Shown here: in pieces, positions 1 through 63,927 of the stretch
How positions within the stretch are numbered: position 1 is the first letter of the stretch
Layout of the letters: the number at the start of each line of letters is the position of its first letter
Source: Aquificaceae bacterium
Lineage (GTDB): Bacteria; Aquificota; Aquificia; Aquificales; Aquificaceae
DNA length: 63,927 nucleotides
Assembly: GCA_025062075.1 (NCBI GenBank)
Contig: JANXBA010000034.1
Span: forward strand, 1 to 63,927
Direction: 5' to 3'
Notes under the pieces: model-generated
The model's input: only the letters and a program-made list of their open reading frames with translations
What the model was told of the DNA's origin: nothing
Database searches by the model: none
Position numbers and translations under genes: made by a program

Positions 1-81
1 GTGCCCGCAGAGTTGGAAAGTGAGGTAAAAGAGGTTACTGACGAATGCCCCAGTGGGTCCATAATCACGGAAGAGGAATAA
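1..81 (+). CDS. [4Fe-4S] ferredoxin, C-terminal end (5' part outside window)
   Basis: Frame 1 is open from the window edge to TAA at 79-81 and encodes 26 residues containing DECPSGSI. The CP(S/T)GSI block is the distal cysteine motif of small bacterial single-cluster [4Fe-4S] ferredoxins. The next gene encodes a second ferredoxin with the same ending (DCPSGSI), so this is the first of a tandem pair. In Hydrogenobacter thermophilus tandem ferredoxins donate electrons to the 2-oxoacid oxidoreductases of the reductive TCA cycle; that role here is inferred by relationship. The start and the proximal CxxCxxC motif are not visible. Confidence 0.85.
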   Translation: MPAELESEVKEVTDECPSGSIITEEE

Positions 82-275
82 AGGTAAAGGTTGACGTAGA
101 TACTTGCACCGCCTGTCAGCTGTGCTACGACAGACTGCCAGAGGTTTTTGTGGACAGGGGTGATGGCATACCCATAGTGATGTTGAAAGTAGCCCTGGAG
201 AAGGTCTACGAAGAGCTCCTACAGGTGGCGGAAGACTGTCCCAGCGGGTCAATTCTGATAAGTTGGACAGAGTAG
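45..275 (+). CDS. [4Fe-4S] ferredoxin, second of tandem pair
   Basis: The 76-residue reading contains CTACQLC (residues 21-27) and a distal DCPSGSI, the four cysteines of one [4Fe-4S] cluster, in a short alpha/beta ferredoxin. It probably carries low-potential electrons in the cytoplasm, for example to 2-oxoacid:ferredoxin oxidoreductases. The start is uncertain. The only ATG, GTG or TTG upstream of the ferredoxin core is ATG 45, which lies inside the preceding ferredoxin gene (37-base overlap) and adds about 12 atypical residues; AGAGG at 29-33 is a distant possible SD. A non-standard ATA start at 78, directly after GGAAGAGGA and overlapping the upstream TAA, would give a normal ferredoxin N-terminus. 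The 3' end overlaps the next gene by 13 bases. Confidence 0.8.
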   Translation: MPQWVHNHGRGIKVKVDVDTCTACQLCYDRLPEVFVDRGDGIPIVMLKVALEKVYEELLQVAEDCPSGSILISWTE

Positions 276-1018
276 TCTTTCTTGGAACCGCCGGCGGAAG
301 GGCGAGCGTTTTCAGGTATGCGCGCAGAGCAGGTGGTTTCATAGTCTACCTTTCTGGCAGTCTCGTCCACGTAGACCCGGGGCCGGGGGCTTTTGTTTAC
401 CTACATCAGCTGAGCATAGACCCAAGAAGCATAGACCTGGTAGTGCTATCTCACATTCATCTGGACCACTCTTCTGACGTGAACGCGGTCCTTGAGTCCG
501 CCACCGACGGAGGAAAGCTCAGACGAGTAGCTCTCTTTGCCCCAAGACCTGCCTTTGAGGGAGAAAACCGCGTAGTCCTGCCCTTCATAAGAGAAAGACT
601 GGCGCAGGAGGGTTTTCTCAGAGAGGGGTTGGAGCTCTCCTACAGAGGCGTGAGAGTCAAAGCGGTTATGAAGCACACCCATCACGCTACCGACACCTAC
701 GCCCTGCTCTTTAACGACAGACTGCTCTATGTTTCCTGTGCCCTCTATGAGGACAGGATGCTAAACCTCTACCCAAAGGGCGTGGACCTGATGATTGTAA
801 ACACCACTCTCTACAGGAAGGTCGTGCCCATAGACCATCTGACAGTGGAAGATGCTTACCGTCTCATAGTTAATCTCAAGCCTCGTAAGGCGGTTTTGAC
901 CCACTTCGGCTACGAGCTTTTGATGCAACACGACCCAAAAGAGCTGGCAATGGAGCTCTCAAAGAGATGTGGAGTTCCGGTGGTGGCTGCCGAGGACTTT
1001 ATGGAGGTAGAGCTCTGA
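263..1018 (+). CDS. Metallo-beta-lactamase-fold hydrolase
   Basis: A 251-residue protein with the MBL-fold signature HIHLDH (64-69) followed by further histidines at about 138-141 (KHTHH), 192 (DHL) and 214 (THFGYEL). This is the expected two-metal ligand set of the superfamily, which includes glyoxalase II-like, RNase Z-like and other hydrolases. The TTG start overlaps the ferredoxin gene by 13 bases, so the two are translationally coupled. No extra domain is visible that would fix the substrate. RNase Z is a formal possibility, but I see no exosite arm, so only the fold is called. Confidence 0.8.
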   Translation: MDRVVFLGTAGGRASVFRYARRAGGFIVYLSGSLVHVDPGPGAFVYLHQLSIDPRSIDLVVLSHIHLDHSSDVNAVLESATDGGKLRRVALFAPRPAFEGENRVVLPFIRERLAQEGFLREGLELSYRGVRVKAVMKHTHHATDTYALLFNDRLLYVSCALYEDRMLNLYPKGVDLMIVNTTLYRKVVPIDHLTVEDAYRLIVNLKPRKAVLTHFGYELLMQHDPKELAMELSKRCGVPVVAAEDFMEVEL

Positions 1019-1495
1019 GTGCTTGAGCACCTATTTCCTCAGCTCAAGAGGTGGGCGGATAACTTTGTGCAAGAGCACGGATATACTGCGCTCTTTATTC
1101 TCTCTTTTACCGAGTCCATAGTGCAACCTATACCCCCCTATCCCTTTATTGCAGGGGCTCCACTTTTCAGGTTAAGCCCTTACGTAGCAGGGCTTGTGGC
1201 TTTTGTGGGTAACCTGCTGGGTGCTTTGGTGGCTTACTGGCTTGCTCGGTGGCTGGGCGAGGCTCCGGTGAGGAAGCTCCTTGGCGAGAAGTTGTATCTC
1301 AAAGGCGAAGGTCTCTTCAACCGTTACGGCTTTTGGGCGGTGCTTTTAGGCGAGCCTTATAAACTGGTCTGCTGGCTGGCGGGACTTTTTCACATGCCTC
1401 TGCTTAGCTTCTTGGTGGCGAGCGTGGTTGCCAGAGCCCTCAGAATCGGCCTCTTTGTGTTTTTCGGTGACCTTCTGGGTAAGTTTTTTGGCTAA
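1019..1495 (+). CDS. YqaA/DedA-type (SNARE-associated) membrane protein
   Basis: A 158-residue integral membrane protein. It has an N-terminal re-entrant-type region (residues 18-60, PIPPYPFIAGAP), a central hydrophobic segment with AYWLARWLGE, and a G-F-W-A-V-L-L-GEP motif around residues 108-117 before two more hydrophobic helices. This is the layout of the small YqaA branch of the DedA/VTT family, whose members are linked to lipid scrambling or membrane homeostasis. GTG at 1019 follows the upstream TGA directly, so it is in one operon with the MBL gene and the ferredoxins. It ends exactly at the 3' end of the opposing tRNA gene. Confidence 0.75.
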   Translation: MLEHLFPQLKRWADNFVQEHGYTALFILSFTESIVQPIPPYPFIAGAPLFRLSPYVAGLVAFVGNLLGALVAYWLARWLGEAPVRKLLGEKLYLKGEGLFNRYGFWAVLLGEPYKLVCWLAGLFHMPLLSFLVASVVARALRIGLFVFFGDLLGKFFG

Positions 1496-1567
1496 TGGGT
1501 GCGGGAGGACTCGAACCCCCAACCGGGCGGTTATGAGCCGCCCGCTCTGCCATTGAGCTACGCACCC
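1496..1567 (-). tRNA. tRNA with CAT anticodon (elongator tRNA-Met; tRNA-Ile2 possible)
   Basis: The minus strand folds into a cloverleaf: acceptor GGGTGCG/CGCACCC, a D-arm beginning AGCTC, a 6-bp anticodon stem GGGCGG/CCGCCC around loop CTCATAA (anticodon CAT), T-arm GGGGGTTCGAGTCCTCC and discriminator A. CCA is not encoded. The acceptor is fully paired, which is unlike an initiator tRNA, so elongator Met is most likely; CAT can also be lysidine-modified Ile2, which sequence reading alone cannot exclude. It has its own promoter at 1581-1609. Confidence 0.93.
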
Positions 1568-1580
1568 AAAACTTTCTACT

Positions 1581-1609
1581 ATTATAAAACCTCTTGACAG
1601 ACTTTGCAA
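1581..1609 (-). promoter_or_regulatory. Promoter of tRNA-Met
   Basis: On the minus strand TTGCAA (1609-1604), a 17-base spacer and a perfect TATAAT (1586-1581) form a sigma70-type promoter. The predicted start near 1574 leaves only about 6-7 bases before the mature tRNA 5' end at 1567. Confidence 0.75.
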
Positions 1610-1623
1610 TCCTGTGGTAGAGT
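1594..1623 (+). promoter_or_regulatory. Possible promoter of the M23 peptidase gene
   Basis: TTGACA at 1594-1599, an 18-base spacer and TAGAGT at 1618-1623 face the peptidase gene and overlap the divergent tRNA promoter. The -35 is perfect and the -10 matches 4 of 6. A 5' UTR of about 20 bases would contain the SD GAGAGG. Confidence 0.4.
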
Positions 1624-1650
1624 TTTGCCACCAAGCCGAGAGGTAGGGTA

Positions 1651-2262
1651 ATGAAAAAGCTGTCTTTTTCCCTGTTCCTGTTGGGAGTTCTGTTCCAGTC
1701 CCTAGAAAAGGGCGAGGTCTCCTATCTGGGCGTGGGTGGTCCTACCGCAGGTTTTCAGCAGCACCAAGAGCCTGCAGAGGTGGAAGTCTTTGACGTGGAC
1801 ATGGTGAATAAGATAATTGCCACCGAGATGTCTACAGAAGAAGCCATGAAAGAGCTTCTAAACGTCAAAACGGTAGAGACTGTTAGACCCGACCTGTGGC
1901 CCGTGGTGGGAGTCATCACCTCCGACTACGGATGGAGAACGATAGGTGGTAGGAGAGAGTTCCACACAGGTGTAGATATATCCGCCCCCTACGGCACGCC
2001 CGTAGTGGCTTCCTCTGACGGCAGGGTCATATACGCAGGCTGGATAAGGGGATACGGGAAGACGGTTATACTATACCACGGCTACGGCATTGCCACTCTT
2101 TACTCCCACCTGTCAGAGATAAGTGTATCCTACCCAGATAGGGTGGTGAAAGGTCAGATAATAGGCAACGTGGGGACCACTGGTAGGGCCTTTGGACCTC
2201 ACCTACACTACGAGGTGCTCAAGTACGGCATAAGGCAGAACCCAATAGCCTACTTGCCTTAG
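1651..2262 (+). CDS. M23 family metallopeptidase (LytM-like), exported
   Basis: A 203-residue protein with an N-terminal hydrophobic signal or anchor (residues 4-17) and a C-terminal M23 domain. Zinc ligands are H105 and D109 in HTGVDI and H186 in HLHYEV, with the catalytic YSH near 151-153. M23 enzymes cut peptidoglycan cross-bridges or act as divisome and wall regulators in the periplasm; the full ligand set suggests an active enzyme. Residues 40-85 form a linker without a recognised domain. ATG 1651 is preceded by GAGAGGTAGGG. The 3' end overlaps the convergent DUF507 gene by 4 bases, with interlocked stop codons (TTAG). Confidence 0.88.
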   Translation: MKKLSFSLFLLGVLFQSLEKGEVSYLGVGGPTAGFQQHQEPAEVEVFDVDMVNKIIATEMSTEEAMKELLNVKTVETVRPDLWPVVGVITSDYGWRTIGGRREFHTGVDISAPYGTPVVASSDGRVIYAGWIRGYGKTVILYHGYGIATLYSHLSEISVSYPDRVVKGQIIGNVGTTGRAFGPHLHYEVLKYGIRQNPIAYLP

Positions 2263-2810
2263 AAGAGCCCTCTCCTCTTAAGAGCGTCTTCGTATATTCT
2301 TTTGTAAAGGTGGTTCCATTCGGGAGTGCCTTCCACTATACGCTTGGAGTAAGACCTTATGCGCTCTCGCACCTCTCTGTCTATCTCCTCCTCCTCCTTT
2401 ACCGCCTCCATGAGTATCTGCCTCACTTTTGCCCTTATCAGGGAAGGCTCTTCGTATATCTCCACCGAGCTGTCGTCCATTATCATGTCCCTTATGCGCA
2501 GAGCTATCTGGTTTATCCTTTCCCGCCTACTGGTGTGAATGTTCATCTCCTCTGCCAACCTGCTCCTGACAGTTTTGTAAGCTGTTCTGTAGTCCAAACT
2601 GGTCTCCTCCAAGAGCTCTAACTTTTCTTTGAGTATTTCCCGCGTCTTTTCGTCAAGGAGTTTTTCCTGCTCTTCCGCCTCCTTGAATATGCTTATTATC
2701 TTCTTTTTGAAAGTGTAGGGGTCTTCAGGTTCTATAATCTTCTCCGTCTCGTAGAGTTCCCTGATGATTCTGTCCGCTATGCGCTCCACGAGCTTCTCCG
2801 GTAGTCTCAT
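2259..2810 (-). CDS. DUF507 family protein
   Basis: A 183-residue, highly charged, helical protein (MRLPEKLVERIADRII...) with two similar halves. Each carries a pattern of helix, acidic stretch, and (R/K)xRx(R/K)I, as in the DUF507 family of thermophiles and deltaproteobacteria, whose function is unknown. Start 2810 is preferred because GGAGGAGGTGT precedes it; an upstream in-frame ATG at 2834 would precede this SD and is rejected. It is separated by 29 bases from the methyltransferase gene upstream on the same strand and overlaps the M23 gene by 4 bases at its 3' end. It is probably cytoplasmic, since no signal or TM segment is visible. Confidence 0.75.
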   Translation of the reverse strand: MRLPEKLVERIADRIIRELYETEKIIEPEDPYTFKKKIISIFKEAEEQEKLLDEKTREILKEKLELLEETSLDYRTAYKTVRSRLAEEMNIHTSRRERINQIALRIRDMIMDDSSVEIYEEPSLIRAKVRQILMEAVKEEEEIDREVRERIRSYSKRIVEGTPEWNHLYKRIYEDALKRRGLF

Positions 2811-2839
2811 ACACCTCCTCCTAAATCCTATCAATTATA

Positions 2840-3544
2840 TCACAAGAAACTGGATATAATCTCGCTGACTTCCTGCGTATAACCTCCCTCTTCTAGGTTA
2901 ATTATGAGAGGTTTTTCTACCACGGGTCTTGGAGAAAGGTTTTTTACGGCGGTTATGCGCGCTATTTTTCCGTTTTTGCTAACTTTTGGATAGAAAATTC
3001 TCAGATATGCGAGGTGCATGTTTAGCCTCTCCATGTGTGAGAGGGCTTCCACTAGGCGGTCTGAGGCTATAAGAAGATTGAAATATCCACCATCTCTCAG
3101 AAAAAGAGCTCCAGTTTCTATAAAATCCTTTAGAGTAGTATCGCTCTCGTGGTGATATCCGTCTGATTTTCCGCTCTGTTTGTAAAAGGGTGGGTTTGCC
3201 ACCACCACATCAAAACATTTAGGCTCAAAAGCACCTCTCAAAGTTCTCAAATCCCTCTCCAATAGGTGCACTCTGTCTTCTATGTTGTTCAGGCGCAGGT
3301 TTTCCCGTAGGAGTTCTAACATCAGAGGGTCTCTCTCCACCGCCCAGACAGGACAGAGATGCTTCAAGGCTATGAGCACGGACAGGGCACCGAAGCCCGC
3401 CCCGAGGTCTAAAACCTTGGAACTCTTTCTTATGCCCTTGAGGTTTGCTACGAAGAGCACTTCCACTACGGAGAGCCTGTGGCTCTTAGGTTGGCGTAGC
3501 TTTATCTTTCCCCGGAAGAAGTCAAACTCTCTATACTCTTCCAA
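2840..3544 (-). CDS. TrmN6-like adenine-N6 methyltransferase (tRNA1Val A37 type)
   Basis: A 234-residue Rossmann-fold SAM methyltransferase. The AdoMet loop is DLGAGFG (46-52), the acidic residue after strand 2 is in AVERDP (68-73), and NPPF (117-120) is the catalytic motif IV of N6-adenine methyltransferases. The N-terminal RQPKSHRLSVVEVL resembles the QxxxGHRxxxDAxLLA element of the YfiC/TrmN6 family, which methylates A37 of tRNA1(Val). Assignment within the motif-IV NPP(F/Y) group, which also holds HemK/PrmC and RsmC-like enzymes, rests on this N-terminal motif. The start overlaps atpC by 14 bases, so the two are co-transcribed. Confidence 0.75.
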   Translation of the reverse strand: MEEYREFDFFRGKIKLRQPKSHRLSVVEVLFVANLKGIRKSSKVLDLGAGFGALSVLIALKHLCPVWAVERDPLMLELLRENLRLNNIEDRVHLLERDLRTLRGAFEPKCFDVVVANPPFYKQSGKSDGYHHESDTTLKDFIETGALFLRDGGYFNLLIASDRLVEALSHMERLNMHLAYLRIFYPKVSKNGKIARITAVKNLSPRPVVEKPLIINLEEGGYTQEVSEIISSFL

Positions 3545-3932
3545 GCCTCTCTACAAGTTCCAGAAGTGCCCTCGCTCTCTCCTTTGTCCTCTCTAACTCC
3601 TGTATCTCTTCCATGGTTTGGGCGGTGGCTAGCTTTTTTACCGCCTGGTCGAAGAGTTCCTTTTCCTTACCCACGTCAATGTTGCCTATGTTGTAGGCCT
3701 CCTCCGACAGAATTATCACCTTCTCTGGGGTCACATCCACGAAGCCGTAGGTGACTGCAACTCCGTTCTCCTGTTTTCCGTCAAAGTAGACAAGACCCGG
3801 CTTTAGCATGGTCATTAGATACATGTGCTTTTCCAGCACGCCTATCTCGCCCTCTACTGTGGGAATGTTAACCGAGTTAACTTCTCTGGAAAAGTGCAAT
3901 CCTTGAGGAGTGACTATCTCTACTTTAATCAT
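3531..3932 (-). CDS. atpC: F1Fo ATP synthase epsilon subunit
   Basis: A 133-residue protein with the two-part structure of epsilon subunits. The N-terminal beta-sandwich begins MIKVEIVTPQG and carries PTVEGEIGVL, and a C-terminal two-helix hairpin covers about residues 85-133. It sits in the central stalk of the ATP synthase and couples rotation to catalysis, with the C-terminal helices regulating ATPase activity. No other atp gene is in the window, so epsilon is detached from the usual atpAGDC order, in keeping with the scattered operons of Aquificae. ATG 3932 has AGGAAG just upstream and a TATAAT at 3949-3944. Confidence 0.93.
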   Translation of the reverse strand: MIKVEIVTPQGLHFSREVNSVNIPTVEGEIGVLEKHMYLMTMLKPGLVYFDGKQENGVAVTYGFVDVTPEKVIILSEEAYNIGNIDVGKEKELFDQAVKKLATAQTMEEIQELERTKERARALLELVERLGRV

Positions 3933-3939
3933 GGCTTCC

Positions 3940-3949
3940 TATAATTATA
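3940..3949. promoter_or_regulatory. Palindromic shared -10 for divergent atpC and tgt
   Basis: TATAATTATA is a perfect 10-base palindrome in the 23-base gap between atpC and tgt. It gives TATAAT on the plus strand (3940-3945, 10 bases before the tgt ATG) and on the minus strand (3949-3944, 11 bases before the atpC ATG). Clear -35 boxes are not seen. Confidence 0.6.
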
Positions 3950-3955
3950 AACGAG

Positions 3956-5107
3956 ATGTTTTCCTTCAGGGTCCTCAAGGTGGACGGAAAGGCGAGGGTG
4001 GGAGAGCTCTTGACGCCTCACGGGAGAGTGGAGACTCCCGTCTTCATGCCCGTAGGGACGCAGGGCACGGTCAAGGCCATGCTACACAGGGACCTTCTGG
4101 ACATAGGCACTCAGATAATCTTGGGCAACACCTACCACCTCTACCTGAGACCAGGACCGGAGGTGATAGAAAAAGCGGGAGGTCTGCACGCCTTCATAGG
4201 CTGGCAGAAGCCTATTCTTACTGACAGCGGAGGTTTTCAGGTCTGTTCCCTCTCAAGAGGGAGAGCCAACGGAAAGTCAAGAGTAAGGGTCTACGAAGAT
4301 GGTGTAGAGTTCAGAGACCATCTGGCAGGAGACCTTCACTTTTTTACTCCCGAGAAGGTGGTGGCCATACAGGAAGCCTTCGGCTCGGACTTTATCATGC
4401 CCCTGGACGAGTGCGTGGAGTACCCTACCAGCTTTGAATACGCCAGGAGTGCGGTGGAGAAGACTTTGGCTTGGCTTGACAGAAGCATAAAGGCCCAGAA
4501 AAGAGAAGACCAGAGACTTTTCGGCATAGTGCAGGGGGCCTTCTTTGAAGAGCTCAGAGTGGAGTCCGCCCTGAGAACGGTGGAGAGAGAGCTCTTTGGC
4601 TACGCCATAGGAGGGCTCTCGGTAGGTGAGCCCAAAGAGGTCATGTACGCGGTGACAGAGCTGGTCTGCGAGCACCTTCCCTGGGACAGACCGCGCTACC
4701 TGATGGGGGTAGGCATGCCCGAGGACTTGGTGGAGGCGGTGGCCCGAGGAGTGGACATGTTTGACTGCGTGGCACCGACCCGCATGGCAAGGACTGGCAC
4801 CCTGTTTACCTCAAAGGGGAAGATAAACATAAGGAACGAGCGCTACAAGGAGGACTACTCCCCACCTGACGAGGAGTGCGACTGCTACACCTGCAGGAAC
4901 TTCACCAAGGCCTACCTGAGACACCTCTTTCAGGCGGAGGAGATATCCGCCTACATCCTAAACACCATCCACAACCTCCGCTTCTACCACAGGCTAATGG
5001 AAAACATAAGACAGGCCATAAAGGAGGGCAGGTTTGAGGAGTTTAGAGCTCTCTGGCATGGGAGCTCCGCCTTGCAAACCATCCACAGAAAGGAGGTGAT
5101 ACCATGA
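3956..5107 (+). CDS. tgt: tRNA-guanine transglycosylase
   Basis: A 383-residue TIM-barrel enzyme that exchanges guanine 34 for preQ1 in GUN-anticodon tRNAs, a late step of queuosine synthesis. It shows the substrate-binding TDSGGFQV (89-96, with the conserved Asp90), MPLDECVEYPT, the catalytic FDCVAPTRMARTG region and a C-terminal zinc site CDCYTC followed by H. Its length equals that of bacterial Tgt. The queC gene 4 kb downstream acts earlier in the same pathway. It heads the operon tgt-thioredoxin-tolC-ccdA-hisH-pyrF and overlaps the next gene by 4 bases. No SD is visible, and the -10 box lies 10 bases upstream. Confidence 0.96.
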   Translation: MFSFRVLKVDGKARVGELLTPHGRVETPVFMPVGTQGTVKAMLHRDLLDIGTQIILGNTYHLYLRPGPEVIEKAGGLHAFIGWQKPILTDSGGFQVCSLSRGRANGKSRVRVYEDGVEFRDHLAGDLHFFTPEKVVAIQEAFGSDFIMPLDECVEYPTSFEYARSAVEKTLAWLDRSIKAQKREDQRLFGIVQGAFFEELRVESALRTVERELFGYAIGGLSVGEPKEVMYAVTELVCEHLPWDRPRYLMGVGMPEDLVEAVARGVDMFDCVAPTRMARTGTLFTSKGKINIRNERYKEDYSPPDEECDCYTCRNFTKAYLRHLFQAEEISAYILNTIHNLRFYHRLMENIRQAIKEGRFEEFRALWHGSSALQTIHRKEVIP

Positions 5108-5598
5108 AGATGCTTGCCTTTGTGTTGCTCTTTTTGTCTTTTGCCTTCCCTGCGGATGTTGTGCCCTTTCTTAAGCCCTCTTTTCTCAACCTGAAGGAGG
5201 ACCTGGAAGAGTCCAGAAGAGAAAACAAGCTACTTTTTTTGATGTTTCATCAAGAGGGTTGTCCTTTCTGCGACAAGATGAGAAGGGTGACCTTTCAGGA
5301 CAAAAAGGTGCAGGAGTACTTCAAAAAACACTTTTACATGGTAGAGGTGGACATAAGGGGTTCCAACGAAGTGACGGACTTGGACGGGAAAAAGCTCACG
5401 GAGAAGCAGTTTGCCATAAAGCACGGCATAAGGCTCACACCTGTGTTTCTCTTCTTTGACCAGCAGGGCAACGTGATAGTCAAAGTGCCGGGATACATAG
5501 AGCCTCAGGAGTTTATACTGCTCGGCAGGTACGTGGTGGAAGGACACTACAAACGCAAAAACTTGGTTCAGTACATAAAGGAAAACAAAGGTAGATGA
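5104..5598 (+). CDS. Periplasmic thioredoxin-fold protein (SoxW-like)
   Basis: A 164-residue protein with a signal peptide (residues 1-17, ending about FPAD) and a thioredoxin fold carrying CPFC at 53-56 (FHQEGCPFCDKM) and the cis-Pro segment RLTPVFLFF. This arrangement matches SoxW/DsbC-like thioredoxins, which keep periplasmic partners or cytochrome c maturation substrates reduced. A CcdA-type membrane electron carrier is encoded 1.2 kb downstream in the same operon and is the likely electron donor (inference). Overlaps of ATGA type join it to tgt and to tolC. Confidence 0.82.
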   Translation: MKMLAFVLLFLSFAFPADVVPFLKPSFLNLKEDLEESRRENKLLFLMFHQEGCPFCDKMRRVTFQDKKVQEYFKKHFYMVEVDIRGSNEVTDLDGKKLTEKQFAIKHGIRLTPVFLFFDQQGNVIVKVPGYIEPQEFILLGRYVVEGHYKRKNLVQYIKENKGR

Positions 5599-6794
5599 CG
5601 CATGCTCTTTTTCTCCTCCTGCTACTGTTAAGCGGGTCTCTGGGAGGGGAGATTCTCAGGCTTGACCCAAAGAGCGTCTACGAGCTTGCCCTAAAAAACA
5701 ACAAGGAAATTCAGAAGTTAGAGCATCAGATAAAGGCCCTCGAAGTGGACCAACAGCTGGCGCAGAGATACTACCTTCCCGTAGTCTACGCGGGAGCTTC
5801 CCTGCTGTACGACTTGGACAAGAGAGAGACGCGCACAAACACCAACATCACGGTGGTCAGCCTCCTCTACGAATTTCAGAAGGTGAGAACCAGGTCAGAG
5901 CTCTCCAGAATAAGAAAAGAAGTAGCCCAGATAATGCTCAGGCAACTGCACTTGGACCTACAGCTAAGAATAGTAAAGCTCTTTACTGAGGCGCACCTCT
6001 ACAGGAAGCTGGCGGAGGTCAAGAGGGAGGAGATGGCCATAGCCTACGTGCGTTTTGACAGGGCCAGGGAAAGGAAAGAGCTCGGACTCTCTACAGACCA
6101 CGAAGTCTACCGGCTGGAGAGCCTCTACAGGGAAAAGAGAAGAGAGCTCCTACACGCACAGCAGATGTACAACCACGCACTTTTGGAGACGAAACAGCTG
6201 GCAGGACTGCCCTACGAAACGCTCATAGAGTTGTCGGAGCTAAACTTCAGAGAGCCCTCTGTAGAGTTTACTCTGCTAAAAGACTCCGCCCTCAGGGAAA
6301 ACTCCAGCCTGAAAATAAAGGAATTGGAGATAAAGAGCTACGAGGAGGACATCATGGCGGTAAAACAAGTCTTAAAGCCTCGGGTCAACCTAAGACTTTC
6401 CACGAACGGCAGTGGAGTGGAGGTTTCCATCCCGGTCTATGACGCAAGCAGGCACTACAGGCTGGAGTACTTAACTTCTCTGAAGAATTCTCTGCAGGCG
6501 GAGAAGGAGGGCATAAGGCGAAGCGTAGAGCTCATCTTCTTCTCTGCACCTTACGAGTGGGAGTATCTCAAGGCAAGCCTTGCGGAGGCTCTTGCGAAGG
6601 ACCGCTTTGCGGAGGAGAACCTAACTCTCAGGCGCTCAGAGTACGAGCTGGAGCTCGCCTTTGACCTGGGCTACGCCATGGCTGAGAAAACAGAAGCAGA
6701 AAGACGGCTCATGGAGGCCAGGTATAAGCTCCTACTTTTTTGGGCAAAGCTCTTCTCTCTGGCGGGCAGAGAACCTTTTACCCTGCTGGAGTAA
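5595..6794 (+). CDS. TolC-family outer membrane efflux protein
   Basis: A 399-residue protein with a signal peptide (MTHALFLLLLLLSGSLGG), then the repeated long coiled-coil pattern of outer membrane efflux proteins starting ILRLDPKSVYELALKNN, a typical TolC/OEP start. It would form a trimeric channel-tunnel of a type I secretion or efflux system. No membrane fusion protein or inner-membrane pump gene is next to it, so its partners must be elsewhere. The start overlaps the preceding gene by 4 bases. Confidence 0.82.
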   Translation: MTHALFLLLLLLSGSLGGEILRLDPKSVYELALKNNKEIQKLEHQIKALEVDQQLAQRYYLPVVYAGASLLYDLDKRETRTNTNITVVSLLYEFQKVRTRSELSRIRKEVAQIMLRQLHLDLQLRIVKLFTEAHLYRKLAEVKREEMAIAYVRFDRARERKELGLSTDHEVYRLESLYREKRRELLHAQQMYNHALLETKQLAGLPYETLIELSELNFREPSVEFTLLKDSALRENSSLKIKELEIKSYEEDIMAVKQVLKPRVNLRLSTNGSGVEVSIPVYDASRHYRLEYLTSLKNSLQAEKEGIRRSVELIFFSAPYEWEYLKASLAEALAKDRFAEENLTLRRSEYELELAFDLGYAMAEKTEAERRLMEARYKLLLFWAKLFSLAGREPFTLLE

Positions 6795-6818
6795 TATATT
6801 CTCTATCTGGAGGTAAAA

Positions 6819-7655
6819 ATGGGCGAAGTTTCCCTTTTTATAGCCTTCACCGCAGGGCTTTTGTCCTTCCTCTCTCCCTGCGTGCTCCCCATCATACCCG
6901 GCTACATATCCTACATATCCGGCGTAGGGACGCAGGAAGTCAGAGAAAGAAAGAGCTTCAGCAGGAAGGCCTTCCTGGCCTCTTTTCTCTTCGTTCTTGG
7001 GTTTTCACTGGTATTCACCCTCATGGGTGCCACCGCCACAGGCTTGGGAGTTCTCTTCAGAGAGTATCAGGAGCAAATAGCGAAGGTGGGTGGTGCTTTG
7101 GTGGTCTTCTTCGGACTTCACTTCGCAGGAGTGATGCTAAGACCTAACTTTCTCAGGGAGATGGCAGGAGCTGTTTCTCTTCTTCTGGCTCTCTTTCTTC
7201 TGGGCCTTCTTTCCAAGGAGTGGCTCTTTGACCTGCTAGGTATTCTGCTTGTGGTAGCTTGTTTTTACCTTTTTGGCCTTCATGAGCTTCTCTACAGACA
7301 GATGAGAAAGGAAGTGCGCGGTAGCGTGTCAGGCTTTGGAGCCTTTTTGGTGGGCATGCTCTTTGCCTTTGGGTGGAGTCCGTGCATAGGCCCGGTTCTC
7401 GGCTCTATCCTGCTCTACGCCAGTCAGCAGGAGACCGCCCTTGAGGGTGCAGGCTTGCTCTTTGCTTACTCCTTAGGCATGGGCATACCCTTTCTGGTTG
7501 CAGGAGGGCTCCTCTCCGCCTTCCTCGGCTTTGTGCGTAGCTTTGGTAGATTCTTCGGACTTGTGGAGGTAGCCGGGGGCGTCCTCTTGGTGCTTTTGGG
7601 CGTGCTTATCACCACGGGCAAGCTGGCGGAGTTGTCTCTTCTGCTGGGAGGTTGA
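6819..7655 (+). CDS. ccdA: CcdA/DsbD-type transmembrane thiol-electron carrier
   Basis: A 278-residue polytopic membrane protein with about seven hydrophobic segments. The two redox cysteines are in FLSPCVLPIIPGY (C21) and GWSPCIGP (C189), exactly the inverted-repeat motifs of CcdA. It carries reducing equivalents from cytoplasmic thioredoxin to periplasmic thioredoxin-like proteins for cytochrome c maturation. Its natural partner may be the SoxW-like protein encoded upstream. GGAGGTAAAA precedes ATG 6819. It is longer than a minimal CcdA because of an extra hydrophobic stretch around residues 118-158. Confidence 0.9.
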   Translation: MGEVSLFIAFTAGLLSFLSPCVLPIIPGYISYISGVGTQEVRERKSFSRKAFLASFLFVLGFSLVFTLMGATATGLGVLFREYQEQIAKVGGALVVFFGLHFAGVMLRPNFLREMAGAVSLLLALFLLGLLSKEWLFDLLGILLVVACFYLFGLHELLYRQMRKEVRGSVSGFGAFLVGMLFAFGWSPCIGPVLGSILLYASQQETALEGAGLLFAYSLGMGIPFLVAGGLLSAFLGFVRSFGRFFGLVEVAGGVLLVLLGVLITTGKLAELSLLLGG

Positions 7656-7660
7656 CGGAG

Positions 7661-8269
7661 TTGAGAGCTCTGGTGGTTGACTACCACATGGGAAACCTCA
7701 GAAGCGTGGCAAAGGCCTTGGAAAAGGTAGGCTTTGAAGTGAGGGTAAGCTCGGACCCAGAACAGGTAAAGGTTGCAGAGGTGCTGGTGCTTCCGGGCGT
7801 AGGAGCTTTCAAAGATGCCATGGAGAACCTCAAAAGGCTTGGGCTCTTAAAGGAGGTGCTCCGCCACATAGAGAAGGGAAAGCCCTATTTGGGCATATGC
7901 TTGGGACTTCAGCTCCTCTTTGAGAGGAGCTACGAGTTTGGAGAATCTCAAGGTATGGGAGTGTTGCAAGGAGAAGTGCTTCCTCTTCCTCCTAAGCTCA
8001 AGGTGCCCCACGTAGGCTGGAACCAAGCTAACAAAAAAAGAAATTCCCCTCTGCTGAAAGACATAGAAGGAGAGTACTTTTACTTCGTGCACTCCTACCA
8101 TGCGGTGCCAAAAAAACCAGAGGTGGTGCTAACCACCACCCACTACGGTTTGGAGTTTGTCTCCTCCGTGCAAGAGGGGAACCTCTTTGCAGTCCAGTTT
8201 CACCCAGAAAAGAGCCAAAGGGCGGGATTGAAGCTCATAGAAAACTTCAAGAGGGAGCTCTATGGCTAA
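7661..8269 (+). CDS. hisH: Imidazole glycerol phosphate synthase, glutamine amidotransferase subunit
   Basis: A class I glutamine amidotransferase of about 202 residues that supplies ammonia to HisF in histidine synthesis. It starts with ALVVDYHMGNLRSV, the oxyanion strand is LPGVGAF, the nucleophile is C80 in GICLGLQLLF, and the His-Glu pair is in FHPEKS near the end. TTG 7661 is chosen because GGGAGG (7646-7651) lies at normal SD distance; a TTG at 7652 overlapping the ccdA stop would leave no spacing. The end overlaps pyrF by 8 bases. No other his gene is nearby. Confidence 0.93.
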   Translation: MRALVVDYHMGNLRSVAKALEKVGFEVRVSSDPEQVKVAEVLVLPGVGAFKDAMENLKRLGLLKEVLRHIEKGKPYLGICLGLQLLFERSYEFGESQGMGVLQGEVLPLPPKLKVPHVGWNQANKKRNSPLLKDIEGEYFYFVHSYHAVPKKPEVVLTTTHYGLEFVSSVQEGNLFAVQFHPEKSQRAGLKLIENFKRELYG

Positions 8270-8933
8270 GCTCTGCATAGCTTTAGACACTAACCTACCT
8301 AAAGCTACCGAGCTCGTGGACGCCCTGCGTGGATACCCCCTCGTTTTCAAGGTAGGCTACAAGCTCTTCATCGGCTACCACCGAGCCATCACGGACAGAA
8401 TAAAGGAGAGGGGCTTTGAGCTTTTCCTTGACCTTAAGCTCCACGACATACCCAACACGGTCAGAGAAGGCGTGCTATGTGCCAAAGACCTGGGAGCGGA
8501 CTACGTGACCGTGCACATAAGCGCCGGAAGAGAGGCCCTGCGTCAAGCAGTGGAAGTTCGGGGCAGGACCAAGCTTTTGGGAGTTAGCCTTCTGACCAGC
8601 TTGGGAGAAGAAGACCTGGCAGAGCTCGGCCTGTGCAGAGGAAAGGACGAGCACATTCTTCGCCTTGCAAAGCTGGCCCTCGAGATGGGGCTGGAAGGAA
8701 TAGTCTGCTCTGGACAGGAGGTCAGGCTCTTGAAGGAGGAGCTCCAGAAGAACTTCTTGGCAGTGGTGCCGGGTGTTAGGTTGGAAGGAGACCCTTCAGA
8801 GGACCAAAAGAGGGTCGTGTCCTTGGAAGAGGCCCTCCAGGCAGGTGCGGACCTTGTAGTGATGGGCAGGAGCGTCCTGAGGGCGGAGAACCCAGTAAAA
8901 AAGGTGGAAGACATCCTGCTCAAGATTGCGTAG
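8262..8933 (+). CDS. pyrF: Orotidine 5'-phosphate decarboxylase
   Basis: A 223-residue TIM-barrel enzyme that makes UMP from OMP. The catalytic tetrad is in FLDLKLHDIPNT (D57, K59, D62), the start MAKLCIALDT holds the first conserved Asp, and the phosphate loop is VVMGRSVL near the C-terminus. It is the last gene of the tgt operon. The 3' end overlaps queC, on the other strand, by 14 bases. Confidence 0.97.
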   Translation: MAKLCIALDTNLPKATELVDALRGYPLVFKVGYKLFIGYHRAITDRIKERGFELFLDLKLHDIPNTVREGVLCAKDLGADYVTVHISAGREALRQAVEVRGRTKLLGVSLLTSLGEEDLAELGLCRGKDEHILRLAKLALEMGLEGIVCSGQEVRLLKEELQKNFLAVVPGVRLEGDPSEDQKRVVSLEEALQAGADLVVMGRSVLRAENPVKKVEDILLKIA

Positions 8934-9570
8934 CTTCTCTGAGGGCCTGCTGTCTCTGCAGGCAGGTGGCACACACTCCACAGGGTGGTTCAGTGCCCAT
9001 GTAGCAGGAGTAGGTCTTCTCAAAGGGCACGCCTAACTTCTTACCCAGCTTGGCTATCTCCACCTTTCTCATATGCAGAAAAGGTGCGTAAATCTGGATT
9101 CTCTTTTTTTGCTTTAACACGAAGGCGGAGCCAGCATTCATGGCGGATTCCACCGCAGTTATAAACTCCGCCCTGCAGTCTGGATAGGGCGTGTCTAGAG
9201 CGTGCACGCCTATGGCTATGTGGTCTATCTCATAGTTCTCCGCCAAAGACCCTGCTATGGCAAGAAAGACCAGGTTTCTCATGGGCACGTTGGTAGGAGG
9301 GACCTCTTGGGTGTACTCTCCTGCCGGCACATCCGGACCCCCTTCCAAGAGAGCGGAGCTCTTCATGAGCCTGTAGTGAGGCACCTCTGCCAGCAGGTGC
9401 TCTTTCACCCCTGCGAGTTTTGCCAGCTCTTTTGCGTACTTGAGCTCTACTTTGTGTCTTTGCCCGTAGTCAAAGGAGAGGGCATAGACCTCCGTAAACT
9501 CCCTCTTGCAGAGCCACAGGAGCGTGGCGCTGTCCATTCCGCCGGAGAGAAGCACTATGACTTTTCCCAT
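8920..9570 (-). CDS. queC: 7-cyano-7-deazaguanine synthase
   Basis: A 216-residue PP-loop ATPase that converts 7-carboxy-7-deazaguanine to preQ0. It has the ATP-binding LSGGMDSAT at 8-16 and a C-terminal zinc site CGVCATC preceded by C in SCYMGTEPP. ATG 9570 gives the family N-terminus MGKVIVLLSGG; extending further would translate the tRNA. The start is only 6 bases from the tRNA-Leu(CAA) 3' end, and no SD exists. Translation therefore probably uses an RNA whose 5' end is made by tRNA processing. With tgt in the window, two queuosine genes flank one operon. Confidence 0.95.
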   Translation of the reverse strand: MGKVIVLLSGGMDSATLLWLCKREFTEVYALSFDYGQRHKVELKYAKELAKLAGVKEHLLAEVPHYRLMKSSALLEGGPDVPAGEYTQEVPPTNVPMRNLVFLAIAGSLAENYEIDHIAIGVHALDTPYPDCRAEFITAVESAMNAGSAFVLKQKKRIQIYAPFLHMRKVEIAKLGKKLGVPFEKTYSCYMGTEPPCGVCATCLQRQQALREATQS

Positions 9571-9576
9571 GTGCAA

Positions 9577-9660
9577 TGCCGGAGGCGGGAGTCGAACCCG
9601 CACGCCCTCTCGGGCGGGGGATTTTGAATCCCCTGCGTCTGCCAGTTCCGCCACTCCGGC
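9577..9660 (-). tRNA. tRNA-Leu (CAA)
   Basis: An 84-base class II tRNA: acceptor GCCGGAG/CTCCGGC, anticodon stem GGGGA/TCCCC with loop TTCAAAA (anticodon CAA), long variable arm CGCCCGAGAGGGCG, T-arm GCGGGTTCGACTCCCGC and discriminator A. No CCA is encoded; TTG follows. It is co-oriented with and 6 bases upstream of queC. Confidence 0.96.
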
Positions 9661-9671
9661 TAAGAATATAT

Positions 9672-9677
9672 TTTATA
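9672..9677 (-). promoter_or_regulatory. -10 box of tRNA-Leu(CAA)-queC
   Basis: TATAAA on the minus strand lies 11 bases from the mature tRNA 5' end, giving a predicted leader of about 4 bases. It overlaps no gene and sits back to back with the rpsA promoter. No clear -35 was found. Confidence 0.5.
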
Positions 9678-9690
9678 GCTTGGTGGCAGG

Positions 9691-9699
9691 TGTTATAAT
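9691..9699 (+). promoter_or_regulatory. Extended -10 promoter of rpsA
   Basis: TGTTATAAT is a perfect extended -10 (TGnTATAAT). The predicted start near 9706 gives a leader of about 14 bases carrying GGAGGAG before ATG 9720. Confidence 0.65.
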
Positions 9700-9719
9700 A
9701 AGAAACTCCGGAGGAGCAT

Positions 9720-11291
9720 ATGGACGAATTTGAAAAGCTGTTGGAAGAAAGCCTTGAGTTCAAGGAAATAAAGAAAGGGGAGGTGATAAAGGGCAGAGTG
9801 GTGAAAGTGGACGAGAGGACGCTTTACGTGGATGTGGGCTACAAGGTGGAGGCCCTCCTCCCAAGAGAAGAGCTCCCAGAGGCAAAGATAGGGGACGAGA
9901 TAAAGGCGGTTGTCGTCAGGTTCAACAAGGCGGGCTCTCCCATGCTCTCCTACAGGAGGTACGCAGAGGAGAGACTAACCAGCTTTCTAAAGTCCTGCTA
10001 CGAGAGGGGGAAGTTCATCACGGGCACGGTCCTGCAAAAGGTAGATGAGGGCTACGTGGTAGACATAAGCGGGCTGAAGACCTTCTTGCCTTTAAAAGAG
10101 GCAGGAAAAAACATAAAAGAGGGCAGGAAGATAGTGGTCAAAATAGTAGAGTTAACTAAGGAAGAGGGTGGGCTAAAGGTGGTGCTCTCCCAGAGAGACT
10201 ACCTAAAGGCTCGAGAGGAAAGAAAGAAAGCCAGGATACTTGCCAAGCTCAAGCCCGGCGACTTGGTGGAAGGCAGGGTCATCAAGATAGACCCAGAGAA
10301 GGGCATAACCCTGCTGGTGGGCAATGCCCTTAGAGCTTTTGTACCGCTGGAAGAGCTCAGCTGGGGCAGAGACAGAAATCCCTACAACTACGCAGAGATT
10401 GACGAAAGGCTGAGGGTAAAGGTAAAGAGAATACCCAAGGACGGGCAGTTTATCTTTGCAAGCCTGAAAGAGACCAAGGAAAACCCCTGGATAAAGGCGG
10501 AAGAGAGTATAAAGAAGGGCGAGGTGGTAAAGGGCAAAGTGGTAGAAGTCAGGGACAACGGGCTCATACTGGAGGTGTTTGAGGGCGTGGAGGGCTACGT
10601 CCCAAAAGAGGAGATATCTTACGATCGCACCACGCCTCGCAAGGGGGATAGAGTGTCCGCCCAAGTGCTGGACTTTGACCCCAGTAGACGCAAGCTGGTC
10701 CTGAGCATAAAGAGGACTCTGCCCAAACCTTGGGAGGAGTTTATCAAAAAGCATCCGGTGGGTAGCAGGGTGCAGGGCGTGGTGGAGAAGATAGAAGGGG
10801 CAAAGGCCTTAGTGAAGTTGGAAGAGAACATCCAAGGTGTGGTGCACAGGAGCGACCTATCCTGGGTAAAGCCCGGTCGGGTAGAGGAAGTGCTGGAGGT
10901 GGGACAGTCTATAGAGTTTGCGGTGCTTGGGCTCGAAGGCAGATTTGTAAAGCTTGGTATCAAACAGCTCACCGAGAACCCATGGGAGAAGGTGCTAAAG
11001 AGCTACAAAGTAGGCGACAAGGTCCGCCTGACCGTCAGGAGCGTCCACCCCTTCGGTGCCTTTCTTCAGTTTCCCGAAGGGATAGACGGGCTTTTGCCCA
11101 TATCGGAGATTCCCAAAAACACCAAACTGCAGGAGGGTCAAGAGGTGGAGGTGAAAATCATAGAGCTCTCCGCCGAGAAAATAACCTTCAGCATGAAGGA
11201 GGAGCAAAAGGTAGAAGAGATAATTACCACAAGCAGTTCTGATAAAGGTTTTACCTTGGGGGACATACTCAAGAAAAAGATGAAAATATGA
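9720..11291 (+). CDS. rpsA: Ribosomal protein S1
   Basis: A 523-residue protein built of about six S1 (OB-fold) RNA-binding repeats, starting near residues 18, 105, 188, 272, 357 and 442. Each has the pattern G-x-V-x-G-x-V followed by a G-x-x-G-(L/F/Y)-(L/V)-P turn. S1 brings mRNAs to the 30S subunit, and the repeat number is in the normal bacterial range. GGAGGAG precedes ATG 9720. Its stop overlaps the HU-like gene by 4 bases, and that gene abuts tRNA-Pro, so the unit is rpsA-HU-tRNA-Pro. Confidence 0.95.
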   Translation: MDEFEKLLEESLEFKEIKKGEVIKGRVVKVDERTLYVDVGYKVEALLPREELPEAKIGDEIKAVVVRFNKAGSPMLSYRRYAEERLTSFLKSCYERGKFITGTVLQKVDEGYVVDISGLKTFLPLKEAGKNIKEGRKIVVKIVELTKEEGGLKVVLSQRDYLKAREERKKARILAKLKPGDLVEGRVIKIDPEKGITLLVGNALRAFVPLEELSWGRDRNPYNYAEIDERLRVKVKRIPKDGQFIFASLKETKENPWIKAEESIKKGEVVKGKVVEVRDNGLILEVFEGVEGYVPKEEISYDRTTPRKGDRVSAQVLDFDPSRRKLVLSIKRTLPKPWEEFIKKHPVGSRVQGVVEKIEGAKALVKLEENIQGVVHRSDLSWVKPGRVEEVLEVGQSIEFAVLGLEGRFVKLGIKQLTENPWEKVLKSYKVGDKVRLTVRSVHPFGAFLQFPEGIDGLLPISEIPKNTKLQEGQEVEVKIIELSAEKITFSMKEEQKVEEIITTSSSDKGFTLGDILKKKMKI

Positions 11292-11536
11292 AAAAGAAAA
11301 CGCTCGTCCAGAGACTGCACAGGCATTTTTCTTCCCGGCATTCAAAAAAGAAAGTTTACCAAATGGTAAACTTTCTCATAAGTCGGATGAGGGACGCCCT
11401 TCTGTCCGGAGAAGAGCTGAAGGTTTCAGGTTTTGGTAGCTTTAGGAGAAGGGGAAGGCGCATACTCTTCAAGCCCAGCAAGAAGGCGGTCAACAGGTTG
11501 AAATCGGAGGTCAAGAGGTCTAAAATGTATCTTTAA
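11288..11536 (+). CDS. HU/IHF-family DNA-binding protein
   Basis: An 82-residue basic protein with the central HU signature VSGFGSFRRR and an arm ending FKPSKKAVNRLK. These match the Bac_DNA_binding family (HU or IHF), dimers that bend DNA. The N-terminus is more basic than in standard HU (MKKKTLVQRLHRHFSSRHSKKK) and lacks the usual MtKaeLi start, so a specific name is not given. The start overlaps rpsA by 4 bases, and the TAA at 11534-11536 is followed immediately by the first base of tRNA-Pro. Confidence 0.85.
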   Translation: MKKKTLVQRLHRHFSSRHSKKKVYQMVNFLISRMRDALLSGEELKVSGFGSFRRRGRRILFKPSKKAVNRLKSEVKRSKMYL

Positions 11537-11609
11537 CGGGGTGTGGCGCAGGCGGAAGCGCGCTGGCATGGGGGGCCAGAGGTCACGGGTTCAAGTCCCG
11601 TCACCCCGA
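11537..11609 (+). tRNA. tRNA-Pro (GGG)
   Basis: Acceptor CGGGGTG/CACCCCG, D-stem GCGC/GCGC, anticodon stem CTGGC/GCCAG with loop ATGGGGG (anticodon GGG), T-arm ACGGGTTCAAGTCCCGT and discriminator A; 73 bases. CCA is not encoded. It starts on the base after the HU-like stop codon, so mature tRNA needs a 5' cut exactly at the end of an open reading frame. Confidence 0.95.
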
Positions 11610-11618
11610 TTTTAGAAA

Positions 11619-11624
11619 TATATT
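11619..11624 (+). promoter_or_regulatory. -10 box, leaderless DeoR/NosL gene
   Basis: TATATT ends 8 bases before ATG 11633 (intervening ACTTGAAG). It lies 10 bases beyond tRNA-Pro, so transcription would begin at or beside the start codon. Confidence 0.5.
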
Positions 11625-11632
11625 ACTTGAAG

Positions 11633-12208
11633 ATGAGCAGGAAGGAGCAGATTGTAGAGCTTGTAGCGCAGGGTCTGAGGAGCGTCAAGTCCCTTGCCCA
11701 GCACTTTGGCGTCTCCCTGATGACCATATACAGGGACGTTAGAGAGCTGGAGAAAGAGGGGAAAATAGTGAGAAAACACGGCGAGCTCCTTCTGAGGCAC
11801 GAGTTCAGCGAACCCATACAGGAGAGCATACACGCCTGCGCCTACTGCACGAAACCTGTTGAGAAAAGGCTGGAGTTCACCTACAGACTAAAGAGTGGCA
11901 AGTTGATAAAGGCTTGCTGTGCCCACTGCGGACTGCTCCTGTACAGAAACCTCAAGGAGGAGGAAATGCAAACCTGCATGACCTGGGACTTTATAGGCTC
12001 TAAACCCATAAACTGCTTCTCCGCCTGGTACGTGGTGGGTTCCTCTGCCACGCCTTGCTGTTTTCCTTCCGCAATAGCCTTTATGAGCAGAGAAGAGGCG
12101 GAGAAGTTTGCTAAGGGCTTCGGTGGCATGGTTTTAGACTTTGAAGATGCCCTCGAGAGCGTGGAAAAGCTAATGAAAAGAGGAGTGCCTGTTAAAATAG
12201 AGCTTTAG
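11633..12208 (+). CDS. DeoR-type HTH fused to a NosL-like cysteine-rich domain
   Basis: A 191-residue protein. Residues 1-55 form a DeoR-type winged HTH (VKSLAQHFGVSLMTIYRDVR). The rest holds CAYC (69-72), CCAHC (95-99), C115, C128 and CC (142-143), and ends like the copper-binding NosL family (IAFMSREEAEKFAKGFGG, 148-165). NosL is normally a lipoprotein that delivers copper to nitrous oxide reductase; here the domain is cytoplasmic and joined to a DNA-binding module, suggesting a metal- or redox-responsive regulator (inference). ATG 11633 is used because the longer frame runs through tRNA-Pro. GGDEF and NuoG-like genes follow at gaps of 13 bases each. Confidence 0.75.
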   Translation: MSRKEQIVELVAQGLRSVKSLAQHFGVSLMTIYRDVRELEKEGKIVRKHGELLLRHEFSEPIQESIHACAYCTKPVEKRLEFTYRLKSGKLIKACCAHCGLLLYRNLKEEEMQTCMTWDFIGSKPINCFSAWYVVGSSATPCCFPSAIAFMSREEAEKFAKGFGGMVLDFEDALESVEKLMKRGVPVKIEL

Positions 12209-12221
12209 AGGCACAAAGGCT

Positions 12222-13052
12222 ATGGAGATTGCCCTGATAGACGAGAAGGACCTAAAAGGTTACATACCCTCGGTGGCGGTGGACAAAAACTACAACCTAA
12301 TAACCATGAACGCTACCGCAAGGCGCATGTTCGGAGAAGCGGTGGGTGAGAAGTGCTACAGAGTGCTCTACGGTTTTAGCGAACCTTGTTATCGCATGGG
12401 CATAAAGTGTCCTATACGCGACGGCACGGACGGCATAGATGTGATAAGCGTCAACTACGAGAGCTACATCAGGGGTTACGGCAGGCTCCCCGAGAAGGAC
12501 ACCTACTGGGAAAGTCTCATAAACATCACCAGCGTGGAAGTGCTAAGGTCTAGCATCGTAGACCCCCTGTCCGACCTGTACAACAGGCGGTTTGGAGAGA
12601 GCTTTTTGGAAAAGAGCTTCAAGCTGTGGGAAAGATACCGTCAGCCCTTCGTCCTGATGTTCATAGACTTGGACAACTTTAAGGAAATAAACGACACGTA
12701 CGGTCATCTTATGGGAGACAGAGTTATACAGAAATTGGCCTCGTACCTTAAAATGACGCTAAGGTCCTCTGACACAGCCTGTAGATACGGGGGTGACGAG
12801 TTTTTGGTTATCTTGCCAAACACCTCTCTTGAGGCGGGTAAAGTGGTAGCATCCCGCGTGCACTCCTGTAGCGATTGTTTGCAATTCCCTTTTTTCCTTT
12901 CCGTGAGCATAGGTCTAGCCCAGCCCATGGAAGGCGACAGATGCTACACGCAAGTTTTAGAGAGGGCTGACAGGGCAATGTATCAAGCCAAAAAGGCAGG
13001 TGGAGGAAAGACAGGTATAGCAATCTCCAGGGAAGAGTTTCACATTATTTAA
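12222..13052 (+). CDS. Diguanylate cyclase with cysteine-rich PAS-like sensor
   Basis: A 276-residue protein. Residues 10-105 look PAS-like and contain GEKCYRVLYGF, PCYRMG and KCP, a cysteine pattern found in PAS domains that may hold a cofactor or sense redox. Residues 110-270 are a GGDEF domain with the intact active site YGGDEF and an RSSD inhibitory I-site five residues before it. It should make cyclic di-GMP under product inhibition. No TM segment is visible, so it is probably cytoplasmic. Its position between a NosL-like regulator and a NuoG-like subunit hints at a redox signal (inference). Confidence 0.87.
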   Translation: MEIALIDEKDLKGYIPSVAVDKNYNLITMNATARRMFGEAVGEKCYRVLYGFSEPCYRMGIKCPIRDGTDGIDVISVNYESYIRGYGRLPEKDTYWESLINITSVEVLRSSIVDPLSDLYNRRFGESFLEKSFKLWERYRQPFVLMFIDLDNFKEINDTYGHLMGDRVIQKLASYLKMTLRSSDTACRYGGDEFLVILPNTSLEAGKVVASRVHSCSDCLQFPFFLSVSIGLAQPMEGDRCYTQVLERADRAMYQAKKAGGGKTGIAISREEFHII

Positions 13053-13065
13053 GGAGGAAGCTACT

Positions 13066-14940
13066 ATGGGCAAGGTAAGAATACTGGTAGATGGCATAGA
13101 AAGGGAAGCGGACGCCGGCAAGCCTCTGCTTCAGAACCTTTTGGAGCTGGGCGTGCAGGTGCCCTACTTTTGCTACCATCCCCGCCTGAGGATAATAGGT
13201 GCCTGTAGGATGTGCATAGTCTTTAACGAGAAGACCGGAAAGCTCATAACCTCCTGCAACACCTACCCAGAGGAGGGCATGTCCATATCCACCAAGCACC
13301 CCCTCGTGGTAGAAAACCAGAAGTATCTCCTGCAGGCCTTTATGACCAGACATCCTCTGGACTGTCCCATATGCGACAAGGCAGGGGAGTGCGACCTGCA
13401 GAACTACGGAGCTCTCTTTGGACCTCAGAGGCAGATAGTGCCCGTCTCCGCCTTAGAAAAGAGCAGGCATCAGCTGGACTGGGAGAGCGACTTTTTGGAG
13501 TACTACTCCAACCGTTGCGTGGTCTGCTACCGCTGCACCAGAGTCTGCGACGAGGTGGTGGGAGCCCGCGCCCTGTACGTGGAAGAGAGGGGCTTTCAGG
13601 CAAACATCGCACCCACCGTCAGACCCATGGACACCTCTACCTGCGAGATGTGCGGACTGTGCGTGCACGTGTGCCCGGTGGGAGCTATCATATCCAAGCC
13701 TTTCAAACACTGGACCAGAAGTTGGCTCCTAAAGAGGGGCAAAACTCTCTGCAACCTCTGTCCGGTGGGCTGTGAGGTGCAGATAGAGTACGGCGTGGGC
13801 GATTGGAGGTCTAAGGAGAAAGTCTACCGCACCAAGCCCACCGAAGACCTAAACATCTGCGCCAAGGCCTTCTTTGGCTACGACCACCTGAACCACCAAA
13901 GGCTCAGACGCCCCTACATGTTCGGAAGAGAAGAAACCCGTGGTAACATAGCCAACTACCTCTCCACCCTCCTCAGGAACAGGGGTGGGGAAACTGTGCT
14001 CCTGCTCTCTTCTTACATGAGCGACGAGGACTACCAGCTCTTGACAGAATTGGCAAGCAGGACGGGAGCTATGCTGAGCAGTCCTCTTAGCTTTGACCTT
14101 CTTCCCTTCCTGAGGGCTTACGGAGAGTACAAGCCCGTAAGCCTTAGAGAAATCCAAGGGGCGGACTTTTACGTGCTGATAGGTCAGGACGTTACCTCCA
14201 CCGCACCGGTTCTGTCCTACTACCTAAAAGGCAAGGTCTACAGGGTAGGTCAGGGTCAGAGGGATGCAAAGCTCAGTCCAATCACCGTAAGCAGGGAAGA
14301 CCTTGAGTCTTTGGAAGGTAGAGGAGTAGTAGTGCTAAACGCCTTGGGCATGCAAGCCCAGGAGGCGGAGAGTTGGGGACGCTACCTGAGAGAGCTCTGC
14401 CAGAGAAAGGGCTTTAGATTAGTGCTTCTTCACGAGGGCAACTTCTTAGGGCTTCTAAAGCACGTGCCCTTGGAGTGGCTCTCCGACCCACTGCAGGCTA
14501 TAGACAGAGCCAAAAACCTGATACTCTTCGGCGAAGACCTGCTCGACTACGTAGGCATGGAGCTCTTGGAGAAGTCTTTAGAGAGGTTGGAGCACTTTGT
14601 GGTGTTCTCACCCTTTGAGGACGGGCTTTCCCAACGGGCCCAGATAAGGGTGCCTATGGACCTGATGGGTGAGATAGAGGGCACCTACACCACTCTCATG
14701 GGCGAGTCAAGAGCCTATAGATTTCTCCCCAAGGCTTTCAACCACACGGACCTGCTCAGAAGCCTTCTTGAGAGCGTGCCTGACGGCCAGAAGAAGCCTG
14801 CGGTGGTAAGGGGCGAGCACGGGCACGCCCGTGGCCTGGTCCACCTCTACAGGAGCAACTGGATAACGGGAAGAAGCGAGAACCTCCGCAGGCTCTACGA
14901 GAAGAACGTGGCACTGCAGGAGGCGGTCAGTCTTAGATAA
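13066..14940 (+). CDS. nuoG: NuoG-like NADH dehydrogenase / iron-sulfur oxidoreductase subunit
   Basis: A 624-residue protein. It has an N-terminal [2Fe-2S] domain (CYHPRLRIIGACRMC plus a later C), the His-Cys cluster motif HPLDCPICDKAGECDLQ, two 4Fe-4S motifs (CVVCYRCTRVC and CEMCGLCVHVCPVG) and a further CNLCPVGC-x-C motif opening a degenerate molybdopterin-oxidoreductase domain. This is the order in complex I NuoG. The C-terminal part is short (NuoG is usually 700-900 residues), and no other nuo gene is in the window. A hydrogenase- or formate dehydrogenase-linked diaphorase subunit is possible. AAGGAGG precedes ATG 13066, and the end overlaps dxs by 8 bases. Confidence 0.85.
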   Translation: MGKVRILVDGIEREADAGKPLLQNLLELGVQVPYFCYHPRLRIIGACRMCIVFNEKTGKLITSCNTYPEEGMSISTKHPLVVENQKYLLQAFMTRHPLDCPICDKAGECDLQNYGALFGPQRQIVPVSALEKSRHQLDWESDFLEYYSNRCVVCYRCTRVCDEVVGARALYVEERGFQANIAPTVRPMDTSTCEMCGLCVHVCPVGAIISKPFKHWTRSWLLKRGKTLCNLCPVGCEVQIEYGVGDWRSKEKVYRTKPTEDLNICAKAFFGYDHLNHQRLRRPYMFGREETRGNIANYLSTLLRNRGGETVLLLSSYMSDEDYQLLTELASRTGAMLSSPLSFDLLPFLRAYGEYKPVSLREIQGADFYVLIGQDVTSTAPVLSYYLKGKVYRVGQGQRDAKLSPITVSREDLESLEGRGVVVLNALGMQAQEAESWGRYLRELCQRKGFRLVLLHEGNFLGLLKHVPLEWLSDPLQAIDRAKNLILFGEDLLDYVGMELLEKSLERLEHFVVFSPFEDGLSQRAQIRVPMDLMGEIEGTYTTLMGESRAYRFLPKAFNHTDLLRSLLESVPDGQKKPAVVRGEHGHARGLVHLYRSNWITGRSENLRRLYEKNVALQEAVSLR

Positions 14941-16819
14941 TCACTCCTCCTTTTACAAAGTCTAAGACCTTATCCTTTATGCCCTTGGAGTCTATACCCA
15001 CTACCTTTCTCAGCAGGTTCTGGTTGCCGTGCTCTACAAAGCAGTCCGGTATGCCTATGTTGAGCACCCTTTTTGCGTAACCTCTTTTGGAGAGCCACTC
15101 CAACACGCCGGAGCCAAAGCCTCCGGCCAGCACATTGTCCTCTACCGTCACTATGAACTCGTAGCGCTGGACCAGCTCCTCCAAGAGCTCCTCGTCCATG
15201 GGCTTGACGAAGCGAGCGTTGACCAGCCCAAAGTCCAACCCCTCCACAAGGAGCTCCTTGCAAGCCTCCAGAGCTTGATAGACGGGATATCCTACCGCCA
15301 GTATGACGCCGTCGCGCCCCTCTCTGAGCACCTCCCAGCTTCCTACCTTTAGAAGTCTGAAGCCCTCCGTGGGCACTCCGTAGGCAGGTCCTCTGGGGTA
15401 GCGCACTGCGAAAGGTCCGTCGTAGTGCAGGGCGGTGTAGAGCAGGTCTCTGAGCTCCTGCTCGTCCTTGGGTGCGGAGACCACCATGTTGGGAACGCAC
15501 CGCAGGTAGGAGAGGTCAAAGACGCCGTGATGGGTAGGTCCGTCGTCGCCCACCAGACCTCCCCTGTCTATGGCAAAGACCACGGGCAGGTTTTGTAGGG
15601 CCACGTCGTGTATGAGCTGGTCGTAGGCTCTCTGCAGGAAGGTAGAGTAGTAGCAGGCAACGGGTTTGAGCCCTGCGCAGGCAAGCCCGCCCGCAAAGGT
15701 GCAGGCGTGCTGCTCCGCTATGCCCACGTCAAAGAAGCGCTCGGGGAACCTCTGGCTGAACTCCACAAGGCCTGAACCCTCCTTCATGGCAGGGGTGATG
15801 GCCACTATGCGCTCGTCCCGCTCCGCGAGCTCCACCAAGGCCTTGCCAAAGACGGAGGTCCAGGTGGGAGGTGAGGGCTTTTTCAGGAACTCCCCCGACT
15901 CTCTCTTGTAGGGTGCAACGCCGTGCCAGGTGACCGGGTCGCTCTCCGCAGGCTTGTAGCCCTTGCCCTTCTTGGTGTAGATGTGCAGGAGGACCGGACC
16001 TTCTATGAGCTTTAAGTTCTCCAAAGTTCTCTCCAAGGCGGGCAGGTCGTGGCCGTCCACCGGGCCTATGTAGTTAAAGCCCAGCTCCTCAAAGAACACA
16101 CCGGGGGATATAAGACCCTTGAGAAACTCCTCGGTGAGCTTCATGAACCTCAGCGCAGGGCTTCCGAAGCGCTCCAGAAGGTGCTTTACCCTCTGGCGCG
16201 TCTCCTGGACGAAGCGACCGCTTATTATCTTGCTCAGGTAGGTGGAAATGGCACCCACGTTGGGGGATATGGACATCTCGTTGTCGTTGAGTATGACCAA
16301 AAAGCGGTTGGGCCTGAGGTGTCCTGCGTTGTTGAGGGCTTCAAAGGCCATGCCTGCGGTCATGGCACCGTCCCCTATGACTGCCACCACGTGGCGGTTC
16401 TTCTCGCCCAGAAGGTCAAAGCCCCTTCTGAAGCCCAGCGCGGCGGAGATGGAGGTGGAGCTGTGGCCTGCCCCGAAGGCGTCAAAGGGGCTCTCGTCCC
16501 TCCTTAGAAAGCCCGACAGCCCGCCGAACTGCCTTATGGTGGGGAAGAGCTCCTTCCTGTCGGTGAGCACCTTCCAAGGGTAGGCCTGATGGCCTATGTC
16601 CCAGACTATTACGTCCTTAGGAGGCTCAAAAACCCTAAGGAGGGCAATCGTGAGCTCCACCACGCCAAGACCCGGTGCCACGTGCCCGCCGTTCTTGGCG
16701 GTGACCTCTATGAGGTAGTCTCTTACCTCCTCCGCCAGCTTCCTGAGCTCCGTATAGCCGTACCTCTTGAGGTCCATCGGACCCCCGTAGTCCCTTAAAA
16801 GCTCGTACTTTTCCAACAT
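14933..16819 (-). CDS. dxs: 1-deoxy-D-xylulose-5-phosphate synthase
   Basis: A 628-residue ThDP enzyme that condenses pyruvate and glyceraldehyde 3-phosphate, the first step of the MEP isoprenoid pathway. It has the ThDP motif GDGAMTAGMAFEALNNAG with a later N, the second-domain Glu in VGIAEQHACTFAGGLA, and the DXS-specific N-terminus with GGHVAPGLGVVELT and DIGHQAYPWKVLTDR. Length is normal. ATG 16819 is used; an in-frame ATG 14 codons later is also possible. It lies 42 bases after the small membrane protein and is the last gene of the fur-der-reverse gyrase unit unless the gap holds a promoter. Confidence 0.97.
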   Translation of the reverse strand: MLEKYELLRDYGGPMDLKRYGYTELRKLAEEVRDYLIEVTAKNGGHVAPGLGVVELTIALLRVFEPPKDVIVWDIGHQAYPWKVLTDRKELFPTIRQFGGLSGFLRRDESPFDAFGAGHSSTSISAALGFRRGFDLLGEKNRHVVAVIGDGAMTAGMAFEALNNAGHLRPNRFLVILNDNEMSISPNVGAISTYLSKIISGRFVQETRQRVKHLLERFGSPALRFMKLTEEFLKGLISPGVFFEELGFNYIGPVDGHDLPALERTLENLKLIEGPVLLHIYTKKGKGYKPAESDPVTWHGVAPYKRESGEFLKKPSPPTWTSVFGKALVELAERDERIVAITPAMKEGSGLVEFSQRFPERFFDVGIAEQHACTFAGGLACAGLKPVACYYSTFLQRAYDQLIHDVALQNLPVVFAIDRGGLVGDDGPTHHGVFDLSYLRCVPNMVVSAPKDEQELRDLLYTALHYDGPFAVRYPRGPAYGVPTEGFRLLKVGSWEVLREGRDGVILAVGYPVYQALEACKELLVEGLDFGLVNARFVKPMDEELLEELVQRYEFIVTVEDNVLAGGFGSGVLEWLSKRGYAKRVLNIGIPDCFVEHGNQNLLRKVVGIDSKGIKDKVLDFVKGGVII

Positions 16820-16861
16820 AGGCTACAAAGCTATGCTTATTTTCTTAACTTTCAAGACCGC

Positions 16862-17260
16862 TCAGGAGGAGAAGAAGACCAGCCTTAGCATCCAGCCGGT
16901 GAGGAGCTGTAAAAAGGTCAGGAAAAGACCCCCCAGCGGTAGGAGAATCAGCTTTCCGCCGGCGCCTTCCCTCTTGAACCAGAAAACAGTAAGACTGACC
17001 ACGGAGAGCGCCAAAAGCAGTACGCCAATCCACTTGTGGGGAAAGCCCCAGACGAAGGGAGTTTTTGACTGCACCAAGGGAACGCTCGCCACACCAAAGC
17101 CCGAGACCACCGACAGAAGCACAAAGACCACGAGCAAGCCATTGGCAGTTAAGGCAACTTTCATGAGACCTTTTTTCTTGAAGAAGGCCACCGTGTAGAG
17201 CCCGAAGGTGAACAGAGCAAGGAGTAGGGCAGGGTAAGAAAACAGCGGGTGGAGAATCAT
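16862..17260 (-). CDS. Small four-helix membrane protein, unknown function
   Basis: A 132-residue protein with four hydrophobic segments (about 6-27, 34-57, 75-94 and 103-128), separated by short basic loops. Histidines occur at the first helix start (LHPLF) and before helix 3 (FPHKWIG). I do not recognise the family; it resembles small DUF2231- or DUF420-like inner membrane proteins only in topology. Its ATG shares the A of the reverse gyrase TAA (TAATG), so translation is coupled to reverse gyrase. Confidence 0.6.
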   Translation of the reverse strand: MILHPLFSYPALLLALFTFGLYTVAFFKKKGLMKVALTANGLLVVFVLLSVVSGFGVASVPLVQSKTPFVWGFPHKWIGVLLLALSVVSLTVFWFKREGAGGKLILLPLGGLFLTFLQLLTGWMLRLVFFSS

Positions 17261-20200
17261 TACACTACCTCCAGCTTTTTGTTTATTATACTTCTGTAGA
17301 GGTTCAGAAGCACCTGCCGGTAGTCTTCCTGACCCAACTCAACCCTGTCCATAAGCCTCTCCAGCTTGCGGGTGAACTCCTCCTTCAAAAACTCGTGCAC
17401 CTCCTCTTCGCTCTCCAAGTAGCCGTAGACCTCCTTGCCGAGCTTGGTGGGTATGAGGAAACCTTTGTTCTCGACTACGTAGCCCCTCTCCAAGAGCTTT
17501 TCCACTATGCTAGCGTAGGTGGAGGGCCTGCCTATGCCTCTTTGCTTCATCTCCTGAACCAGCTCGCCGTGAGTGTAGAGGTAGGCCTTCGGGTGGGAGC
17601 TGAGCTTGAGCCTTCCCTCTAACTGCAGCGGGCCCAACTCCACCTTGTGGGTCTCTACGGGCACAAACCTGTTCCAGCCCTCCTGGAGCACCTCCAAGAC
17701 CGCCTCCATCTCCCTGTCCTCCTGAGGCGTCCTGACCCTAAAGCGCAGGACTTTTACCTTCACGGCCCTCGTCTGGCTTGCCATGAAGCGCTTGAATATG
17801 AGCTCGTACAAAAGCAGGTGCTCTCTGCCCAGCCCCTCCACCTGTCCGCTGTAGACCAAGGCTCTTAGCTCCTCTGGGTCTATAGCCTTCGTGGGACGCA
17901 CGCACTCGTGAGCGCCCCCCTCGCCCCAGCTCCTGCCCTGAAAGTACTCCTCTCCCAGCTCCTCCCTTATGTACTCCCTCGCCACGCCTATGCCGTGGTC
18001 GGATACTCTGGTGGAGTCCGTTCGGTGGTAGGTAATATAGCCCAGCTCAAAGAGGGTCTGGGCCAGGCTCATGGTCTTGGGCAAAGACCAGCGGTAGAGG
18101 TCGCTTGCGGACTTAAGCATCGTGTCCGTGCTGAAGGGGGGTGGGGGGTTTCTCAGCTCCTCTTTCTCCTCCAGGGGCTCTACCGAGGCCTGGGTGAGGC
18201 TTTTGTAGAAACTCTCCGCCTGCTCCTTGCTGTCAAAGTTCCAGTCCGTCCTGAGCTTGCCCTCCTGGTCCACGGCGAGGGAGACCCTGTAGACCTTCTG
18301 CCGGTTTTCTCTCTCCCGCTGGATTATCCAGCCGAGCACCGGCGTCTGGACTCTTCCTGCGGACAGCCAGCTTTTCCCAAAGGCGGACTGCAGGAACTTG
18401 GAAAACTCAAAGCCTACCCATCTGTCCGCCACCCTCCTGAGCACCTGAGCCTTCACCAAGTTCATGTCAAAGTCCCTGCACTCTTTTAGAGCTCTCAGAA
18501 TGGCCTTTCTGGTAACCTCGTGAAACTCCATTCTCCTTATGTTTGGGTTGAAAGGCTTCAGGAGCTCTGCTACGTCCCAGCCGATTTTCTCCCCCTCCGT
18601 GTCCGGGTCGGTGGCCACGAGGACCTCCTCCGCCTCAAGGGCCATACGCCTGAGGCTTTCCACTATGCGCTCCTTTCCCTTTATGGGCTCGTAGACGGGG
18701 ACGGGCCCCTGCTCCAAGTGCACGCCGTGAAAGCCCTCCTCCGCGTTAAGGTCCAAAAGGTGCCCCAGACTGGCGCTTATCATAAGGTATCTGTCCCCCG
18801 CTGCGGTTTCCAAAAGCTCGTGGTCGCCCACCTTTCTTCTTACCGCCTTTCCGAAAAAGCCCGCTATGGTCTTTGCCTTGTTGGGAGACTCCACCACGAT
18901 AAGCACCGGCTTTAGCACCTCTTTTTCTTCGGGAGCTCCCAGCCTTTGAGCGTAAGCCCTTATCTTTGCCCTGTCCGAGTCAATCTCCTGAAGCACCTGG
19001 GCAAGGTCCACCTCCTCCGCCCTCTTGAAGTCTATCTCCTCGTTGAACCACCTTACCTTTTTAAGAAGGTGGCGAAAGGCCTTTGCGTCTTCTACCAGCA
19101 CCAAGCTCAGCCCCCTGCTGAGCCCTCCTGCGTACATCCGAGAGGCCCTTCCGCTCGCCTGAAGGTAGCCCGTGGCGTCCGAGACCACCATGTAGTAGCC
19201 CTCCTCACCTTTTCTGAGCGTTATCTCCTCCGAGGTCTCCATGAGAGTGAGGAGCTCTGGCGAGCTGAGAAAGTCCCCCACCTCCCGCTTTAGACTGTTT
19301 ATTCTCTCCACCAGCTCGGGCTTGTCGCTGAGGAACTCCTCGCTCAGGTACTGGTACTTCCTCAGGCTCTCCAGCCAACGGTCTACCTCCTTCAACTTCT
19401 GCGGGAGCTCCTTTGCCACCAGACCTCTCAAGGACATGAGAGCCCACAGCAGGTGGGAGAGGTTCTCCTCAAACTTCAGAGATATGACCATCTTGGGCAC
19501 GCCGTAGAAGAGCGCGTAGCGCACCACATGGGGCATGTCCAGACCTCGGGCAAGGGGGTTGCGGTAGGAGGAGATGCCCACCAGCAGGTCTATCTTCCCC
19601 TCCTCGTACTCCTTTAGAACCTTCTCCTGAACGGACTCGTAGGAGACCGCCCTTATGCCCCTCTCCTGGAGGTAAGAGACCACCTCCTGCACGTACTCCT
19701 TTTTCCTGTCGGAGGGGACAAACAGGAGACCTCCCTTACCCAAAAGCCTTATCCACTCCTCCAAGGGCCTGCGGTTCATGTCCTCGTAGAGGTCCACCAA
19801 GTTCCTCATGTAGAAGGTGGGTGTGCCTACCTCAAAGCCCAAGAGCTCTCTGAAGAGCTTTATCCTGCTGGAGCGGGGGTTGGAAGTGGCGGAGGAGACC
19901 ACCACCACGCCCTTTCTCTTCAGCGTTCTCTCCTTGACCTTCTCCGAAAGAGCCCTTATCTCCTCCCAGTCCTCTTCCTCCTTGTTTCTGGCCTCTTTCA
20001 GTCTTATGAGCTTCATCGCCAGCTCTATGTCTCCCTCCTCGTAGCCCACCAAGTAGAGAAGCTTGTCTATGTTTTTGGCGGTCTTCAGAAAGGAGTCCAC
20101 GTCGTCTACGAATATCAAGGAAAAGTCTCTGGGGATGAGCTCGTGGTTCTTGTAGAGAAACATGGAAGTGCTTACCAGTATTTGGAAGTCCCCCCTCTCC

Positions 20201-20688
20201 AGCCTGGTTTTCTTGAGCTCCTTCTGTCTTTGGGTGTCTTCAGAAAAGTGGAGCACCTCCTCGCCGTGTCCGAAGTCCTTGAGCTTTTGCACCACCATCT
20301 CCACCAACAGACGAGTAGGTAGCAGGATGTAGGACTTTTTGCCCTTCTTTGCCAGATAGCTTGCCATAGAAAGACCGAAAGAGCTCTTTCCTACGCCCGT
20401 GGGCGCCAGCAGGCCGAAGGAGTTTCCCAAAAAGACCCTCTTTGCCCAGCCCACCTGCAGGCTCCAAGGCTTTACTCTCATGCACCTTTGGAAGTGCTCC
20501 TCCCACTCCTCAAGGGAGTCCTTCATGTTGCAGACTTTCAGGAGCTCTCCTTCCCTCTCCAGCCTTCCGCAGTAGCTCTCCTCCACCTCAGGCATGCAGA
20601 GCTTGCAGGGAAGGCCAAGGCTTAACCTGTGGGCCTCTATGTCCCCACCGCAGTTGGGGCAGAGGTTTTTAAAGACGCTGTCTATCAT
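17260..20688 (-). CDS. rgy: Reverse gyrase
   Basis: A 1142-residue fusion of an SF2 helicase-like domain and a type IA topoisomerase that puts positive supercoils into DNA, the hallmark of hyperthermophiles. An N-terminal zinc site (C10, C13, C28, C31) is followed by Walker A TGVGKS (97-102), VDDVD as DEAD box, a helicase domain 2 with SGRASRM, the TOPRIM block (VVESPNKAKTIAGFFG and ATDPDTEGE) and the catalytic Tyr in GYITYHRTDST. All key residues are present. It starts 6 bases after der and is coupled to the small membrane protein. It implies growth at high temperature. Confidence 0.98.
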   Translation of the reverse strand: MIDSVFKNLCPNCGGDIEAHRLSLGLPCKLCMPEVEESYCGRLEREGELLKVCNMKDSLEEWEEHFQRCMRVKPWSLQVGWAKRVFLGNSFGLLAPTGVGKSSFGLSMASYLAKKGKKSYILLPTRLLVEMVVQKLKDFGHGEEVLHFSEDTQRQKELKKTRLERGDFQILVSTSMFLYKNHELIPRDFSLIFVDDVDSFLKTAKNIDKLLYLVGYEEGDIELAMKLIRLKEARNKEEEDWEEIRALSEKVKERTLKRKGVVVVSSATSNPRSSRIKLFRELLGFEVGTPTFYMRNLVDLYEDMNRRPLEEWIRLLGKGGLLFVPSDRKKEYVQEVVSYLQERGIRAVSYESVQEKVLKEYEEGKIDLLVGISSYRNPLARGLDMPHVVRYALFYGVPKMVISLKFEENLSHLLWALMSLRGLVAKELPQKLKEVDRWLESLRKYQYLSEEFLSDKPELVERINSLKREVGDFLSSPELLTLMETSEEITLRKGEEGYYMVVSDATGYLQASGRASRMYAGGLSRGLSLVLVEDAKAFRHLLKKVRWFNEEIDFKRAEEVDLAQVLQEIDSDRAKIRAYAQRLGAPEEKEVLKPVLIVVESPNKAKTIAGFFGKAVRRKVGDHELLETAAGDRYLMISASLGHLLDLNAEEGFHGVHLEQGPVPVYEPIKGKERIVESLRRMALEAEEVLVATDPDTEGEKIGWDVAELLKPFNPNIRRMEFHEVTRKAILRALKECRDFDMNLVKAQVLRRVADRWVGFEFSKFLQSAFGKSWLSAGRVQTPVLGWIIQRERENRQKVYRVSLAVDQEGKLRTDWNFDSKEQAESFYKSLTQASVEPLEEKEELRNPPPPFSTDTMLKSASDLYRWSLPKTMSLAQTLFELGYITYHRTDSTRVSDHGIGVAREYIREELGEEYFQGRSWGEGGAHECVRPTKAIDPEELRALVYSGQVEGLGREHLLLYELIFKRFMASQTRAVKVKVLRFRVRTPQEDREMEAVLEVLQEGWNRFVPVETHKVELGPLQLEGRLKLSSHPKAYLYTHGELVQEMKQRGIGRPSTYASIVEKLLERGYVVENKGFLIPTKLGKEVYGYLESEEEVHEFLKEEFTRKLERLMDRVELGQEDYRQVLLNLYRSIINKKLEVV

Positions 20689-20694
20689 GGCTTT

Positions 20695-21975
20695 CTATTT
20701 TACTTCCCTGCCTCTTAGGGAGAGCTTGATGGGGGCATGCCTTATGCCCAAGTGCTCTCTCAGCCTTCTTTCGAAGAACCTCAGGTAGTCCTTGCGCCAG
20801 AGCTCTGGGTCGTTGGTCAGGAGCACCACGTGGGGCGGTGAGCTCCCCTCCTGAAAGGCGTAGTAAACCTTTGCCTCAGAGGGTGGGGGTCTTTCCCGCA
20901 GGACTTTCTCCACCGCCCTGTTTACGAAGGAGGTCTTGTGCTGGCACTGGTAGTCTTGCCAGACCTTCTCGCAGGCCCTTAAGAGCTCGGTCAGGCCCTC
21001 CCCCCTTGTGGCGGAGGTGAGCACCACAGGTGCGTAGTCCAGAAAGTGGAGCTCTCTGCGCAAGAGCTTTTCTACCTGCTCCCTGCTTGCGTCTATGAGG
21101 TCCACCTTGTTGCCCACAATCACACAGCCCTTGTGCCTTCTGTGGATTAGACCACCTATGCGCTTGTCCTGGTCCGTGACGCCCTCCTGCAGGTCAAGGA
21201 CCAAACAGGCAATGTGGGAGCTCTCCAAAGCTCTTATCGCCCTGCCCACGGAGAAGAACTCCACGCCGTACTCTACCTTGCTACGCCTGCGCATGCCTGC
21301 GGTGTCCACCAGCAGGAAGTTTTTCCCCTCAAAGGAGAAGGGCACTTCCACCACATCCCGCGTAGTCCCGGGCAGGGGCGAGACGATTACCCTCTCCTCT
21401 TTTAGCAGGGCGTTCAGAAGAGAAGACTTGCCCACGTTGGGTCTACCCAGAAAGGTTATCCGTATGCCCTCTTGGGGCTTTTCTCCCCCTTGTGGCAGGT
21501 GTTCTATAAGGCTGTCTAAGAGCTCTCCTATGCCCCTTCCGTGCTGGGCGGACACGGGAAAGACCCTCTCAAAGCCCAAGGCGTAAAACTCGTAAACCCT
21601 GTCCGTTAGGCTCTCCGCATCCACCTTGTTGACTACCAAAAAGACCTTCCGCTTGTGGGGGTACAAAAGGTCCGCGATAAACCGGTCCGCCGGCGTGAGC
21701 CCCTCCCTTGCGTCCACCACCAGCAAGATGACGCTTGCCATTTCGAGCACTCGCTTTACCTGCTCCTTTACCTTCTGGCTTATCTCGTCGCCCTTTTCCA
21801 GAAGCCCTCCCGTGTCCGCCACCGAGAAGCTCCTGCCCTGCCAGTGGCACAGCCCCTCCACCACGTCTCTGGTCACGCCCGGCAGGTTGTGGACGATGCT
21901 CTTTTTGCTCTTTACGAGCCTGTTAAAAAGGGTGGACTTGCCCACGTTGGGCCTTCCTACTATGAGCACTTCCAT
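20695..21975 (-). CDS. der: Ribosome-associated GTPase Der (EngA)
   Basis: A 426-residue protein with two tandem GTPase domains, each with its own P-loop (GRPNVGKSTLF at the N-terminus and GRPNVGKSSLL near residue 165), G3 motifs (DTGG, DTAG) and NKVD motifs, plus a C-terminal KH-like domain. This double-GTPase layout is unique to Der, which acts in 50S subunit assembly. It starts 7 bases after the small cysteine-rich protein and ends 6 bases before reverse gyrase. Confidence 0.98.
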   Translation of the reverse strand: MEVLIVGRPNVGKSTLFNRLVKSKKSIVHNLPGVTRDVVEGLCHWQGRSFSVADTGGLLEKGDEISQKVKEQVKRVLEMASVILLVVDAREGLTPADRFIADLLYPHKRKVFLVVNKVDAESLTDRVYEFYALGFERVFPVSAQHGRGIGELLDSLIEHLPQGGEKPQEGIRITFLGRPNVGKSSLLNALLKEERVIVSPLPGTTRDVVEVPFSFEGKNFLLVDTAGMRRRSKVEYGVEFFSVGRAIRALESSHIACLVLDLQEGVTDQDKRIGGLIHRRHKGCVIVGNKVDLIDASREQVEKLLRRELHFLDYAPVVLTSATRGEGLTELLRACEKVWQDYQCQHKTSFVNRAVEKVLRERPPPSEAKVYYAFQEGSSPPHVVLLTNDPELWRKDYLRFFERRLREHLGIRHAPIKLSLRGREVK

Positions 21976-21982
21976 AGAAGGT

Positions 21983-22324
21983 CTAAGCCTTACCCTTGTC
22001 CTTTGGAAGTCTGAACTCCACCTCCTTGTAGTAGGTGGGTTTAAAGAGTATCCAGTGCTTCATGTTCTCGGGGCTTCTTGAGTAGCACACCTCGCACAGG
22101 AGACCTCCCTCCACCAGCTTGGAATTATCGTCACAGCAGTCGCTTAGGTTCCAAAACTCGTAGTGGTCGTGAAACACGAGCTTCCCGCAGGAAAGGCAGG
22201 CGTAGAGCTCACAGCCCTTGGAGCGGAGAAACTCCTCCAGCTCTTCCTCCTCGGGCAGGACCTCCAGCTCAAAGACCGTCTTTAAAAAGTCCTTTTGCTT
22301 AGGTTGGAGCTCTTGTATTTTCAT
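21983..22324 (-). CDS. Small cysteine-rich (zinc-ribbon-like) protein, unknown
   Basis: A 113-residue protein starting MKIQELQPKQKDFL, with CLSC (about 42-45), a CC pair (about 62-63) and CEVC (about 77-80). The spacing suggests a zinc-binding module. The C-terminal KHWILFKPTYYKEVEFRLPK has no recognised match. ATG 22324 overlaps the fur stop (ATGA) and follows GAGAGG. The position between fur and der, on one transcript, suggests iron-responsive expression (inference). No signal peptide or TM segment is seen. Confidence 0.65.
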   Translation of the reverse strand: MKIQELQPKQKDFLKTVFELEVLPEEEELEEFLRSKGCELYACLSCGKLVFHDHYEFWNLSDCCDDNSKLVEGGLLCEVCYSRSPENMKHWILFKPTYYKEVEFRLPKDKGKA

Positions 22325-22773
22325 GTTAACCTCTCTTGTTCCTTGCAGTCCGAGCATATGCCGAAGATTTCCAAGCGGTGGTTTAGGGGCGTAAAGTTGT
22401 GCTCTTCGCAGACCTTGTCCTGAAGGTCTTCTATCTCCTCCCTGTGAAACTCTATTATTTTTCCGCACCTTACGCACACCAAGTGCTCGTGATGGGGCTT
22501 GCCCGCCACGAACTCGTAGAGAGTGCGGTTGCCCAGCTTTATGACCTCCCTTACCGCACCGAACTCCTGAAGCAGGCGGACGGTCCTGTAGATGGTGGAC
22601 CTGCTGGCTACCGACTTGTCCTGGTTGGCAATCCAGCGCACCAACTCCTCTATCTCAAAGTGCGAGCCGTAGCTGGCTATCTTGTCAATTATCTCAAACC
22701 TCCCTCGGGTTATCTTGTGACCCCTCTGCCGGAGAAACTGCTCAAACCTACTTTTGAGCTCTTCTACCTGCAT
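22321..22773 (-). CDS. fur: Fur-family metal-responsive repressor
   Basis: A 150-residue protein with the Fur winged helix (GHKITRGRFEIIDKIASYG; SRSTIYRTVRLLQEFG), the metal-site segment PHHEHLVCVRCGKIIEF and a second CxxC (GICSDC) for the structural zinc. Iron-responsive Fur is most likely, though PerR or Zur cannot be told apart by eye. ATG 22773 gives the normal family start. It has TTGCGA-N17-TATATT ending 7 bases upstream, so the mRNA would be leaderless. A Fur-box-like site lies within this promoter, which suggests autoregulation. Confidence 0.9.
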   Translation of the reverse strand: MQVEELKSRFEQFLRQRGHKITRGRFEIIDKIASYGSHFEIEELVRWIANQDKSVASRSTIYRTVRLLQEFGAVREVIKLGNRTLYEFVAGKPHHEHLVCVRCGKIIEFHREEIEDLQDKVCEEHNFTPLNHRLEIFGICSDCKEQERLT

Positions 22774-22783
22774 GGCATATAAT
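22754..22783 (+). promoter_or_regulatory. Promoter of thiE
   Basis: TTGAGC (22754-22759), an 18-base spacer and TATAAT (22778-22783). The -35 lies inside the fur coding region and the -10 overlaps the divergent fur -10. The predicted leader is about 33 bases and contains GGGAGG. Confidence 0.55.
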
Positions 22784-22809
22784 ATAAACTTACTGAATAT
22801 CATTCGCAA
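22781..22809 (-). promoter_or_regulatory. Promoter of fur (leaderless)
   Basis: On the minus strand TTGCGA (22809-22804), a 17-base spacer and TATATT (22786-22781), followed by 7 bases (ATATGCC) and ATG 22773. Confidence 0.65.
22794..22808. promoter_or_regulatory. Candidate Fur operator
   Basis: This 15-base site matches 10 of 14 defined positions of the 7-1-7 Fur consensus and is centred on the inverted repeat GAAT-ATC-ATTC. It overlaps the fur -35/spacer and lies just downstream of the thiE -10, so binding could repress both genes. Confidence 0.4.
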
Positions 22810-22822
22810 CTGGGAGGAACGC

Positions 22823-23485
22823 ATGAAAAGGCCCAACCTGACCCTCTATCTGGTCACCGACGACCGGTACTTTCAGGACAGAGACCTCCCCTCCACCGTG
22901 GAGGCCGCCATAAGGGGTGGCATAACCGCCCTGCAGTACAGGTTCAAAAACAAGCCCACCAGACAGATGTACGAGGAGCTCCTGGTGCTGAGAGAGCTCA
23001 CCGCACGCCACGGCGTGGACTTGGTGGTCAACGACCGCGTGGACTTGGCTTTGGCGGTAGGGGCGGACGGGGTTCACGTAGGAGGGGAAGACCTGCCTCC
23101 TGATGTGGTGCGCAAGCTGGTGGGCAACAGCATGTACATAGGCTACTCGGTCAATTCGGTGGACAAGCTAAGGGAGATAGAGCACCTGCCCATAGACTAC
23201 ATAGGCTTTGGCTCGGTTTACGAGACTACCACGAAGAGCAACTGCAAGCTGGTGGGTCTGGAGGGTCTTAGACAGGCTACCAAGCTCACCTCCCTGCCGA
23301 TAGTAGCCATTGGGGGCATAACCCACTACAGGGTGGCGGAGGTGCTACAGGCGGGAGCTAAGGGCGTGGCGGTAGTCTCCGCAATCTTAGGCTTTGAGGA
23401 CGTGGAGAAGGCCACGAGGAGCATGGTGGAGGCCATGAAGGGCTACTACAGAAAGGTCATGCATGAGGGTGCTACACCTTCTTGA
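22823..23485 (+). CDS. thiE: Thiamine-phosphate synthase (ThiE/TenI family)
   Basis: A 220-residue TIM-barrel protein with ALQYRFKNK, VVNDRVDLALAVGADGVHVGGEDLP and GFGSVYETTTK, the pyrophosphate- and pyrimidine-binding motifs of ThiE, and VAIGGI near the C-terminus. It couples HMP-PP and THZ-P to thiamine phosphate. A TenI-type thiazole tautomerase is the alternative; the intact NDR and TxTK motifs favour ThiE. GGGAGGAAC precedes ATG 22823. It overlaps the exonuclease gene by 23 bases. Confidence 0.85.
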   Translation: MKRPNLTLYLVTDDRYFQDRDLPSTVEAAIRGGITALQYRFKNKPTRQMYEELLVLRELTARHGVDLVVNDRVDLALAVGADGVHVGGEDLPPDVVRKLVGNSMYIGYSVNSVDKLREIEHLPIDYIGFGSVYETTTKSNCKLVGLEGLRQATKLTSLPIVAIGGITHYRVAEVLQAGAKGVAVVSAILGFEDVEKATRSMVEAMKGYYRKVMHEGATPS

Positions 23486-24326
23486 CGGCTCTGCCTTCGT
23501 CTACAGGAGCTTTCACGCCCTTCCGCCCTTGTCCACCTCCAAAGGCTTTCCTACGGGGGCGGTCTACGGCTTTATGAAAACTCTACTGGCTCTTTTCAGG
23601 AAGGAAAGACCGCGCTACTTTGCGGTAGCCTTTGACACGCCTGCCCCCACCAAGAGGGAGCACCTCTACAAGGAATACAAGGCGGGACGCCCACCCATGC
23701 CCGACCCTCTCAAGGTGCAGATACCAGTGATAAAAGAACTCCTGAGGCTCGCCGGTGTGAACCTCTACGAGAGGGAGGGCTACGAGGCGGACGACATTAT
23801 AGCCACCCTTGCGGAGAAGGCCACAGAGTCAGGCTTCTGGGTCAGGGTCTACTCACCTGACAAGGACGTGCTACAGCTGGTAAGCGACAGGCTGGTGGTG
23901 ATAAACCCCATAAGCGGGGAGACCTTTGACAGGGGCAAGGTCTTGGAGAAGTTCGGCGTGCCGCCGGAGAGGCTGGTGGATTATCTGGCCCTAGTGGGGG
24001 ACAAGGCGGACAACGTGGAGGGCATAAAGGGCGTAGGTCCCAAGACCGCGCTGAAAATCTTGGAAAAGTACCAAAGCGTGGAGAACCTTCTCAGAAACTG
24101 GCAGGACTTTAGCCACTCCTTCCCGCAGGCAAAGAGGGAGGGCTTAGAGCTGGCCTTAGAGCTCCTGAAACTCCAGAAGGTGGAAGACCTTGAGCTAAAA
24201 GAGGAAAGCCTAAAGCTAAAACCTCCAGCCACGGAGAGGTTAAAAAAGCGGTTAGAGAATCTGGAGATGAGAAGTCTTCTGAAGGAGCTGGACAGTCTGA
24301 CCAGCTTTCAGGGAAGTCTTTTTTAG
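23463..24326 (+). CDS. Stand-alone 5'-3' exonuclease (PolI N-domain / FEN type)
   Basis: A 287-residue protein equivalent to only the 5' nuclease domain of DNA polymerase I. It has LLDGSAFVYRSFHALPP, the metal-binding YEADDIIATLAE and SPDKDVLQL acidic clusters, and a helix-hairpin-helix segment GVGPKTALKILEKY preceded by GDKADNV. There is no polymerase domain. It would remove RNA primers and 5' flaps. Aquificae have a separate Klenow-like polymerase, so split genes are expected there. The stop interlocks with the convergent lapA-like gene (TTAG). Confidence 0.92.
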   Translation: MRVLHLLDGSAFVYRSFHALPPLSTSKGFPTGAVYGFMKTLLALFRKERPRYFAVAFDTPAPTKREHLYKEYKAGRPPMPDPLKVQIPVIKELLRLAGVNLYEREGYEADDIIATLAEKATESGFWVRVYSPDKDVLQLVSDRLVVINPISGETFDRGKVLEKFGVPPERLVDYLALVGDKADNVEGIKGVGPKTALKILEKYQSVENLLRNWQDFSHSFPQAKREGLELALELLKLQKVEDLELKEESLKLKPPATERLKKRLENLEMRSLLKELDSLTSFQGSLF

Positions 24327-24550
24327 CCCTTTAACGCTCTTGCCAGCAGGGCAAGAAGGTAGCCCGCCACGAGACCTGAGAAAAAGCTAAGGCTCACCAA
24401 AAAACCCAGCCCCACCTCAGGAAGGTGGTAGTAAACCCCTCTCACGACCGGGGTCAGGACCAGCTTCACCTTCTGGGGGTTCAGGAAGACCACGGTGCCG
24501 GACAGGCCCGCCACCAGCAAAAGCACAAGAGCACCGAGAAGAGCCTTCAC
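24323..24550 (-). CDS. LapA-domain small membrane protein
   Basis: A 75-residue protein with two TM helices (about 3-22 and 47-71). An F-x-N-P-x-x-V-x-L-x-L segment and LP-x-V-G-L-G-F-L-V-S-L-S-F-F-S-G lie between and into helix 2, the pattern of the LapA/YciS (DUF1049) family, linked in enterics to LPS assembly. It overlaps argH by 4 bases and is therefore co-transcribed with it. The functional assignment is weak at this length. Confidence 0.6.
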   Translation of the reverse strand: MKALLGALVLLLVAGLSGTVVFLNPQKVKLVLTPVVRGVYYHLPEVGLGFLVSLSFFSGLVAGYLLALLARALKG

Positions 24551-25923
24551 GGTATGCCCTCCTCCCTCTTTGCCACCTGGAGCCTTCTTAGGACCTCCTC
24601 CTTAGCGGTCCCTCCGTAGGTGCCCTTGCGGTCTGCGGACACCTGCGGGTCCAGAAGTCTCAGGGCGTCCTCCTCAAAGAGTTCGGAGAAGCGCCGGAGC
24701 TCCTCCAGGCTGAGCTCTTCGGGTTTTTTGCCCCTCTCCAGCAGGTAGGCGGTTATAGAGCCCACCAGGCGGTGGGCCTGGCGGAAAGGAAGACCTTTTA
24801 GCACCAAGTAGTTGGCAAGGTCAGTCATGAGCGCAAGGCCCCCGCTGGCACTTTTCATCCTGTCTTCTCTAAACTGTATGCCTTCCAGCACAAGGCTCAT
24901 GCCTTCCAAAGAACCCTTCAGGGTTTTGAGGCTGTCAAACACCGGCTCCTTGTCCTCCTGCAGGTCTCTGTTGTAGGCCGTAGGAAGAGCCTTGAGCACG
25001 GTAAGAAGGCTGACGAGGTTGCCGTAAAGCCTTCCCGCCTTTCCCCTGATGAGCTCCAAAAGGTCTGGGTTTTTCTTCTGGGGCATGATGGAACTGCCCG
25101 TGCACAGCCTGTCTGGGAGCTCCACAAAGCCAAACTCCTCAGTAGACCACAGAATCAGGTCCTCCGCCAGACGGGAAAGGTGCATGCCGCACACCGCGCA
25201 GGCGTAGAGAAGGTCCAGAAGGTAGTCCCTGTCCGCAGTTGCCTGCACCGAGTTCCTGCAAAGCCTGTTAAAGCGGAGGAGCTCCGCGGTGTAGAAGCGG
25301 TCCAAGGGGAAGTCCACGCCTGCCACCGCCCCAGAGCCCAGGGCCAGCGCATCCGCCGACCTGTATGCCTGTAGAAGCCTCCTCTCGTCCTCCAAAAACA
25401 TCTCCCTGTAGGCCAGAAGGTAGTGGGCAAGCCTTATGGGCTGAGCCCTCTGCAGGTGGGTATAGGCAGGCAGAAGGATATCTATACTCTCTTCCGCCAG
25501 TTCTACCAGTCTCCTGCGCACTTCTCCCAAGAGCCTGCAGACCTCGCGCACGCCGTCCTTTACGTAGAGCCTTTCGTCGGTGACCACTTGGTCGTTCCTG
25601 CTTCTGGCGGTGTGGAGCTTTCCTCCTACTTCACCCAGCCTTGATATGAGCTCCGCTTCTACGTTCATGTGCACGTCCTCTAACTCCCTCCTGAACTCAA
25701 AGCTCCCCTGCAGGACCTCTTTCTGGAGCTCCTGAAGACCCTGAAGAAGGCTCTGGGCTTCCTCTTGGGAGAGCAGGCCCGCACTCAGAAGGGTCTTTAC
25801 GTGAGCCATGCTCTGCTCTATGTCCCAAGGGGCAAGCTCTTTGTCAAAGTCAACAGACTGGGTGAAGCTCTCCACGAACTTGTCCGTCGCCTCTTTGAAA
25901 CGCCCTTCCCAAGGCTTTTGCAT
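24547..25923 (-). CDS. argH: Argininosuccinate lyase
   Basis: A 458-residue member of the fumarase/aspartase superfamily that splits argininosuccinate into arginine and fumarate. It has the N-terminal KPWEGRFKE, HTARSRNDQVVTD and the signature SSIMPQKKNPD. ATG 25923 gives the normal start (MQKPWEGRF); the longer in-frame extension has no family match. TATAAT on the minus strand ends 6 bases upstream with no SD, pointing to a leaderless mRNA. Confidence 0.97.
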   Translation of the reverse strand: MQKPWEGRFKEATDKFVESFTQSVDFDKELAPWDIEQSMAHVKTLLSAGLLSQEEAQSLLQGLQELQKEVLQGSFEFRRELEDVHMNVEAELISRLGEVGGKLHTARSRNDQVVTDERLYVKDGVREVCRLLGEVRRRLVELAEESIDILLPAYTHLQRAQPIRLAHYLLAYREMFLEDERRLLQAYRSADALALGSGAVAGVDFPLDRFYTAELLRFNRLCRNSVQATADRDYLLDLLYACAVCGMHLSRLAEDLILWSTEEFGFVELPDRLCTGSSIMPQKKNPDLLELIRGKAGRLYGNLVSLLTVLKALPTAYNRDLQEDKEPVFDSLKTLKGSLEGMSLVLEGIQFREDRMKSASGGLALMTDLANYLVLKGLPFRQAHRLVGSITAYLLERGKKPEELSLEELRRFSELFEEDALRLLDPQVSADRKGTYGGTAKEEVLRRLQVAKREEGIP

Positions 25924-25929
25924 GATAAC

Positions 25930-25935
25930 ATTATA
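25930..25935 (-). promoter_or_regulatory. -10 box, leaderless argH
   Basis: A perfect TATAAT on the minus strand followed by GTTATC and the ATG (6-base gap). A weak -35 CTGACT lies 18 bases upstream, within the inverted repeat at 25941-25960. Confidence 0.6.
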
Positions 25936-25940
25936 AAGGT

Positions 25941-25960
25941 GCTGACATGTGTCAGTCAGC
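25941..25960. promoter_or_regulatory. Inverted repeat, candidate operator between argH and the lipoate-ligase fusion
   Basis: GCTGACATGTGTCAGTCAGC contains CTGACA-TG-TGTCAG (perfect 6-base arms) and a wider GCTGAC...GTCAGC pairing. It spans the likely argH -35. Confidence 0.45.
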
Positions 25961-25974
25961 CAAGTCAAGGCCCG

Positions 25975-25988
25975 TGCTAAATTTAGCA
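25975..25988. promoter_or_regulatory. 14-base perfect palindrome upstream of the lipoate-ligase fusion
   Basis: TGCTAAATTTAGCA is a perfect palindrome 20 bases before ATG 26009. It could be a homodimer operator for the plus-strand gene. No gene lies in this 85-base spacer. Confidence 0.45.
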
Positions 25989-26008
25989 AAAACAAAAAGG
26001 AGGTAAGC

Positions 26009-28186
26009 ATGTGGCGGGTTGTATATACAGGCGCAAGGCCTCACCACGAGAACATAGCCTTGGACAGGATAATGTTGGACCTTATGGCGGAGGGGAAGAT
26101 ACCTCCCACCGTGAGGTTTTTGCAGTTCAAGCCAGAGTGCGTGCTGGTGGGCTTCCATCAGGCGGTGGAGCAAGAAGTAAGGCTGGAGTACACTCAGAGG
26201 GAAGGCATAGAGGTGGGCAGGCGCATAACGGGGGGCGGTGCCATCTACTTTGACGAGACCCAGATAGGCTGGGAAGTGATTGCCACTACCGAGCACCTTG
26301 GGAGCTCCTACGAGGAGCTGACCAGAAGAATATGCACGGGCGCTGCCAAGGGCCTGCAAAGGCTGGGCATAAAGGCGGAGTTCAGACCAAGAAACGACAT
26401 AGAGGTGGAGGGCAGGAAGATTTCGGGCACGGGCGGAGTCTTTGAGGGTAAGGCCTTCCTCTACCAAGGGACCGTGCTCATGGACTTTAACGTGGAGCGC
26501 ATGCTCAAGTCCCTGCAGATACCCGTGGAAAAGCTCACCTCCAAGGGCATAAAGTCCGCAGAGGACAGAGTAGAGTGGGTAAAGAGAGCTCTCGGCTACC
26601 TACCCCAGAAGGAGGAGGTCTTCAACGCCCTCTTGGAAGGGCTCAGAGAAGAGCTTGGCTTTGACTTTCAGTGGGGCGAGCTCACGGCGGAAGAGAAAGA
26701 GCTCTTAGAGTCCAGAAAGGACTACTACAGGAGCGAGGAGTGGGTCTTTGGCGTAAAGAAAGCACCTCAAGACAGCGAGATGCTCTTTGGCATATACCGC
26801 TGTCCGGGTGGGACCTTCAGGGTCTCCGCCAAGGTGGACCTCCAGAGCAAGGTGCTCCAGCAGGTGATGGTAAACGGCGACTTTTTTGTGAGGCCCCAGC
26901 GCCTGATTTACGACCTGGAGGCTTACCTCAAGCACACCCCCCTTCAGGAGGTGGAGAAAAGAGTGCGGGAGTTTTTCTCCCAAAAAGAGTGGGAGGGGCT
27001 AAACCTGAAGGTGGAGGACTTTGTAGAGGCAGTGCTCTTTCCCCTGCGTAAGGTGGAGGGCGCGGAGATAGGCATGGAAAAAAAAAGACTGAATAACATC
27101 ATCGCCTCCGTGGGGGGAGGGCTGGTGGAAAACCTCAAAAAGGCAAAGGTGATGCTCCTGCCCTACTGTGCCAAGCCCAGATGGTGCGACTACAGACACT
27201 TGGACGACTGCGGGGAGTGCGGGGGTTGCACGGTAGGGGACGCCTACAGACTGGCCTACCAAAAGGGCATGATTCCTATAACCATCACCTCCTTTGAGCT
27301 TCTCAGGGACACCCTTTTGTGGTGTGCCCAGAACGGCTACACCTACGTGGGTCACTGCTGTTATGAGTTCTACGAGAAGAGGTACGAGATATTCCGCAGG
27401 GCCTCGGAAGAGGGCGCCAACGGCGTGCTCTTTGACATTCTGGGGACCACCTGCTACAGTCTTGGGGTGGAGGAAGAGGAAAAGGCCTACCACGGGGAGT
27501 TCACTGTGGAGCTGGACCTTATAAAGGAAGACCTCTACCTGAGCCTGTCGGTAAAAGAGGACGCGCAGGAGCAGTCCCAGAGGTCGGAGCTGAGCTTTGA
27601 CTTCTCGCCCCACTTGGCGGACTTCAGGCCCAGCTACTACAAAAAGCCAAGGGCGGTGCCCACGCCTCAGGAAGACAGGACGAGAACCTCCATGCAGAGG
27701 GAGGTCTTCTTGGGCGAGGCCACCCTCGGAGAGCAGGTCGTAGGCTACTCAGAGGCTCTACAGACGCTCGCCCGCTGGATAAGGCAGGCGGAGAGACCTA
27801 CGCTGGTGGTAGGTCCCCTGCTCTTTTGGGACTTCGGGGAAAAGGAGCTCCAGGAGAAGGCCAAGGCCTTGAGAGAGCTGATAGAGAAGGTGGGCAGGTT
27901 TAATGTGAAGGTGCTACCCGACTACCGGCCCAAGCTCAAAAAGTACGACCCCTCCGTGGAGATGGACCCGCCCAACCCTCACCACGCGGTGCTTCACGGA
28001 GACCACGACCTGACGCTCTTGGTGGGCGTCCACTGCTACAGGACGGACTTCGTGATAAGACTGTTGAGAAAATACACCCAGACCAAGGTGGTGGCCCTCT
28101 GCGGGCTCTACGGACACCCTACCGCTCACCTGTCCACCAGCTTCACCAGTGCGGAGAAGATAGAGGACCTTGTCAAACTCCTTTAG
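26009..28186 (+). CDS. Lipoate-protein ligase A - DUF116 - CdhB-like fusion protein
   Basis: A 725-residue protein. Residues 1-250 form a lipoate ligase catalytic domain with RRITGGGAIYFD (71-82) and NDIEVEGRKISGTGG (129-143, catalytic K137). Residues 260-325 resemble the LplA accessory domain (GTFRVSAKVD; VNGDFF). Residues 350-505 form a DUF116 domain rich in cysteine (CAKPRWC, CGECGGC, HCC, TTC). Residues 575-725 resemble the CdhB/acetyl-CoA decarbonylase epsilon fold (LLVGVHCYRTD; GHPTAHLSTSF); this last call is tentative. GGAGGTAAGC precedes ATG 26009. It may ligate and process lipoate on GcvH-like proteins, including the LbpA proteins of the sHdr sulfur-oxidation pathway (inference). Confidence 0.75.
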   Translation: MWRVVYTGARPHHENIALDRIMLDLMAEGKIPPTVRFLQFKPECVLVGFHQAVEQEVRLEYTQREGIEVGRRITGGGAIYFDETQIGWEVIATTEHLGSSYEELTRRICTGAAKGLQRLGIKAEFRPRNDIEVEGRKISGTGGVFEGKAFLYQGTVLMDFNVERMLKSLQIPVEKLTSKGIKSAEDRVEWVKRALGYLPQKEEVFNALLEGLREELGFDFQWGELTAEEKELLESRKDYYRSEEWVFGVKKAPQDSEMLFGIYRCPGGTFRVSAKVDLQSKVLQQVMVNGDFFVRPQRLIYDLEAYLKHTPLQEVEKRVREFFSQKEWEGLNLKVEDFVEAVLFPLRKVEGAEIGMEKKRLNNIIASVGGGLVENLKKAKVMLLPYCAKPRWCDYRHLDDCGECGGCTVGDAYRLAYQKGMIPITITSFELLRDTLLWCAQNGYTYVGHCCYEFYEKRYEIFRRASEEGANGVLFDILGTTCYSLGVEEEEKAYHGEFTVELDLIKEDLYLSLSVKEDAQEQSQRSELSFDFSPHLADFRPSYYKKPRAVPTPQEDRTRTSMQREVFLGEATLGEQVVGYSEALQTLARWIRQAERPTLVVGPLLFWDFGEKELQEKAKALRELIEKVGRFNVKVLPDYRPKLKKYDPSVEMDPPNPHHAVLHGDHDLTLLVGVHCYRTDFVIRLLRKYTQTKVVALCGLYGHPTAHLSTSFTSAEKIEDLVKLL

Positions 28187-28194
28187 AGTTTTTT
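28175..28194 (+). terminator. Intrinsic terminator overlapping the stop codon
   Basis: AAACTC-CTTTA-GAGTTT with six Ts in total at its end. The hairpin covers the TAG stop at 28184-28186. The stem is AT-rich and only 6 bp, so strength at high temperature is doubtful. Confidence 0.45.
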
Positions 28195-28250
28195 CCAACA
28201 GCTTGTGGTATGGCTCTAAAGCCTTTGCGACTCTGCCAAAGGGTGGTGCA

Positions 28251-28256
28251 TATAGT
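28251..28256 (+). promoter_or_regulatory. -10 box, leaderless DegT-type aminotransferase gene
   Basis: TATAGT followed by 7 bases (GTAGTTT) and ATG 28264. No SD is present. A TTGCGA at 28225-28230 is 20 bases upstream, longer than optimal. Confidence 0.5.
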
Positions 28257-28263
28257 GTAGTTT

Positions 28264-29316
28264 ATGATAAGAATAGTAGAGCCTCGTTTTTCGGAAGAGG
28301 AAAAGCAGGCGGTTCTCCAGATACTGGAGAGCGGTCAACTGACCAGAGGCAAGTGGACTGCCCTCTTTCAAGAAGAGTTTGCCAGATACTTGGGGGTGGA
28401 CTACGTCTTTCCCGTGTGCTCGGGGACTGTAGCCCTTTTTGTAGCTCTCAAGGCGATAGGAGTGGAAGGGCAGAGAGTGGTCGTCCCTGCCATGAGCTTT
28501 ATGGCTACCATAGACGCGGTCTATCTGGCAGGCGGGATTCCCGTGGTGGTGGACGTGGATGAGTACTACACCATGGACCCGGACCAGTTGGAGAGGGCGG
28601 TGAGAAAATACCGGCCGAAGGTGGTAGTGCCCGTGCACCTCTACGGCCAGACCGCAGACATGGACGCCATTCTGTGGCTCTCGGACAGGTACGGCTTTTA
28701 CGTGCTGGAGGACTCCGCTCAGGCTCACGGGGCGGAGTGGAAGGGCAGAAGGGCGGGCGCGCTCGGGCATGTGGCCGCCTTTAGCTTCTACGCTTCAAAA
28801 AACGTGCCCATGGGCGAGGGCGGTGCGGTAGTCACCAGCGACCCCAAACTGGCACAGGAGGTAAAAAAGTGGATAGACTTTGGAGACCACCCCGCCTTTA
28901 ACGTAAGAATAACAGAGTTTCAGGCAGCCATAGGCTACTTCCAGCTCAGGAAGCTCCAGGAGAACAACCTCCGTAGAAGAGAGATAGCCCTGCACTACAT
29001 GCAGGCACTTAACGGAGGCTTCCTGCACCCTAAGGAGAGAAGAGGAGCCTTCCATGTCTACCACCTCTACACGCTACGTCATCCCCAGAGGGAGACCATT
29101 CTTCAGACCCTGAAGGCAAAGAGTATAGACGCCCGGGTTTACTACTCCTACCTCCTGCACGAGATAAGGAGAGCGGAGAGCCTACCCACTCCCAGGGCGG
29201 AGAAGTTCAAGAGAGAGGTCTTCTCCATACCCGTGCATCCCTACCTGACGGAGGAAGAGATAGACCTAATCGTAGATACCCTCCTGTGGGCGGTCGAGCT
29301 GGCCCCACAGCACTAA
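28264..29316 (+). CDS. DegT/DnrJ/EryC1/StrS-family PLP aminotransferase
   Basis: A 350-residue fold-type I PLP enzyme. It has GTVALFVALKAIG near 55-70, EDSAQAHGAEWKG (Asp that pairs with the PLP nitrogen), SFYASKNVPMGEGGA with the PLP Lys (the usual motif is SFxxxKxxxxGEGG), and an HPYLTEEEID C-terminus. Members aminate keto sugars for envelope glycans or antibiotics. The substrate cannot be deduced, since no sugar-modifying neighbour is present. It starts without an SD, 7 bases behind a TATAGT box. Confidence 0.9.
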   Translation: MIRIVEPRFSEEEKQAVLQILESGQLTRGKWTALFQEEFARYLGVDYVFPVCSGTVALFVALKAIGVEGQRVVVPAMSFMATIDAVYLAGGIPVVVDVDEYYTMDPDQLERAVRKYRPKVVVPVHLYGQTADMDAILWLSDRYGFYVLEDSAQAHGAEWKGRRAGALGHVAAFSFYASKNVPMGEGGAVVTSDPKLAQEVKKWIDFGDHPAFNVRITEFQAAIGYFQLRKLQENNLRRREIALHYMQALNGGFLHPKERRGAFHVYHLYTLRHPQRETILQTLKAKSIDARVYYSYLLHEIRRAESLPTPRAEKFKREVFSIPVHPYLTEEEIDLIVDTLLWAVELAPQH

Positions 29317-29324
29317 CAGGACTT

Positions 29325-29330
29325 TATATT
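29325..29330 (+). promoter_or_regulatory. -10 box, leaderless YkgJ-like gene
   Basis: TATATT in the 21-base gap after the aminotransferase, followed by 7 bases (TATCTGT) and ATG 29338. No SD is present. Confidence 0.5.
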
Positions 29331-29337
29331 TATCTGT

Positions 29338-30045
29338 ATGCTCTTTTCCAAGACGGAGCTCCTGGACCGAGAAAGGCACAGGAGTCTCAGGTGGGCGTGT
29401 CTGAAGTCCGCTTGTCCCCAGAGTTGCTGTCTTTTGCCAGACAGGACCTTCGTAGTGTTGGAAGAGGTGCAGGGCCTTGCTCGCCACTTTCCAGTGGTCA
29501 TAAACATAGAGCAGGAGGAGGACGGGAGAGAGAGCAAGCTCTTCTGTGCCTACTTCCGTCTTAGGGAAGACCCAAAGGGTTGCCTGTACCTGAAAGAGGG
29601 CACGGGCTGTCTCTTGGAGGGTGAAAAGCCCTACACTTGCAGGCAGTATCCCTTCTTCGTAAGGGGCGGATATCTTGCGGTGGACCTGACCTGCCCGGGT
29701 TTTTCTCAACAGGTGGGCGCGCCCGTATGGGAGGCCGAGTTTGTAAACCCGCTTTTTGAAAGGGACTTTTTTGCCTACTCTCTCCGTCTGGAAGAGGGTA
29801 AGGCCCGCACGCAGGAGCTCTTAGAGCTCCTTTTCAACCTTGGGCTGGTGGTCGGTGGCAAGATAAGCTACAAAGGAGTGGAGGTGTCCTTCAACATGGT
29901 GGACGAAAGAAAGCTGGCAGAGCTCCCCCCACCTACGCTCAGAGAGCTCATAGACAGAGGTTACATGAGCGTCATATACGCCCACCTTAACTCCCTGCAA
30001 AACTGGGAGAGGCTCATAAACAGATACCTGCAGAACTCCGCATGA
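29338..30045 (+). CDS. YkgJ-type cysteine-cluster protein (zinc/iron-binding)
   Basis: A 235-residue protein with a YkgJ/CxxCxxCC-like arrangement: CLKSACPQSCC near residues 21-31, then C (LFCAY), GCLYL, GCLL, YTCRQYPFFV and LTCPGF. The R-Q-Y-P-F after the cysteine is typical of the family, thought to bind zinc or an Fe-S cluster; no enzymatic role is firmly known. The stop overlaps rlmB by 4 bases, so it may be tied to rRNA modification (context only). Confidence 0.75.
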   Translation: MLFSKTELLDRERHRSLRWACLKSACPQSCCLLPDRTFVVLEEVQGLARHFPVVINIEQEEDGRESKLFCAYFRLREDPKGCLYLKEGTGCLLEGEKPYTCRQYPFFVRGGYLAVDLTCPGFSQQVGAPVWEAEFVNPLFERDFFAYSLRLEEGKARTQELLELLFNLGLVVGGKISYKGVEVSFNMVDERKLAELPPPTLRELIDRGYMSVIYAHLNSLQNWERLINRYLQNSA

Positions 30046-30755
30046 TAGTCTACGGCAAGAACCCGGTCATAGAGGCCCTCAGGTCAGGGAAGGAAGTAGA
30101 AAAAGTACTGGTGGCCCACGACGGCCACCCTCCTTACCAAGTGCTCAAGCTCTGCAAAGAGAGGGGGATAAAACTCCAGAAAGTCCCCCGCCAGAAGATT
30201 GAAGAGATGGCAGGCACCAAAAAGACGCAAGGGGTGCTCGCCCTTCTGAGCCCGGTAGAATACGTAGCGCCCGAGGAGCTCTTCCATGAGACGCTCGAAA
30301 AGGGCTCTTTTTTCCTCGTGCTTGACCACCTTACCGACCCTCAGAACGTGGGAAACCTCCTGAGAACTTGCGAGGTGTTGGGGGGTGTAGGAGCTCTCCT
30401 GCCAAAGGATAGGGCCTGTCCCATAAACCAGACGGTGGTCAAGGCCTCCGCCGGGGCGGTCTTTTACCTTATGCTGTCCAAAGTGAGCAGTCTCTCAAGG
30501 AGCCTTAGGGCTTTCAAGGAGATGGGTGGGTGGGTGGTGGTAGTGGAAAGAGGAGGAAAGAGCTTACAGGAGTTTTCCTTCCCGCGAGGTTGTGGACTGG
30601 TCCTGGGCTCGGAGGGAGAAGGCGTCTCCAGAAGCCTACTTGAGATGGCGGATGCGGTAGTCTCTATACCCATGCAGGGCAAGGTGAACTCGCTGAATGT
30701 CTCCTCCGCAGGAGCCATAGCCATGTGGCAGGCCTCAAGCCAGCTGAATGGGTAG
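30042..30755 (+). CDS. rlmB: TrmH/SpoU-family 23S rRNA 2'-O-methyltransferase (RlmB-like)
   Basis: A 237-residue SPOUT methyltransferase. The N-terminal substrate-binding domain begins IVYGKNPVIEALRSG (as in RlmB). The knot has motif 1 LDHLTDPQNVGNLLRTCEVLG, motif 2 LVLGSEGEGVSRSLL and motif 3 IPMQGKVNSLNVSSAGAIAMW with the SAM-binding NSLNVS. RlmB methylates G2251 of 23S rRNA. The start overlaps the YkgJ-like gene by 4 bases. A C-rich, G-poor region follows the stop. Confidence 0.93.
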   Translation: MIVYGKNPVIEALRSGKEVEKVLVAHDGHPPYQVLKLCKERGIKLQKVPRQKIEEMAGTKKTQGVLALLSPVEYVAPEELFHETLEKGSFFLVLDHLTDPQNVGNLLRTCEVLGGVGALLPKDRACPINQTVVKASAGAVFYLMLSKVSSLSRSLRAFKEMGGWVVVVERGGKSLQEFSFPRGCGLVLGSEGEGVSRSLLEMADAVVSIPMQGKVNSLNVSSAGAIAMWQASSQLNG

Positions 30756-30830
30756 TCCCAGACCAACAAACCATAACACTTTTCATACTCTCACACCTCA
30801 CACACTCGCCAGTCCTTACCCTCGCTAGAC
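30756..30830 (+). terminator. C-rich, G-poor region after rlmB: candidate Rho-dependent terminator
   Basis: Of 75 bases 32 are C and only 5 are G, directly downstream of the rlmB stop. Such C-over-G bubbles are typical of rut sites. It forms the first part of a 252-base spacer (30756-31007) without a convincing gene on either strand. Confidence 0.5.
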
Positions 30831-30906
30831 TCCTCGTAGGCATAGTCATAAACTCCTACCACATACTCAGAAAAGCAAGACGGAGAAGAGTTTGTTCATG
30901 TCTAAG

Positions 30907-30959
30907 ACAGCTTTGCTGTAAACGGGTGAGAAGAGGTATAACTTTGCCTACAGCTTTTT
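30907..30959 (+). other. Mutually exclusive stem-loops upstream of topA
   Basis: ACAGC (30907-30911) can pair with GCTGT (30915-30919). The same GCTGTA (30915-30920) can instead pair with TACAGC (30949-30954), which is followed by TTTTT (30955-30959). The layout resembles a small antiterminator/terminator switch or a late terminator for rlmB. The stems are short, so this is only a candidate. Confidence 0.3.
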
Positions 30960-30967
30960 CAGAGGTC

Positions 30968-30976
30968 TGTTACAAT
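30968..30976 (+). promoter_or_regulatory. Extended -10 promoter of topA
   Basis: TGTTACAAT (TGnTACAAT). The predicted start near 30983 gives a leader of about 25 bases ending in the inverted repeat CCTGT-TG-ACAGG (30995-31006) one base before the ATG. No good SD is present. Confidence 0.55.
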
Positions 30977-31007
30977 GCTATGGACAATTTCTCACCTGTT
31001 GACAGGC

Positions 31008-32612
31008 ATGAAGCTTTTCATAGTGGAGAGCCCTACCAAGGCCAAGACCATAGTCAGGTACTTAGGACGGGGCTGGCGGGTAGAGGCCACGCTCGGGCAC
31101 ATAAAGGACCTGCCCCCCGATAACTTGGGAGTTGACATGGAGAGCCTTGAGCCTACCTTCGTTTGGGTCAGGGGTAAGAAAAAGCTCTTTGACAGAATAA
31201 GAGAGCTCGCAAAGAAGGCCACCTTCGTGTGCATCGGCACAGACCCAGACAGGGAGGGAGAGGCCATAGCCTACTTCGTGCGGGAGGAGCTAAAGAGGCT
31301 CAACATTCCCATAGGTAGAGTGGTCTTTTACGAGATTACGCCGGACAGCATAAGACAGGCAGTGGAAGCACCGGGGGAAGTAAACACCCATCTGGTAAAG
31401 GCTCAGTTTGCCCGTAGGGTGCTGGACCGTCTTATAGGCTACCGCCTGTCGCCTTACCTGTGTAAGGCTACGGGTAAACTGGGTCTGTCAGTAGGCAGAG
31501 TCCAGTCCCCTGCGCTCCGCCTGGTCGTAGAGAGGGAGAGGGAGATAATCGCTTTCAAAAAGAGGGAGTACTACCACATAAAGGCGGTTTTTGAGAAAGG
31601 TAGCGTAGAGTTCTCCGCCCTGTGGAACTATCGCTTCGAAAGAGTGGAAAATGCCAAGCCTTACCTTGAAAAGCTCAGGAGAGCTCTCTTTGAAGTATCC
31701 CTCTTCTCCGAAGAGCGGAAGGAGAAAGAGCCACCCAAACCCTTCATAACTTCCAGCCTTCAGTCCGTTGCCAACCAGAGGTTGAAGATGAAGGTGGAAC
31801 AGGTGCAGAAAACTGCCCAAAAACTGTACGAGCAGGGCTACATCACCTACCCCAGAACGGACAGCCACCGCATGAACCAGCAAAAGGCTCAGGAGTTCAT
31901 GGACTACATAAAAAAGACCTACGGTAGCAACTATGTGGGCAAGCTGAGAAGTTTTCCCCAAAAGAGCACCACGCAAGGTGCCCACGAGTGCATAAGACCT
32001 ACCGGTCTTACTACGCCCCCCCTCAAGGGTGGGGAGCTCGCTCTGTACGAGCTTATCCTCCACAGGACGCTGGCAAGTTTGGCAAGTCCCGCCCTTCTTC
32101 TTGAGAGGAGAGCGGTTCTAAATCCACTCTACGAAGGAAAAGGAAGAGAAGAAATGCCCTTCATGGCAAAGGGCTTAGAACTCCTCTTTGACGGTTACTT
32201 AAGAATCTACCCCGAGGAGCTCGAGCTTTCTGCCCTGCCTTTCCTGCAGGAGGGTGAGGTGCTTAAACCTAAGAAAATAGTGGTGGAGAAAAGGCAGACA
32301 CAGCCCCCACCCCGCTACACGGAGGGTGCGCTGGTCAAGAAGTTAGAAGAGCTGGGCATAGGCAGGCCCTCCACTTACGCCACCATAGTCAAGACCCTAA
32401 AGGAGAGAAACTACGTAGTAGAGGAGAAGGGCTATCTCAAACCTACGGAGGTTGCCTTTGAGGTGGTGGACTTTCTGAAAGAGAAGTTTCCAGGGGTGAT
32501 AGACTACAGCTTTACCAACCAGATGGAGCAGGGTTTGGACGAGGTGGAAAAGGGTAGCAGAGATTGGCAGGAGCTGGTCAGGGAGTTTTTTCTCAGTTTT
32601 AAAGTAGAATAG
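31008..32612 (+). CDS. topA: DNA topoisomerase I (type IA, short form)
   Basis: A 534-residue type IA topoisomerase that relaxes negative supercoils. It has ESPTKAKTIVRYLG, the TOPRIM acidic triad GTDPDREGEAIAY, SVGRVQSPALRL and the catalytic Tyr in GYITYPRTDSHRM, then GRPSTYATIV. The protein stops after the core fold (LVREFFLSFKVE). It has no C-terminal zinc ribbons or lysine-rich tail, which add about 300 residues in E. coli TopA. ATG 31008 gives the family start MKLFIVESP. Reverse gyrase in the same window gives the opposing activity. Confidence 0.96.
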   Translation: MKLFIVESPTKAKTIVRYLGRGWRVEATLGHIKDLPPDNLGVDMESLEPTFVWVRGKKKLFDRIRELAKKATFVCIGTDPDREGEAIAYFVREELKRLNIPIGRVVFYEITPDSIRQAVEAPGEVNTHLVKAQFARRVLDRLIGYRLSPYLCKATGKLGLSVGRVQSPALRLVVEREREIIAFKKREYYHIKAVFEKGSVEFSALWNYRFERVENAKPYLEKLRRALFEVSLFSEERKEKEPPKPFITSSLQSVANQRLKMKVEQVQKTAQKLYEQGYITYPRTDSHRMNQQKAQEFMDYIKKTYGSNYVGKLRSFPQKSTTQGAHECIRPTGLTTPPLKGGELALYELILHRTLASLASPALLLERRAVLNPLYEGKGREEMPFMAKGLELLFDGYLRIYPEELELSALPFLQEGEVLKPKKIVVEKRQTQPPPRYTEGALVKKLEELGIGRPSTYATIVKTLKERNYVVEEKGYLKPTEVAFEVVDFLKEKFPGVIDYSFTNQMEQGLDEVEKGSRDWQELVREFFLSFKVE

Positions 32613-32617
32613 GAAGT

Positions 32618-33604
32618 GTGGAGACACTCTTAGAGAAGTTTTTGGGGACGCTGATAGGTGGAGCTCTGGGCGATGCCATAGGTAAAAGCCTTGAGGATGT
32701 GCCTGCGAAGGAGGCGGTAGAGTTCTACGGCTGTAAGGTAAAGAGTTTTGTAGAGCCCCACCCACTGAGCCCATGCGTAGGGCTTGAGCCCAATCAGATT
32801 ACTGACGAGACCAAGATTACCCTTCTGCTGGTAGAGAGTCTAATAGAGCGAAAGTCGTTAGACCCCTATCACTTCTTCGCAAAGCTCAGAGACTGGGCAA
32901 AGAAGGAGCAAGAACACCGCTACCCGGACCCTACGCTTTTGACCGCCATTGACCTTCTCTCCTCTGGCGTTAGCCTAGAGGAGGCCGGGCTTGTCTCTTT
33001 CTCCGTAGAAGGGGTGCTCAGGGCAACGGCGACGGGACTTTTGCACTACTACAGCCCTCCGCTTGCGGCGGAGGCGGGCAGGCTGGTGAGCCTCATAACC
33101 CACAGAAGCAAGGAGATATACGACGCCAGCGCCGTAGTGTCCGCCCTGGTTGCCTTTCTACTGCTGGAGAGCTTCGACCTTACTGACCCGTTAGAAAGGT
33201 TTGCCCTAATAGAGCACCTAAAAACCTTGATGAAGTACGAGAAAAACCGAGCATACATAGAGAAGGTGAAAAGACTGCTACAGGAAAGTGCGCAGGTGCA
33301 AAGGGGAGTAGAAGAGCTGGGGAATTCCACCTTCGTCTTTGAAGCCCTTCCTCTGTCGGTGTTTTTGTTCCTGCACCACTGGGAGAATCCCATAGAGGCA
33401 TTCTGGGAAGGGGTAAACGCCTGCGGGGCTGTAGGCGGAGACACGGACGCCATAGGCTACTTGGTGGGCTCTTTCGTAGGTGCTTACAGGGGAGTGGGAG
33501 TTTTCCCCGCAGAACTGCTTGAAAACCTTGAGAACTACCCTTATTATATTTCTCTTGCGGAAAAGCTCTACAACATCACGCTGGACCTTATGAGGAGGAA
33601 CTAA
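32618..33604 (+). CDS. ADP-ribosylglycohydrolase (DraG family)
   Basis: A 328-residue all-helical protein with GGALGDAIG (14-22), ITDETKITLLL (the di-magnesium TD(D/E)T motif) and the C-terminal AVGGDTDAIGYLVGSFVGA that completes the metal site. Family members remove ADP-ribose from protein or nucleic acid targets or hydrolyse related N-glycosides. No mono-ADP-ribosyltransferase (DraT) is in the window, so the target is unknown. The GTG start is preceded by AGGAAGT and lies 5 bases after topA; hfq follows 2 bases after its stop, giving topA-ADPRH-hfq. A macro-domain gene 3 kb away also handles ADP-ribose. Confidence 0.88.
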   Translation: METLLEKFLGTLIGGALGDAIGKSLEDVPAKEAVEFYGCKVKSFVEPHPLSPCVGLEPNQITDETKITLLLVESLIERKSLDPYHFFAKLRDWAKKEQEHRYPDPTLLTAIDLLSSGVSLEEAGLVSFSVEGVLRATATGLLHYYSPPLAAEAGRLVSLITHRSKEIYDASAVVSALVAFLLLESFDLTDPLERFALIEHLKTLMKYEKNRAYIEKVKRLLQESAQVQRGVEELGNSTFVFEALPLSVFLFLHHWENPIEAFWEGVNACGAVGGDTDAIGYLVGSFVGAYRGVGVFPAELLENLENYPYYISLAEKLYNITLDLMRRN

Positions 33605-33606
33605 GA

Positions 33607-33849
33607 ATGGCTTACAAACTTCAGGAGGCTTTTTTAAACACTGCAAGGAAGAGAAGGGTAAGGGTAACCATATACCTGCTCAACGGGGTGAGGCTTCAGG
33701 GAAGAATAAGGTCTTTTGACCTTTACACCCTGCTCATAGAGGACGGAAGACAGCAGACGCTTGTCTACAAGCACGCCATAACCACCATAATACCTGCGGA
33801 GAGGATGGAGATAGAGTTTGAAGAGGAAGGAGTGCCTGGGGCGGTTTAG
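33607..33849 (+). CDS. hfq: RNA chaperone Hfq
   Basis: An 80-residue Sm-like protein. Sm1 runs from QEAFLNTARKRRVRVTIYLLNGVRLQGRI to SFD, with the conserved Q8-like Gln and the NGVRLQG turn. Sm2 is LVYKHAITTIIP, corresponding to the YKHAISTI motif that lines the U-rich RNA pore. Aquifex aeolicus Hfq is a well-studied hexamer of the same size. AGGAGGAACTAAG precedes ATG. The TAG lies within an intrinsic terminator hairpin. It suggests that sRNA-based control exists here. Confidence 0.97.
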   Translation: MAYKLQEAFLNTARKRRVRVTIYLLNGVRLQGRIRSFDLYTLLIEDGRQQTLVYKHAITTIIPAERMEIEFEEEGVPGAV

Positions 33850-33861
33850 CCCCGCCCTTTT
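33839..33861 (+). terminator. Intrinsic terminator of the topA-ADPRH-hfq unit
   Basis: Stem GGGCGG/CCGCCC with loop TTTAGCC, followed by TTTT. The hairpin contains the hfq stop codon (33847-33849) and reaches the end of the opposing ferredoxin gene. Confidence 0.7.
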
Positions 33862-34193
33862 CAGAACATACCCGGTGGCTTACCCCTAGAAACCACCAAC
33901 CTCTCCACTGGCTGTCCGCCCTTTAGGTGGCTCTGGACTATATCCTCCACGTCGGAGGGTTTGACATTGCCGTACCACACGCCCTCCGGGTAGACCACCA
34001 GCGTAGCACCCATACCGCACGGCCCAAGACAGCCGGTGGGAGTAACCACCGTGCTCATGAAGAGTTCCGGGTCCATTTGAATCTTCTCCATGAGCTTTGA
34101 GTATATTTCCCTTCCGCCCTTGTCCGTACAGGAACCCATGGGGTGGCCCGGCGGTCTCTGGTTTACGCAAACAAAAAGATGCCTAAACTCCAT
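33861..34193 (-). CDS. Thioredoxin-like [2Fe-2S] ferredoxin (Aquifex Fd4 type)
   Basis: A 110-residue protein with cysteines at 9, 22, 55 and 59 (FVCVNQRPPGHP...GSC and TGCLGPCGMG) and ends with GKPPGMF. It closely resembles Aquifex aeolicus Fd4 from memory, a thioredoxin-fold homodimer with one [2Fe-2S] cluster related to the NuoE-type fold. The physiological partner is unknown. AAGGAGG precedes ATG 34193. It is 11 bases from hfq on the opposite strand and is the only convergent protein pair that does not overlap. Confidence 0.93.
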   Translation of the reverse strand: MEFRHLFVCVNQRPPGHPMGSCTDKGGREIYSKLMEKIQMDPELFMSTVVTPTGCLGPCGMGATLVVYPEGVWYGNVKPSDVEDIVQSHLKGGQPVERLVVSRGKPPGMF

Positions 34194-34208
34194 AAGACGA
34201 CCTCCTTA

Positions 34209-34226
34209 AGAATTTTTAGAAATTCT
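34209..34226. promoter_or_regulatory. Inverted repeat upstream of the [2Fe-2S] ferredoxin gene
   Basis: AGAATTT-TTAG-AAATTCT has perfect 7-base arms and a 4-base centre and ends 15 bases before the ferredoxin ATG. It may be a repressor site or overlap the promoter, whose -10 is not clear. Confidence 0.4.
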
Positions 34227-34267
34227 ACCAGAAAAGGGAAACCTACCCTATGAGCCCTGTCAACCTT

Positions 34268-34282
34268 GGGGGCGGAGCCCCC
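34268..34282 (-). terminator. GC hairpin after the fadL-like gene
   Basis: GGGGGC-GGA-GCCCCC lies 8 bases beyond the FadL stop on the minus strand. No T tract follows on either strand, so it may be an atypical terminator or an mRNA 3'-end stabiliser. Confidence 0.45.
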
Positions 34283-34290
34283 TGTGCCCT

Positions 34291-35532
34291 CTAAAACTTC
34301 CAGTTGAGACCTACCGATAGGGCGTTCTGGGCGTTCTGGGCTTCCACCAGCAGAGCTCCCGACGGGTCTGTGGCTCTTACCTTCTTGTTGAAAGCATGCT
34401 TATAAGCAAGGTCCACGCTGAAGTTTTTGGTAAACTCGTAGCCAAGACCCAGGGTTATGTGTTGTTCGCTGATGGCGGGGAAGGCCACGAGGTTAAAGTA
34501 GGCTATCTGGAAGTCGCTGAAGGGCGCCGCAAAGCTTGGGATGCGGTTGGCGTTAAGGGGGTTTTTAACCCCTCCTTTTATGGGAGACCTGCCAAAGTTG
34601 TAGCCTCCCCTTAGGGCAAGCTTCTCCATGGGTTTGTATTCAGCACCTAAGGCAAGGACTAGCTGGTCTCTCCACTGAAACTCCTTGTATCCTCTTGCGC
34701 CTTTCCAGTTTATCCACCTGAGGTCTAAACCCACCTTGAGGTTCTCAAGAGGCCTTGCACCTACGCCCAAGGCAAGCTCCTGAGGTTGGGTAAGCTTGAA
34801 GTCTTCGAAGCGTCCGTCTCCGTTGCTGTCAAAGACTCTTCTGTAGGTCATGGCTACGGGGCTCTGGTAAGCGGCACCAAGGTAGACAAAGTCTCCCATG
34901 TTGTAGGCAACTCCCAGCTGAAAGCCAATACCGTAGTTCTGGGATTGACCGCCTCCTGCGTTCCAGCAACGGGTGGGGTTTGTTGGGTCGCACAGGTTTG
35001 CCCCCATGTCCAGCGAGCCGTAGGCAAGATGGAGGGCTCCGGCCACAGACAGGGCCTCGCTCACCTTGTAGGAGACCGTAGGAATCAACCTCATAAACTG
35101 AAAGTTGGTGTGTATGTTTGCCAGTCTGGGGTCCTTGTTCCTGTAGTCCACGCCCATGCCTGACACACCAAAGGCACCTACTCCAAAACTGAGCTCTTTG
35201 CTCACCTGCTGGACTATGCCCACCTCAGGGACCACAAAAAGGTCCGCCCTGCTTCTCTCGCTGGCGGGTGGGTTCATAGGACCCATGGGGGTTGCGTTGT
35301 TTTTTGCTTTCACCTGCGGTGCAAAAAGAATTCCACCAAAGCTTACGTTAAAGCCCTTGTAGTAGTTCATCCAAGCGGGATTTTTAAAAAGGGCGTCAGT
35401 AGGCCCGACCGGTGTACCGACTCCTATGCCACCCATACCTCTGGAGGCAGGCGAGACACCTATGAGGTTGTCTCCGTTGGTGGCAAAGGATACTCCAAAA
35501 GCAAGGAAAACTAAAAGCAAGGACTTTCTCAT
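34291..35532 (-). CDS. FadL/OmpP1-family outer membrane beta-barrel
   Basis: A 413-residue protein with a signal peptide (MRKSLLLVFLAFGVSFA). The mature N-terminus contains the FadL-type SPASRGMGGIG and ALFKNPA segments (the usual form is ARGxGxAxxG...NPA), followed by many alternating beta strands and a terminal aromatic (LNWKF) typical of barrels. Members transport hydrophobic compounds such as fatty acids or aromatics; for an autotroph the ligand is unclear. GGGAGGTAAAGGC precedes ATG 35532. Several predicted strands carry Gly-Tyr-Phe repeats. Confidence 0.87.
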   Translation of the reverse strand: MRKSLLLVFLAFGVSFATNGDNLIGVSPASRGMGGIGVGTPVGPTDALFKNPAWMNYYKGFNVSFGGILFAPQVKAKNNATPMGPMNPPASERSRADLFVVPEVGIVQQVSKELSFGVGAFGVSGMGVDYRNKDPRLANIHTNFQFMRLIPTVSYKVSEALSVAGALHLAYGSLDMGANLCDPTNPTRCWNAGGGQSQNYGIGFQLGVAYNMGDFVYLGAAYQSPVAMTYRRVFDSNGDGRFEDFKLTQPQELALGVGARPLENLKVGLDLRWINWKGARGYKEFQWRDQLVLALGAEYKPMEKLALRGGYNFGRSPIKGGVKNPLNANRIPSFAAPFSDFQIAYFNLVAFPAISEQHITLGLGYEFTKNFSVDLAYKHAFNKKVRATDPSGALLVEAQNAQNALSVGLNWKF

Positions 35533-35649
35533 GCCTTTACCTCCCTTGTAGGATTCTTAGTCTTTTACATCTTAACCCAGCGATGAGGCGCTTTGCTATT
35601 CAAAGATTTTATGAGTCACTTAAAGGTAAGTTATAGAGCGTGGGAAGTT

Positions 35650-36693
35650 CTAAGTGGTGCTTTGAAGGGTTTCCACTCTTCTGTGGAAGGCTTTCACCTT
35701 GAGGAGCACCTCTTGCCACTCCTTCTCAGGGACGGAGTCCCAGAGGATACCCGCACCTGCGTAGTAGGAGAGCTCCCTACCCCTCCCTATGGCAGTTCTG
35801 ATGAGGACGCTTAGGGTAAAGTCTCCCCCCAAAAGAAAGCCGGCGCACCCGCAGTAGTACTCCCTGAGGTGCGGTTCAAGCTGGTCTATCACCTCCACCG
35901 CCTTTCTCTTTGGAGCTCCTACCACGGAGGCGGGTGGAAAGGTGGCTTCTAGCAAGGCGGGGAGCTCTTCCTGCGTCTCCGCCACCACTGAGGAGTGCAT
36001 CTGGTAGAGAGTCTTGAACTTCTCTATGCGAAAGAGCTCCTCCACTCTGACGCTACCAGGAAGGGCCACCTTGGACAGGTCGTTCCTGACCATGTCGGTT
36101 ATCATGAGGTTCTCCGCCTTGTCCTTTACGCTCTGGGAAAGGGTCCGAAGGGAGGTGGCAGTGCCCTTTATGGGCTTGCTGAGAAGACGCCTTCCCCTCT
36201 TTTCCAGAAAGAGCTCCATAGAGCCGGACACCAAGTAAAAGTCCTCCAGCTCAAGGAAGAAGGCGTAAGGCACAGGCTGTCGCCGATAGTAGGCAACAAA
36301 GAGCTCCATCGGACTGCCAGAGAGCTCAAAGTCAAACCTGCAGGTGAGGTTAAGCTGGTAGAAAGTGCCCTCCTGTATCATCTTCTTCACCTTCTCCACG
36401 CAGGCTATGAAGTCCCTCTCCGTGAAGGAGGAGGAAAGTAGCCTAAGCCGTGCCTTGTCCTCTGACCCACCCCCAAAGGGCAAAAGCTCCCCCACTTCAA
36501 TCTGAAGTACCAAGGGGTAGAGCGGTCTTCTCAAGGGCAGATGCAAGGTCTGCGCACCTGCGTGGTAGGAGACCACCAGAAAGCTTTGCCCTTGTTTTAT
36601 CTCCTGCAGGGACTGTAGGGCGTGCACTCTTTTAATCTGGGCTTGGAAAAGACCCTCCTGTCCGAGCCAGCCTCCGGAGAAGACGAGCTTCAT
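35650..36693 (-). CDS. pabB: Aminodeoxychorismate synthase component I
   Basis: A 347-residue chorismate-utilising enzyme with YQLNLTCRF, KPIKGTATS, DMVRNDLSKVA and the C-terminal PPASVVGAPKRKAVEVID, YYCGCAGF and AGAGIL blocks. It adds ammonia to chorismate for p-aminobenzoate and folate. The KPIKGT motif places it with PabB; TrpE has PxxGT and lacks this lysine. The N-terminal region is short. ATG 36693 directly follows the macro-domain stop, so it belongs to the tRNA-Arg-macro-pabB unit. Confidence 0.93.
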   Translation of the reverse strand: MKLVFSGGWLGQEGLFQAQIKRVHALQSLQEIKQGQSFLVVSYHAGAQTLHLPLRRPLYPLVLQIEVGELLPFGGGSEDKARLRLLSSSFTERDFIACVEKVKKMIQEGTFYQLNLTCRFDFELSGSPMELFVAYYRRQPVPYAFFLELEDFYLVSGSMELFLEKRGRRLLSKPIKGTATSLRTLSQSVKDKAENLMITDMVRNDLSKVALPGSVRVEELFRIEKFKTLYQMHSSVVAETQEELPALLEATFPPASVVGAPKRKAVEVIDQLEPHLREYYCGCAGFLLGGDFTLSVLIRTAIGRGRELSYYAGAGILWDSVPEKEWQEVLLKVKAFHRRVETLQSTT

Positions 36694-37182
36694 TCAGAGG
36701 TGCCTTCTCCACTCTTGCACCATCTGGGCGTCTACGTCCACCAGAAGGACTCTCCTCAGGTGCTCCGCCCTGAAGCTCCTTATCTCCTCTAACATGGCCT
36801 TTGCGGACTGGTCTCTGGGAAGTCTTCCCACGCCGGTACCCATGCCCGGCATGGCCAAGCGCTCAAAGCATAAGCTGTCCGCCAGCTCAAGGGAAGCCCT
36901 GACCGCACTGCGCACCTTTTCCTCGGTGGTCTCCATGCTGGGCTCTTCCATGGTGGGTGCGTGGATGACGCCCTTGAAGGGAAGCCTACCTGCGGTGGTA
37001 AGGAGGGCACTGCCCACCGGTATGGGAGCTCTGGCCACGGCTTCTCTCTCTATCTCCTCTCCTCCCGCCCGCTTTATCACGCCCGCCAGACCACCTCCCA
37101 TAAGGCCTAAAGAGTTGGCTGGGTTGACGATTGCGTCCGCCTGCACCTGAAGAATGCTCCCTTGAAGCACCAAAATCTCCAT
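36694..37182 (-). CDS. Macro-domain protein (ADP-ribose binding)
   Basis: A 162-residue single-domain protein. It has the adenine-binding strand with ADAIVNPANSLGLMGGGLAG, the phosphate loop MPGMGTGVGRLP and IHAPTMEEP. These match the macro domain, which binds or hydrolyses ADP-ribose esters and O-acetyl-ADP-ribose; asparagines 21 and 24 are at the catalytic loop. The start is 9 bases beyond the tRNA-Arg 3' end without an SD. It is translated as the first gene of the tRNA-Arg unit. Confidence 0.92.
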   Translation of the reverse strand: MEILVLQGSILQVQADAIVNPANSLGLMGGGLAGVIKRAGGEEIEREAVARAPIPVGSALLTTAGRLPFKGVIHAPTMEEPSMETTEEKVRSAVRASLELADSLCFERLAMPGMGTGVGRLPRDQSAKAMLEEIRSFRAEHLRRVLLVDVDAQMVQEWRRHL

Positions 37183-37191
37183 GCTCTCAAG

Positions 37192-37265
37192 CGTCCCCGG
37201 GAGGATTCGAACCTCCGACCTCGAGATTAGGAATCTCGCGCTCTGTCCTTCTGAGCTACGGGGAC
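37192..37265 (-). tRNA. tRNA-Arg (CCT)
   Basis: A 74-base cloverleaf with acceptor GTCCCCG/CGGGGAC, anticodon stem CGAGA/TCTCG with loop TTCCTAA (anticodon CCT, reads AGG), T-arm GGAGGTTCGAATCCTCC and discriminator G. No CCA is encoded. AGG is a common Arg codon in this window. The macro-domain ATG follows 9 bases after the tRNA. Confidence 0.95.
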
Positions 37266-37274
37266 TAAAAGTTA

Positions 37275-37280
37275 ATTATA
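37275..37280 (-). promoter_or_regulatory. Extended -10 promoter of tRNA-Arg-macro-pabB
   Basis: TGCTATAAT on the minus strand (TATAAT 37280-37275, TG just upstream). The 9-base gap to the mature tRNA 5' end predicts a leader of about 2 bases. The promoter overlaps the end of the ogg2 gene region. Confidence 0.65.
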
Positions 37281-37284
37281 GCAC

Positions 37285-37959
37285 TCACTTTAGCACTTTG
37301 CCCGTCTTGTAGTAGAAGATGTAAAGGTCTAACTCGCCTTGGGACATGCAAAGACTATCGCAGACACGCTGGAGCTCCCCCTCCGCCCGCAGGTAGAGCC
37401 TTTTGGTCAAGGTGCTCTTCGGGGGCAGGAGAGCTCTCTCCCTAAGGTAGCGAAGCACGTGCCTGTCCACTATGGCAAGCCCCTCGTAGCCTATGTTCCT
37501 GAGAAAGTGCGAGGCCTCCTTGAGCCCAAAGCCCTCCACCTTGTAGGGGGAGGAGGGGTTGCTCAGGAGCTCTCTCACCTGCCTTGGGTCTTTTTGGCTA
37601 CTCAGGAGCTCCACCACTCTGTGAAAGCTTTCTCTGGCTTTGACTATCCTGTGGGCACGCTGACGGGCAAAGCGGTGTCCCGCAGAGGCTATAGCCTTCT
37701 CCAGCTCCTCTTGGCTTAAGTGTCTGAAGCCCTCTGGACCGATGGTCTTCTGGAGCTTTATGCCCATGAGGGCGGAGGAGTTGGCGGTAAGCAGGCAAAA
37801 GCAGAGCTCTGAAAACAGGTCCGCCTCGTAGACCAAGTCCGCAAAAGGTCTGAAGTCAAAGACCGTCCTGCCCTTGGCTCCCAGCTCCCTAAACTGGGCA
37901 AGCCTTTTCTCCACCTGCGGGCCCACCCGCTCCCTCAGAGCTTTTAACTCCTCAAACAC
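37285..37959 (-). CDS. 8-oxoguanine DNA glycosylase/AP lyase (Ogg2 type)
   Basis: A 224-residue HhH-GPD glycosylase with KVEGFGLKEASHFLRNIG, containing the catalytic Lys in a helix-hairpin-helix, then LAIVDRHVLRYL with the catalytic Asp. It has the compact form of Ogg2 found in archaea and thermophilic bacteria, which excises 8-oxoguanine. The N-terminal FRPFADLVYEADLFSELCFCLLTANSSA matches the Ogg2 start. The gene overlaps recN by 8 bases and follows dnaA-recN. Confidence 0.9.
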   Translation of the reverse strand: MFEELKALRERVGPQVEKRLAQFRELGAKGRTVFDFRPFADLVYEADLFSELCFCLLTANSSALMGIKLQKTIGPEGFRHLSQEELEKAIASAGHRFARQRAHRIVKARESFHRVVELLSSQKDPRQVRELLSNPSSPYKVEGFGLKEASHFLRNIGYEGLAIVDRHVLRYLRERALLPPKSTLTKRLYLRAEGELQRVCDSLCMSQGELDLYIFYYKTGKVLK

Positions 37960-39502
37960 CGCACACCTCTTTCACGAGCTCTCTCGCACTTTCCAAAGTC
38001 TTGTCGCTCACCTTACCCATCAGACGGGCTATCTCCGTAAGGCGTTCTTCCCTTCGGAGTTCTGCCAGCTTTATGCGGGCGGTGCCTGCGGTATGCTCCT
38101 TTCGGGTGGTGAAGTGGCAGTCTGCGGCGCTGGCTATGGCCGGGGAGTGGGTTATCACTATGAGCTGGGTGCTTGCGGAGAGCTCCTTCAGGAGCTTGGC
38201 CAGCATCAGAGAGGTCATACCGCTTATGCCGGTGTCCACCTCGTCCAGCACGTAGGTCTGGGCTGGAGGGGAGAGCATGAAAAGCGCCAGCGACAGCCTG
38301 GAGACCTCACCGCCGGAGGCCACCTGAGAGATTTCCTTCCCCTCACCTCCGTAGGAAGAGAAGAGAAAACCCACCTGCTCACCTCCGTACCTACTCTCCC
38401 TTTCCTCAAAGGCCACTCTGAAGGTAGCCCTCTCTAGGCCCATACTGCGCAGGTAGCCCTCCACCCTTTTTTCAAAGTCCTCCTTTGCCCTCAGTCGTCT
38501 CTCCCTAAGGGCTTGGTAGAGCATGTAGAGCTCTTTTTCCTTCTCTTCTAACCTCTTCTGAAGCTCCTGTAGGTCCTCCTCCTGCTCTAAGTGGGCGAGC
38601 TCTTCTTTGAGTTTTTGTAAGCGTTCCCATATCTGTGGGTAGGTCATGCGGTACTTTCTCTCCAAGCTCTGCACCCTGTAGAGCTTCTCGTTGAGCTGGT
38701 TTACCTCCTCCGGGCTGTAGGAGACCGCGTTGCCCCTCGCCTCTCTTTTGAGCTCTGTAAGGGTATCTAAGGCAAGCTCCAACCTCTCCTCATAGCCCTT
38801 TAGGTCTGTGTAAGAGGAGAGTTCTCTCAAGGCTTTAAGCGCTCTGGAGAGGTGCTCCTGAGCGGCTTCGGCGGATGCGGTGAGCTCCCCCAAGAGATGG
38901 TTTATCTTCTCCGCCAGGCTTATCTCCGCCAGCCTCTCCTTTAGTCTCTGGTGCTCCTGCGGGCTCAGACCTACCCGCTCTACCTCCGCTATTTCCTCTT
39001 GCAGGAGCCTTTTTCTTATCTCCCTCTCTCTCGCCCTCTCCCGGAGGGCGGTAATTTTTTGGAGGAGTTCGGACCTCTCTTGGTACGCCAGCTCCACCTG
39101 CTTTCTTATCTCCAGCGCTTGGGCAAAGCGGTCGTAGACCTCTCTCTGGAAGTCCGCCCTGACTATCTTCGTCCTGTCGTTCTGTCCCTGCAAGAGCACG
39201 CAGGAGGACAGGAGTTCCTCCACCGCCTTCTTGGTACTTCCCCTGCCGTTTATGTAGTACCTGCTCCTGCCCTTTTGGACCTCCCTCCTGAGGACCGTCT
39301 GCTCGCCTTGGAAGAGGAGCTCTACCTCCACCGAGGTCCCCTCCGGGTATTCCCCCTCCTGTCCCATTAGAAAGAGTATAGAGCTCGCCGTCAGGGACTT
39401 GCCCGTCCCGGTCTCGCCGGTTATCACGTTAAGCCCCCGGCAGAACTCTAACTCCTGACCCTTTATGAGGAAAAAGTCCTCAAGCTTAAGCCTCAGGAGC
39501 AT
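37952..39502 (-). CDS. recN: DNA repair protein RecN
   Basis: A 516-residue SMC-like ATPase. It has a Walker A GETGTGKSLTASSILFLMG near residue 29, LLQGQNDRTKI, long heptad-rich coiled-coil arms (about 150-360) and a C-terminal ABC signature SGGEVSRLSLALFML with Walker B VLDEVDTGISG. RecN holds broken DNA ends together for recombination repair. The SGGE replaces the more common SGGEL(S/A)R. It lies 9 bases from dnaA and overlaps ogg2, forming a replication/repair operon. Confidence 0.95.
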   Translation of the reverse strand: MLLRLKLEDFFLIKGQELEFCRGLNVITGETGTGKSLTASSILFLMGQEGEYPEGTSVEVELLFQGEQTVLRREVQKGRSRYYINGRGSTKKAVEELLSSCVLLQGQNDRTKIVRADFQREVYDRFAQALEIRKQVELAYQERSELLQKITALRERAREREIRKRLLQEEIAEVERVGLSPQEHQRLKERLAEISLAEKINHLLGELTASAEAAQEHLSRALKALRELSSYTDLKGYEERLELALDTLTELKREARGNAVSYSPEEVNQLNEKLYRVQSLERKYRMTYPQIWERLQKLKEELAHLEQEEDLQELQKRLEEKEKELYMLYQALRERRLRAKEDFEKRVEGYLRSMGLERATFRVAFEERESRYGGEQVGFLFSSYGGEGKEISQVASGGEVSRLSLALFMLSPPAQTYVLDEVDTGISGMTSLMLAKLLKELSASTQLIVITHSPAIASAADCHFTTRKEHTAGTARIKLAELRREERLTEIARLMGKVSDKTLESARELVKEVCGV

Positions 39503-39511
39503 ACCCTTAAT

Positions 39512-40711
39512 TTACTCCAGCCCCAAGAACCTTTTTAGGTTTTTCTCTATCACCTCAAGCATGTACGCAAACTTTCTGTCCGCCTGCCTTTGCTCTTCTA
39601 TCTTCTTAATCGCGTAGAGGGCGGAGGTGTGGTCCGCCCCACCGAAGAGCCTGCTTATCTCCGAGTAAGACTTACCCAAAAGGCTCTTGCAGAAGTACAT
39701 GGCTATGTGCCTTGCCTTGAGCACTTTTCTCTCTTTTGTGCTCCTCTTTAGGTCTTCGGGCTTTAGGTTAAAGTGCCTAGCCACCAAGCGGAGAAGTCTC
39801 TCCTCCTTCTGCAGGGTCTCCGAGGGACTCTTTTCCTTCATTCCGGTGAGCTTGAGGGTCTTTATAAAGCCCTCTATCTCCCTGACGCTGTAGCCGGTGT
39901 TCTCCATCACGTAGTTTACGTGTGCGTCATCTACTGGGAGGCCAAAGAGCGAGAGCTTTTGCTTTACTATGGAGAGCTTGGTCTCCTCGTCCAGGCCTAT
40001 CTCCAAGACGATACCGCTTGCGAACCTGCTTATGAGCCTCTCGGACACATCCGCCATCTCCTTGGGGTGACGGTCGCTCACCAGCACTATCTGCTTTTCC
40101 CTGACCTGCAAGTTTTCAAAGATTCTAAAGAGCTCCACCTGCGTCCTTTCCTTGCCGGACAGGAACTGCACGTCGTCCAGCAGGAGAATGTCCTTGCTTG
40201 AGTAGCTCTTCCTGAACTCCTCCACCTTACCCCCTTTGAGGCTTTTTATCATCTCCTCAGAGAAGTCGCTGACCTGCCTGTATACCACCTTGTATCCCAA
40301 GGACTTTGCCCTACCGCCCAGCGCATGAAGCAGGTGCGTTTTGCCCAAGCCCACGCCTCCATAGAGAAAAAGGGGAGTGTAGGTGCCCGGAGAGGAGGAA
40401 ATCTCAAAACATACCTTGTAGGCAAGCTCGTTGCACTTTCCCACCACGAAGTTTTCAAAGCGGTATCTGTCCTGTAGCCCGTCCTTGTAGCCCTCCTCCT
40501 GCACTGCATTGCCCTCTTCCTTGGTCTTTACCAATATCTCCTTGTTGTAGTCCGCCAGCCTGGACTTTATGTACTCAAGCACCCAGCGCTTGTACTCTAA
40601 GGTAGGGGTGATAATCAAGACCCTGCTAGGCGTCTCCTCTATCTTGAACTGTCTGAAGAGCCCCACCGCAAACCTGTCTCTACTCTCCACAAAAAGCAAA
40701 AAATCCCTCAT
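39512..40711 (-). CDS. dnaA: Replication initiator DnaA
   Basis: A 399-residue AAA+ protein. A short domain I/II is followed by YRFENFVVGKCNELA, P-loop GGVGLGKTHLLHALG, Walker B ILLLDDVQFL, sensor regions and a C-terminal DNA-binding domain with GGADHTSALYAIKKIEE (the DnaA signature, normally DHT(T/S)V). It binds DnaA boxes to open the origin. Aquifex DnaA is a structural reference of similar size. No clear oriC is visible upstream. The ATG lacks a strong SD; an out-of-frame ATG lies 7 bases upstream. Confidence 0.97.
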   Translation of the reverse strand: MRDFLLFVESRDRFAVGLFRQFKIEETPSRVLIITPTLEYKRWVLEYIKSRLADYNKEILVKTKEEGNAVQEEGYKDGLQDRYRFENFVVGKCNELAYKVCFEISSSPGTYTPLFLYGGVGLGKTHLLHALGGRAKSLGYKVVYRQVSDFSEEMIKSLKGGKVEEFRKSYSSKDILLLDDVQFLSGKERTQVELFRIFENLQVREKQIVLVSDRHPKEMADVSERLISRFASGIVLEIGLDEETKLSIVKQKLSLFGLPVDDAHVNYVMENTGYSVREIEGFIKTLKLTGMKEKSPSETLQKEERLLRLVARHFNLKPEDLKRSTKERKVLKARHIAMYFCKSLLGKSYSEISRLFGGADHTSALYAIKKIEEQRQADRKFAYMLEVIEKNLKRFLGLE

Positions 40712-40865
40712 GGCTCATGACTGCCCTGCAAACTCTTGCTTTATGTCTTTTTGCCCCTCAGTGGGTTATACAATCATACACCTCCCCTCCTGCTCCTCCA
40801 AACGGGGAAAAGCTTGGCGGATAAACTTCCACCCTGGGTAGACCTAAGTATGGGTCAGTCTGGAG
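40712..40865 (-). promoter_or_regulatory. dnaA upstream spacer
   Basis: A 154-base gene-free region between dnaA and AKR. It has two degenerate DnaA-box-like sites: TTATCCGCC on the minus strand at 40824-40816 (7 of 9) and TTATACAAT at 40766-40774 (6 of 9). These could serve dnaA autoregulation; they are too few and too weak to call an origin. Confidence 0.25.
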
Positions 40866-41873
40866 CTATTTAAAAAGGCTTAGAAACTCCGCAGTTCCCA
40901 GCCTGGGCATCTGGAGTATGCGTAGGTTCTCCTGCAGGTGGGGGAGCTTGCTCATGCCCACGAGGGCGGTCCCCACCCCCGGCGTGCTGAGGACGAACTG
41001 CAGGCTCGCCAGCACGTCCTCCTGAGCGCCTAACTTGAGCTTTAGCTCTTGGGGCACCCTTCCTACGACCCTGCCCTGGAGAATGCTGGCGCTGATGTAG
41101 GTGTAAAGCCCGAGCCTCTGGCAGGCCTCAAGGGTGGAGAGTCTTTCCCCCGCCACCTCTTGGTTTTTCAGGGTAAAGGCCTCCGTCATGCCCAAGTTGT
41201 AAGGAAGCTGAATAAACCGGAAGTGGTGTCCTTCCCCCGCCACTTGCTGGGCAATCCCCACCAGCTCCTGAAGGTTTAAGTACTGTCTGTGGTTGGGTGG
41301 TACGCGAAAGCCGTTCCAAGTGGCCAGCCCGTAATACCTGACCCTGCCCCTTCGCACCTCCCCTTCAAGGTACTCAAAGCACTTCCTTATCCTCTCCAGA
41401 AAGACCTCTCTGCTGAAAGAGCTCAGCTGTTCCTCTGGGTTGTGCAGGAAGTAGACGTCCACGTAGTGGGTCTTTAGGTTTTGCAGGCTCTTTTCCAAGC
41501 ACCACTGCATGAAGCCTACAGAAAGACAGTGTCCCTGCGCGGTCATCTCCTTCATGGGGTCTATCAGGCGACTGCGGAGGAAGTTCTCCTGGAGGTACTC
41601 CCTTGGGTCCGCCCCAGACTCTATGTCGTAGGGCAGATACCCTCCTTTGGTGGATAGGAAGAGCCTTTCTCTGCCCACCTCTTCTACGACCTGCCCTATG
41701 TCCCTTTCGCTCTTCATGTGGCGGTAGACGATGGCGGTGTCTATCACATTTATTCCGGAGTTAAGGGCCTGTCTTATGACCTCCCTGTAGCCTTGGGAGG
41801 TCTTCTCGTCTGGCTCTCCCAAGTAAGTGCCCACGCCAAGCTCGGAGAGCTCCAAGCTCATAAACTTCTTCAT
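40866..41873 (-). CDS. Aldo/keto reductase
   Basis: A 335-residue TIM-barrel oxidoreductase with the catalytic tetrad Asp and Tyr in DTAIVYRHMKSE, Lys in LSTKGG and His in YFLHNP, plus GVGTYLGEP at the N-terminus and QLPYNLG later. It would use NAD(P)H to reduce carbonyls. The substrate is unknown, and the sequence is divergent from named AKRs. GGAGGCGG precedes the ATG, and the gene follows the frdB-like gene by 11 bases. Confidence 0.87.
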   Translation of the reverse strand: MKKFMSLELSELGVGTYLGEPDEKTSQGYREVIRQALNSGINVIDTAIVYRHMKSERDIGQVVEEVGRERLFLSTKGGYLPYDIESGADPREYLQENFLRSRLIDPMKEMTAQGHCLSVGFMQWCLEKSLQNLKTHYVDVYFLHNPEEQLSSFSREVFLERIRKCFEYLEGEVRRGRVRYYGLATWNGFRVPPNHRQYLNLQELVGIAQQVAGEGHHFRFIQLPYNLGMTEAFTLKNQEVAGERLSTLEACQRLGLYTYISASILQGRVVGRVPQELKLKLGAQEDVLASLQFVLSTPGVGTALVGMSKLPHLQENLRILQMPRLGTAEFLSLFK

Positions 41874-41884
41874 GACCGCCTCCT

Positions 41885-42544
41885 TTAAAAGCTAAGAAAG
41901 TCAAAACCACCTCCCTGCAAAAGACCGCTTTCCATAAGGTGCCTTTCCTCTTCTCTTATGAGGGCTTCGGGCATGAGCCTTTTGGGGCAGGCGTAGGAGC
42001 AGTTCATGCAGTGGGTGCACAGGTCGGGCCTCAGGGCCTGGATTTTCTGGAGGTTCTGGGAGCTCCCCTGTAGGAGCCTGTGTCCCCGCGTGAGTAAAAG
42101 AGGTCCGCCGAAGAGGGAGGTGCTACCCATCACGGGGCAGACCGCCTCGCACAGACCACACAGGATGCACCCCCAACCGCGTTCACCCTTCTGGTCTTGG
42201 GGTAGGCTCTCTCTTTGGGAGAGCCACAGCCCTGCCCTCCTCATGCGCCGGTGCACGCCCTCCTGGTCTACCACCAAGTCCCTTAAGGGAGTAAAGCCCT
42301 CAAGAGGTTCAAGGACGAGCTCTTCCTGAGGATGCACCCAGGTGGAGCAGGCAAGGACGGGCTTGCCGTTTAGCTTGACCCCGCAAGTGCCACACACGCC
42401 TGCCCTGCACATGCTCCTGAAGGTAAGGGTCGGGTCTATCTCCTCCTTTATAAAGTGCAGGAGCTCAAGCAGGGTTACCGGACGGGGCAAACTTAGGTGA
42501 AAGTCCTCTGGCCCGCCGGGGTATCTTTTTATCCTCACTCTCAC
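41885..42544 (-). CDS. frdB: Succinate dehydrogenase/fumarate reductase-type iron-sulfur subunit
   Basis: A 219-residue protein. It has a plant-type [2Fe-2S] motif CRAGVCGTCGVKLNGKPVLAC near residue 45, then CILCGLCEAVCPV and CTHCMNCSYACPK for two more clusters, the layout of SdhB/FrdB. No flavoprotein or membrane anchor gene adjoins, so it may work with a separate FrdA or a related thiol-linked complex. In the reductive TCA cycle the fumarate reductase step is essential. The GTG start lies 1 base after the sigma54-activator stop. Confidence 0.88.
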   Translation of the reverse strand: MRVRIKRYPGGPEDFHLSLPRPVTLLELLHFIKEEIDPTLTFRSMCRAGVCGTCGVKLNGKPVLACSTWVHPQEELVLEPLEGFTPLRDLVVDQEGVHRRMRRAGLWLSQRESLPQDQKGERGWGCILCGLCEAVCPVMGSTSLFGGPLLLTRGHRLLQGSSQNLQKIQALRPDLCTHCMNCSYACPKRLMPEALIREEERHLMESGLLQGGGFDFLSF

Positions 42545-42545
42545 A

Positions 42546-44054
42546 TCAGTACCTCTTGAGCTTGATGCCGTACTTTTTTATCCTGTAGTCCAGCTGACGG
42601 AGAGTATAGCCCAAAAGTCTGGCCGCCCTCGACTTTACGTAGCCCGTCTTTTCCAAGGCCTTTAGTATCTCCTCCCTCTCTGTGTTCTCTATCACCTGCA
42701 GGATTTTCTTAGGCTCTGAGTTGGAGAAGTTGGCAAAGAAGTAGGGTGGTAGGTCCGTATCCCTTATGAGCCCGTCCCTTAGTATGACCAGCCTCTCTAC
42801 GGTGTTTTCTAACTCTCTCACATTGCCATACCAAGGATAGTCCATGAACACCTCTATGACGCGCGGGTGGAGCTTTACCCTTTTGCCGTAGCGCTGGTTA
42901 AAGACCTGCAGAAAGTGGTCTACCAAAATAGGTATGTCCTCTCGGCGCTCCCTCAGGGGTGGGATGTGCACGGGCAGGACGTTGAGCCTGTAGTAGAGGT
43001 CTTCCCTGAAGTGTCCCTGAGCGACCAGCTCCCCCAAGTTTTTGTTAGTGGCGGAGATTATGCGCACGTCCACCCTTACGGTCTTCTCACTGCCTAACCT
43101 TTCTATCTCCTTGTCCTGTATGACCCTGAGTATTTTGGGCTGTAAGGACAGGGGCATGTCCCCTATCTCGTCCAAGAAGACCGTCCCGCCGTTGGCAAGC
43201 TCAAACTTGCCCTTCTTTGAAGTGTAGGCTCCCGTGAAAGAGCCCTTCTCGTAGCCAAAGAGCTCCGCCTCCAACAAGGTCTCCGGTATGGCACTGCAGT
43301 TTATGGTTACGAAGGGCTTGTCCTTTCTCTTGCTCATGAAGTGTATGGCCTTTGCCACCAAGCTCTTTCCCGTGCCACTCTCGCCGGTTATAAGCACGTT
43401 GGCCTCCGTCTGGGATACTTTCTCTACCAGGTCAAAGAGTCGCCTGATGGCAAGGCTTTTGCCTACCATCCCCTCCACGCTGTACTTCTCGCTTAGGGCC
43501 CGGGTGAGCTGACGCTTTTCCTCCTCCCACTCCTCCCTTTCCTGGCTTATCTTCTCGTCCAACTTGTAGAGCATGCCTATCATGGTGCCTATGACCATGA
43601 GGAGCTCCACGCCTCTTTCTACGCTCTCCTCGCCAAAGTCTTTGAAAACTGCCAGCACGCCTATTATCTCACCGCCTACCCTCACGGGCACCACTACGAA
43701 GCTCTGCCTTCCCTCCAACCTCTCTCTCAGGCCCGTTTTGTTCAGGTAGGCGCCCATCTTTATGTCGGAGAGAAAGACGGGGACGCCGTCCTTGTAAACC
43801 TTACCCACTATGCCTTCGCCCTTCCTGAATATGCCCCTCTCTACCTCCTCCTCCGTAAGGCCAAAGGCCTTAACTATCTTCAGGGCTTTCACGTTCCCCC
43901 TGTATAGGGCCACATAGCTGTGATGCACGTCCCAGAAGGAGTAGAGCACCTTGAGCACCTCTTCCAGGCTCTTGGTAAACTCGTAGCCCTTGCTCAGTAT
44001 CTTGGCCACCTCGTTTATGATGGTGAGCTCCCGCAGTTTCAGGCTCTTCTGCAT
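42546..44054 (-). CDS. NifA-like sigma54-dependent transcriptional activator
   Basis: A 502-residue protein. A GAF domain covers about residues 20-165, then an AAA+ domain with Walker A GESGTGKS, the sigma54-contact loop GSFTGA (a variant of GAFTGA), LDEIGDMPLSLQPKILRVIQ and R-finger region RLNVLPVHIPPLRERREDI, then a FIS-type HTH (SRAARLLGYTLRQLDYRIKKYG). This layout is that of NifA and related GAF-sensing enhancer-binding proteins. The ATG shares its A with the upstream TGA (TGATG). Its operon partners include an frdB-like gene, so it may control anaerobic or microaerobic genes (inference). Confidence 0.93.
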   Translation of the reverse strand: MQKSLKLRELTIINEVAKILSKGYEFTKSLEEVLKVLYSFWDVHHSYVALYRGNVKALKIVKAFGLTEEEVERGIFRKGEGIVGKVYKDGVPVFLSDIKMGAYLNKTGLRERLEGRQSFVVVPVRVGGEIIGVLAVFKDFGEESVERGVELLMVIGTMIGMLYKLDEKISQEREEWEEEKRQLTRALSEKYSVEGMVGKSLAIRRLFDLVEKVSQTEANVLITGESGTGKSLVAKAIHFMSKRKDKPFVTINCSAIPETLLEAELFGYEKGSFTGAYTSKKGKFELANGGTVFLDEIGDMPLSLQPKILRVIQDKEIERLGSEKTVRVDVRIISATNKNLGELVAQGHFREDLYYRLNVLPVHIPPLRERREDIPILVDHFLQVFNQRYGKRVKLHPRVIEVFMDYPWYGNVRELENTVERLVILRDGLIRDTDLPPYFFANFSNSEPKKILQVIENTEREEILKALEKTGYVKSRAARLLGYTLRQLDYRIKKYGIKLKRY

Positions 44055-44524
44055 CAGAGTTCTTCTTTCACCTTGTAGTAAAGTATAAGCACGCCCACCA
44101 CCACCGCAATGGCTATGCCGAAGAGAAGAGTGTCCACCGGGTCCTTCCACTTGACCACGTTTTTGGTGAAAGTAATCGCAAGGATGAGAATTACCACGCT
44201 CGCCAGCTTTGCCTTGAGCTGGTCTATGCTCTCTATCTTCAGCCAGTTGGGGACATCCAGCTTGCCCACGAAGAGCTCGTACAGACCCACCGCGAAGATG
44301 TAGAGAATGACCGAAAGCAGGTGGATGTCCATGACTGCGATGAACTTGGTGGAAAGCACGGCGGTGTCTAAATATTCTTTGTCTGTGAAAACTTTAAAGA
44401 GGGTCTCTATGGACAGGTAAACGCCGTAGAAGCCTAAAAAGACTGCGCTCACGAAAAGGCTCAGGGCAGGCAGGATGGCTATAGCTTTACCCCTTTCTAC
44501 GAAGGCCTTTACCAGCTTTTCCAC
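44054..44524 (-). CDS. UPF0114/YqhA family membrane protein
   Basis: A 156-residue protein with four TM helices (about 15-40, 65-85, 105-122 and 130-150) and the conserved KFIAVMDIHLLSVILYIFAVGLYELF stretch spanning helix 2, plus WLKIESIDQLKAKL, which are hallmarks of the YqhA family. Function is unknown. The GTG start overlaps the upstream stop by one base, and the end is coupled to the sigma54 activator. Confidence 0.85.
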   Translation of the reverse strand: MEKLVKAFVERGKAIAILPALSLFVSAVFLGFYGVYLSIETLFKVFTDKEYLDTAVLSTKFIAVMDIHLLSVILYIFAVGLYELFVGKLDVPNWLKIESIDQLKAKLASVVILILAITFTKNVVKWKDPVDTLLFGIAIAVVVGVLILYYKVKEEL

Positions 44525-44943
44525 TACTCCACCTCCTGGTTTAGCACTATTCTTATGCCTTTGCTTCCCACCTTGGCGGTGGTAAACCCTATCAGGTCTC
44601 CCTTCTGCGCCTGAGGGGTGTCTGAAGAGCTCAAGCGTGCGGTCAGGAGCACCTCGCCCTCCATCAACCTCTGGTGGTCAAGCTTGTGCTTGCCGGTTAT
44701 CTTAAAGCGGTAGGGAAACTCTGGGTTCTTTACCTTGAGAACCGCCAGCGGTGCGGACTCCTCGGGATTTCTTACAGAGATAAGGAGAAAGCTCTGACCC
44801 TTGGGAGCTCTGGCTTTTAACCTTTCCTCGATGAAAACCTGACCCTCTATGTGCTGGCGTCTGTACTTTTCTAAGGGCACCTCCTTAGGAACGGGCTGAC
44901 AGGAAAGTAAAAGCGCCAAGAGCGCTACAGAGGGAACCACCAT
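44524..44943 (-). CDS. Lipoprotein with a CcmI/CycH C-terminal-like domain
   Basis: A 139-residue protein with a lipobox (LLALLLSC, C at about 15). The rest contains GQVFIEERLKARAPKGQSFLL, LAVLKVKNPEFPYRF, EVLLTARLSSSDTPQAQKGDL and SKGIRIVLNQ. This ordered set resembles the periplasmic C-terminal domain of CcmI/CycH, the apocytochrome c chaperone. No TPR part exists, so a stand-alone lipoprotein version is suggested (inference). It is the first gene of the operon with UPF0114, the sigma54 activator, frdB-like and AKR. The start may be leaderless. Confidence 0.65.
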   Translation of the reverse strand: MVVPSVALLALLLSCQPVPKEVPLEKYRRQHIEGQVFIEERLKARAPKGQSFLLISVRNPEESAPLAVLKVKNPEFPYRFKITGKHKLDHQRLMEGEVLLTARLSSSDTPQAQKGDLIGFTTAKVGSKGIRIVLNQEVE

Positions 44944-44950
44944 CCCCTAC

Positions 44951-44956
44951 ATTATA
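44951..44956 (-). promoter_or_regulatory. -10 box, leaderless CcmI-like gene
   Basis: TATAAT on the minus strand, 7 bases (GTAGGGG) before ATG 44943. It lies directly after a strong hairpin, so it may also act as the AT-rich tail of that terminator. Confidence 0.5.
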
Positions 44957-44957
44957 A

Positions 44958-44982
44958 GACGGCGGGCCCTTGGCCCGCCGTC
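44958..44982 (-). terminator. Strong hairpin terminator after the 44990-45634 gene
   Basis: Arms GACGGCGGGCC and GGCCCGCCGTC give an 11-bp stem with a 3-base loop, starting 8 bases after the stop. On the minus strand TTATAAT follows rather than a pure T tract. Confidence 0.6.
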
Positions 44983-44989
44983 CGAGAGC

Positions 44990-45634
44990 TTAGAGAGATC
45001 TTCTGAGAAGGTCTTCCCAGACTGGGTTGAGTGGCACAGTGCCCAGTTCTCTCACCGTTGCCTGCTTGCCGTCCTTGACGGAGACCTGCCAAAGCCTTAT
45101 GACTTTGTTCTGCAGGTCTGCGGTCACCGTGTAGAGGTTCTCCTTTCCTGCCAAATACTGGGCTATTGTCTGGTCTTCCTGGACGGCCCTCTCTACGAAC
45201 CTGGGTGCCCATACCCTAAGGTGGAAGAATATGGCGCCGTTGTACTTTGCATCCGCCAGCCTGCGTAGAGAGCTCCTGGTGAGGCTGTAGTTTACCTCTG
45301 GAGAGGCCTGTCCGCCGAATATGAGGGCTACCGCCTCAAGAGTCGGGTTGAAGTTTTGAACCTCTTCGGGGCTGTTGAGCACCGTGGTGCTCATCCTGCG
45401 TCTGCCTTCCGCGTCCAGATACCCAGAGCCGATGGCACCTGCCAGAGAGGCACATATGCTGGTGTTGTTGGTAAGCACGTGCAGGCTGTTGAACTTGAGA
45501 CTGCCCGCCAGAGCTCTACCCATGGCCTGGCCCGTGTAGGACCTGAGGGTGTATTGCTCACCCAAAGACAAGGTTTGCCCCCAAATGGGCAGAACAGCTC
45601 CAAAAAGGGCAAAAGACGCGAGAAGCCTCTTCAT
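44990..45634 (-). CDS. Exported protein, unknown function
   Basis: A 214-residue protein with a signal peptide (MKRLLASFALFGAVLPIWGQ, cut near residue 20). The mature part has three cysteine-poor alpha/beta-like segments, including SLGEQYTLRSYTGQAMGRAL and EVNYSLTRSSLRRLADAKYNG, and ends with a long segment resembling a small periplasmic domain. I do not recognise the family. It is a monocistronic unit: it has its own promoter (45664-45669), GGAGGTGG as SD and a strong downstream hairpin, which suggests an abundant product. Confidence 0.65.
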   Translation of the reverse strand: MKRLLASFALFGAVLPIWGQTLSLGEQYTLRSYTGQAMGRALAGSLKFNSLHVLTNNTSICASLAGAIGSGYLDAEGRRRMSTTVLNSPEEVQNFNPTLEAVALIFGGQASPEVNYSLTRSSLRRLADAKYNGAIFFHLRVWAPRFVERAVQEDQTIAQYLAGKENLYTVTADLQNKVIRLWQVSVKDGKQATVRELGTVPLNPVWEDLLRRSL

Positions 45635-45663
45635 GGTCCACCTCCTCTAAGGTATTAGATATC

Positions 45664-45669
45664 ATTATA
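45664..45669 (-). promoter_or_regulatory. -10 box of the exported protein gene
   Basis: TATAAT on the minus strand about 29 bases before ATG 45634. The leader contains the SD GGAGGTGG. Confidence 0.5.
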
Positions 45670-45714
45670 TCACCATAAGCACTTGATGAGAAGTCGCCCG
45701 TTGCGTATTTTTTT

Positions 45715-45722
45715 GATAAAAT
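45715..45722 (+). promoter_or_regulatory. Extended -10 promoter of tRNA-Leu(CAG)-ymdB
   Basis: TAAAAT at 45717-45722, preceded by G-A at 45715-45716 and T at 45714, so a TGATAAAAT extended -10. An 11-base gap to the tRNA 5' end predicts a leader of about 4 bases. Confidence 0.55.
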
Positions 45723-45733
45723 TCATACCTCCA

Positions 45734-45817
45734 GCGGGTGTGGCGGAACTGGCAGACGCGCTGGACTCAGGATCCAGTGGGCTTACGCCCGTGAGGGTTC
45801 AACTCCCTCCACCCGCA
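45734..45817 (+). tRNA. tRNA-Leu (CAG)
   Basis: An 84-base class II tRNA with acceptor GCGGGTG/CACCCGC, anticodon stem CTGGA/TCCAG, loop CTCAGGA (anticodon CAG), a long variable arm (TGGGCTTACGCCCG), T-arm GAGGGTTCAACTCCCTC and discriminator A. CCA is not encoded. ymdB starts 10 bases downstream. Confidence 0.96.
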
Positions 45818-45827
45818 CAAAAAAAAG

Positions 45828-46634
45828 ATGAGATTTTTGATATTTGGAGACATCATCGGCCGGCCGGGCAGAAAGGGCGTGAAGTATCTTCTTTCTCAGT
45901 ACAGAAGCTCGGTGGATGTGGTCTTGGTCAACGTGGAGAACTCCGCAGGGGGCTTTGGAATAACGCGGAAGGTCTACGAGGAGCTCTTGGACATGGGCGT
46001 CGATGTCATGACCTCAGGAAACCACATATGGGACAAAAAGGAGGTTTTTGAGTTTATCGGCGAGGTGGACAATCTTCTCAGACCCGCCAACTATCCGCAG
46101 GGCGTCCCCGGCAGGGGCTACGGCGTGTACGAAAAAAAGGGCGTCAAGTTCGCGGTTCTCAACCTCATGGGCAGGTCCCTGCTGGACTCCAACCTTGACA
46201 ACCCCTTTCTCCTCTTTGACCAGCTGTCCCAAGAGCTCCTGAAGGAGACTCCTGTTCTTTTGGTGGACTTCCACGCAGAGACCACCGCGGAGAAGTGGGC
46301 CTTTGGACTCTACGCCGACGGAAGAGCCAGCGCAGTCTACGGCACGCACACGCACGTGCCTACCGCAGACCAGGTGATTCTCAAAAAGGGCACAGCCTAC
46401 ACCAGCGACGTAGGTATGACGGGGTGTTGGTACTCCGCCATAGGCATGAAACCGCAGGAGGCCATAAGAAGGTTTACCACGGGCATACCCCAGAAGTACG
46501 AGGTGGAAGACAGAGAGGAGCTGGTGGTCAACGCAATTCTGCTGGAGGTAGAAGAGAGCACAGGAAAGGCTCTAAAGATAGAAAGACTGCAAAGATACCT
46601 AACAAAAGAAGAGCTCAGTAGCATAGATTTATAA
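45828..46634 (+). CDS. ymdB: YmdB-family metallophosphoesterase
   Basis: A 268-residue protein with FGDIIGRPGRKG at the N-terminus (the metal-binding D and the G-R-x-G-R), VNVENSAGGFGIT, SGNHIWDKKEV, VDFHAETTAEK, YGTHTHVPTAD and DVGMTG, the complete dimetal site of TIGR00282/YmdB. Bacillus YmdB hydrolyses 2',3'-cAMP. ATG 45828 lies 10 bases after tRNA-Leu(CAG), with no SD (CAAAAAAAAG), so processing of the tRNA would make a nearly leaderless mRNA. It is followed by the HepT-like gene after 2 bases. Confidence 0.93.
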   Translation: MRFLIFGDIIGRPGRKGVKYLLSQYRSSVDVVLVNVENSAGGFGITRKVYEELLDMGVDVMTSGNHIWDKKEVFEFIGEVDNLLRPANYPQGVPGRGYGVYEKKGVKFAVLNLMGRSLLDSNLDNPFLLFDQLSQELLKETPVLLVDFHAETTAEKWAFGLYADGRASAVYGTHTHVPTADQVILKKGTAYTSDVGMTGCWYSAIGMKPQEAIRRFTTGIPQKYEVEDREELVVNAILLEVEESTGKALKIERLQRYLTKEELSSIDL

Positions 46635-46636
46635 GG

Positions 46637-47515
46637 GTGGAAAGAAAGCCCAAGATAAGCCTTATACTGGAGAGCTTTACTCAGCTGGAGAAAGCTTATG
46701 CAGACCTAAAGAAAAACATGGCCGAAGGCAAGGAGAAGTTTGTGGCCAACCCTCTGCTACAGGACAAGGTGAGAGTGGACTTTAACTTGGCCTTTGAGAG
46801 CTCTATGAGGGTTTGCAGACATCTTTCTGCGGTCTACAACTTGAAGACCACTTCAAAAGACTGCCTTCAGAAGGTAGGGGAGCTGGTAGGCACCTCTGAC
46901 CCGGGAGCCCTCGGCGAGCTTGCCCAGTTTTACACAAAGCACCGGGACCTCAAGGAGAGCGTGCCACCAGAGGAGCTCTACGACTTTTTGAGCAAGGCCC
47001 TACCCTTGTTCAAAGAGTACGCCCAGAAGGTGGTGGAACACGTAAAAAGAGAGACCAACAACCCTCTGCTCATAGACTACGACCTGCTAAACGAGAAAGC
47101 AAGACGCGTTAAAGAATCGGTAAAAAAGATAGAGTTCGTGCTATCCCAAGGCTTTGAAGAGTTTTCAAAAACGCCCATGTACTACGACAGGGTGAAGTAC
47201 TTCTATCAGGTGGCTTACGACAGTCTTTTTGACATATGCAAGCACCTTGCTCCTAAGTTTGGAGTGAAAAAGTTTGGCGACGACTGCCTGTCCAAGCTGG
47301 TGGAGGTTGGCGTCATACCTCAGAACTACTACATGGATGTCTTGAGCATGACGAGGCTCAAAAACAGACTTATAAGCACCTGGGAGGTGAGCCCACAGGA
47401 ACTCTACCAGAGTCTCTCTCAGGTAAAGGACAAAATAGAGCCGGTGATGAAGGAGATTTCCAAGAGCCTCAGAGAACTTCTCAGGCACAGAAGTGCCCCC
47501 TCCACATCTCAGTAG
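46637..47515 (+). CDS. Tandem HepT-like (HEPN) protein with degenerate active sites
   Basis: A 292-residue, all-helical protein made of two similar halves: residues 38-118 (FNLAFESSMRVCRHLS) and 178-260 (FYQVAYDSLFDICKHLA), each with a D-C-L-x-K segment later. The pattern is that of HepT/DUF86, the HEPN ribonuclease toxin half of MntA-HepT modules. The usual R-x4-6-H motif lacks its His in both copies (KHRDLKES and KNRLISTW). No MNT nucleotidyltransferase gene adjoins. A housekeeping or scaffold role is possible; this is inference. GTG start; co-transcribed with ymdB. Confidence 0.6.
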   Translation: MERKPKISLILESFTQLEKAYADLKKNMAEGKEKFVANPLLQDKVRVDFNLAFESSMRVCRHLSAVYNLKTTSKDCLQKVGELVGTSDPGALGELAQFYTKHRDLKESVPPEELYDFLSKALPLFKEYAQKVVEHVKRETNNPLLIDYDLLNEKARRVKESVKKIEFVLSQGFEEFSKTPMYYDRVKYFYQVAYDSLFDICKHLAPKFGVKKFGDDCLSKLVEVGVIPQNYYMDVLSMTRLKNRLISTWEVSPQELYQSLSQVKDKIEPVMKEISKSLRELLRHRSAPSTSQ

Positions 47516-47519
47516 AGTT

Positions 47520-47525
47520 TATACT
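47520..47525 (+). promoter_or_regulatory. -10 box, leaderless moaD
   Basis: TATACT, 6 bases (ATGGCT) before ATG 47532. An alternative ATG at 47526 touches the -10 and would need an upstream transcript. Confidence 0.45.
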
Positions 47526-47531
47526 ATGGCT

Positions 47532-47765
47532 ATGAAACTCCTCTACTTTGCCGTGCTTAGGGAAAAGCTCCGCAAGAGTGAAGAGGAGGTAGAATTTCAA
47601 GGCACCGTCTCAGAGCTCAGGGCCTTTCTCATGCAAAAGTATCCGGAGTTGGAGAGCCTCTTCAGAGTTGTCAGGTTTGCGGTGCAGGAAGAGTACGTAG
47701 ACGAAGAGCACTTTCTGAAAGGCCAGGAGCAGGTGGCAGTCATACCTCCCGTGAGCGGTGGCTGA
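47532..47765 (+). CDS. moaD: Molybdopterin synthase sulfur carrier subunit
   Basis: A 77-residue ubiquitin-like protein starting MKLLYFAVLREKLRK and ending PPVSGG. The C-terminal Gly-Gly is the site of thiocarboxylation. It gives sulfur to MoaE for molybdopterin. The start at 47532 is preferred because MKLLYF is the family start and the -10 spacing fits; ATG 47526 (two codons upstream) is also possible. The stop overlaps the GT9 gene by 8 bases. Confidence 0.9.
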   Translation: MKLLYFAVLREKLRKSEEEVEFQGTVSELRAFLMQKYPELESLFRVVRFAVQEEYVDEEHFLKGQEQVAVIPPVSGG

Positions 47766-48717
47766 AAAGAGAGCCCTCATAGTAAGGCTTTCCTCCCTTG
47801 GGGATGTGGTGCTGACCTCCTGTCTGATTGCCCCTCTTTTGGAGCTGGGATACAGACCACACCTTCTTACCTTCTACCCGTACGGCGAGGTCTTTGCGGA
47901 AGACACCAGGCTGCAGGTCATCCAAGTTAGCAAGCAAGAGCTCTTTCAGAGGGAAACCCTAAAAAGGCTCCGAGGGTTTGACCTCTACTTGGACCTGCAG
48001 AAAAACCTGCGCACCTTCCTGCTGAGACTAAAGCTGAGAGGAAGGTGGAAGAGCTACAGCAAGGAGTCCTTGAGGCGCAGGCTTGCTCTGTACTTTCCCA
48101 GCCTTCGCAGGGAGTACAGCGTGGTCCGTGCATACCTGCGGACCGTGGGCTACACCCACGGAAGACCCCACATAAGGGTCTCAGAAAGAACCCTGAAGGG
48201 TTGGAAAGAAAGGCTAGGAGAGAATTATGTATGCATCGCACCTGGCGCCAGATACGCAAAGAAGAGATATCCCTACTTTGACAAAGTGGCGGAGCTCTTG
48301 GAGGGTAAGGGCTACAGAGTGGTCTGGGTAGGTGACAGAGGAGACAGGGAACTCTGCAAGGGCTGGGTAGGCCGAAACTTGTGCGGAGAGCTCCCCCTCA
48401 GAGAGGTGCCTGCGCTCATTGCGGGGGCAAAACTCTTTCTGGGAAACGACTCGGGCCTCCTGCATGTGGCCCGAGCGGTGGGGACTAAGGCGGTGCAGGT
48501 CTACGGTGGGACTCATCCCACTCTGGGCTTTGCCTTGGAGGAGGACGAGGGTGTATATGTGCTGAGGGGCCTTTACTGCCAGCCCTGCGACCTGCACGGA
48601 AAGGGAGGGTGCAGGCTGGGCGAGTATCCCTACCCTTGTCTGCAGATAGACCCCGTGGTGGTCTTCGAGAGAGCTCTCAGGCTCTTACCAAGTTACCACC
48701 CTTCCCGCTGCCCCTAA
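47758..48717 (+). CDS. Family 9 glycosyltransferase (heptosyltransferase-like)
   Basis: A 319-residue GT-B enzyme. The N-terminal half has RLSSLGDVVLTSCLI (the usual GT9 start is (I/V)R(L/F)SS(I/L)GD(V/I)(L/V)), and the C-terminal half has IAPGARYAKKRYP and FLGNDSGLLHVARAVGTKAVQVYGGTHP. These are the donor-binding motifs of WaaC/WaaF/RfaQ. It adds heptose or a related sugar to the lipid A core; the sugar is unknown. GTG start, 8-base overlap with moaD. The end overlaps the DsrE gene by 33 bases. Confidence 0.9.
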   Translation: MAEKRALIVRLSSLGDVVLTSCLIAPLLELGYRPHLLTFYPYGEVFAEDTRLQVIQVSKQELFQRETLKRLRGFDLYLDLQKNLRTFLLRLKLRGRWKSYSKESLRRRLALYFPSLRREYSVVRAYLRTVGYTHGRPHIRVSERTLKGWKERLGENYVCIAPGARYAKKRYPYFDKVAELLEGKGYRVVWVGDRGDRELCKGWVGRNLCGELPLREVPALIAGAKLFLGNDSGLLHVARAVGTKAVQVYGGTHPTLGFALEEDEGVYVLRGLYCQPCDLHGKGGCRLGEYPYPCLQIDPVVVFERALRLLPSYHPSRCP

Positions 48718-49059
48718 GGTGGGCAAGGCCTGCGTGGGCGTAAGAACGGGGAAGCTGTAGGCCAGGTCCTCTTCCTTCATACCGTTCAGGTCTAAAGACT
48801 GCTTGCAGGCTACCATCTGGACGCCGTTGTCAAGGGCCAGCTTTATAAAGTAAGACAGAGGCTGTCCACCCTCCATGGGGTAGATGCTGTCCGCCACGCC
48901 CTTCTTAAGCAGTTCGGTGGAAGGCCCAGTGAAGTAGACTACCACCTTCATGTCCTCCGCCGCCGCAGTGGAGGCCAGGAAAAAGGCAGAGGGTAACCTC
49001 TTGGGGTTTTCCTTTCCCGTGAGAAGTATTATCACCAGGTCAGGTGCTTTTTGCTCCAT
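48685..49059 (-). CDS. DsrE-family protein
   Basis: A 124-residue alpha/beta protein with LVIILLTGKENPKRLPSAFFLASTAAAEDMKVVVYFTGPS, the DsrE/F-like pattern with a possible active Cys in MVACKQSLDL. Members transfer sulfur or belong to peroxiredoxin-like DsrE groups in sulfur oxidisers. The Cys fits a sulfur-transfer role. GGAGGTAGCC precedes ATG 49059, and a TATAAT lies about 29 bases upstream. The end overlaps the GT9 gene by 33 bases. Confidence 0.75.
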   Translation of the reverse strand: MEQKAPDLVIILLTGKENPKRLPSAFFLASTAAAEDMKVVVYFTGPSTELLKKGVADSIYPMEGGQPLSYFIKLALDNGVQMVACKQSLDLNGMKEEDLAYSFPVLTPTQALPTLGAAGRVVTW

Positions 49060-49088
49060 GGCTACCTCCTTCTTTAGGTTTTTGAGTT

Positions 49089-49094
49089 ATTATA
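49089..49094 (-). promoter_or_regulatory. -10 box of the DsrE gene
   Basis: TATAAT on the minus strand in the 39-base gap after the TlpA-like gene. The leader is about 22 bases with SD GGAGG. Confidence 0.5.
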
Positions 49095-49098
49095 ACCC

Positions 49099-49521
49099 TT
49101 ACCAGCCGGCGAGACCTGGATAGACTTTTAGCAGTCTGCCCTGTGCGTCAAAGAGGTAGGTGGAAGGGAGGAAGGTTATGGGTATGTGGTCGTTGAGGCG
49201 CACCTCCGTGTCCACAAGAGTGAGGAAGTTACCCTCTATACCCAGCTCTGCGTAGCTTTGCCTCACTTCCTGAGGCGTCATTGCCACTGCGTAGGATATG
49301 ACCCAGTAGTCTGGCCTCCCCTCCAGTATCTTGCTCAGCCTTCTCAGGTCGGCGGTGTGACCTGCGCAGGTCTTGCTCCAGACATAGAGCAGGACGGGTT
49401 TGCCCCTGTAGTCGGAGAGGTAAACTTTCCTGTCGTCTATGGTTCTTACCTGCACCTTGGGAAGCTTGTTCCCGTCGCAGGCAAGAAGAAAAAAAACAAT
49501 CAGCCCAAAAAGCCTATACAC
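49099..49521 (-). CDS. TlpA-like thioredoxin-fold lipoprotein, single cysteine
   Basis: A protein of about 140 residues with a lipobox FLLAC near residue 14, then a thioredoxin fold (VYLSDYRGKPVLLYVWSKTCAGH... and FLPSTYLFDAQGRLLKVYPG). The normal CxxC is CAGH, so only one Cys remains and dithiol redox is impossible. It may bind a ligand or act as a chaperone (inference). GTG 49521 is chosen over an earlier TTG at 49551 that lies inside thrC; the overlap with thrC is then 8 bases. Confidence 0.6.
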   Translation of the reverse strand: MYRLFGLIVFFLLACDGNKLPKVQVRTIDDRKVYLSDYRGKPVLLYVWSKTCAGHTADLRRLSKILEGRPDYWVISYAVAMTPQEVRQSYAELGIEGNFLTLVDTEVRLNDHIPITFLPSTYLFDAQGRLLKVYPGLAGW

Positions 49522-50743
49522 GTGCCAAAATCTTCTCTTTAAAGTCCGCAAAGCTGGGCTTTATGTGGACTGTCTCTCTGAGCTGTCCTTCTAACACCTC
49601 CATGGTCTTGTAGCCGTTGCCTGTGATGTAGGCCACCACCACCTCGTCCCTGCGAAAGGCACCGCGCTGGGCGAGCTTTTTAAGCACCGCTACGGTGGTT
49701 CCGCCTGCGGTCTCCGTAAAGATGCCCTCCGTCTCAGCCAACAGCTTTATGCCCTCTACTATCTCCTGGTCGGTGGCCGTCTCCCAGTCTCCACCGCTTT
49801 CCCGCGTCACCTGCAGGGCGTAGATGCCGTCCGCCGGGTTTCCTATGGCTATGGACTTGGCTATGGTGTTGGGACGCACGGGCTTTATGAAGTCCCTGCC
49901 CTCACGCCAAGCCTGGGCTATGGGCGAACAGCCCTCCGCCTGAGCCCCGTAAACCCTCGTTCTTAGCTCCTCTATCAGACCCACCGCTAAGAACTCTTTC
50001 AGCCCCTTCCAAATCTTGGTAATTAGCGAGCCTGAGGCGGCAGGGGCTACCACCGCATCAGGAGCTCTCCAGCCCAACTGTTCTACCACCTCAAAGGCCA
50101 AGGTTTTAGAACCCTCCGCGTAGAAGGGTCTTATGTTTATGTTCACAAAAGCCCAAGGGAGCTCGCTGGCTATCTCTGAGCACAGACGGTTCACGTCGTC
50201 ATAGGTGCCCTCCACCGCCACCACCGTAGGAGCAAAGACCAAGCTACCTATTATCTTCTGGGACTCTAAGTTGGCGGGTATGAAGACAAAGCAGTTCAGC
50301 CCCGCCTGAGCAGAGTGACTTGCCACCGAGTTGGCAAGGTTTCCCGTAGAAGCACAAGCTGCCGTGTCAAAGCCGAACTCCACCGCCTTAGAGAGGGCCA
50401 CGGACACCACCCTGTCCTTAAAGGAGAGAGTAGGATGGTTGACCGAGTCGTCCTTTATGTAAAGCTGGTCGAGCCCGAGGAGTCTACCTAAGTTCTCCGC
50501 CTTTCTAAGGGGCGTAAAGCCGGCGGAGAGTCCTACCTTTGGCTCTTCCACCGGCAGGAGGTCTATGTACCTCCACAGACTCTGTGGTCCTTCCTGTATC
50601 TTCTGCCTGCTTATTCTTTTGCTTATCTCCTCGTAGTCGTACTTGACCTCTAAAGGTCCGAAGCAGAACTCGCACACGTGCATGGGCTCTACGGGATACT
50701 CCCTACCGCACTCTCTGCACTTGAGGCCCAGCGTCTTTGCCAT
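49514..50743 (-). CDS. thrC: Threonine synthase
   Basis: A 409-residue fold-type II PLP enzyme. An N-terminal zinc ribbon (CRECGREY ... CEFC) is followed by FTPLRKAENLG, the PLP Lys in TLSFKDRVV, CASTGNLANSVA and the C-terminal ETAGGTTVAVLKKL. It forms threonine from O-phosphohomoserine. GGAGGTAGCACG precedes ATG 50743. It is the first gene of the thrC-TlpA-like unit. Confidence 0.97.
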   Translation of the reverse strand: MAKTLGLKCRECGREYPVEPMHVCEFCFGPLEVKYDYEEISKRISRQKIQEGPQSLWRYIDLLPVEEPKVGLSAGFTPLRKAENLGRLLGLDQLYIKDDSVNHPTLSFKDRVVSVALSKAVEFGFDTAACASTGNLANSVASHSAQAGLNCFVFIPANLESQKIIGSLVFAPTVVAVEGTYDDVNRLCSEIASELPWAFVNINIRPFYAEGSKTLAFEVVEQLGWRAPDAVVAPAASGSLITKIWKGLKEFLAVGLIEELRTRVYGAQAEGCSPIAQAWREGRDFIKPVRPNTIAKSIAIGNPADGIYALQVTRESGGDWETATDQEIVEGIKLLAETEGIFTETAGGTTVAVLKKLAQRGAFRRDEVVVAYITGNGYKTMEVLEGQLRETVHIKPSFADFKEKILARV

Positions 50744-50777
50744 CGTGCTACCTCCGCTGGTGGTCTAAAGGGGTAAG

Positions 50778-50785
50778 ATTATAAT
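50778..50785. promoter_or_regulatory. Overlapping divergent -10 boxes, thrC and hemL
   Basis: ATTATAAT reads as TATAAT on both strands: plus 50780-50785, 8 bases before the hemL ATG (leaderless), and minus 50783-50778, leaving about 28 bases of leader with an SD for thrC. Confidence 0.6.
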
Positions 50786-50793
50786 ATACGCTC

Positions 50794-52068
50794 ATGAAAA
50801 ACAGGGAACTCTTTGAAAAGGCCAGAGCTCTCATGCCCGGGGGGGTCAGCTCCCCCGTTCGAGCTTTCAAGGCGGTAGGGGGCGAGCCTGTAGTGGTAGC
50901 CTCCGCAAGGGGTTCCAGAATCTGGGATGCGGAGGGGAGAGAATACATAGACTTTCTCATGTCCTGGGGGCCTCTTATTCTTGGTCATGCTCACCCGCAG
51001 GTGGTAAGGGCGGTCCAAGAGCAGGCCCAGAAGGGGCTCTCCTACGGTCTTACCAACCTTCACGAGATAACCCTCGCCCAGATGGTGGTCTCCGCCATGC
51101 CTGCGGTGGAGATGGTCCGGTTTGTCTCCTCCGGCACAGAGGCCACCATGTCCGCCATCCGTCTGGCACGGGGCTACACGGGCAGGAAGTACGTGGTCAA
51201 GTTCGAGGGCTGTTACCACGGGCACGGGGACTCTCTCTTGGTGAGTGCGGGCTCGGGAGTGGCTACCTTGGGCATACCGGGCACGCCGGGCGTGCCAGAG
51301 GAGGTGGCAAAGCTGACGCTCGTGGTGCCCTACAACGACGTGGGAGCTCTAAAGGAGGTCTTTGAAAGGTACGGGGAGGACATAGCCTGCGTCATAGTGG
51401 AGCCCGTGGCAGGCAACATGGGCGTGGTCTTGCCAAAGCCTGGCTTTTTGGAGGCCATCAGGGAGATAACCAGAGCTTACGGGGCGCTGGTCATATGCGA
51501 CGAGGTTATCACTAACTTTCGTCTCTCAAAGGGCGGTGCGCAGGAGCTCCTGGGGAGAGACCCTGACCTTACCTGCATGGGTAAGATTCTGGGAGGTGGC
51601 ATGCCCTTGGGTGCCTACGGAGGCAGAAGGGAAATCATGGAAAAGGTGGCACCGGAAGGCCCCGTCTATCAGGCGGGGACGCTCTCGGGAAACCCTCTCT
51701 CTGTAGTGGCAGGCATAGCCACCCTCGAAGAGCTCTTCCGCCTGAACCCCTATCAGGAGCTCCAGAGGCTAACCCAGAAGCTAACCGCAGGAATAGGCGA
51801 GGTTCTGTCCCGCAAGGGCATACCCCACCGCATCAACCAGATTGGCTCTATGTTTACCGTGTTCTTTACCGACAGGGAGGTCTACGACTACGAGACCGCC
51901 AAGACCTCGGACAGGGAGCTCTTTGGGAGGTTCTTTAGAAGCCTTCTCAGGGAGGGCGTTCTCATACCACCCGCTCAGTTTGAGGCTTGGTTTTTGAGCA
52001 CCGCACACACGGAGGAGGACATAGATACCGCCCTTGAGAGGGTGGACAGGGCGGTAAGCTCACTTTAA
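50794..52068 (+). CDS. hemL: Glutamate-1-semialdehyde 2,1-aminomutase
   Basis: A 424-residue class III aminotransferase-fold enzyme. It has MPGGVSSPVRAFKAVGG at the N-terminus, VSSGTEATMSAIRLARG, EGCYHGHGDSLLV, ICDEVITNFRL and the PLP Lys in CMGKILGGGMPLGAYGG. It makes 5-aminolevulinate for tetrapyrroles in the C5 pathway. Eight bases separate its ATG from a TATAAT and there is no SD, pointing to a leaderless mRNA. The end overlaps the Slt gene by 9 bases. Confidence 0.98.
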   Translation: MKNRELFEKARALMPGGVSSPVRAFKAVGGEPVVVASARGSRIWDAEGREYIDFLMSWGPLILGHAHPQVVRAVQEQAQKGLSYGLTNLHEITLAQMVVSAMPAVEMVRFVSSGTEATMSAIRLARGYTGRKYVVKFEGCYHGHGDSLLVSAGSGVATLGIPGTPGVPEEVAKLTLVVPYNDVGALKEVFERYGEDIACVIVEPVAGNMGVVLPKPGFLEAIREITRAYGALVICDEVITNFRLSKGGAQELLGRDPDLTCMGKILGGGMPLGAYGGRREIMEKVAPEGPVYQAGTLSGNPLSVVAGIATLEELFRLNPYQELQRLTQKLTAGIGEVLSRKGIPHRINQIGSMFTVFFTDREVYDYETAKTSDRELFGRFFRSLLREGVLIPPAQFEAWFLSTAHTEEDIDTALERVDRAVSSL

Positions 52069-53706
52069 GAGCTCCGAGTAGACGTAGTAGTTGTAGAGCA
52101 CCTTTTTCACGTAGTCTCTGGTCTCCGTTATGGGTATGGTCTCAATAAACAGGTAGTGGTCCTCCACCTTTGGCCAGCTTCTTACCCGGCCGGGTCCTGC
52201 GTTGTAGCTGGCTAGCGTCCTTACTACATCACCTCCCCACTGGTCCAGCAGGTGTCTCAGGTAGGCACTTCCCAGCAGGATGTTCGTCTCTGGGTCGTAG
52301 ATGTTCTTGAGGCGGATGCCCTCTTTTTTTGCCACCTCCCGTGCGGTGCTGTCTATGAGCTGCATAAGACCGCGGGCGTTTGCCACGGAGACCGCGTAGG
52401 GGTCAAAAAGACTTTCCTGTCTCATCACTGCGTAGATAAGGGCAGGCTCTATCTGGTATCTTTGCGAGGCTTTCTCCACGAGCTCCCTGTAAGGTCTTGG
52501 GAAGGCCACCGCACTGTAGACGAAGCTACCGTATCCGTACTTTCTTACCGCCAGCCTCACCGCCAAGTAGGGGTCCAAGCGCGACAGGGAGAGCACGTCC
52601 GAAGAGGACATCTCCTCAATTCTTCTGAAGGCCTCTGCCCTGGCGTATTCGGGAAAGCCCGCAAGCCATATGGCTCTTACTATGCTCGCAGTCTTTGGTA
52701 TGGCCTCGTCTTCGATGACGGCTTTCATGGCCCTGCTCGCCACTGGCACGCCGACTACAGAGCTGGCCACCGCGTGGTAAAAGCCCGCACCGTTGGAGGC
52801 CTTCAGCAGGTACTCGGTCTCCCTCTCCCCAGAACCTGCCTGACTTTTGTAGGCCCAGAAGTAGCTGGCGGACCTCTCCTCTGGACCCTTTGCGTAGTTG
52901 ACGGACCGCAGAAAGTGCTCAGTTGCCTTCTTGTACTCGCCCAAGGCGTACAGAACAAGGCCCAGGTTAAACTCCCTCTTGTAAGAGGGCTCCATCCTGC
53001 TCAAGTAGGTGAGCGATTCGCCGTAGTTGCCCGCGTGCATGGTTCTCCTACCCAGGCGAAATAGGGCCTCCGAAAGTAGTTCCCGGTCCTCCATTGCCTG
53101 TAGCACCTGCTCCACTCTGCTTTTGTCACCAAGTTCAAAGTACAGTAGGGCCAGTTCCACTTTGGCTCTCGGGTCTCGGCAGTTTTCAAAAACCTGCAGG
53201 GCTCTGTCCCTGTCCCGTAGGGCCTGGTAAGACCTCCCCAAAAGGTAGCAAGCTTTGCTGGGGTCTGAACGCTCTAAGAGGGATATAACCTCTCTGTAGA
53301 ACCTTCTCCTGAAGAGTTCCTCCGAGGCCCTTAGAGCTTCTTCGGTGGTGAGTTCCAGCTGTGGGATAAACTCTCTAAAGAGCACGGGGGATTTTAGAAA
53401 GCCCTGTTTGGGGTCAAGTTTGAGCTCCTTCCAGAGGTTCAGATAGTCCTCCCGCAGGCTTTCTCTGAGCTGGCTTGGGTTTATCTCTTCCAGCAGTTTG
53501 CGTGCTCTGTCCTTCCTCTTTCTTTTGCTCTCCTCCTTGGACAGCATGAGCAACAGGTCGTCTCTGAAGACTGCCTGCGGATACTCCCTGAGTATTCTGT
53601 AGCCTATGGAGGGGTCTCCCGTCTGACGGTATCTCAGGAGGAGCTCGTACTCCTGCGGGAGCTGAGACCAGACAATCAGGGGGAAAAACAGCAAGAGAAG
53701 TAGCAT
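52060..53706 (-). CDS. Soluble lytic murein transglycosylase (Slt-like)
   Basis: A 548-residue protein with a signal peptide (LLLLLFFPLIVWSQ), a long helical-repeat (U-shaped) domain of TPR-like units to about residue 400, and a C-terminal SLT domain with the catalytic Glu in MRQESLFDPYAVS, then GLMQLIDSTA and ASYNAGPGRV. It cuts glycan strands to give 1,6-anhydro ends in the periplasm. The start is 1 base after the CopD-like stop, so the unit is rpoZ-copD-like-slt. Confidence 0.92.
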   Translation of the reverse strand: MLLLLLFFPLIVWSQLPQEYELLLRYRQTGDPSIGYRILREYPQAVFRDDLLLMLSKEESKRKRKDRARKLLEEINPSQLRESLREDYLNLWKELKLDPKQGFLKSPVLFREFIPQLELTTEEALRASEELFRRRFYREVISLLERSDPSKACYLLGRSYQALRDRDRALQVFENCRDPRAKVELALLYFELGDKSRVEQVLQAMEDRELLSEALFRLGRRTMHAGNYGESLTYLSRMEPSYKREFNLGLVLYALGEYKKATEHFLRSVNYAKGPEERSASYFWAYKSQAGSGERETEYLLKASNGAGFYHAVASSVVGVPVASRAMKAVIEDEAIPKTASIVRAIWLAGFPEYARAEAFRRIEEMSSSDVLSLSRLDPYLAVRLAVRKYGYGSFVYSAVAFPRPYRELVEKASQRYQIEPALIYAVMRQESLFDPYAVSVANARGLMQLIDSTAREVAKKEGIRLKNIYDPETNILLGSAYLRHLLDQWGGDVVRTLASYNAGPGRVRSWPKVEDHYLFIETIPITETRDYVKKVLYNYYVYSELLK

Positions 53707-53707
53707 G

Positions 53708-54112
53708 TCAGCTTATGTAGCTTATCACCAGGAGTATGAATATGCCAAAGACCAGGTTCACCGCTATCAGGTTGGGTATGTGGGAGAGTTTACCCTTCCT
53801 GTAGAGGAAAAAGTATATGTAGGCAAAGACGAGAACCATGAGGGCAAAGACGAAGAGCTTCACATGAAAGAGCGGGTTCTGAGAGAAGTCCCGTCTGTAG
53901 CCGTGCCACAGACCCATACCCGTGATAAATAGGACCAGTATGGAGAGCCACACCGCCGGGAAGAAGCGAGAAAAGACCTCCCTGAGAAGGTTTTGCTTTT
54001 GCTCCTTTCCCAGCTCCTTGAGGGCTGGCTTTAGAAAGAGCAGGCTGTAGACCATGCCTCCTATCCACACGGTGGCAAACAGTAAGTGCAGAAACTGCAG
54101 ACTCTTAACCAT
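53708..54112 (-). CDS. CopD-like four-helix membrane protein
   Basis: A 134-residue protein with four TM helices (about 4-26, 50-72, 82-102 and 112-132). Conserved His8, His14-like residues in FLHLLFATVWIGGMVYSL, HGYRRD and FHVKL suggest a heme or metal site as in CopD/DUF4149 family proteins. The biological role is unknown. It overlaps rpoZ by 8 bases. Confidence 0.65.
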   Translation of the reverse strand: MVKSLQFLHLLFATVWIGGMVYSLLFLKPALKELGKEQKQNLLREVFSRFFPAVWLSILVLFITGMGLWHGYRRDFSQNPLFHVKLFVFALMVLVFAYIYFFLYRKGKLSHIPNLIAVNLVFGIFILLVISYIS

Positions 54113-54338
54113 TCTCCTGGGACCCTTTTTTAAGTTTTACCACGCGCACCTTGGCCTGAGCGATGTCTTCTATGGCCTGGAAGGTCTTCTTTATGAGCTC
54201 GCCCCTGGCCTTGTCTCTTATGAAGATGTCCTCCCCCTGTTCCATGAGCTGTCTTACGCGCTTTGCGCAGGCGTGCACCAGCTCGTATCGGGAAGAGACC
54301 TTCTTCAGGGCTTCTTCCAATCTGGGCCTTCTGTCCAT
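54105..54338 (-). CDS. rpoZ: RNA polymerase omega subunit
   Basis: A 77-residue protein starting MDRRPRLEEALKKVSSRYELVHACAKRVRQL, which aligns with the omega core (SRYxLVxxAAKRARQL), followed by KTFQAIEDIAQAKV. It aids assembly of the RNAP beta' subunit. AGGAGGTAAAAG precedes ATG 54338. Confidence 0.9.
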   Translation of the reverse strand: MDRRPRLEEALKKVSSRYELVHACAKRVRQLMEQGEDIFIRDKARGELIKKTFQAIEDIAQAKVRVVKLKKGSQENG

Positions 54339-54359
54339 CTTTTACCTCCTAAAGATTCT

Positions 54360-54365
54360 ATTATA
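54360..54365 (-). promoter_or_regulatory. -10 box of rpoZ
   Basis: TATAAT on the minus strand, overlapping the end of pncB. A leader of about 15 bases carries SD AGGAGG. Confidence 0.5.
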
Positions 54366-55620
54366 CTAAAAGCACTCTATATTTTAGCTTCCTGTCCAAA
54401 GACTTGAGCTCGGGAGGAAGCCTAGAAAGGTCCTCCATGAAGGTCTCCCTTATGTCCCGAACTTTTGGCAGGGGTTTGACGAGCTCTCCATCTTTGCACA
54501 CGAGCTCCACCATACCACCCTCTCGGTAGGGCAGGACCTCGTCGTAGGTCATGTATCCTCCCTCGTAGTGTCTGAGGACTTGCCTCTTGTAGGGGAAGGT
54601 TTTCTTTCCGGGGCTTTTCTTGACTTTCGGTCTTCCTTCGTACTCTACCAGCTTGTAGGCCATATCCAGATAGGGTGCGTCCGAGGAGGTAAGGACCTTC
54701 GTGCCCACGCCGAAGACGTCTATGGGAGCCCCCCTTGAGAGCCACCTCTGTATGCTTCTCTCTTCTACGCCTCCGCTAACGACTATCTTGATGTGCCCGA
54801 AGTTGCTCTCCTGAAAGATTTTCTTGACTTGCTTGCTCAACTTCTCCACGCCTCCGCTGTCTATGCGAAGGCCTACCACCTTGACGCCCTCTCTCATGAG
54901 TTTGAGAGCTCTCTTGGCACCTTCTACAGCGTCGTAGGTGTCTATGAGAAGCACTGCCCTGTCTGGGAAGCTTTTGGCGAAGGCCCTGAAGGCTTCCTCC
55001 TCCTCTTCAAAGACCATCACAAAAGAGTGAGCCATGGTGCCGAAGACGGGCAAGGCGTACTCTTTACCCGCCAGCAGGTTGGAAGTGCCCGCAAAACCCG
55101 CTATGTAGCAGGCTCTGGCCCCGTGCAGTCCCGCATCCGGTCCGTGGGCTCTTCTCAGACCAAAGTCTATCAGGGTCTTTCCCCCTGAGGCTATGTAGCA
55201 TCTGGCCGCCTTGGAGGCAACCAGCGTGCTGTAGTGGAGAGTGTTTATGACCAGGGTCTCCACTATCTGCACCTCAGGCAAGGGACCCTCCACCTGCAGC
55301 AGAGGCTCTTTCTGAAATACTATCCTGCCCTCCGGGATGGCGTAAAGGTCGCCCTTGAAGCGATACTCCTCAAGGTAGTCCAAAAACCAATCCTTGAAAA
55401 GACCTAAGGATTTGAGGTAGCTGAGCTCTTCCTTGCCAAACTTGAAGTTTTCCAGAGCTCTCACCAAGGGCTCTAAACCGCAGGCCACCAAGAAGTTCCT
55501 GCGGGGCGGGAGCTCTCTCACGAAAAGGCTGAAGACTGCCCTACCCTGCTTGCCTGCCTCCAAGTAGGCCTGAGCCATGGTAAGCTCGTAGAGGTCCGTC
55601 AGGAGGGCGGTAGAAGGCAT
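54361..55620 (-). CDS. pncB: Nicotinate phosphoribosyltransferase
   Basis: A 419-residue type II PRTase-like enzyme. It has TDLYELTMAQAYLEAG, SKAARCYIASGGKTLIDFGLRRAHG, the phosphorylated His in GTMAHSFVM and LRIDSGGVEKLS. It turns nicotinate and PRPP into nicotinate mononucleotide for NAD salvage. ATG 55620 is preceded by TAGAAT at 6 bases and no SD; this box overlaps the GH57 stop. Confidence 0.95.
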   Translation of the reverse strand: MPSTALLTDLYELTMAQAYLEAGKQGRAVFSLFVRELPPRRNFLVACGLEPLVRALENFKFGKEELSYLKSLGLFKDWFLDYLEEYRFKGDLYAIPEGRIVFQKEPLLQVEGPLPEVQIVETLVINTLHYSTLVASKAARCYIASGGKTLIDFGLRRAHGPDAGLHGARACYIAGFAGTSNLLAGKEYALPVFGTMAHSFVMVFEEEEEAFRAFAKSFPDRAVLLIDTYDAVEGAKRALKLMREGVKVVGLRIDSGGVEKLSKQVKKIFQESNFGHIKIVVSGGVEERSIQRWLSRGAPIDVFGVGTKVLTSSDAPYLDMAYKLVEYEGRPKVKKSPGKKTFPYKRQVLRHYEGGYMTYDEVLPYREGGMVELVCKDGELVKPLPKVRDIRETFMEDLSRLPPELKSLDRKLKYRVLLV

Positions 55621-55626
55621 GTTAAA

Positions 55627-55632
55627 ATTCTA
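55627..55632 (-). promoter_or_regulatory. -10 box, leaderless pncB
   Basis: TAGAAT on the minus strand, 6 bases (TTTAAC) before ATG 55620, inside the end of the GH57 gene. Confidence 0.45.
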
Positions 55633-57651
55633 CGCAAAACCCAGGAGCTCTAGGGTTTCCCTGCTCAGGCTTTCCCTGTGCTCCCAGGCCCAGCTTTGGA
55701 GCTCCCACAGGTCCACCATCCTACCCATGTCCGTCAGTCTGCGGTTGTAGTCTTTCACGAGCAGAGCCAACTGCCGCACTTCCTCCTGCGACAGACTGGT
55801 GCGCACCTTTTGGGCTATGTACCTCTCCAGCCAAAACTTGAGCTTTTCGTCCTGCAGGTGTAGCTCGAGTCTTTCCGCCCTCTGAAGCACTTCTCTAATT
55901 TCCCCTGCGGGTGCTCCATCTCGCAGCAGTAGGTAGAGCTGCAACTTAAAGTAGGCCTCGACGCGCGACAGCACGAGCTCTCCCGCCTCGAAGGTCCTAC
56001 CGCGGGCGTAAGAGAGCAGGTTCTCTAAAAGGAACTCACACTTTCGGGCGGAGTCCAGCTCCTCCTTAAGGTAGTCCAGCGACCAGCTGTTGAGAAGCCA
56101 ACTGAGCAGAGGCTGAGGCAGGCCCTCGGTGGTGAAGGTTTTGAGCTCTTCTACTTGCTCCGTCTCCTCCTGCGTCTCCGCATCCTTTAGGTAGACTTTC
56201 CAGGGTCCTGTGCCTTCCACCCGGTAGCGGTGCTTGCCCAGCCTCCCCTCCTGAGGCACAACTTCCGACAGGTGTAGCACCACCAAGGAAGTGGCCAGAC
56301 TCTCCTTGGAGACTACCTGGGGAAGCACCAGCTCTTGCCACACTCCGAGCCCGTCCCGATAGGAGGGCAGGTTGCTGGGTGCCTCTCTCAGGGTCTCTAA
56401 AAATTCCTCTTCCAACCTGCGGTCCTCCAAAAGGTCCAGAGACCTCTTGGCGAAGAGCAGGTTTTTGACCGCCTCTATTCCGGAGATGTCCGCAAAAAAC
56501 CAGCCGTCGGAGGAAAAGGCGTAGCTCACGTACTTGTAGGCGTACAGGTGCTTGAGGAGCTCTCTTTGCTCGCTTTGTGTGAGCTCTCGTTTTGCGTGCC
56601 TTTTTAGGTATTCCTCCGTCGGGCCCCCCATCAGCACCTCCACGAAGTCAAAAAGTGCCTCCCTGGGGTCTTGGAAGGAGTCTTCTGAAAGTTCTTTGAG
56701 CCTTCTTTTGACCTCTGAGCGAAGCCTCTCCAAGGCTTCCCGTAAAGGAGCTCTCCATCTCTGATGCCAGTGGGGCATGCCCCCTGTGGAACAACCGCAG
56801 TCGGACCGCCACCTTTCCACGCCGTGAGCACAGCTCCAAGAGGTGAACTCCACCACTTGCCCCTCCCCCTCTGGCTCTGCACTGTCGTATATCTCCTCCA
56901 AGGTCTTCAGGTTTGGGTGGTGCTCTATAAGGTAGGCAAGGCCCAGCTCGCCGAACTTCTTGTGGTGTCCGAAGGTCTCGCCGTCCACCGCCATGAGAGT
57001 GATTCCTTCTTTGGTTCTCCTTATGACCTCTTCCATGTTGTTTACCAGCTCGCCGAAGGCCATCTGGTGGGAGAGCTCCCCGTCGTAGACAAAGAGGTCT
57101 ATGTGTCCTTCAGGCAGAGCACAGCGCAGGAAAGTGCCCTTGCCCCTGACCTGATGGGGTGCCAGCACCGTGTACTTTATGCCGTGTCTAAACAGGAGCG
57201 ACAGCGTCCTTTTGTCCACCGCCAGCTCGGGAAGCCAGAAGCCCCTCGGCTTTCTCCCGAAGACCCTCTCAAAGGCCCTTATGCCCCAGACTATCTGGAC
57301 CTCCCTGTCCTCTTCCGGGTCCAAGGGCAGGATGGTGTGGTTAAACCCGCTGGCCAAGGCGTTTTTGCCCGCCTTTTTTAGTCTCTCCACGAACCAGGGC
57401 TTTTCCCTCTGTAGCCAAGAAAGGAGGCTGTAGGTGAAGTTAAAGCTTATCCTCTCGTAGTTGTTAACTATCTTGACTATCTTGCCCTCTCTCAGGTAGC
57501 GGGCGTAAAGGTTGGGCAGGTAGGATTCTCTGAAGATTCTCTCGTTCCAGTTTTCAAAAGGTTGGGCGGAGGTCTCGATGGGCAACAGCCCTAAGTAGGG
57601 GTTTTCCCGGGGTGGTTGGTGGAAGTGACAGTGAATGGACAAGACCCTCAT
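55630..57651 (-). CDS. Glycoside hydrolase family 57 with DUF3536
   Basis: A 673-residue protein. The N-terminal GH57 (beta/alpha)7 domain starts SIHCHFHQPPRENPYL and carries RGFWLPELAVDKRTL with the nucleophile Glu and DGETFGHHKKFGE with the acid. The C-terminal half fits DUF3536. GH57 includes alpha-amylases and 4-alpha-glucanotransferases of thermophiles, so a glycogen role is likely. The start overlaps accA by 4 bases, giving accA-GH57 coupling; pncB follows after 9 bases. Confidence 0.88.
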   Translation of the reverse strand: MRVLSIHCHFHQPPRENPYLGLLPIETSAQPFENWNERIFRESYLPNLYARYLREGKIVKIVNNYERISFNFTYSLLSWLQREKPWFVERLKKAGKNALASGFNHTILPLDPEEDREVQIVWGIRAFERVFGRKPRGFWLPELAVDKRTLSLLFRHGIKYTVLAPHQVRGKGTFLRCALPEGHIDLFVYDGELSHQMAFGELVNNMEEVIRRTKEGITLMAVDGETFGHHKKFGELGLAYLIEHHPNLKTLEEIYDSAEPEGEGQVVEFTSWSCAHGVERWRSDCGCSTGGMPHWHQRWRAPLREALERLRSEVKRRLKELSEDSFQDPREALFDFVEVLMGGPTEEYLKRHAKRELTQSEQRELLKHLYAYKYVSYAFSSDGWFFADISGIEAVKNLLFAKRSLDLLEDRRLEEEFLETLREAPSNLPSYRDGLGVWQELVLPQVVSKESLATSLVVLHLSEVVPQEGRLGKHRYRVEGTGPWKVYLKDAETQEETEQVEELKTFTTEGLPQPLLSWLLNSWSLDYLKEELDSARKCEFLLENLLSYARGRTFEAGELVLSRVEAYFKLQLYLLLRDGAPAGEIREVLQRAERLELHLQDEKLKFWLERYIAQKVRTSLSQEEVRQLALLVKDYNRRLTDMGRMVDLWELQSWAWEHRESLSRETLELLGFA

Positions 57652-58598
57652 GTCTCCACGAACACTCCCATCCTTTCAAACTTTCTGAGCCTTTGTTCTA
57701 CAAGCTCCTGGGGGCTCAGCTTGAGGAGCTCTCTCAGATGCCTGCGCAGGGCACGCTTGACAAGTCGTGCACTTCTGCGGTGGTCCCAGTGGGAGGCACC
57801 CAAGGGCTCGGGTACTATAGCGTCAATCACTCCAAGCCTCAGGAGGTCCTCCGCAGTGAGCTTAAGCACTCGGGAGGCCTCTTTTACTTTGCTCTGGTCT
57901 TTCCAGAGAATGGCCGCACAGCCCTCCGGCGATATGACCGAGTAGACCGCGTTCTGTAGCATGAGCACTCTGTTGGCCACGCCCAAGGCCAGAGCTCCTC
58001 CTGAACCTCCTTCGCCTATGACCACTGCCACCGTGGGAACGCTCAGGTAGCTAAAGGTGTACAGGCTCCGGGCTATGGCCTCTGCCTGCCCCCGCTCCTC
58101 CGCACCTATGCCGGGGTAGGCACCGGGCGTGTCCAAGAAGGTAATCACCGGCATGCGGTAGCTCTCCGCCAGCTTGGCTATTCTCACCGCCTTTCTGTAG
58201 CCCTCTGGGTGGGGCATGCCGAAGTTTCTCTCCATCTTCTCCTTGGTGCTTCTGCCCTTCTCTTGACCTATGACCGCCACCGGTAGGTGGTCCAAGTAGG
58301 CAAAGCCTGCCACCACCGCCCTGTCGTCCCCGAAGCGCCTGTCCCCGTGGAGCTCTAAAAAGCCTCTGAACACCAGGTTTATGTAGTCCAAGGCGTGAGG
58401 CCTTTGTGGGTGTCTTGCCACCAGCACCCTCTCCCAAGGGTCAAGCCTGGAGTAGGTTTCCCTGCTCAGCCTTCTGAACTCCCTCTGAAGCCTTCTTAGC
58501 TCTCTTTCCTTTTCCTTGTCCCCGAAGGTGTACAGCCTCTTGAGCTGTTCTATCTTCTGGTAGAGCTCGTAGAGCTCTCTCTCAAAGTCTAAGTACAT
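57648..58598 (-). CDS. accA: Acetyl-CoA carboxylase carboxyltransferase subunit alpha
   Basis: A 316-residue member of the crotonase-like carboxyltransferase family. It has LDFERELYELYQKIEQL at the N-terminus, RHPQRPHALDYI, LHGDRRFGDD, PEGYRKAVRIAKLAE, DTPGAYPGIGAEERGQAEAI and GEGGSGGALALGVANRV. With AccD it transfers carboxyl to acetyl-CoA to make malonyl-CoA. ATG 58598 is chosen because TATAAT lies 8 bases upstream; a TTG six bases earlier would nearly touch that box. The gene lies 20 bases after tRNA-Val. Confidence 0.96.
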   Translation of the reverse strand: MYLDFERELYELYQKIEQLKRLYTFGDKEKERELRRLQREFRRLSRETYSRLDPWERVLVARHPQRPHALDYINLVFRGFLELHGDRRFGDDRAVVAGFAYLDHLPVAVIGQEKGRSTKEKMERNFGMPHPEGYRKAVRIAKLAESYRMPVITFLDTPGAYPGIGAEERGQAEAIARSLYTFSYLSVPTVAVVIGEGGSGGALALGVANRVLMLQNAVYSVISPEGCAAILWKDQSKVKEASRVLKLTAEDLLRLGVIDAIVPEPLGASHWDHRRSARLVKRALRRHLRELLKLSPQELVEQRLRKFERMGVFVET

Positions 58599-58606
58599 TG
58601 GCAAAG

Positions 58607-58612
58607 ATTATA
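58607..58612 (-). promoter_or_regulatory. -10 box, leaderless accA
   Basis: TATAAT on the minus strand, 8 bases (CTTTGCCA) before ATG 58598, 6 bases downstream of the tRNA-Val 3' end. Any -35 would lie inside the tRNA gene. Confidence 0.5.
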
Positions 58613-58618
58613 CAATCC

Positions 58619-58691
58619 TAGGCGCGGGCGGATTCGAACCGCCGACCTCTGGCGTGTCGGGCCAGCGCTCTGCCAGCTGAGCTACGCGCCT
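58619..58691 (-). tRNA. tRNA-Val (GAC)
   Basis: A 73-base cloverleaf with acceptor AGGCGCG/CGCGCCT, D-stem GCTC/GAGC, anticodon stem CTGGC/GCCAG with loop CCGACAC (anticodon GAC), T-arm GGCGGTTCGAATCCGCC and discriminator A. No CCA is encoded. The -10 box ends 6 bases from the mature 5' end. Confidence 0.95.
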
Positions 58692-58697
58692 TGAGAG

Positions 58698-58705
58698 TTT
58701 ATAAT
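58698..58705. promoter_or_regulatory. Overlapping divergent -10 boxes, tRNA-Val and gmk
   Basis: Minus strand TATAAA (58703-58698) with 6 bases (CTCTCA) before the tRNA 5' end. Plus strand TATAAT (58700-58705) with 8 bases (TTTATACC) before gmk ATG 58714. All lie in a 22-base gap. Confidence 0.6.
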
Positions 58706-58713
58706 TTTATACC

Positions 58714-59349
58714 ATGCTGTTTGTCTTGTCTGCCCCCTCAGGGGCGGGAAAGACCACGGTGGCGGAACGTCTTTTAAAGACCTGCCCTGGCCTGAGGAAG
58801 ATAGTCACAGTCACCACAAGACCCAAAAGGGAAGGTGAGAAGGAAGGTGTGGACTACCTGTTTGTAGAAAAGGGGGATTTTGAAAAAAAGGTGCGGGAAG
58901 GCTACTTTTTGGAGTACGCCTTGGTTTACGGCAACTACTACGGCACGCCCAAGGAGCAAGTTCTAAGAAACGAAGAGGAAGGTCAAGACTCCCTTCTGGT
59001 CATAGATGTGCAAGGAGCAAAGAAGGTCAAGGAAAACTACCCAGAGGCGGTCCTGCTCTTTCTCATGCCGCCCAGTTTAGAGGAGCTCAGGAGAAGGCTT
59101 CTTAGCAGGGGCTACGGCAGGGAAAACCTGCAGGAGAGGCTCCAAAAGGCGGAGGAGGAGATATCCTGCGCCCGCCACTTTGACTACGTGGTGGTCAACG
59201 ACTTCATAGACAAGACGGTGGAGGCCCTACGCACCGTAGTGCTCGCCCAAAGACATCGCAGGGAGAACTTCTTCAGAGAGCTCCCCCTAAAAGACCAAGC
59301 GGTCCTGCAGGCCCTTAGGGAGGGCAAGTGCCCTACCTTTGAGGGCTGA
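58714..59349 (+). CDS. gmk: Guanylate kinase
   Basis: A 211-residue P-loop kinase with SAPSGAGKTTVAERLL (9-16 P-loop), TVTTRPKREGEKEGVDYLFV (GMP-binding), GNYYGTPKEQV and VIDVQGAKKVKE. It phosphorylates GMP. ATG 58714 has no SD and sits 8 bases behind TATAAT. The CoA-binding protein follows. Confidence 0.97.
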   Translation: MLFVLSAPSGAGKTTVAERLLKTCPGLRKIVTVTTRPKREGEKEGVDYLFVEKGDFEKKVREGYFLEYALVYGNYYGTPKEQVLRNEEEGQDSLLVIDVQGAKKVKENYPEAVLLFLMPPSLEELRRRLLSRGYGRENLQERLQKAEEEISCARHFDYVVVNDFIDKTVEALRTVVLAQRHRRENFFRELPLKDQAVLQALREGKCPTFEG

Positions 59350-59353
59350 GCAG

Positions 59354-59359
59354 TATAAT
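59354..59359 (+). promoter_or_regulatory. -10 box, leaderless CoA-binding protein gene
   Basis: TATAAT, 6 bases (GTTTGC) before ATG 59366, five bases after the gmk stop. Confidence 0.55.
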
Positions 59360-59365
59360 GTTTGC

Positions 59366-59785
59366 ATGAAGGAACTGCACCATCCCCACAAGGACGAGGC
59401 TTTGGAGGTCTTGAGGTCCGCAAAGGTCATAGCGGTGGTGGGCATCTCCCCAGACCCAGAAAGACCCTCTTACTACGTGAGCGAGCGGGTGCTCAAAAAG
59501 GGCAAGCACAGGGTTTACTTCGTCAACCCCAAGTACGCAGGTCAGGAGATTTTGGGCATTAAGGTGCTCTCGTCCCTGTCAGAGGTGCCCGAACCCGTGG
59601 ACATAGTTAACGTCTTCCGAAACCCTGCCCACATAGAGCCAATCTTCGAAGAGGCCCTCCAGAAGGGGGCTAGGTGCGTGTGGCTCCAGCCCGGCTGTGA
59701 AAACCCTGAAGTCATCCAAAAGTACGAGGACAAGCTGAAAGTGGTCTGGGACGCCTGCATAGGGGTAGAGGCAGGATACCTCTAA
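59366..59785 (+). CDS. CoA-binding (YccU) domain protein
   Basis: A 139-residue Rossmann-fold protein with IAVVGISPDPERPSYYVSERVLKKG (GxxxDxxxxS-like nucleotide loop), VYFVNPKYAG and a C-terminal CVWLQPGCENPEV that fits the CoA-binding/YccU family. It binds CoA in known members; its function is not established. ATG 59366 is chosen by the -10 spacing. It overlaps proB by 4 bases (CTAA). Confidence 0.85.
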   Translation: MKELHHPHKDEALEVLRSAKVIAVVGISPDPERPSYYVSERVLKKGKHRVYFVNPKYAGQEILGIKVLSSLSEVPEPVDIVNVFRNPAHIEPIFEEALQKGARCVWLQPGCENPEVIQKYEDKLKVVWDACIGVEAGYL

Positions 59786-60843
59786 AAGACCACCAAGCGG
59801 TCTGCGTGAATTACCTCTTCTACTGCGGTCTTGAGAAGCCGTTTGACCTCCTCTCCCTGCCTGCCTATGACCTTTTTGACCTCTTGAATGCCGAAGTTGA
59901 CCCTACCTTTACCCACCAAAAACCCCCTGTGGTCGTAGAGCACCACTGCATCCCCCCTCTGGAACACGCCGTCCACGCCCTTTACGCCTGCTGCCAGCAG
60001 ACTCTTGCCTTGCTTTATGGCTCTGTAGGCCCCCTCGTCGATGTAGAGAGCTCCCCTCGGCTCTTCCAAAAGCGCCAGCACCTTTTTGCCCTCCTTGAGC
60101 GGTTTTTCGGAGGGCCTAAAGTAGGTGCCTCGGGTCTTGCCCCTGAGCACCTCCAAAAGGCTGTCCTCTTTGCCGGTTATGACCACGGGTATGCCAAGCC
60201 TTACCGCCACGCGGGCGGAGTTGACCTTGCTCAGCATGCCCCCAGTGCCGAACTCGGAGTTTACCCCCCTGACCAAGTGTAAGACCATTTCTACCTCCTC
60301 CACCAAGGGCACCACCCTGCCCTCTTCGTCCAGTAGACCCCCTGCGGTGGAGAAGATGACCAAAAGCTTGGCGTTCATCATGTAGGCGGTGTAGAGGGCA
60401 AGAAAGTCGTTGTCACCGAAGAGGAGCTCCGATATGGCCACCGTGTCGTTCTCGTTTATCACGGGCACCACGCCCAAGGAGAGCATGCTCTCTAAGGCGT
60501 TCTTCGCGTTTTGAAACTTTACCCTGTCCCTGAAGAGGTCTGCGGTAAGAAGGGCTTGACCTACCCTAAGCCCGTAGTTGGAAAAGACCATATCGTAAAG
60601 GTGCACAAGGTAAGCCTGACCTACCCCTGCCACCGCCTGCTTGAGGCTGAGCTCTTTGGGCCTCTCTTTTAGGCCCAGCTTTTTCACACCGCAGAGAACC
60701 GCACCGGAGGAGACTACGAGCACCTTCACGCCCTGCGAGCTGAGCTCCTTGACCTCCCACGCAAGCCTTGAGAGAAAAGAGAGGTCTATGTCTCCTCCCC
60801 CCGTCTGTATGAGGTTAGAGCCGATTTTTACCACGATGCGCAT
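59782..60843 (-). CDS. proB: Glutamate 5-kinase
   Basis: A 353-residue amino-acid kinase with KIGSNLIQTGGG at the N-terminus, VSSGAVLCG, NENDTVA and the C-terminal PUA domain from about residue 265 (ARGALYIDEGA...). It starts proline synthesis. The ATG 60843 is 9 bases from TAAAAT on the minus strand and has no SD. The end overlaps the CoA-binding gene by 4 bases. Confidence 0.96.
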   Translation of the reverse strand: MRIVVKIGSNLIQTGGGDIDLSFLSRLAWEVKELSSQGVKVLVVSSGAVLCGVKKLGLKERPKELSLKQAVAGVGQAYLVHLYDMVFSNYGLRVGQALLTADLFRDRVKFQNAKNALESMLSLGVVPVINENDTVAISELLFGDNDFLALYTAYMMNAKLLVIFSTAGGLLDEEGRVVPLVEEVEMVLHLVRGVNSEFGTGGMLSKVNSARVAVRLGIPVVITGKEDSLLEVLRGKTRGTYFRPSEKPLKEGKKVLALLEEPRGALYIDEGAYRAIKQGKSLLAAGVKGVDGVFQRGDAVVLYDHRGFLVGKGRVNFGIQEVKKVIGRQGEEVKRLLKTAVEEVIHADRLVVF

Positions 60844-60849
60844 AGGGCT

Positions 60850-60858
60850 TATATTTTA
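60850..60858. promoter_or_regulatory. Overlapping divergent -10 boxes, proB and kdsA
   Basis: Plus strand TATATT (60850-60855), 7 bases (TTAAGGC) before kdsA ATG 60863. Minus strand TAAAAT (60858-60853), 9 bases before proB ATG 60843. All in a 19-base gap. Confidence 0.55.
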
Positions 60859-60859
60859 A

Positions 60860-62994
<2,135 letters not shown>

Positions 62995-62999
62995 GAGAA

Positions 63000-63006
63000 T
63001 ATAATA
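63000..63006. promoter_or_regulatory. Overlapping divergent -10 boxes, purF and prmA
   Basis: Minus strand TATTAT (63006-63001), 6 bases before purF ATG 62994. Plus strand TATAAT (63000-63005), 13 bases before prmA ATG 63019, giving a leader of about 6 bases. Confidence 0.55.
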
Positions 63007-63018
63007 TGCCCTGCGGTC

Positions 63019-63741
63019 ATGCACTACACTAAGTATGTCTACAAGCTGACGCCTGAAGCCTTCTACAGCTTTCTAGCGGACTACGGGAAGGGAGTGGAGG
63101 TCCTCAGCGAGGGCGAATCTTGGGTGGAGTTTGCCCTCTACGAGCCCCTTGAGGGCCTCACGCCCGTGCAGGTCCTTGAGGTGCAGGTGCTCCCGCCGGA
63201 GAGAGTCTTCAGACCCATAAAGGTCAAGGAGCTCGTAGTTTTACCCCACTGGCTAAAGCCCGTGGTCATCAGACAGGGCGTGGCCTTCGGCACTGGACTG
63301 CACCCAAGCACCCGGCTCTGTCTTGAACTGCTTCAAGAGTTCCTGCAGGAGGGCTGGAGCGTGCTGGACGTGGGGACGGGGACTGGTATACTGGCCATAG
63401 CCTGCAAAAGGCTGGGTGCAGGCAGAGTGGTTGCCATAGACACGGACCCGCAGGCGGTACAAGAGTGCAGGCACAACGCCCAGGAAAACTGCCTGCAGGT
63501 GGAGTGTCTCCTGTCAAGACCCGAGCTCGTGGAGGAGAAGTTTGACCTTTTGGTGGCAAACTTGGAGCTGAACATCTTCAGAGAGGAGCTCCCCTTTTTG
63601 AAAAGACTATTCAGAAAGGTGGGCATTTTCTCAGGTCTTTACGGAGAGGGAGAACTGAAAGAGTTTACAAAGCTCTTGGGTCTAAAGCCTGCTAAAATTA
63701 GAGGGAGTCAAGGTTGGCGCGCTTTGGCAGTTAGCCTATGA
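63019..63741 (+). CDS. prmA: Ribosomal protein L11 methyltransferase
   Basis: A 240-residue SAM methyltransferase. An N-terminal recognition domain is followed by GVAFGTGLHPSTRLCLELL, DVGTGTGILAIA, AIDTDPQAV and VANLELNIF, which match PrmA motifs, though NLELN stands where NIL(A/S) is usual. It trimethylates L11. ATG 63019 gives MHYTKYVYKL. There is no SD and the predicted leader is short. Confidence 0.93.
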   Translation: MHYTKYVYKLTPEAFYSFLADYGKGVEVLSEGESWVEFALYEPLEGLTPVQVLEVQVLPPERVFRPIKVKELVVLPHWLKPVVIRQGVAFGTGLHPSTRLCLELLQEFLQEGWSVLDVGTGTGILAIACKRLGAGRVVAIDTDPQAVQECRHNAQENCLQVECLLSRPELVEEKFDLLVANLELNIFREELPFLKRLFRKVGIFSGLYGEGELKEFTKLLGLKPAKIRGSQGWRALAVSL

Positions 63742-63800
63742 AGTATTACCCCAGACCTAAAAGTGGAAGGCTAAGTCTTGGAAACTAATCATTCAATCTA

Positions 63801-63829
63801 TTGACAATTTTGGGCTTTTCTTGTAATCT
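63801..63829 (+). promoter_or_regulatory. Promoter of the truncated final gene
   Basis: TTGACA (63801-63806) with a 17-base spacer to TAATCT (63824-63829), or 15 bases to TGTAAT (63822-63827). ATG 63838 lies 8-10 bases beyond, so this transcript too may be leaderless. Upstream 63742-63800 holds no recognisable feature. Confidence 0.5.
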
Positions 63830-63837
63830 ATCCCGAG

Positions 63838-63927
63838 ATGTTCAGGGCGATTGAAGTTTATACAGACCCGACTGAAAATAAGAAAGCGGTCATAAGAAAC
63901 CTTTTGACTTCCTACAGGAAAACCGCA
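63838..63927 (+). CDS. Start of an unidentified protein (possibly TnpB/OrfB-like)
   Basis: ATG 63838 opens a frame that runs off the window edge (30 codons, MFRAIEVYTDPTENKKAV...). The pattern Y-x-D-P-T-x-x-x-x-x-x-x-R-x-L-L-x-x-Y-R resembles N-termini of TnpB/OrfB proteins of IS200/IS605 elements (L-x-P-T-x-E-Q...Y-x-x-x-x-N). Thirty residues are not enough for a firm call. The gene has a promoter-like TTGACA upstream. Confidence 0.4.
   Translation, partial: MFRAIEVYTDPTENKKAVIRNLLTSYRKTA

Follow-up and report, generated by a model that had tools for sequence, protein, structure and literature searches.

A single gene in an Aquificaceae genome appears to join a lipoate ligase to a cysteine-rich domain and to a region resembling a CO dehydrogenase subunit. 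What would such a protein do, and to which route of lipoate formation does it belong? The gene lies on a stretch of 63,927 nucleotides (hereafter the window) from a heat-loving bacterium. A sequence-only reading had suggested that one chain might attach a lipoate precursor and help to mature it, for instance on LbpA proteins of the sHdr sulfur-oxidation pathway. LipS1 and LipS2 constitute a recently recognised and widespread route to lipoate, and we analysed the fusion with respect to both possibilities.

Results

The gene and its distribution in Aquificaceae

The features of the gene are as follows.

26009..28186, + strand: complete LplA-DUF116-CO_dh fusion gene (725 aa plus stop)
26045..26644, + strand: lipoyl protein ligase catalytic domain, residues 13-212 (Pfam PF21948, LplA-B_cat, 9.4e-44)
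within 26045..26644, + strand: catalytic domain motifs, RRITGGG at residues 71-77 and Lys137 within NDIEVEGRKISGTGG (motif alignment)
26798..27028, + strand: ligase C-terminal accessory (LplB-type) domain, residues 264-340 (NCBIfam LplB, 3e-12)
27104..27508, + strand: DUF116 domain, about residues 366-500 (PF01976, alignments, AF2 pLDDT 89.8)
27722..28159, + strand: CODH/ACS-epsilon-like CO_dh domain, residues 572-717 (PF02552, 1.6e-33, 116 bits, cut-off 21)

In the window the frame starts with ATG 26009 and its stop ends at 28186, giving 725 codons. This start is favoured over the upstream alternative, GTG 25949, because homologues from many genera open with the same Met-Trp-Arg. The fusion protein is present in 55 of the 64 Aquificaceae genomes, and is therefore neither a product of chance nor of misassembly. 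Genome G014 encodes the ligase and DUF116-CO_dh as two genes that overlap by ATGA, and two adjacent open frames replace the single one in G018 and a few other Aquificaceae genomes as well. In G049 the ligase is accompanied by a free 151-aa DUF116 gene, the CO_dh tail is missing alongside, and the frame next to the DUF116 gene resembles a different gene. This arrangement indicates that DUF116 is the steady partner of the ligase and that the CO_dh tail is an addition. No conserved neighbourhood of the fusion gene was found between Aquificaceae genera, and its surroundings in this family are therefore uninformative as a clue. Genes for ArgH and a DegT-family aminotransferase flank it in the window (24547-29316) and in L138, and lie nearby in L047; the other genera lack this arrangement.

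The ligase part

RRITGGG (71-77) and NDIEVEGRKISG (K137) are intact in the motif alignment. The motifs that define membership of the ligases, RRxTGGG and the catalytic Lys in NDxxxxGxKISG, are missing only in the fusions of Hydrogenobaculum; proteobacterial LplA-DUF116 proteins retain the catalytic Lys and have an altered GTGG loop. The ligase part matched NCBIfam TIGR00545 with 7.7e-50, which is under the 280-bit cut-off of that family, and the match of residues 264-340 to Lip_prot_lig_C (Pfam PF10437) was weak (0.0084). When an AlphaFold2 model of the fusion (pLDDT 85) was used in Foldseek, solved LplA structures matched across the whole ligase including the accessory domain, the best match being LplA-2 with lipoyl-AMP (8.9e-22). 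Pfam, NCBIfam, Foldseek and the aligned K137 thus bear out the earlier proposal of a lipoate ligase with an intact catalytic Lys and an accessory domain, and judged from its sequence the fusion is very probably an active lipoate ligase in the source bacterium.

The ligase domain groups with the ligases of LplA-DUF116 proteins, being 46% identical to those of Nitrospirae and archaea, and apart from the second LplA of Aquificaceae, with which it shares 28-30% identity. In the window's own genome this second paralogue (contig C30; L036, 5018-5836) has 272 aa versus 349 aa in relatives, and is without the C-terminal accessory domain.

The DUF116 part

For the protein alone, PF01976 matched residues 353-426 with 24.6 bits (cut-off 25), and 27.5 bits were obtained in the genome search; the profile matched all 35 aligned family members, with a best value of 3.5e-13. 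The DUF116 assignment is thus marginal for the single protein and firm for the family. Eight cysteines (C387, C393, C401, C404, C407, C450, C451 and C482), which include a CxxCxxC motif and a CC pair, are invariant in the 35 DUF116 sequences from several phyla, in agreement with the cysteine-rich DUF116 domain and the motifs that had been read from the sequence. Binding of an Fe-S cluster by this domain is putative and deduced from the cysteine pattern. Profile searches of 136 Aquificota genomes detected DUF116 in the fusion protein only.

The AlphaFold2 model predicts a confident alpha/beta fold for DUF116 (pLDDT 89.8), and no confident relative in the PDB was found by profile or fold. The best match, type II dehydroquinase, was considered as a fold relative and rejected (E 0.08, TM about 0.4), as the likeness is one of flavodoxin-like topology only. 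Makarova et al. (2015, PMC5898192) predicted DUF116 to be flavodoxin-like and metal-binding and, from gene contexts in methanogens, to have a role in electron transfer. M. jannaschii and M. acetivorans also possess DUF116.

The CO_dh tail

The C-terminus had been read as CdhB-like. It is a genuine Pfam PF02552 domain but not CdhB proper, since it scored 23 bits against the cut-off of 101 of the CdhB equivalog TIGR00315. Its nearest relatives in the own genome (L034, 6440-7153, and L035, 9374-9943; 28-35% identity) lie upstream of porA/forA-type genes, and delta subunits of the five-subunit POR/FOR enzymes of Aquificaceae are relatives of the tail (PMC10052474). The possibility that the tail is a recent copy of the own POR/FOR delta subunit is unsupported, as they form separate long branches in a CO_dh tree whose archaeal outgroup is too distant for rooting. 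A replacement of LipT by the tail was likewise discarded, because LipT orthologues coexist with the fusion.

The fusion follows LipS1 and LipS2 in Aquificota

We surveyed the 136 Aquificota genomes with profile searches for LipS1, LipS2 and LipA. The fusion was confined to one family, the Aquificaceae (f1). It occurred together with LipS in 54 genomes and alone in 1; LipS alone was found in 3, and neither in 78. The single fusion-only genome is a 75% complete MAG, and the three LipS-only genomes are drafts that are 86% complete or less. Among the Aquificaceae genomes that are at least 90% complete (n = 43), 38 contain the fusion, LipS1 and LipS2; the fusion and one LipS gene were found in 2 others, and the remaining 3, all belonging to genus g10, have none of them. 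Strong matches to LipS1 and LipS2 were thus limited to Aquificaceae and absent from g10, mirroring the fusion. The distribution of LipT also follows the fusion, with absence from g10 and gaps in some drafts. LipA is present in g10 and most Aquificaceae, as well as in f2 and f3, the other families that use lipoate. It was not found by profile search in the own genome or in Hydrogenobaculum (g5), both of which keep LipS and the fusion.

Genus g10 has a full shdr-lbpA cluster with LipA adjoining (L076), and is without the fusion, LipS1, LipS2 and LipT. The fusion therefore follows LipS1/LipS2 and not LbpA. This strict association fits the earlier idea that one chain serves attachment and maturation of lipoate, whereas the special link to LbpA of sHdr was not supported. 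The genome counts are not independent of each other, because they reflect roughly a single gain and a single joint loss (in g10), and the evidence from other phyla is stronger.

The own genome encodes LipS1 on contigs C3 (28255-29064) and C47 (3811-4620), LipS2 on C62 and LipT on C23; one LipS1 copy lies inside an shdr-lbpA cluster (L068). Other genomes of the same genus have LipA. Its absence here and the short second LplA could reflect decay or an assembly break.

LplA-DUF116 proteins and lipS genes in other phyla

Genome contigs were scanned with the DUF116 alignment, a query that represents the LplA-linked subfamily and sets the scope of the scan apart from other DUF116 proteins. Relatives were detected in Proteobacteria, Nitrospirae, Chloroflexi, Actinomycetes, Bacillota, Desulfarculus and archaea. 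With few exceptions, those outside Aquificota join LplA to DUF116 in about 500-650 aa and have no CO_dh domain; the Nitrospirae protein is 524 aa long. In Nitrospirae (L151) the gene order is lbpA-lipS1-lplA::DUF116-lipT-lipS2, and comparable clusters are present in Actinomycetes (L172), Chloroflexi (L168, L176, L177), Desulfarculus (L175) and Bacillota (L174, L179). The gene between the fusion and lipS2 encodes a flavoprotein of the geranylgeranyl-reductase family, which we infer to be LipT, fitting the data of Tanabe et al. (PMC10332631). LipS1 (at least 195 bits) was detected in 19 of the 22 carrier genomes outside Aquificota, and LipS2 too (at least 183 bits) in 18. These are 22 and not 23 carriers, L138 (RFFP01000022.1) having been left out: it is titled 'Acidobacteria bacterium J001', but it was counted with the window's own genus, and the title is probably wrong. 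The expected linkage to lipS genes was thus found in other phyla but not in Aquificaceae, where no lbpA, hdr or lipS genes were found beside the fusion gene. Taken together, it is very likely that the fusion belongs to the LipS1/LipS2 pathway.

Sulfuricella, G141 and G144 encode a plain sLpl inside the lipS operon and LplA-DUF116 at another place, and the sLpl(AB) that was deleted in Hyphomicrobium has only about 360 aa (PMC10332631). The LipS1/LipS2 pathway therefore does not require DUF116 to be part of the ligase chain, and some versions of it may do without the domain.

Conservation of DUF116 beside a degenerate ligase

The ligase part of the Hydrogenobaculum fusion is degenerate: it shares 33% identity with the others, and the RRxTGGG and Lys motifs are lost. 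A separate, intact LplA gene is present elsewhere in the genome, and in the tree its product forms the sister branch of the fusion ligases. This stand-alone gene (L038, 8282-9756) overlaps fabZ by ATGA, possibly a link of the ligase with octanoate supply. The Hydrogenobaculum DUF116, however, shows about 88% identity, as between any other Aquificaceae; the CO_dh tail, by comparison, shows 65%. For the more distant Hydrogenobaculum pairs, dN/dS was low in DUF116 (0.02-0.03) and CO_dh (0.02-0.04) and higher in the degenerate ligase (about 0.14-0.15); these NG86 values are approximate, as they are based on few sequences with dS near 1. The last value indicates that the degenerate ligase part is still under selection, perhaps as a docking domain. 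The conservation of DUF116 next to a degenerate ligase indicates that DUF116 has a job of its own, likely within the LipS1/LipS2 pathway.

Discussion

A proposed role for the fusion

We consider it probable, with moderate confidence, that the fusion is a ligase that works with LipS1/LipS2 and carries its own Fe-S accessory module. In a first step the LplA part would, to judge from its motifs, fold and family, activate octanoate or lipoate as acyl-AMP, and then transfer the acyl group onto a lysine of GcvH/LbpA-type acceptors. As expected from the known LipS1/LipS2 chemistry, sulfur would next be inserted at C8 by LipS2 and then at C6 by LipS1; these insertions need a reductant and consume the auxiliary [4Fe-4S] clusters, and when the reducing system is a physiological one the enzymes complete only about 1-1.5 turnovers (PMC9585515). 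DUF116, with its eight invariant cysteines on a Rossmann/flavodoxin-like core, may bind one or two Fe-S clusters and relay low-potential electrons from LipT or ferredoxin to LipS1/LipS2, while the ligase part would hold or release the acceptor protein. More speculatively, the CO_dh tail, which is confined to Aquificaceae, might have been added for docking to the electron source, given its kinship to the delta subunit of the ferredoxin-dependent POR/FOR of Aquificaceae.

As the function of DUF116 we tentatively prefer an electron relay to the repair of clusters or to sensing. The main rival, which we regard as rather unlikely, is that DUF116 carries clusters or donates sulfur: with a [4Fe-4S] cluster of its own it would rebuild the auxiliary clusters that LipS1/LipS2 use up at each turnover, as NfuA does for LipA. 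Such a role would suit enzymes that draw their sulfur from these clusters and are spent after so few turnovers, it is compatible with the invariant CxxCxxC and CC cysteines, and electron supply is already covered by LipT. No likeness in sequence or fold of DUF116 to NfuA, IscA or other carriers was found, however, and the proximity of other DUF116 proteins to genes for sulfite/nitrite reductase speaks for electrons (PMC5898192).

In some genomes the gene stands apart from lipS. LplA-DUF116 adjoins UbiV, a protein of anaerobic ubiquinone synthesis, in L150 (8061-10486, confirmed by profile) and, by sequence likeness, in L156 (8058-10483) and L131 (4665-10570), with Acidiferrobacter-like and Sulfuricella genomes among these cases; this adjacency points to a possible second role of LplA-DUF116 in Proteobacteria. 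A cysteine-rich domain attached to a ligase, and a gene that is thus separated from lipS, would also be consistent with a redox- or iron-sensing ligase in which the DUF116 cluster is a switch and the link to LipS reflects shared habitat and ancestry. This is improbable, in view of the one operon order with lipS1, lipT and lipS2 across several phyla and the conservation of DUF116 next to a dead ligase.

Slightly less probable still is that the fusion is dedicated to lipoylation of LbpA for sHdr sulfur oxidation. Fusion-bearing Aquificaceae do have shdr-lbpA clusters with LipS1 inside (L068, L069, L073), and lbpA adjoins the fusion in several carriers elsewhere (L151, L171); but g10 combines shdr-lbpA with LipA and no fusion, in Aquificaceae the fusion gene lies apart from shdr, and the fetched flanks of the Desulfarculus and Chloroflexi carriers contained no lbpA or hdr genes. 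Finally, the kinship of the tail to POR/FOR delta subunits would allow the fusion to belong, as one of the subunits, to a CODH-, POR- or FOR-like complex, with the ligase secondary. This is very improbable: G049 and every LplA-DUF116 relative outside Aquificota do without the tail, the tail is less conserved than DUF116, and f2 genomes have a POR/FOR delta subunit and no fusion.

Returning to the Fe-S accessory module, a broader proposal, which we advance tentatively, is that the DUF116 subfamily is a dedicated Fe-S module of LipS1/LipS2 lipoate biosynthesis in bacteria and archaea, which might supply electrons or rebuild clusters on an acceptor-loading platform, the dead ligase of Hydrogenobaculum serving as a docking domain only.

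Novelty and implications

No description of an LplA-DUF116-CO_dh protein was found in the PMC literature, to which the search was confined, and within these bounds the earlier statement that no such protein has been described holds. Lipoate was not found in the PMC literature on DUF116, for which PMC5898192 gave the useful coverage. Tanabe et al. (2023, PMC10332631) discuss ligase fusions, of LplA with LplB, and DUF116 is absent from the text of that paper. DUF116 may realistically prove to be a new component of the LipS1/LipS2 pathway, and the cysteine-rich domain is probably an overlooked component of this route in many phyla. Fusion, operon and joint loss tie DUF116 to LipS1/LipS2 and give it a testable function, as a candidate for the missing helper in reducing and rebuilding the sulfur clusters that these enzymes sacrifice. 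A further domain is present in the Aquificaceae protein; elsewhere in this family it is known from the ferredoxin enzymes of the reverse TCA cycle.

Comparison with known systems

The fusion resembles sLpl(AB), the ligase of the LipS1/LipS2/LipT assembly route (PMC10332631), in its LplA catalytic and LplB-type accessory domains with the same motifs. It also co-occurs with the same partner genes, which outside Aquificota share an operon with it. It differs in carrying DUF116, plus the CO_dh tail in Aquificaceae, where its gene is moreover unlinked to lipS. The bifunctional LplA-LipA fusion (NCBIfam NF053790) likewise joins a ligase physically to a lipoyl-synthesis partner, but that partner is a radical SAM synthase, whereas DUF116 is without a radical SAM domain. 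With DUF116 / COG1852 / arCOG02078 (PMC5898192) the window protein shares the CxxCxxC motif and further conserved cysteines, the predicted flavodoxin-like fold and the PF01976 match; the archaeal proteins of that study have two N-terminal TM segments, while the window protein is fused to a ligase. Its tail has the PF02552 domain in common with CdhB and the POR/FOR delta subunits of Aquificaceae (PMC10052474), but differs from these in being fused to a ligase, in forming its own branch of the tree and in scoring far under the CdhB equivalog cut-off.
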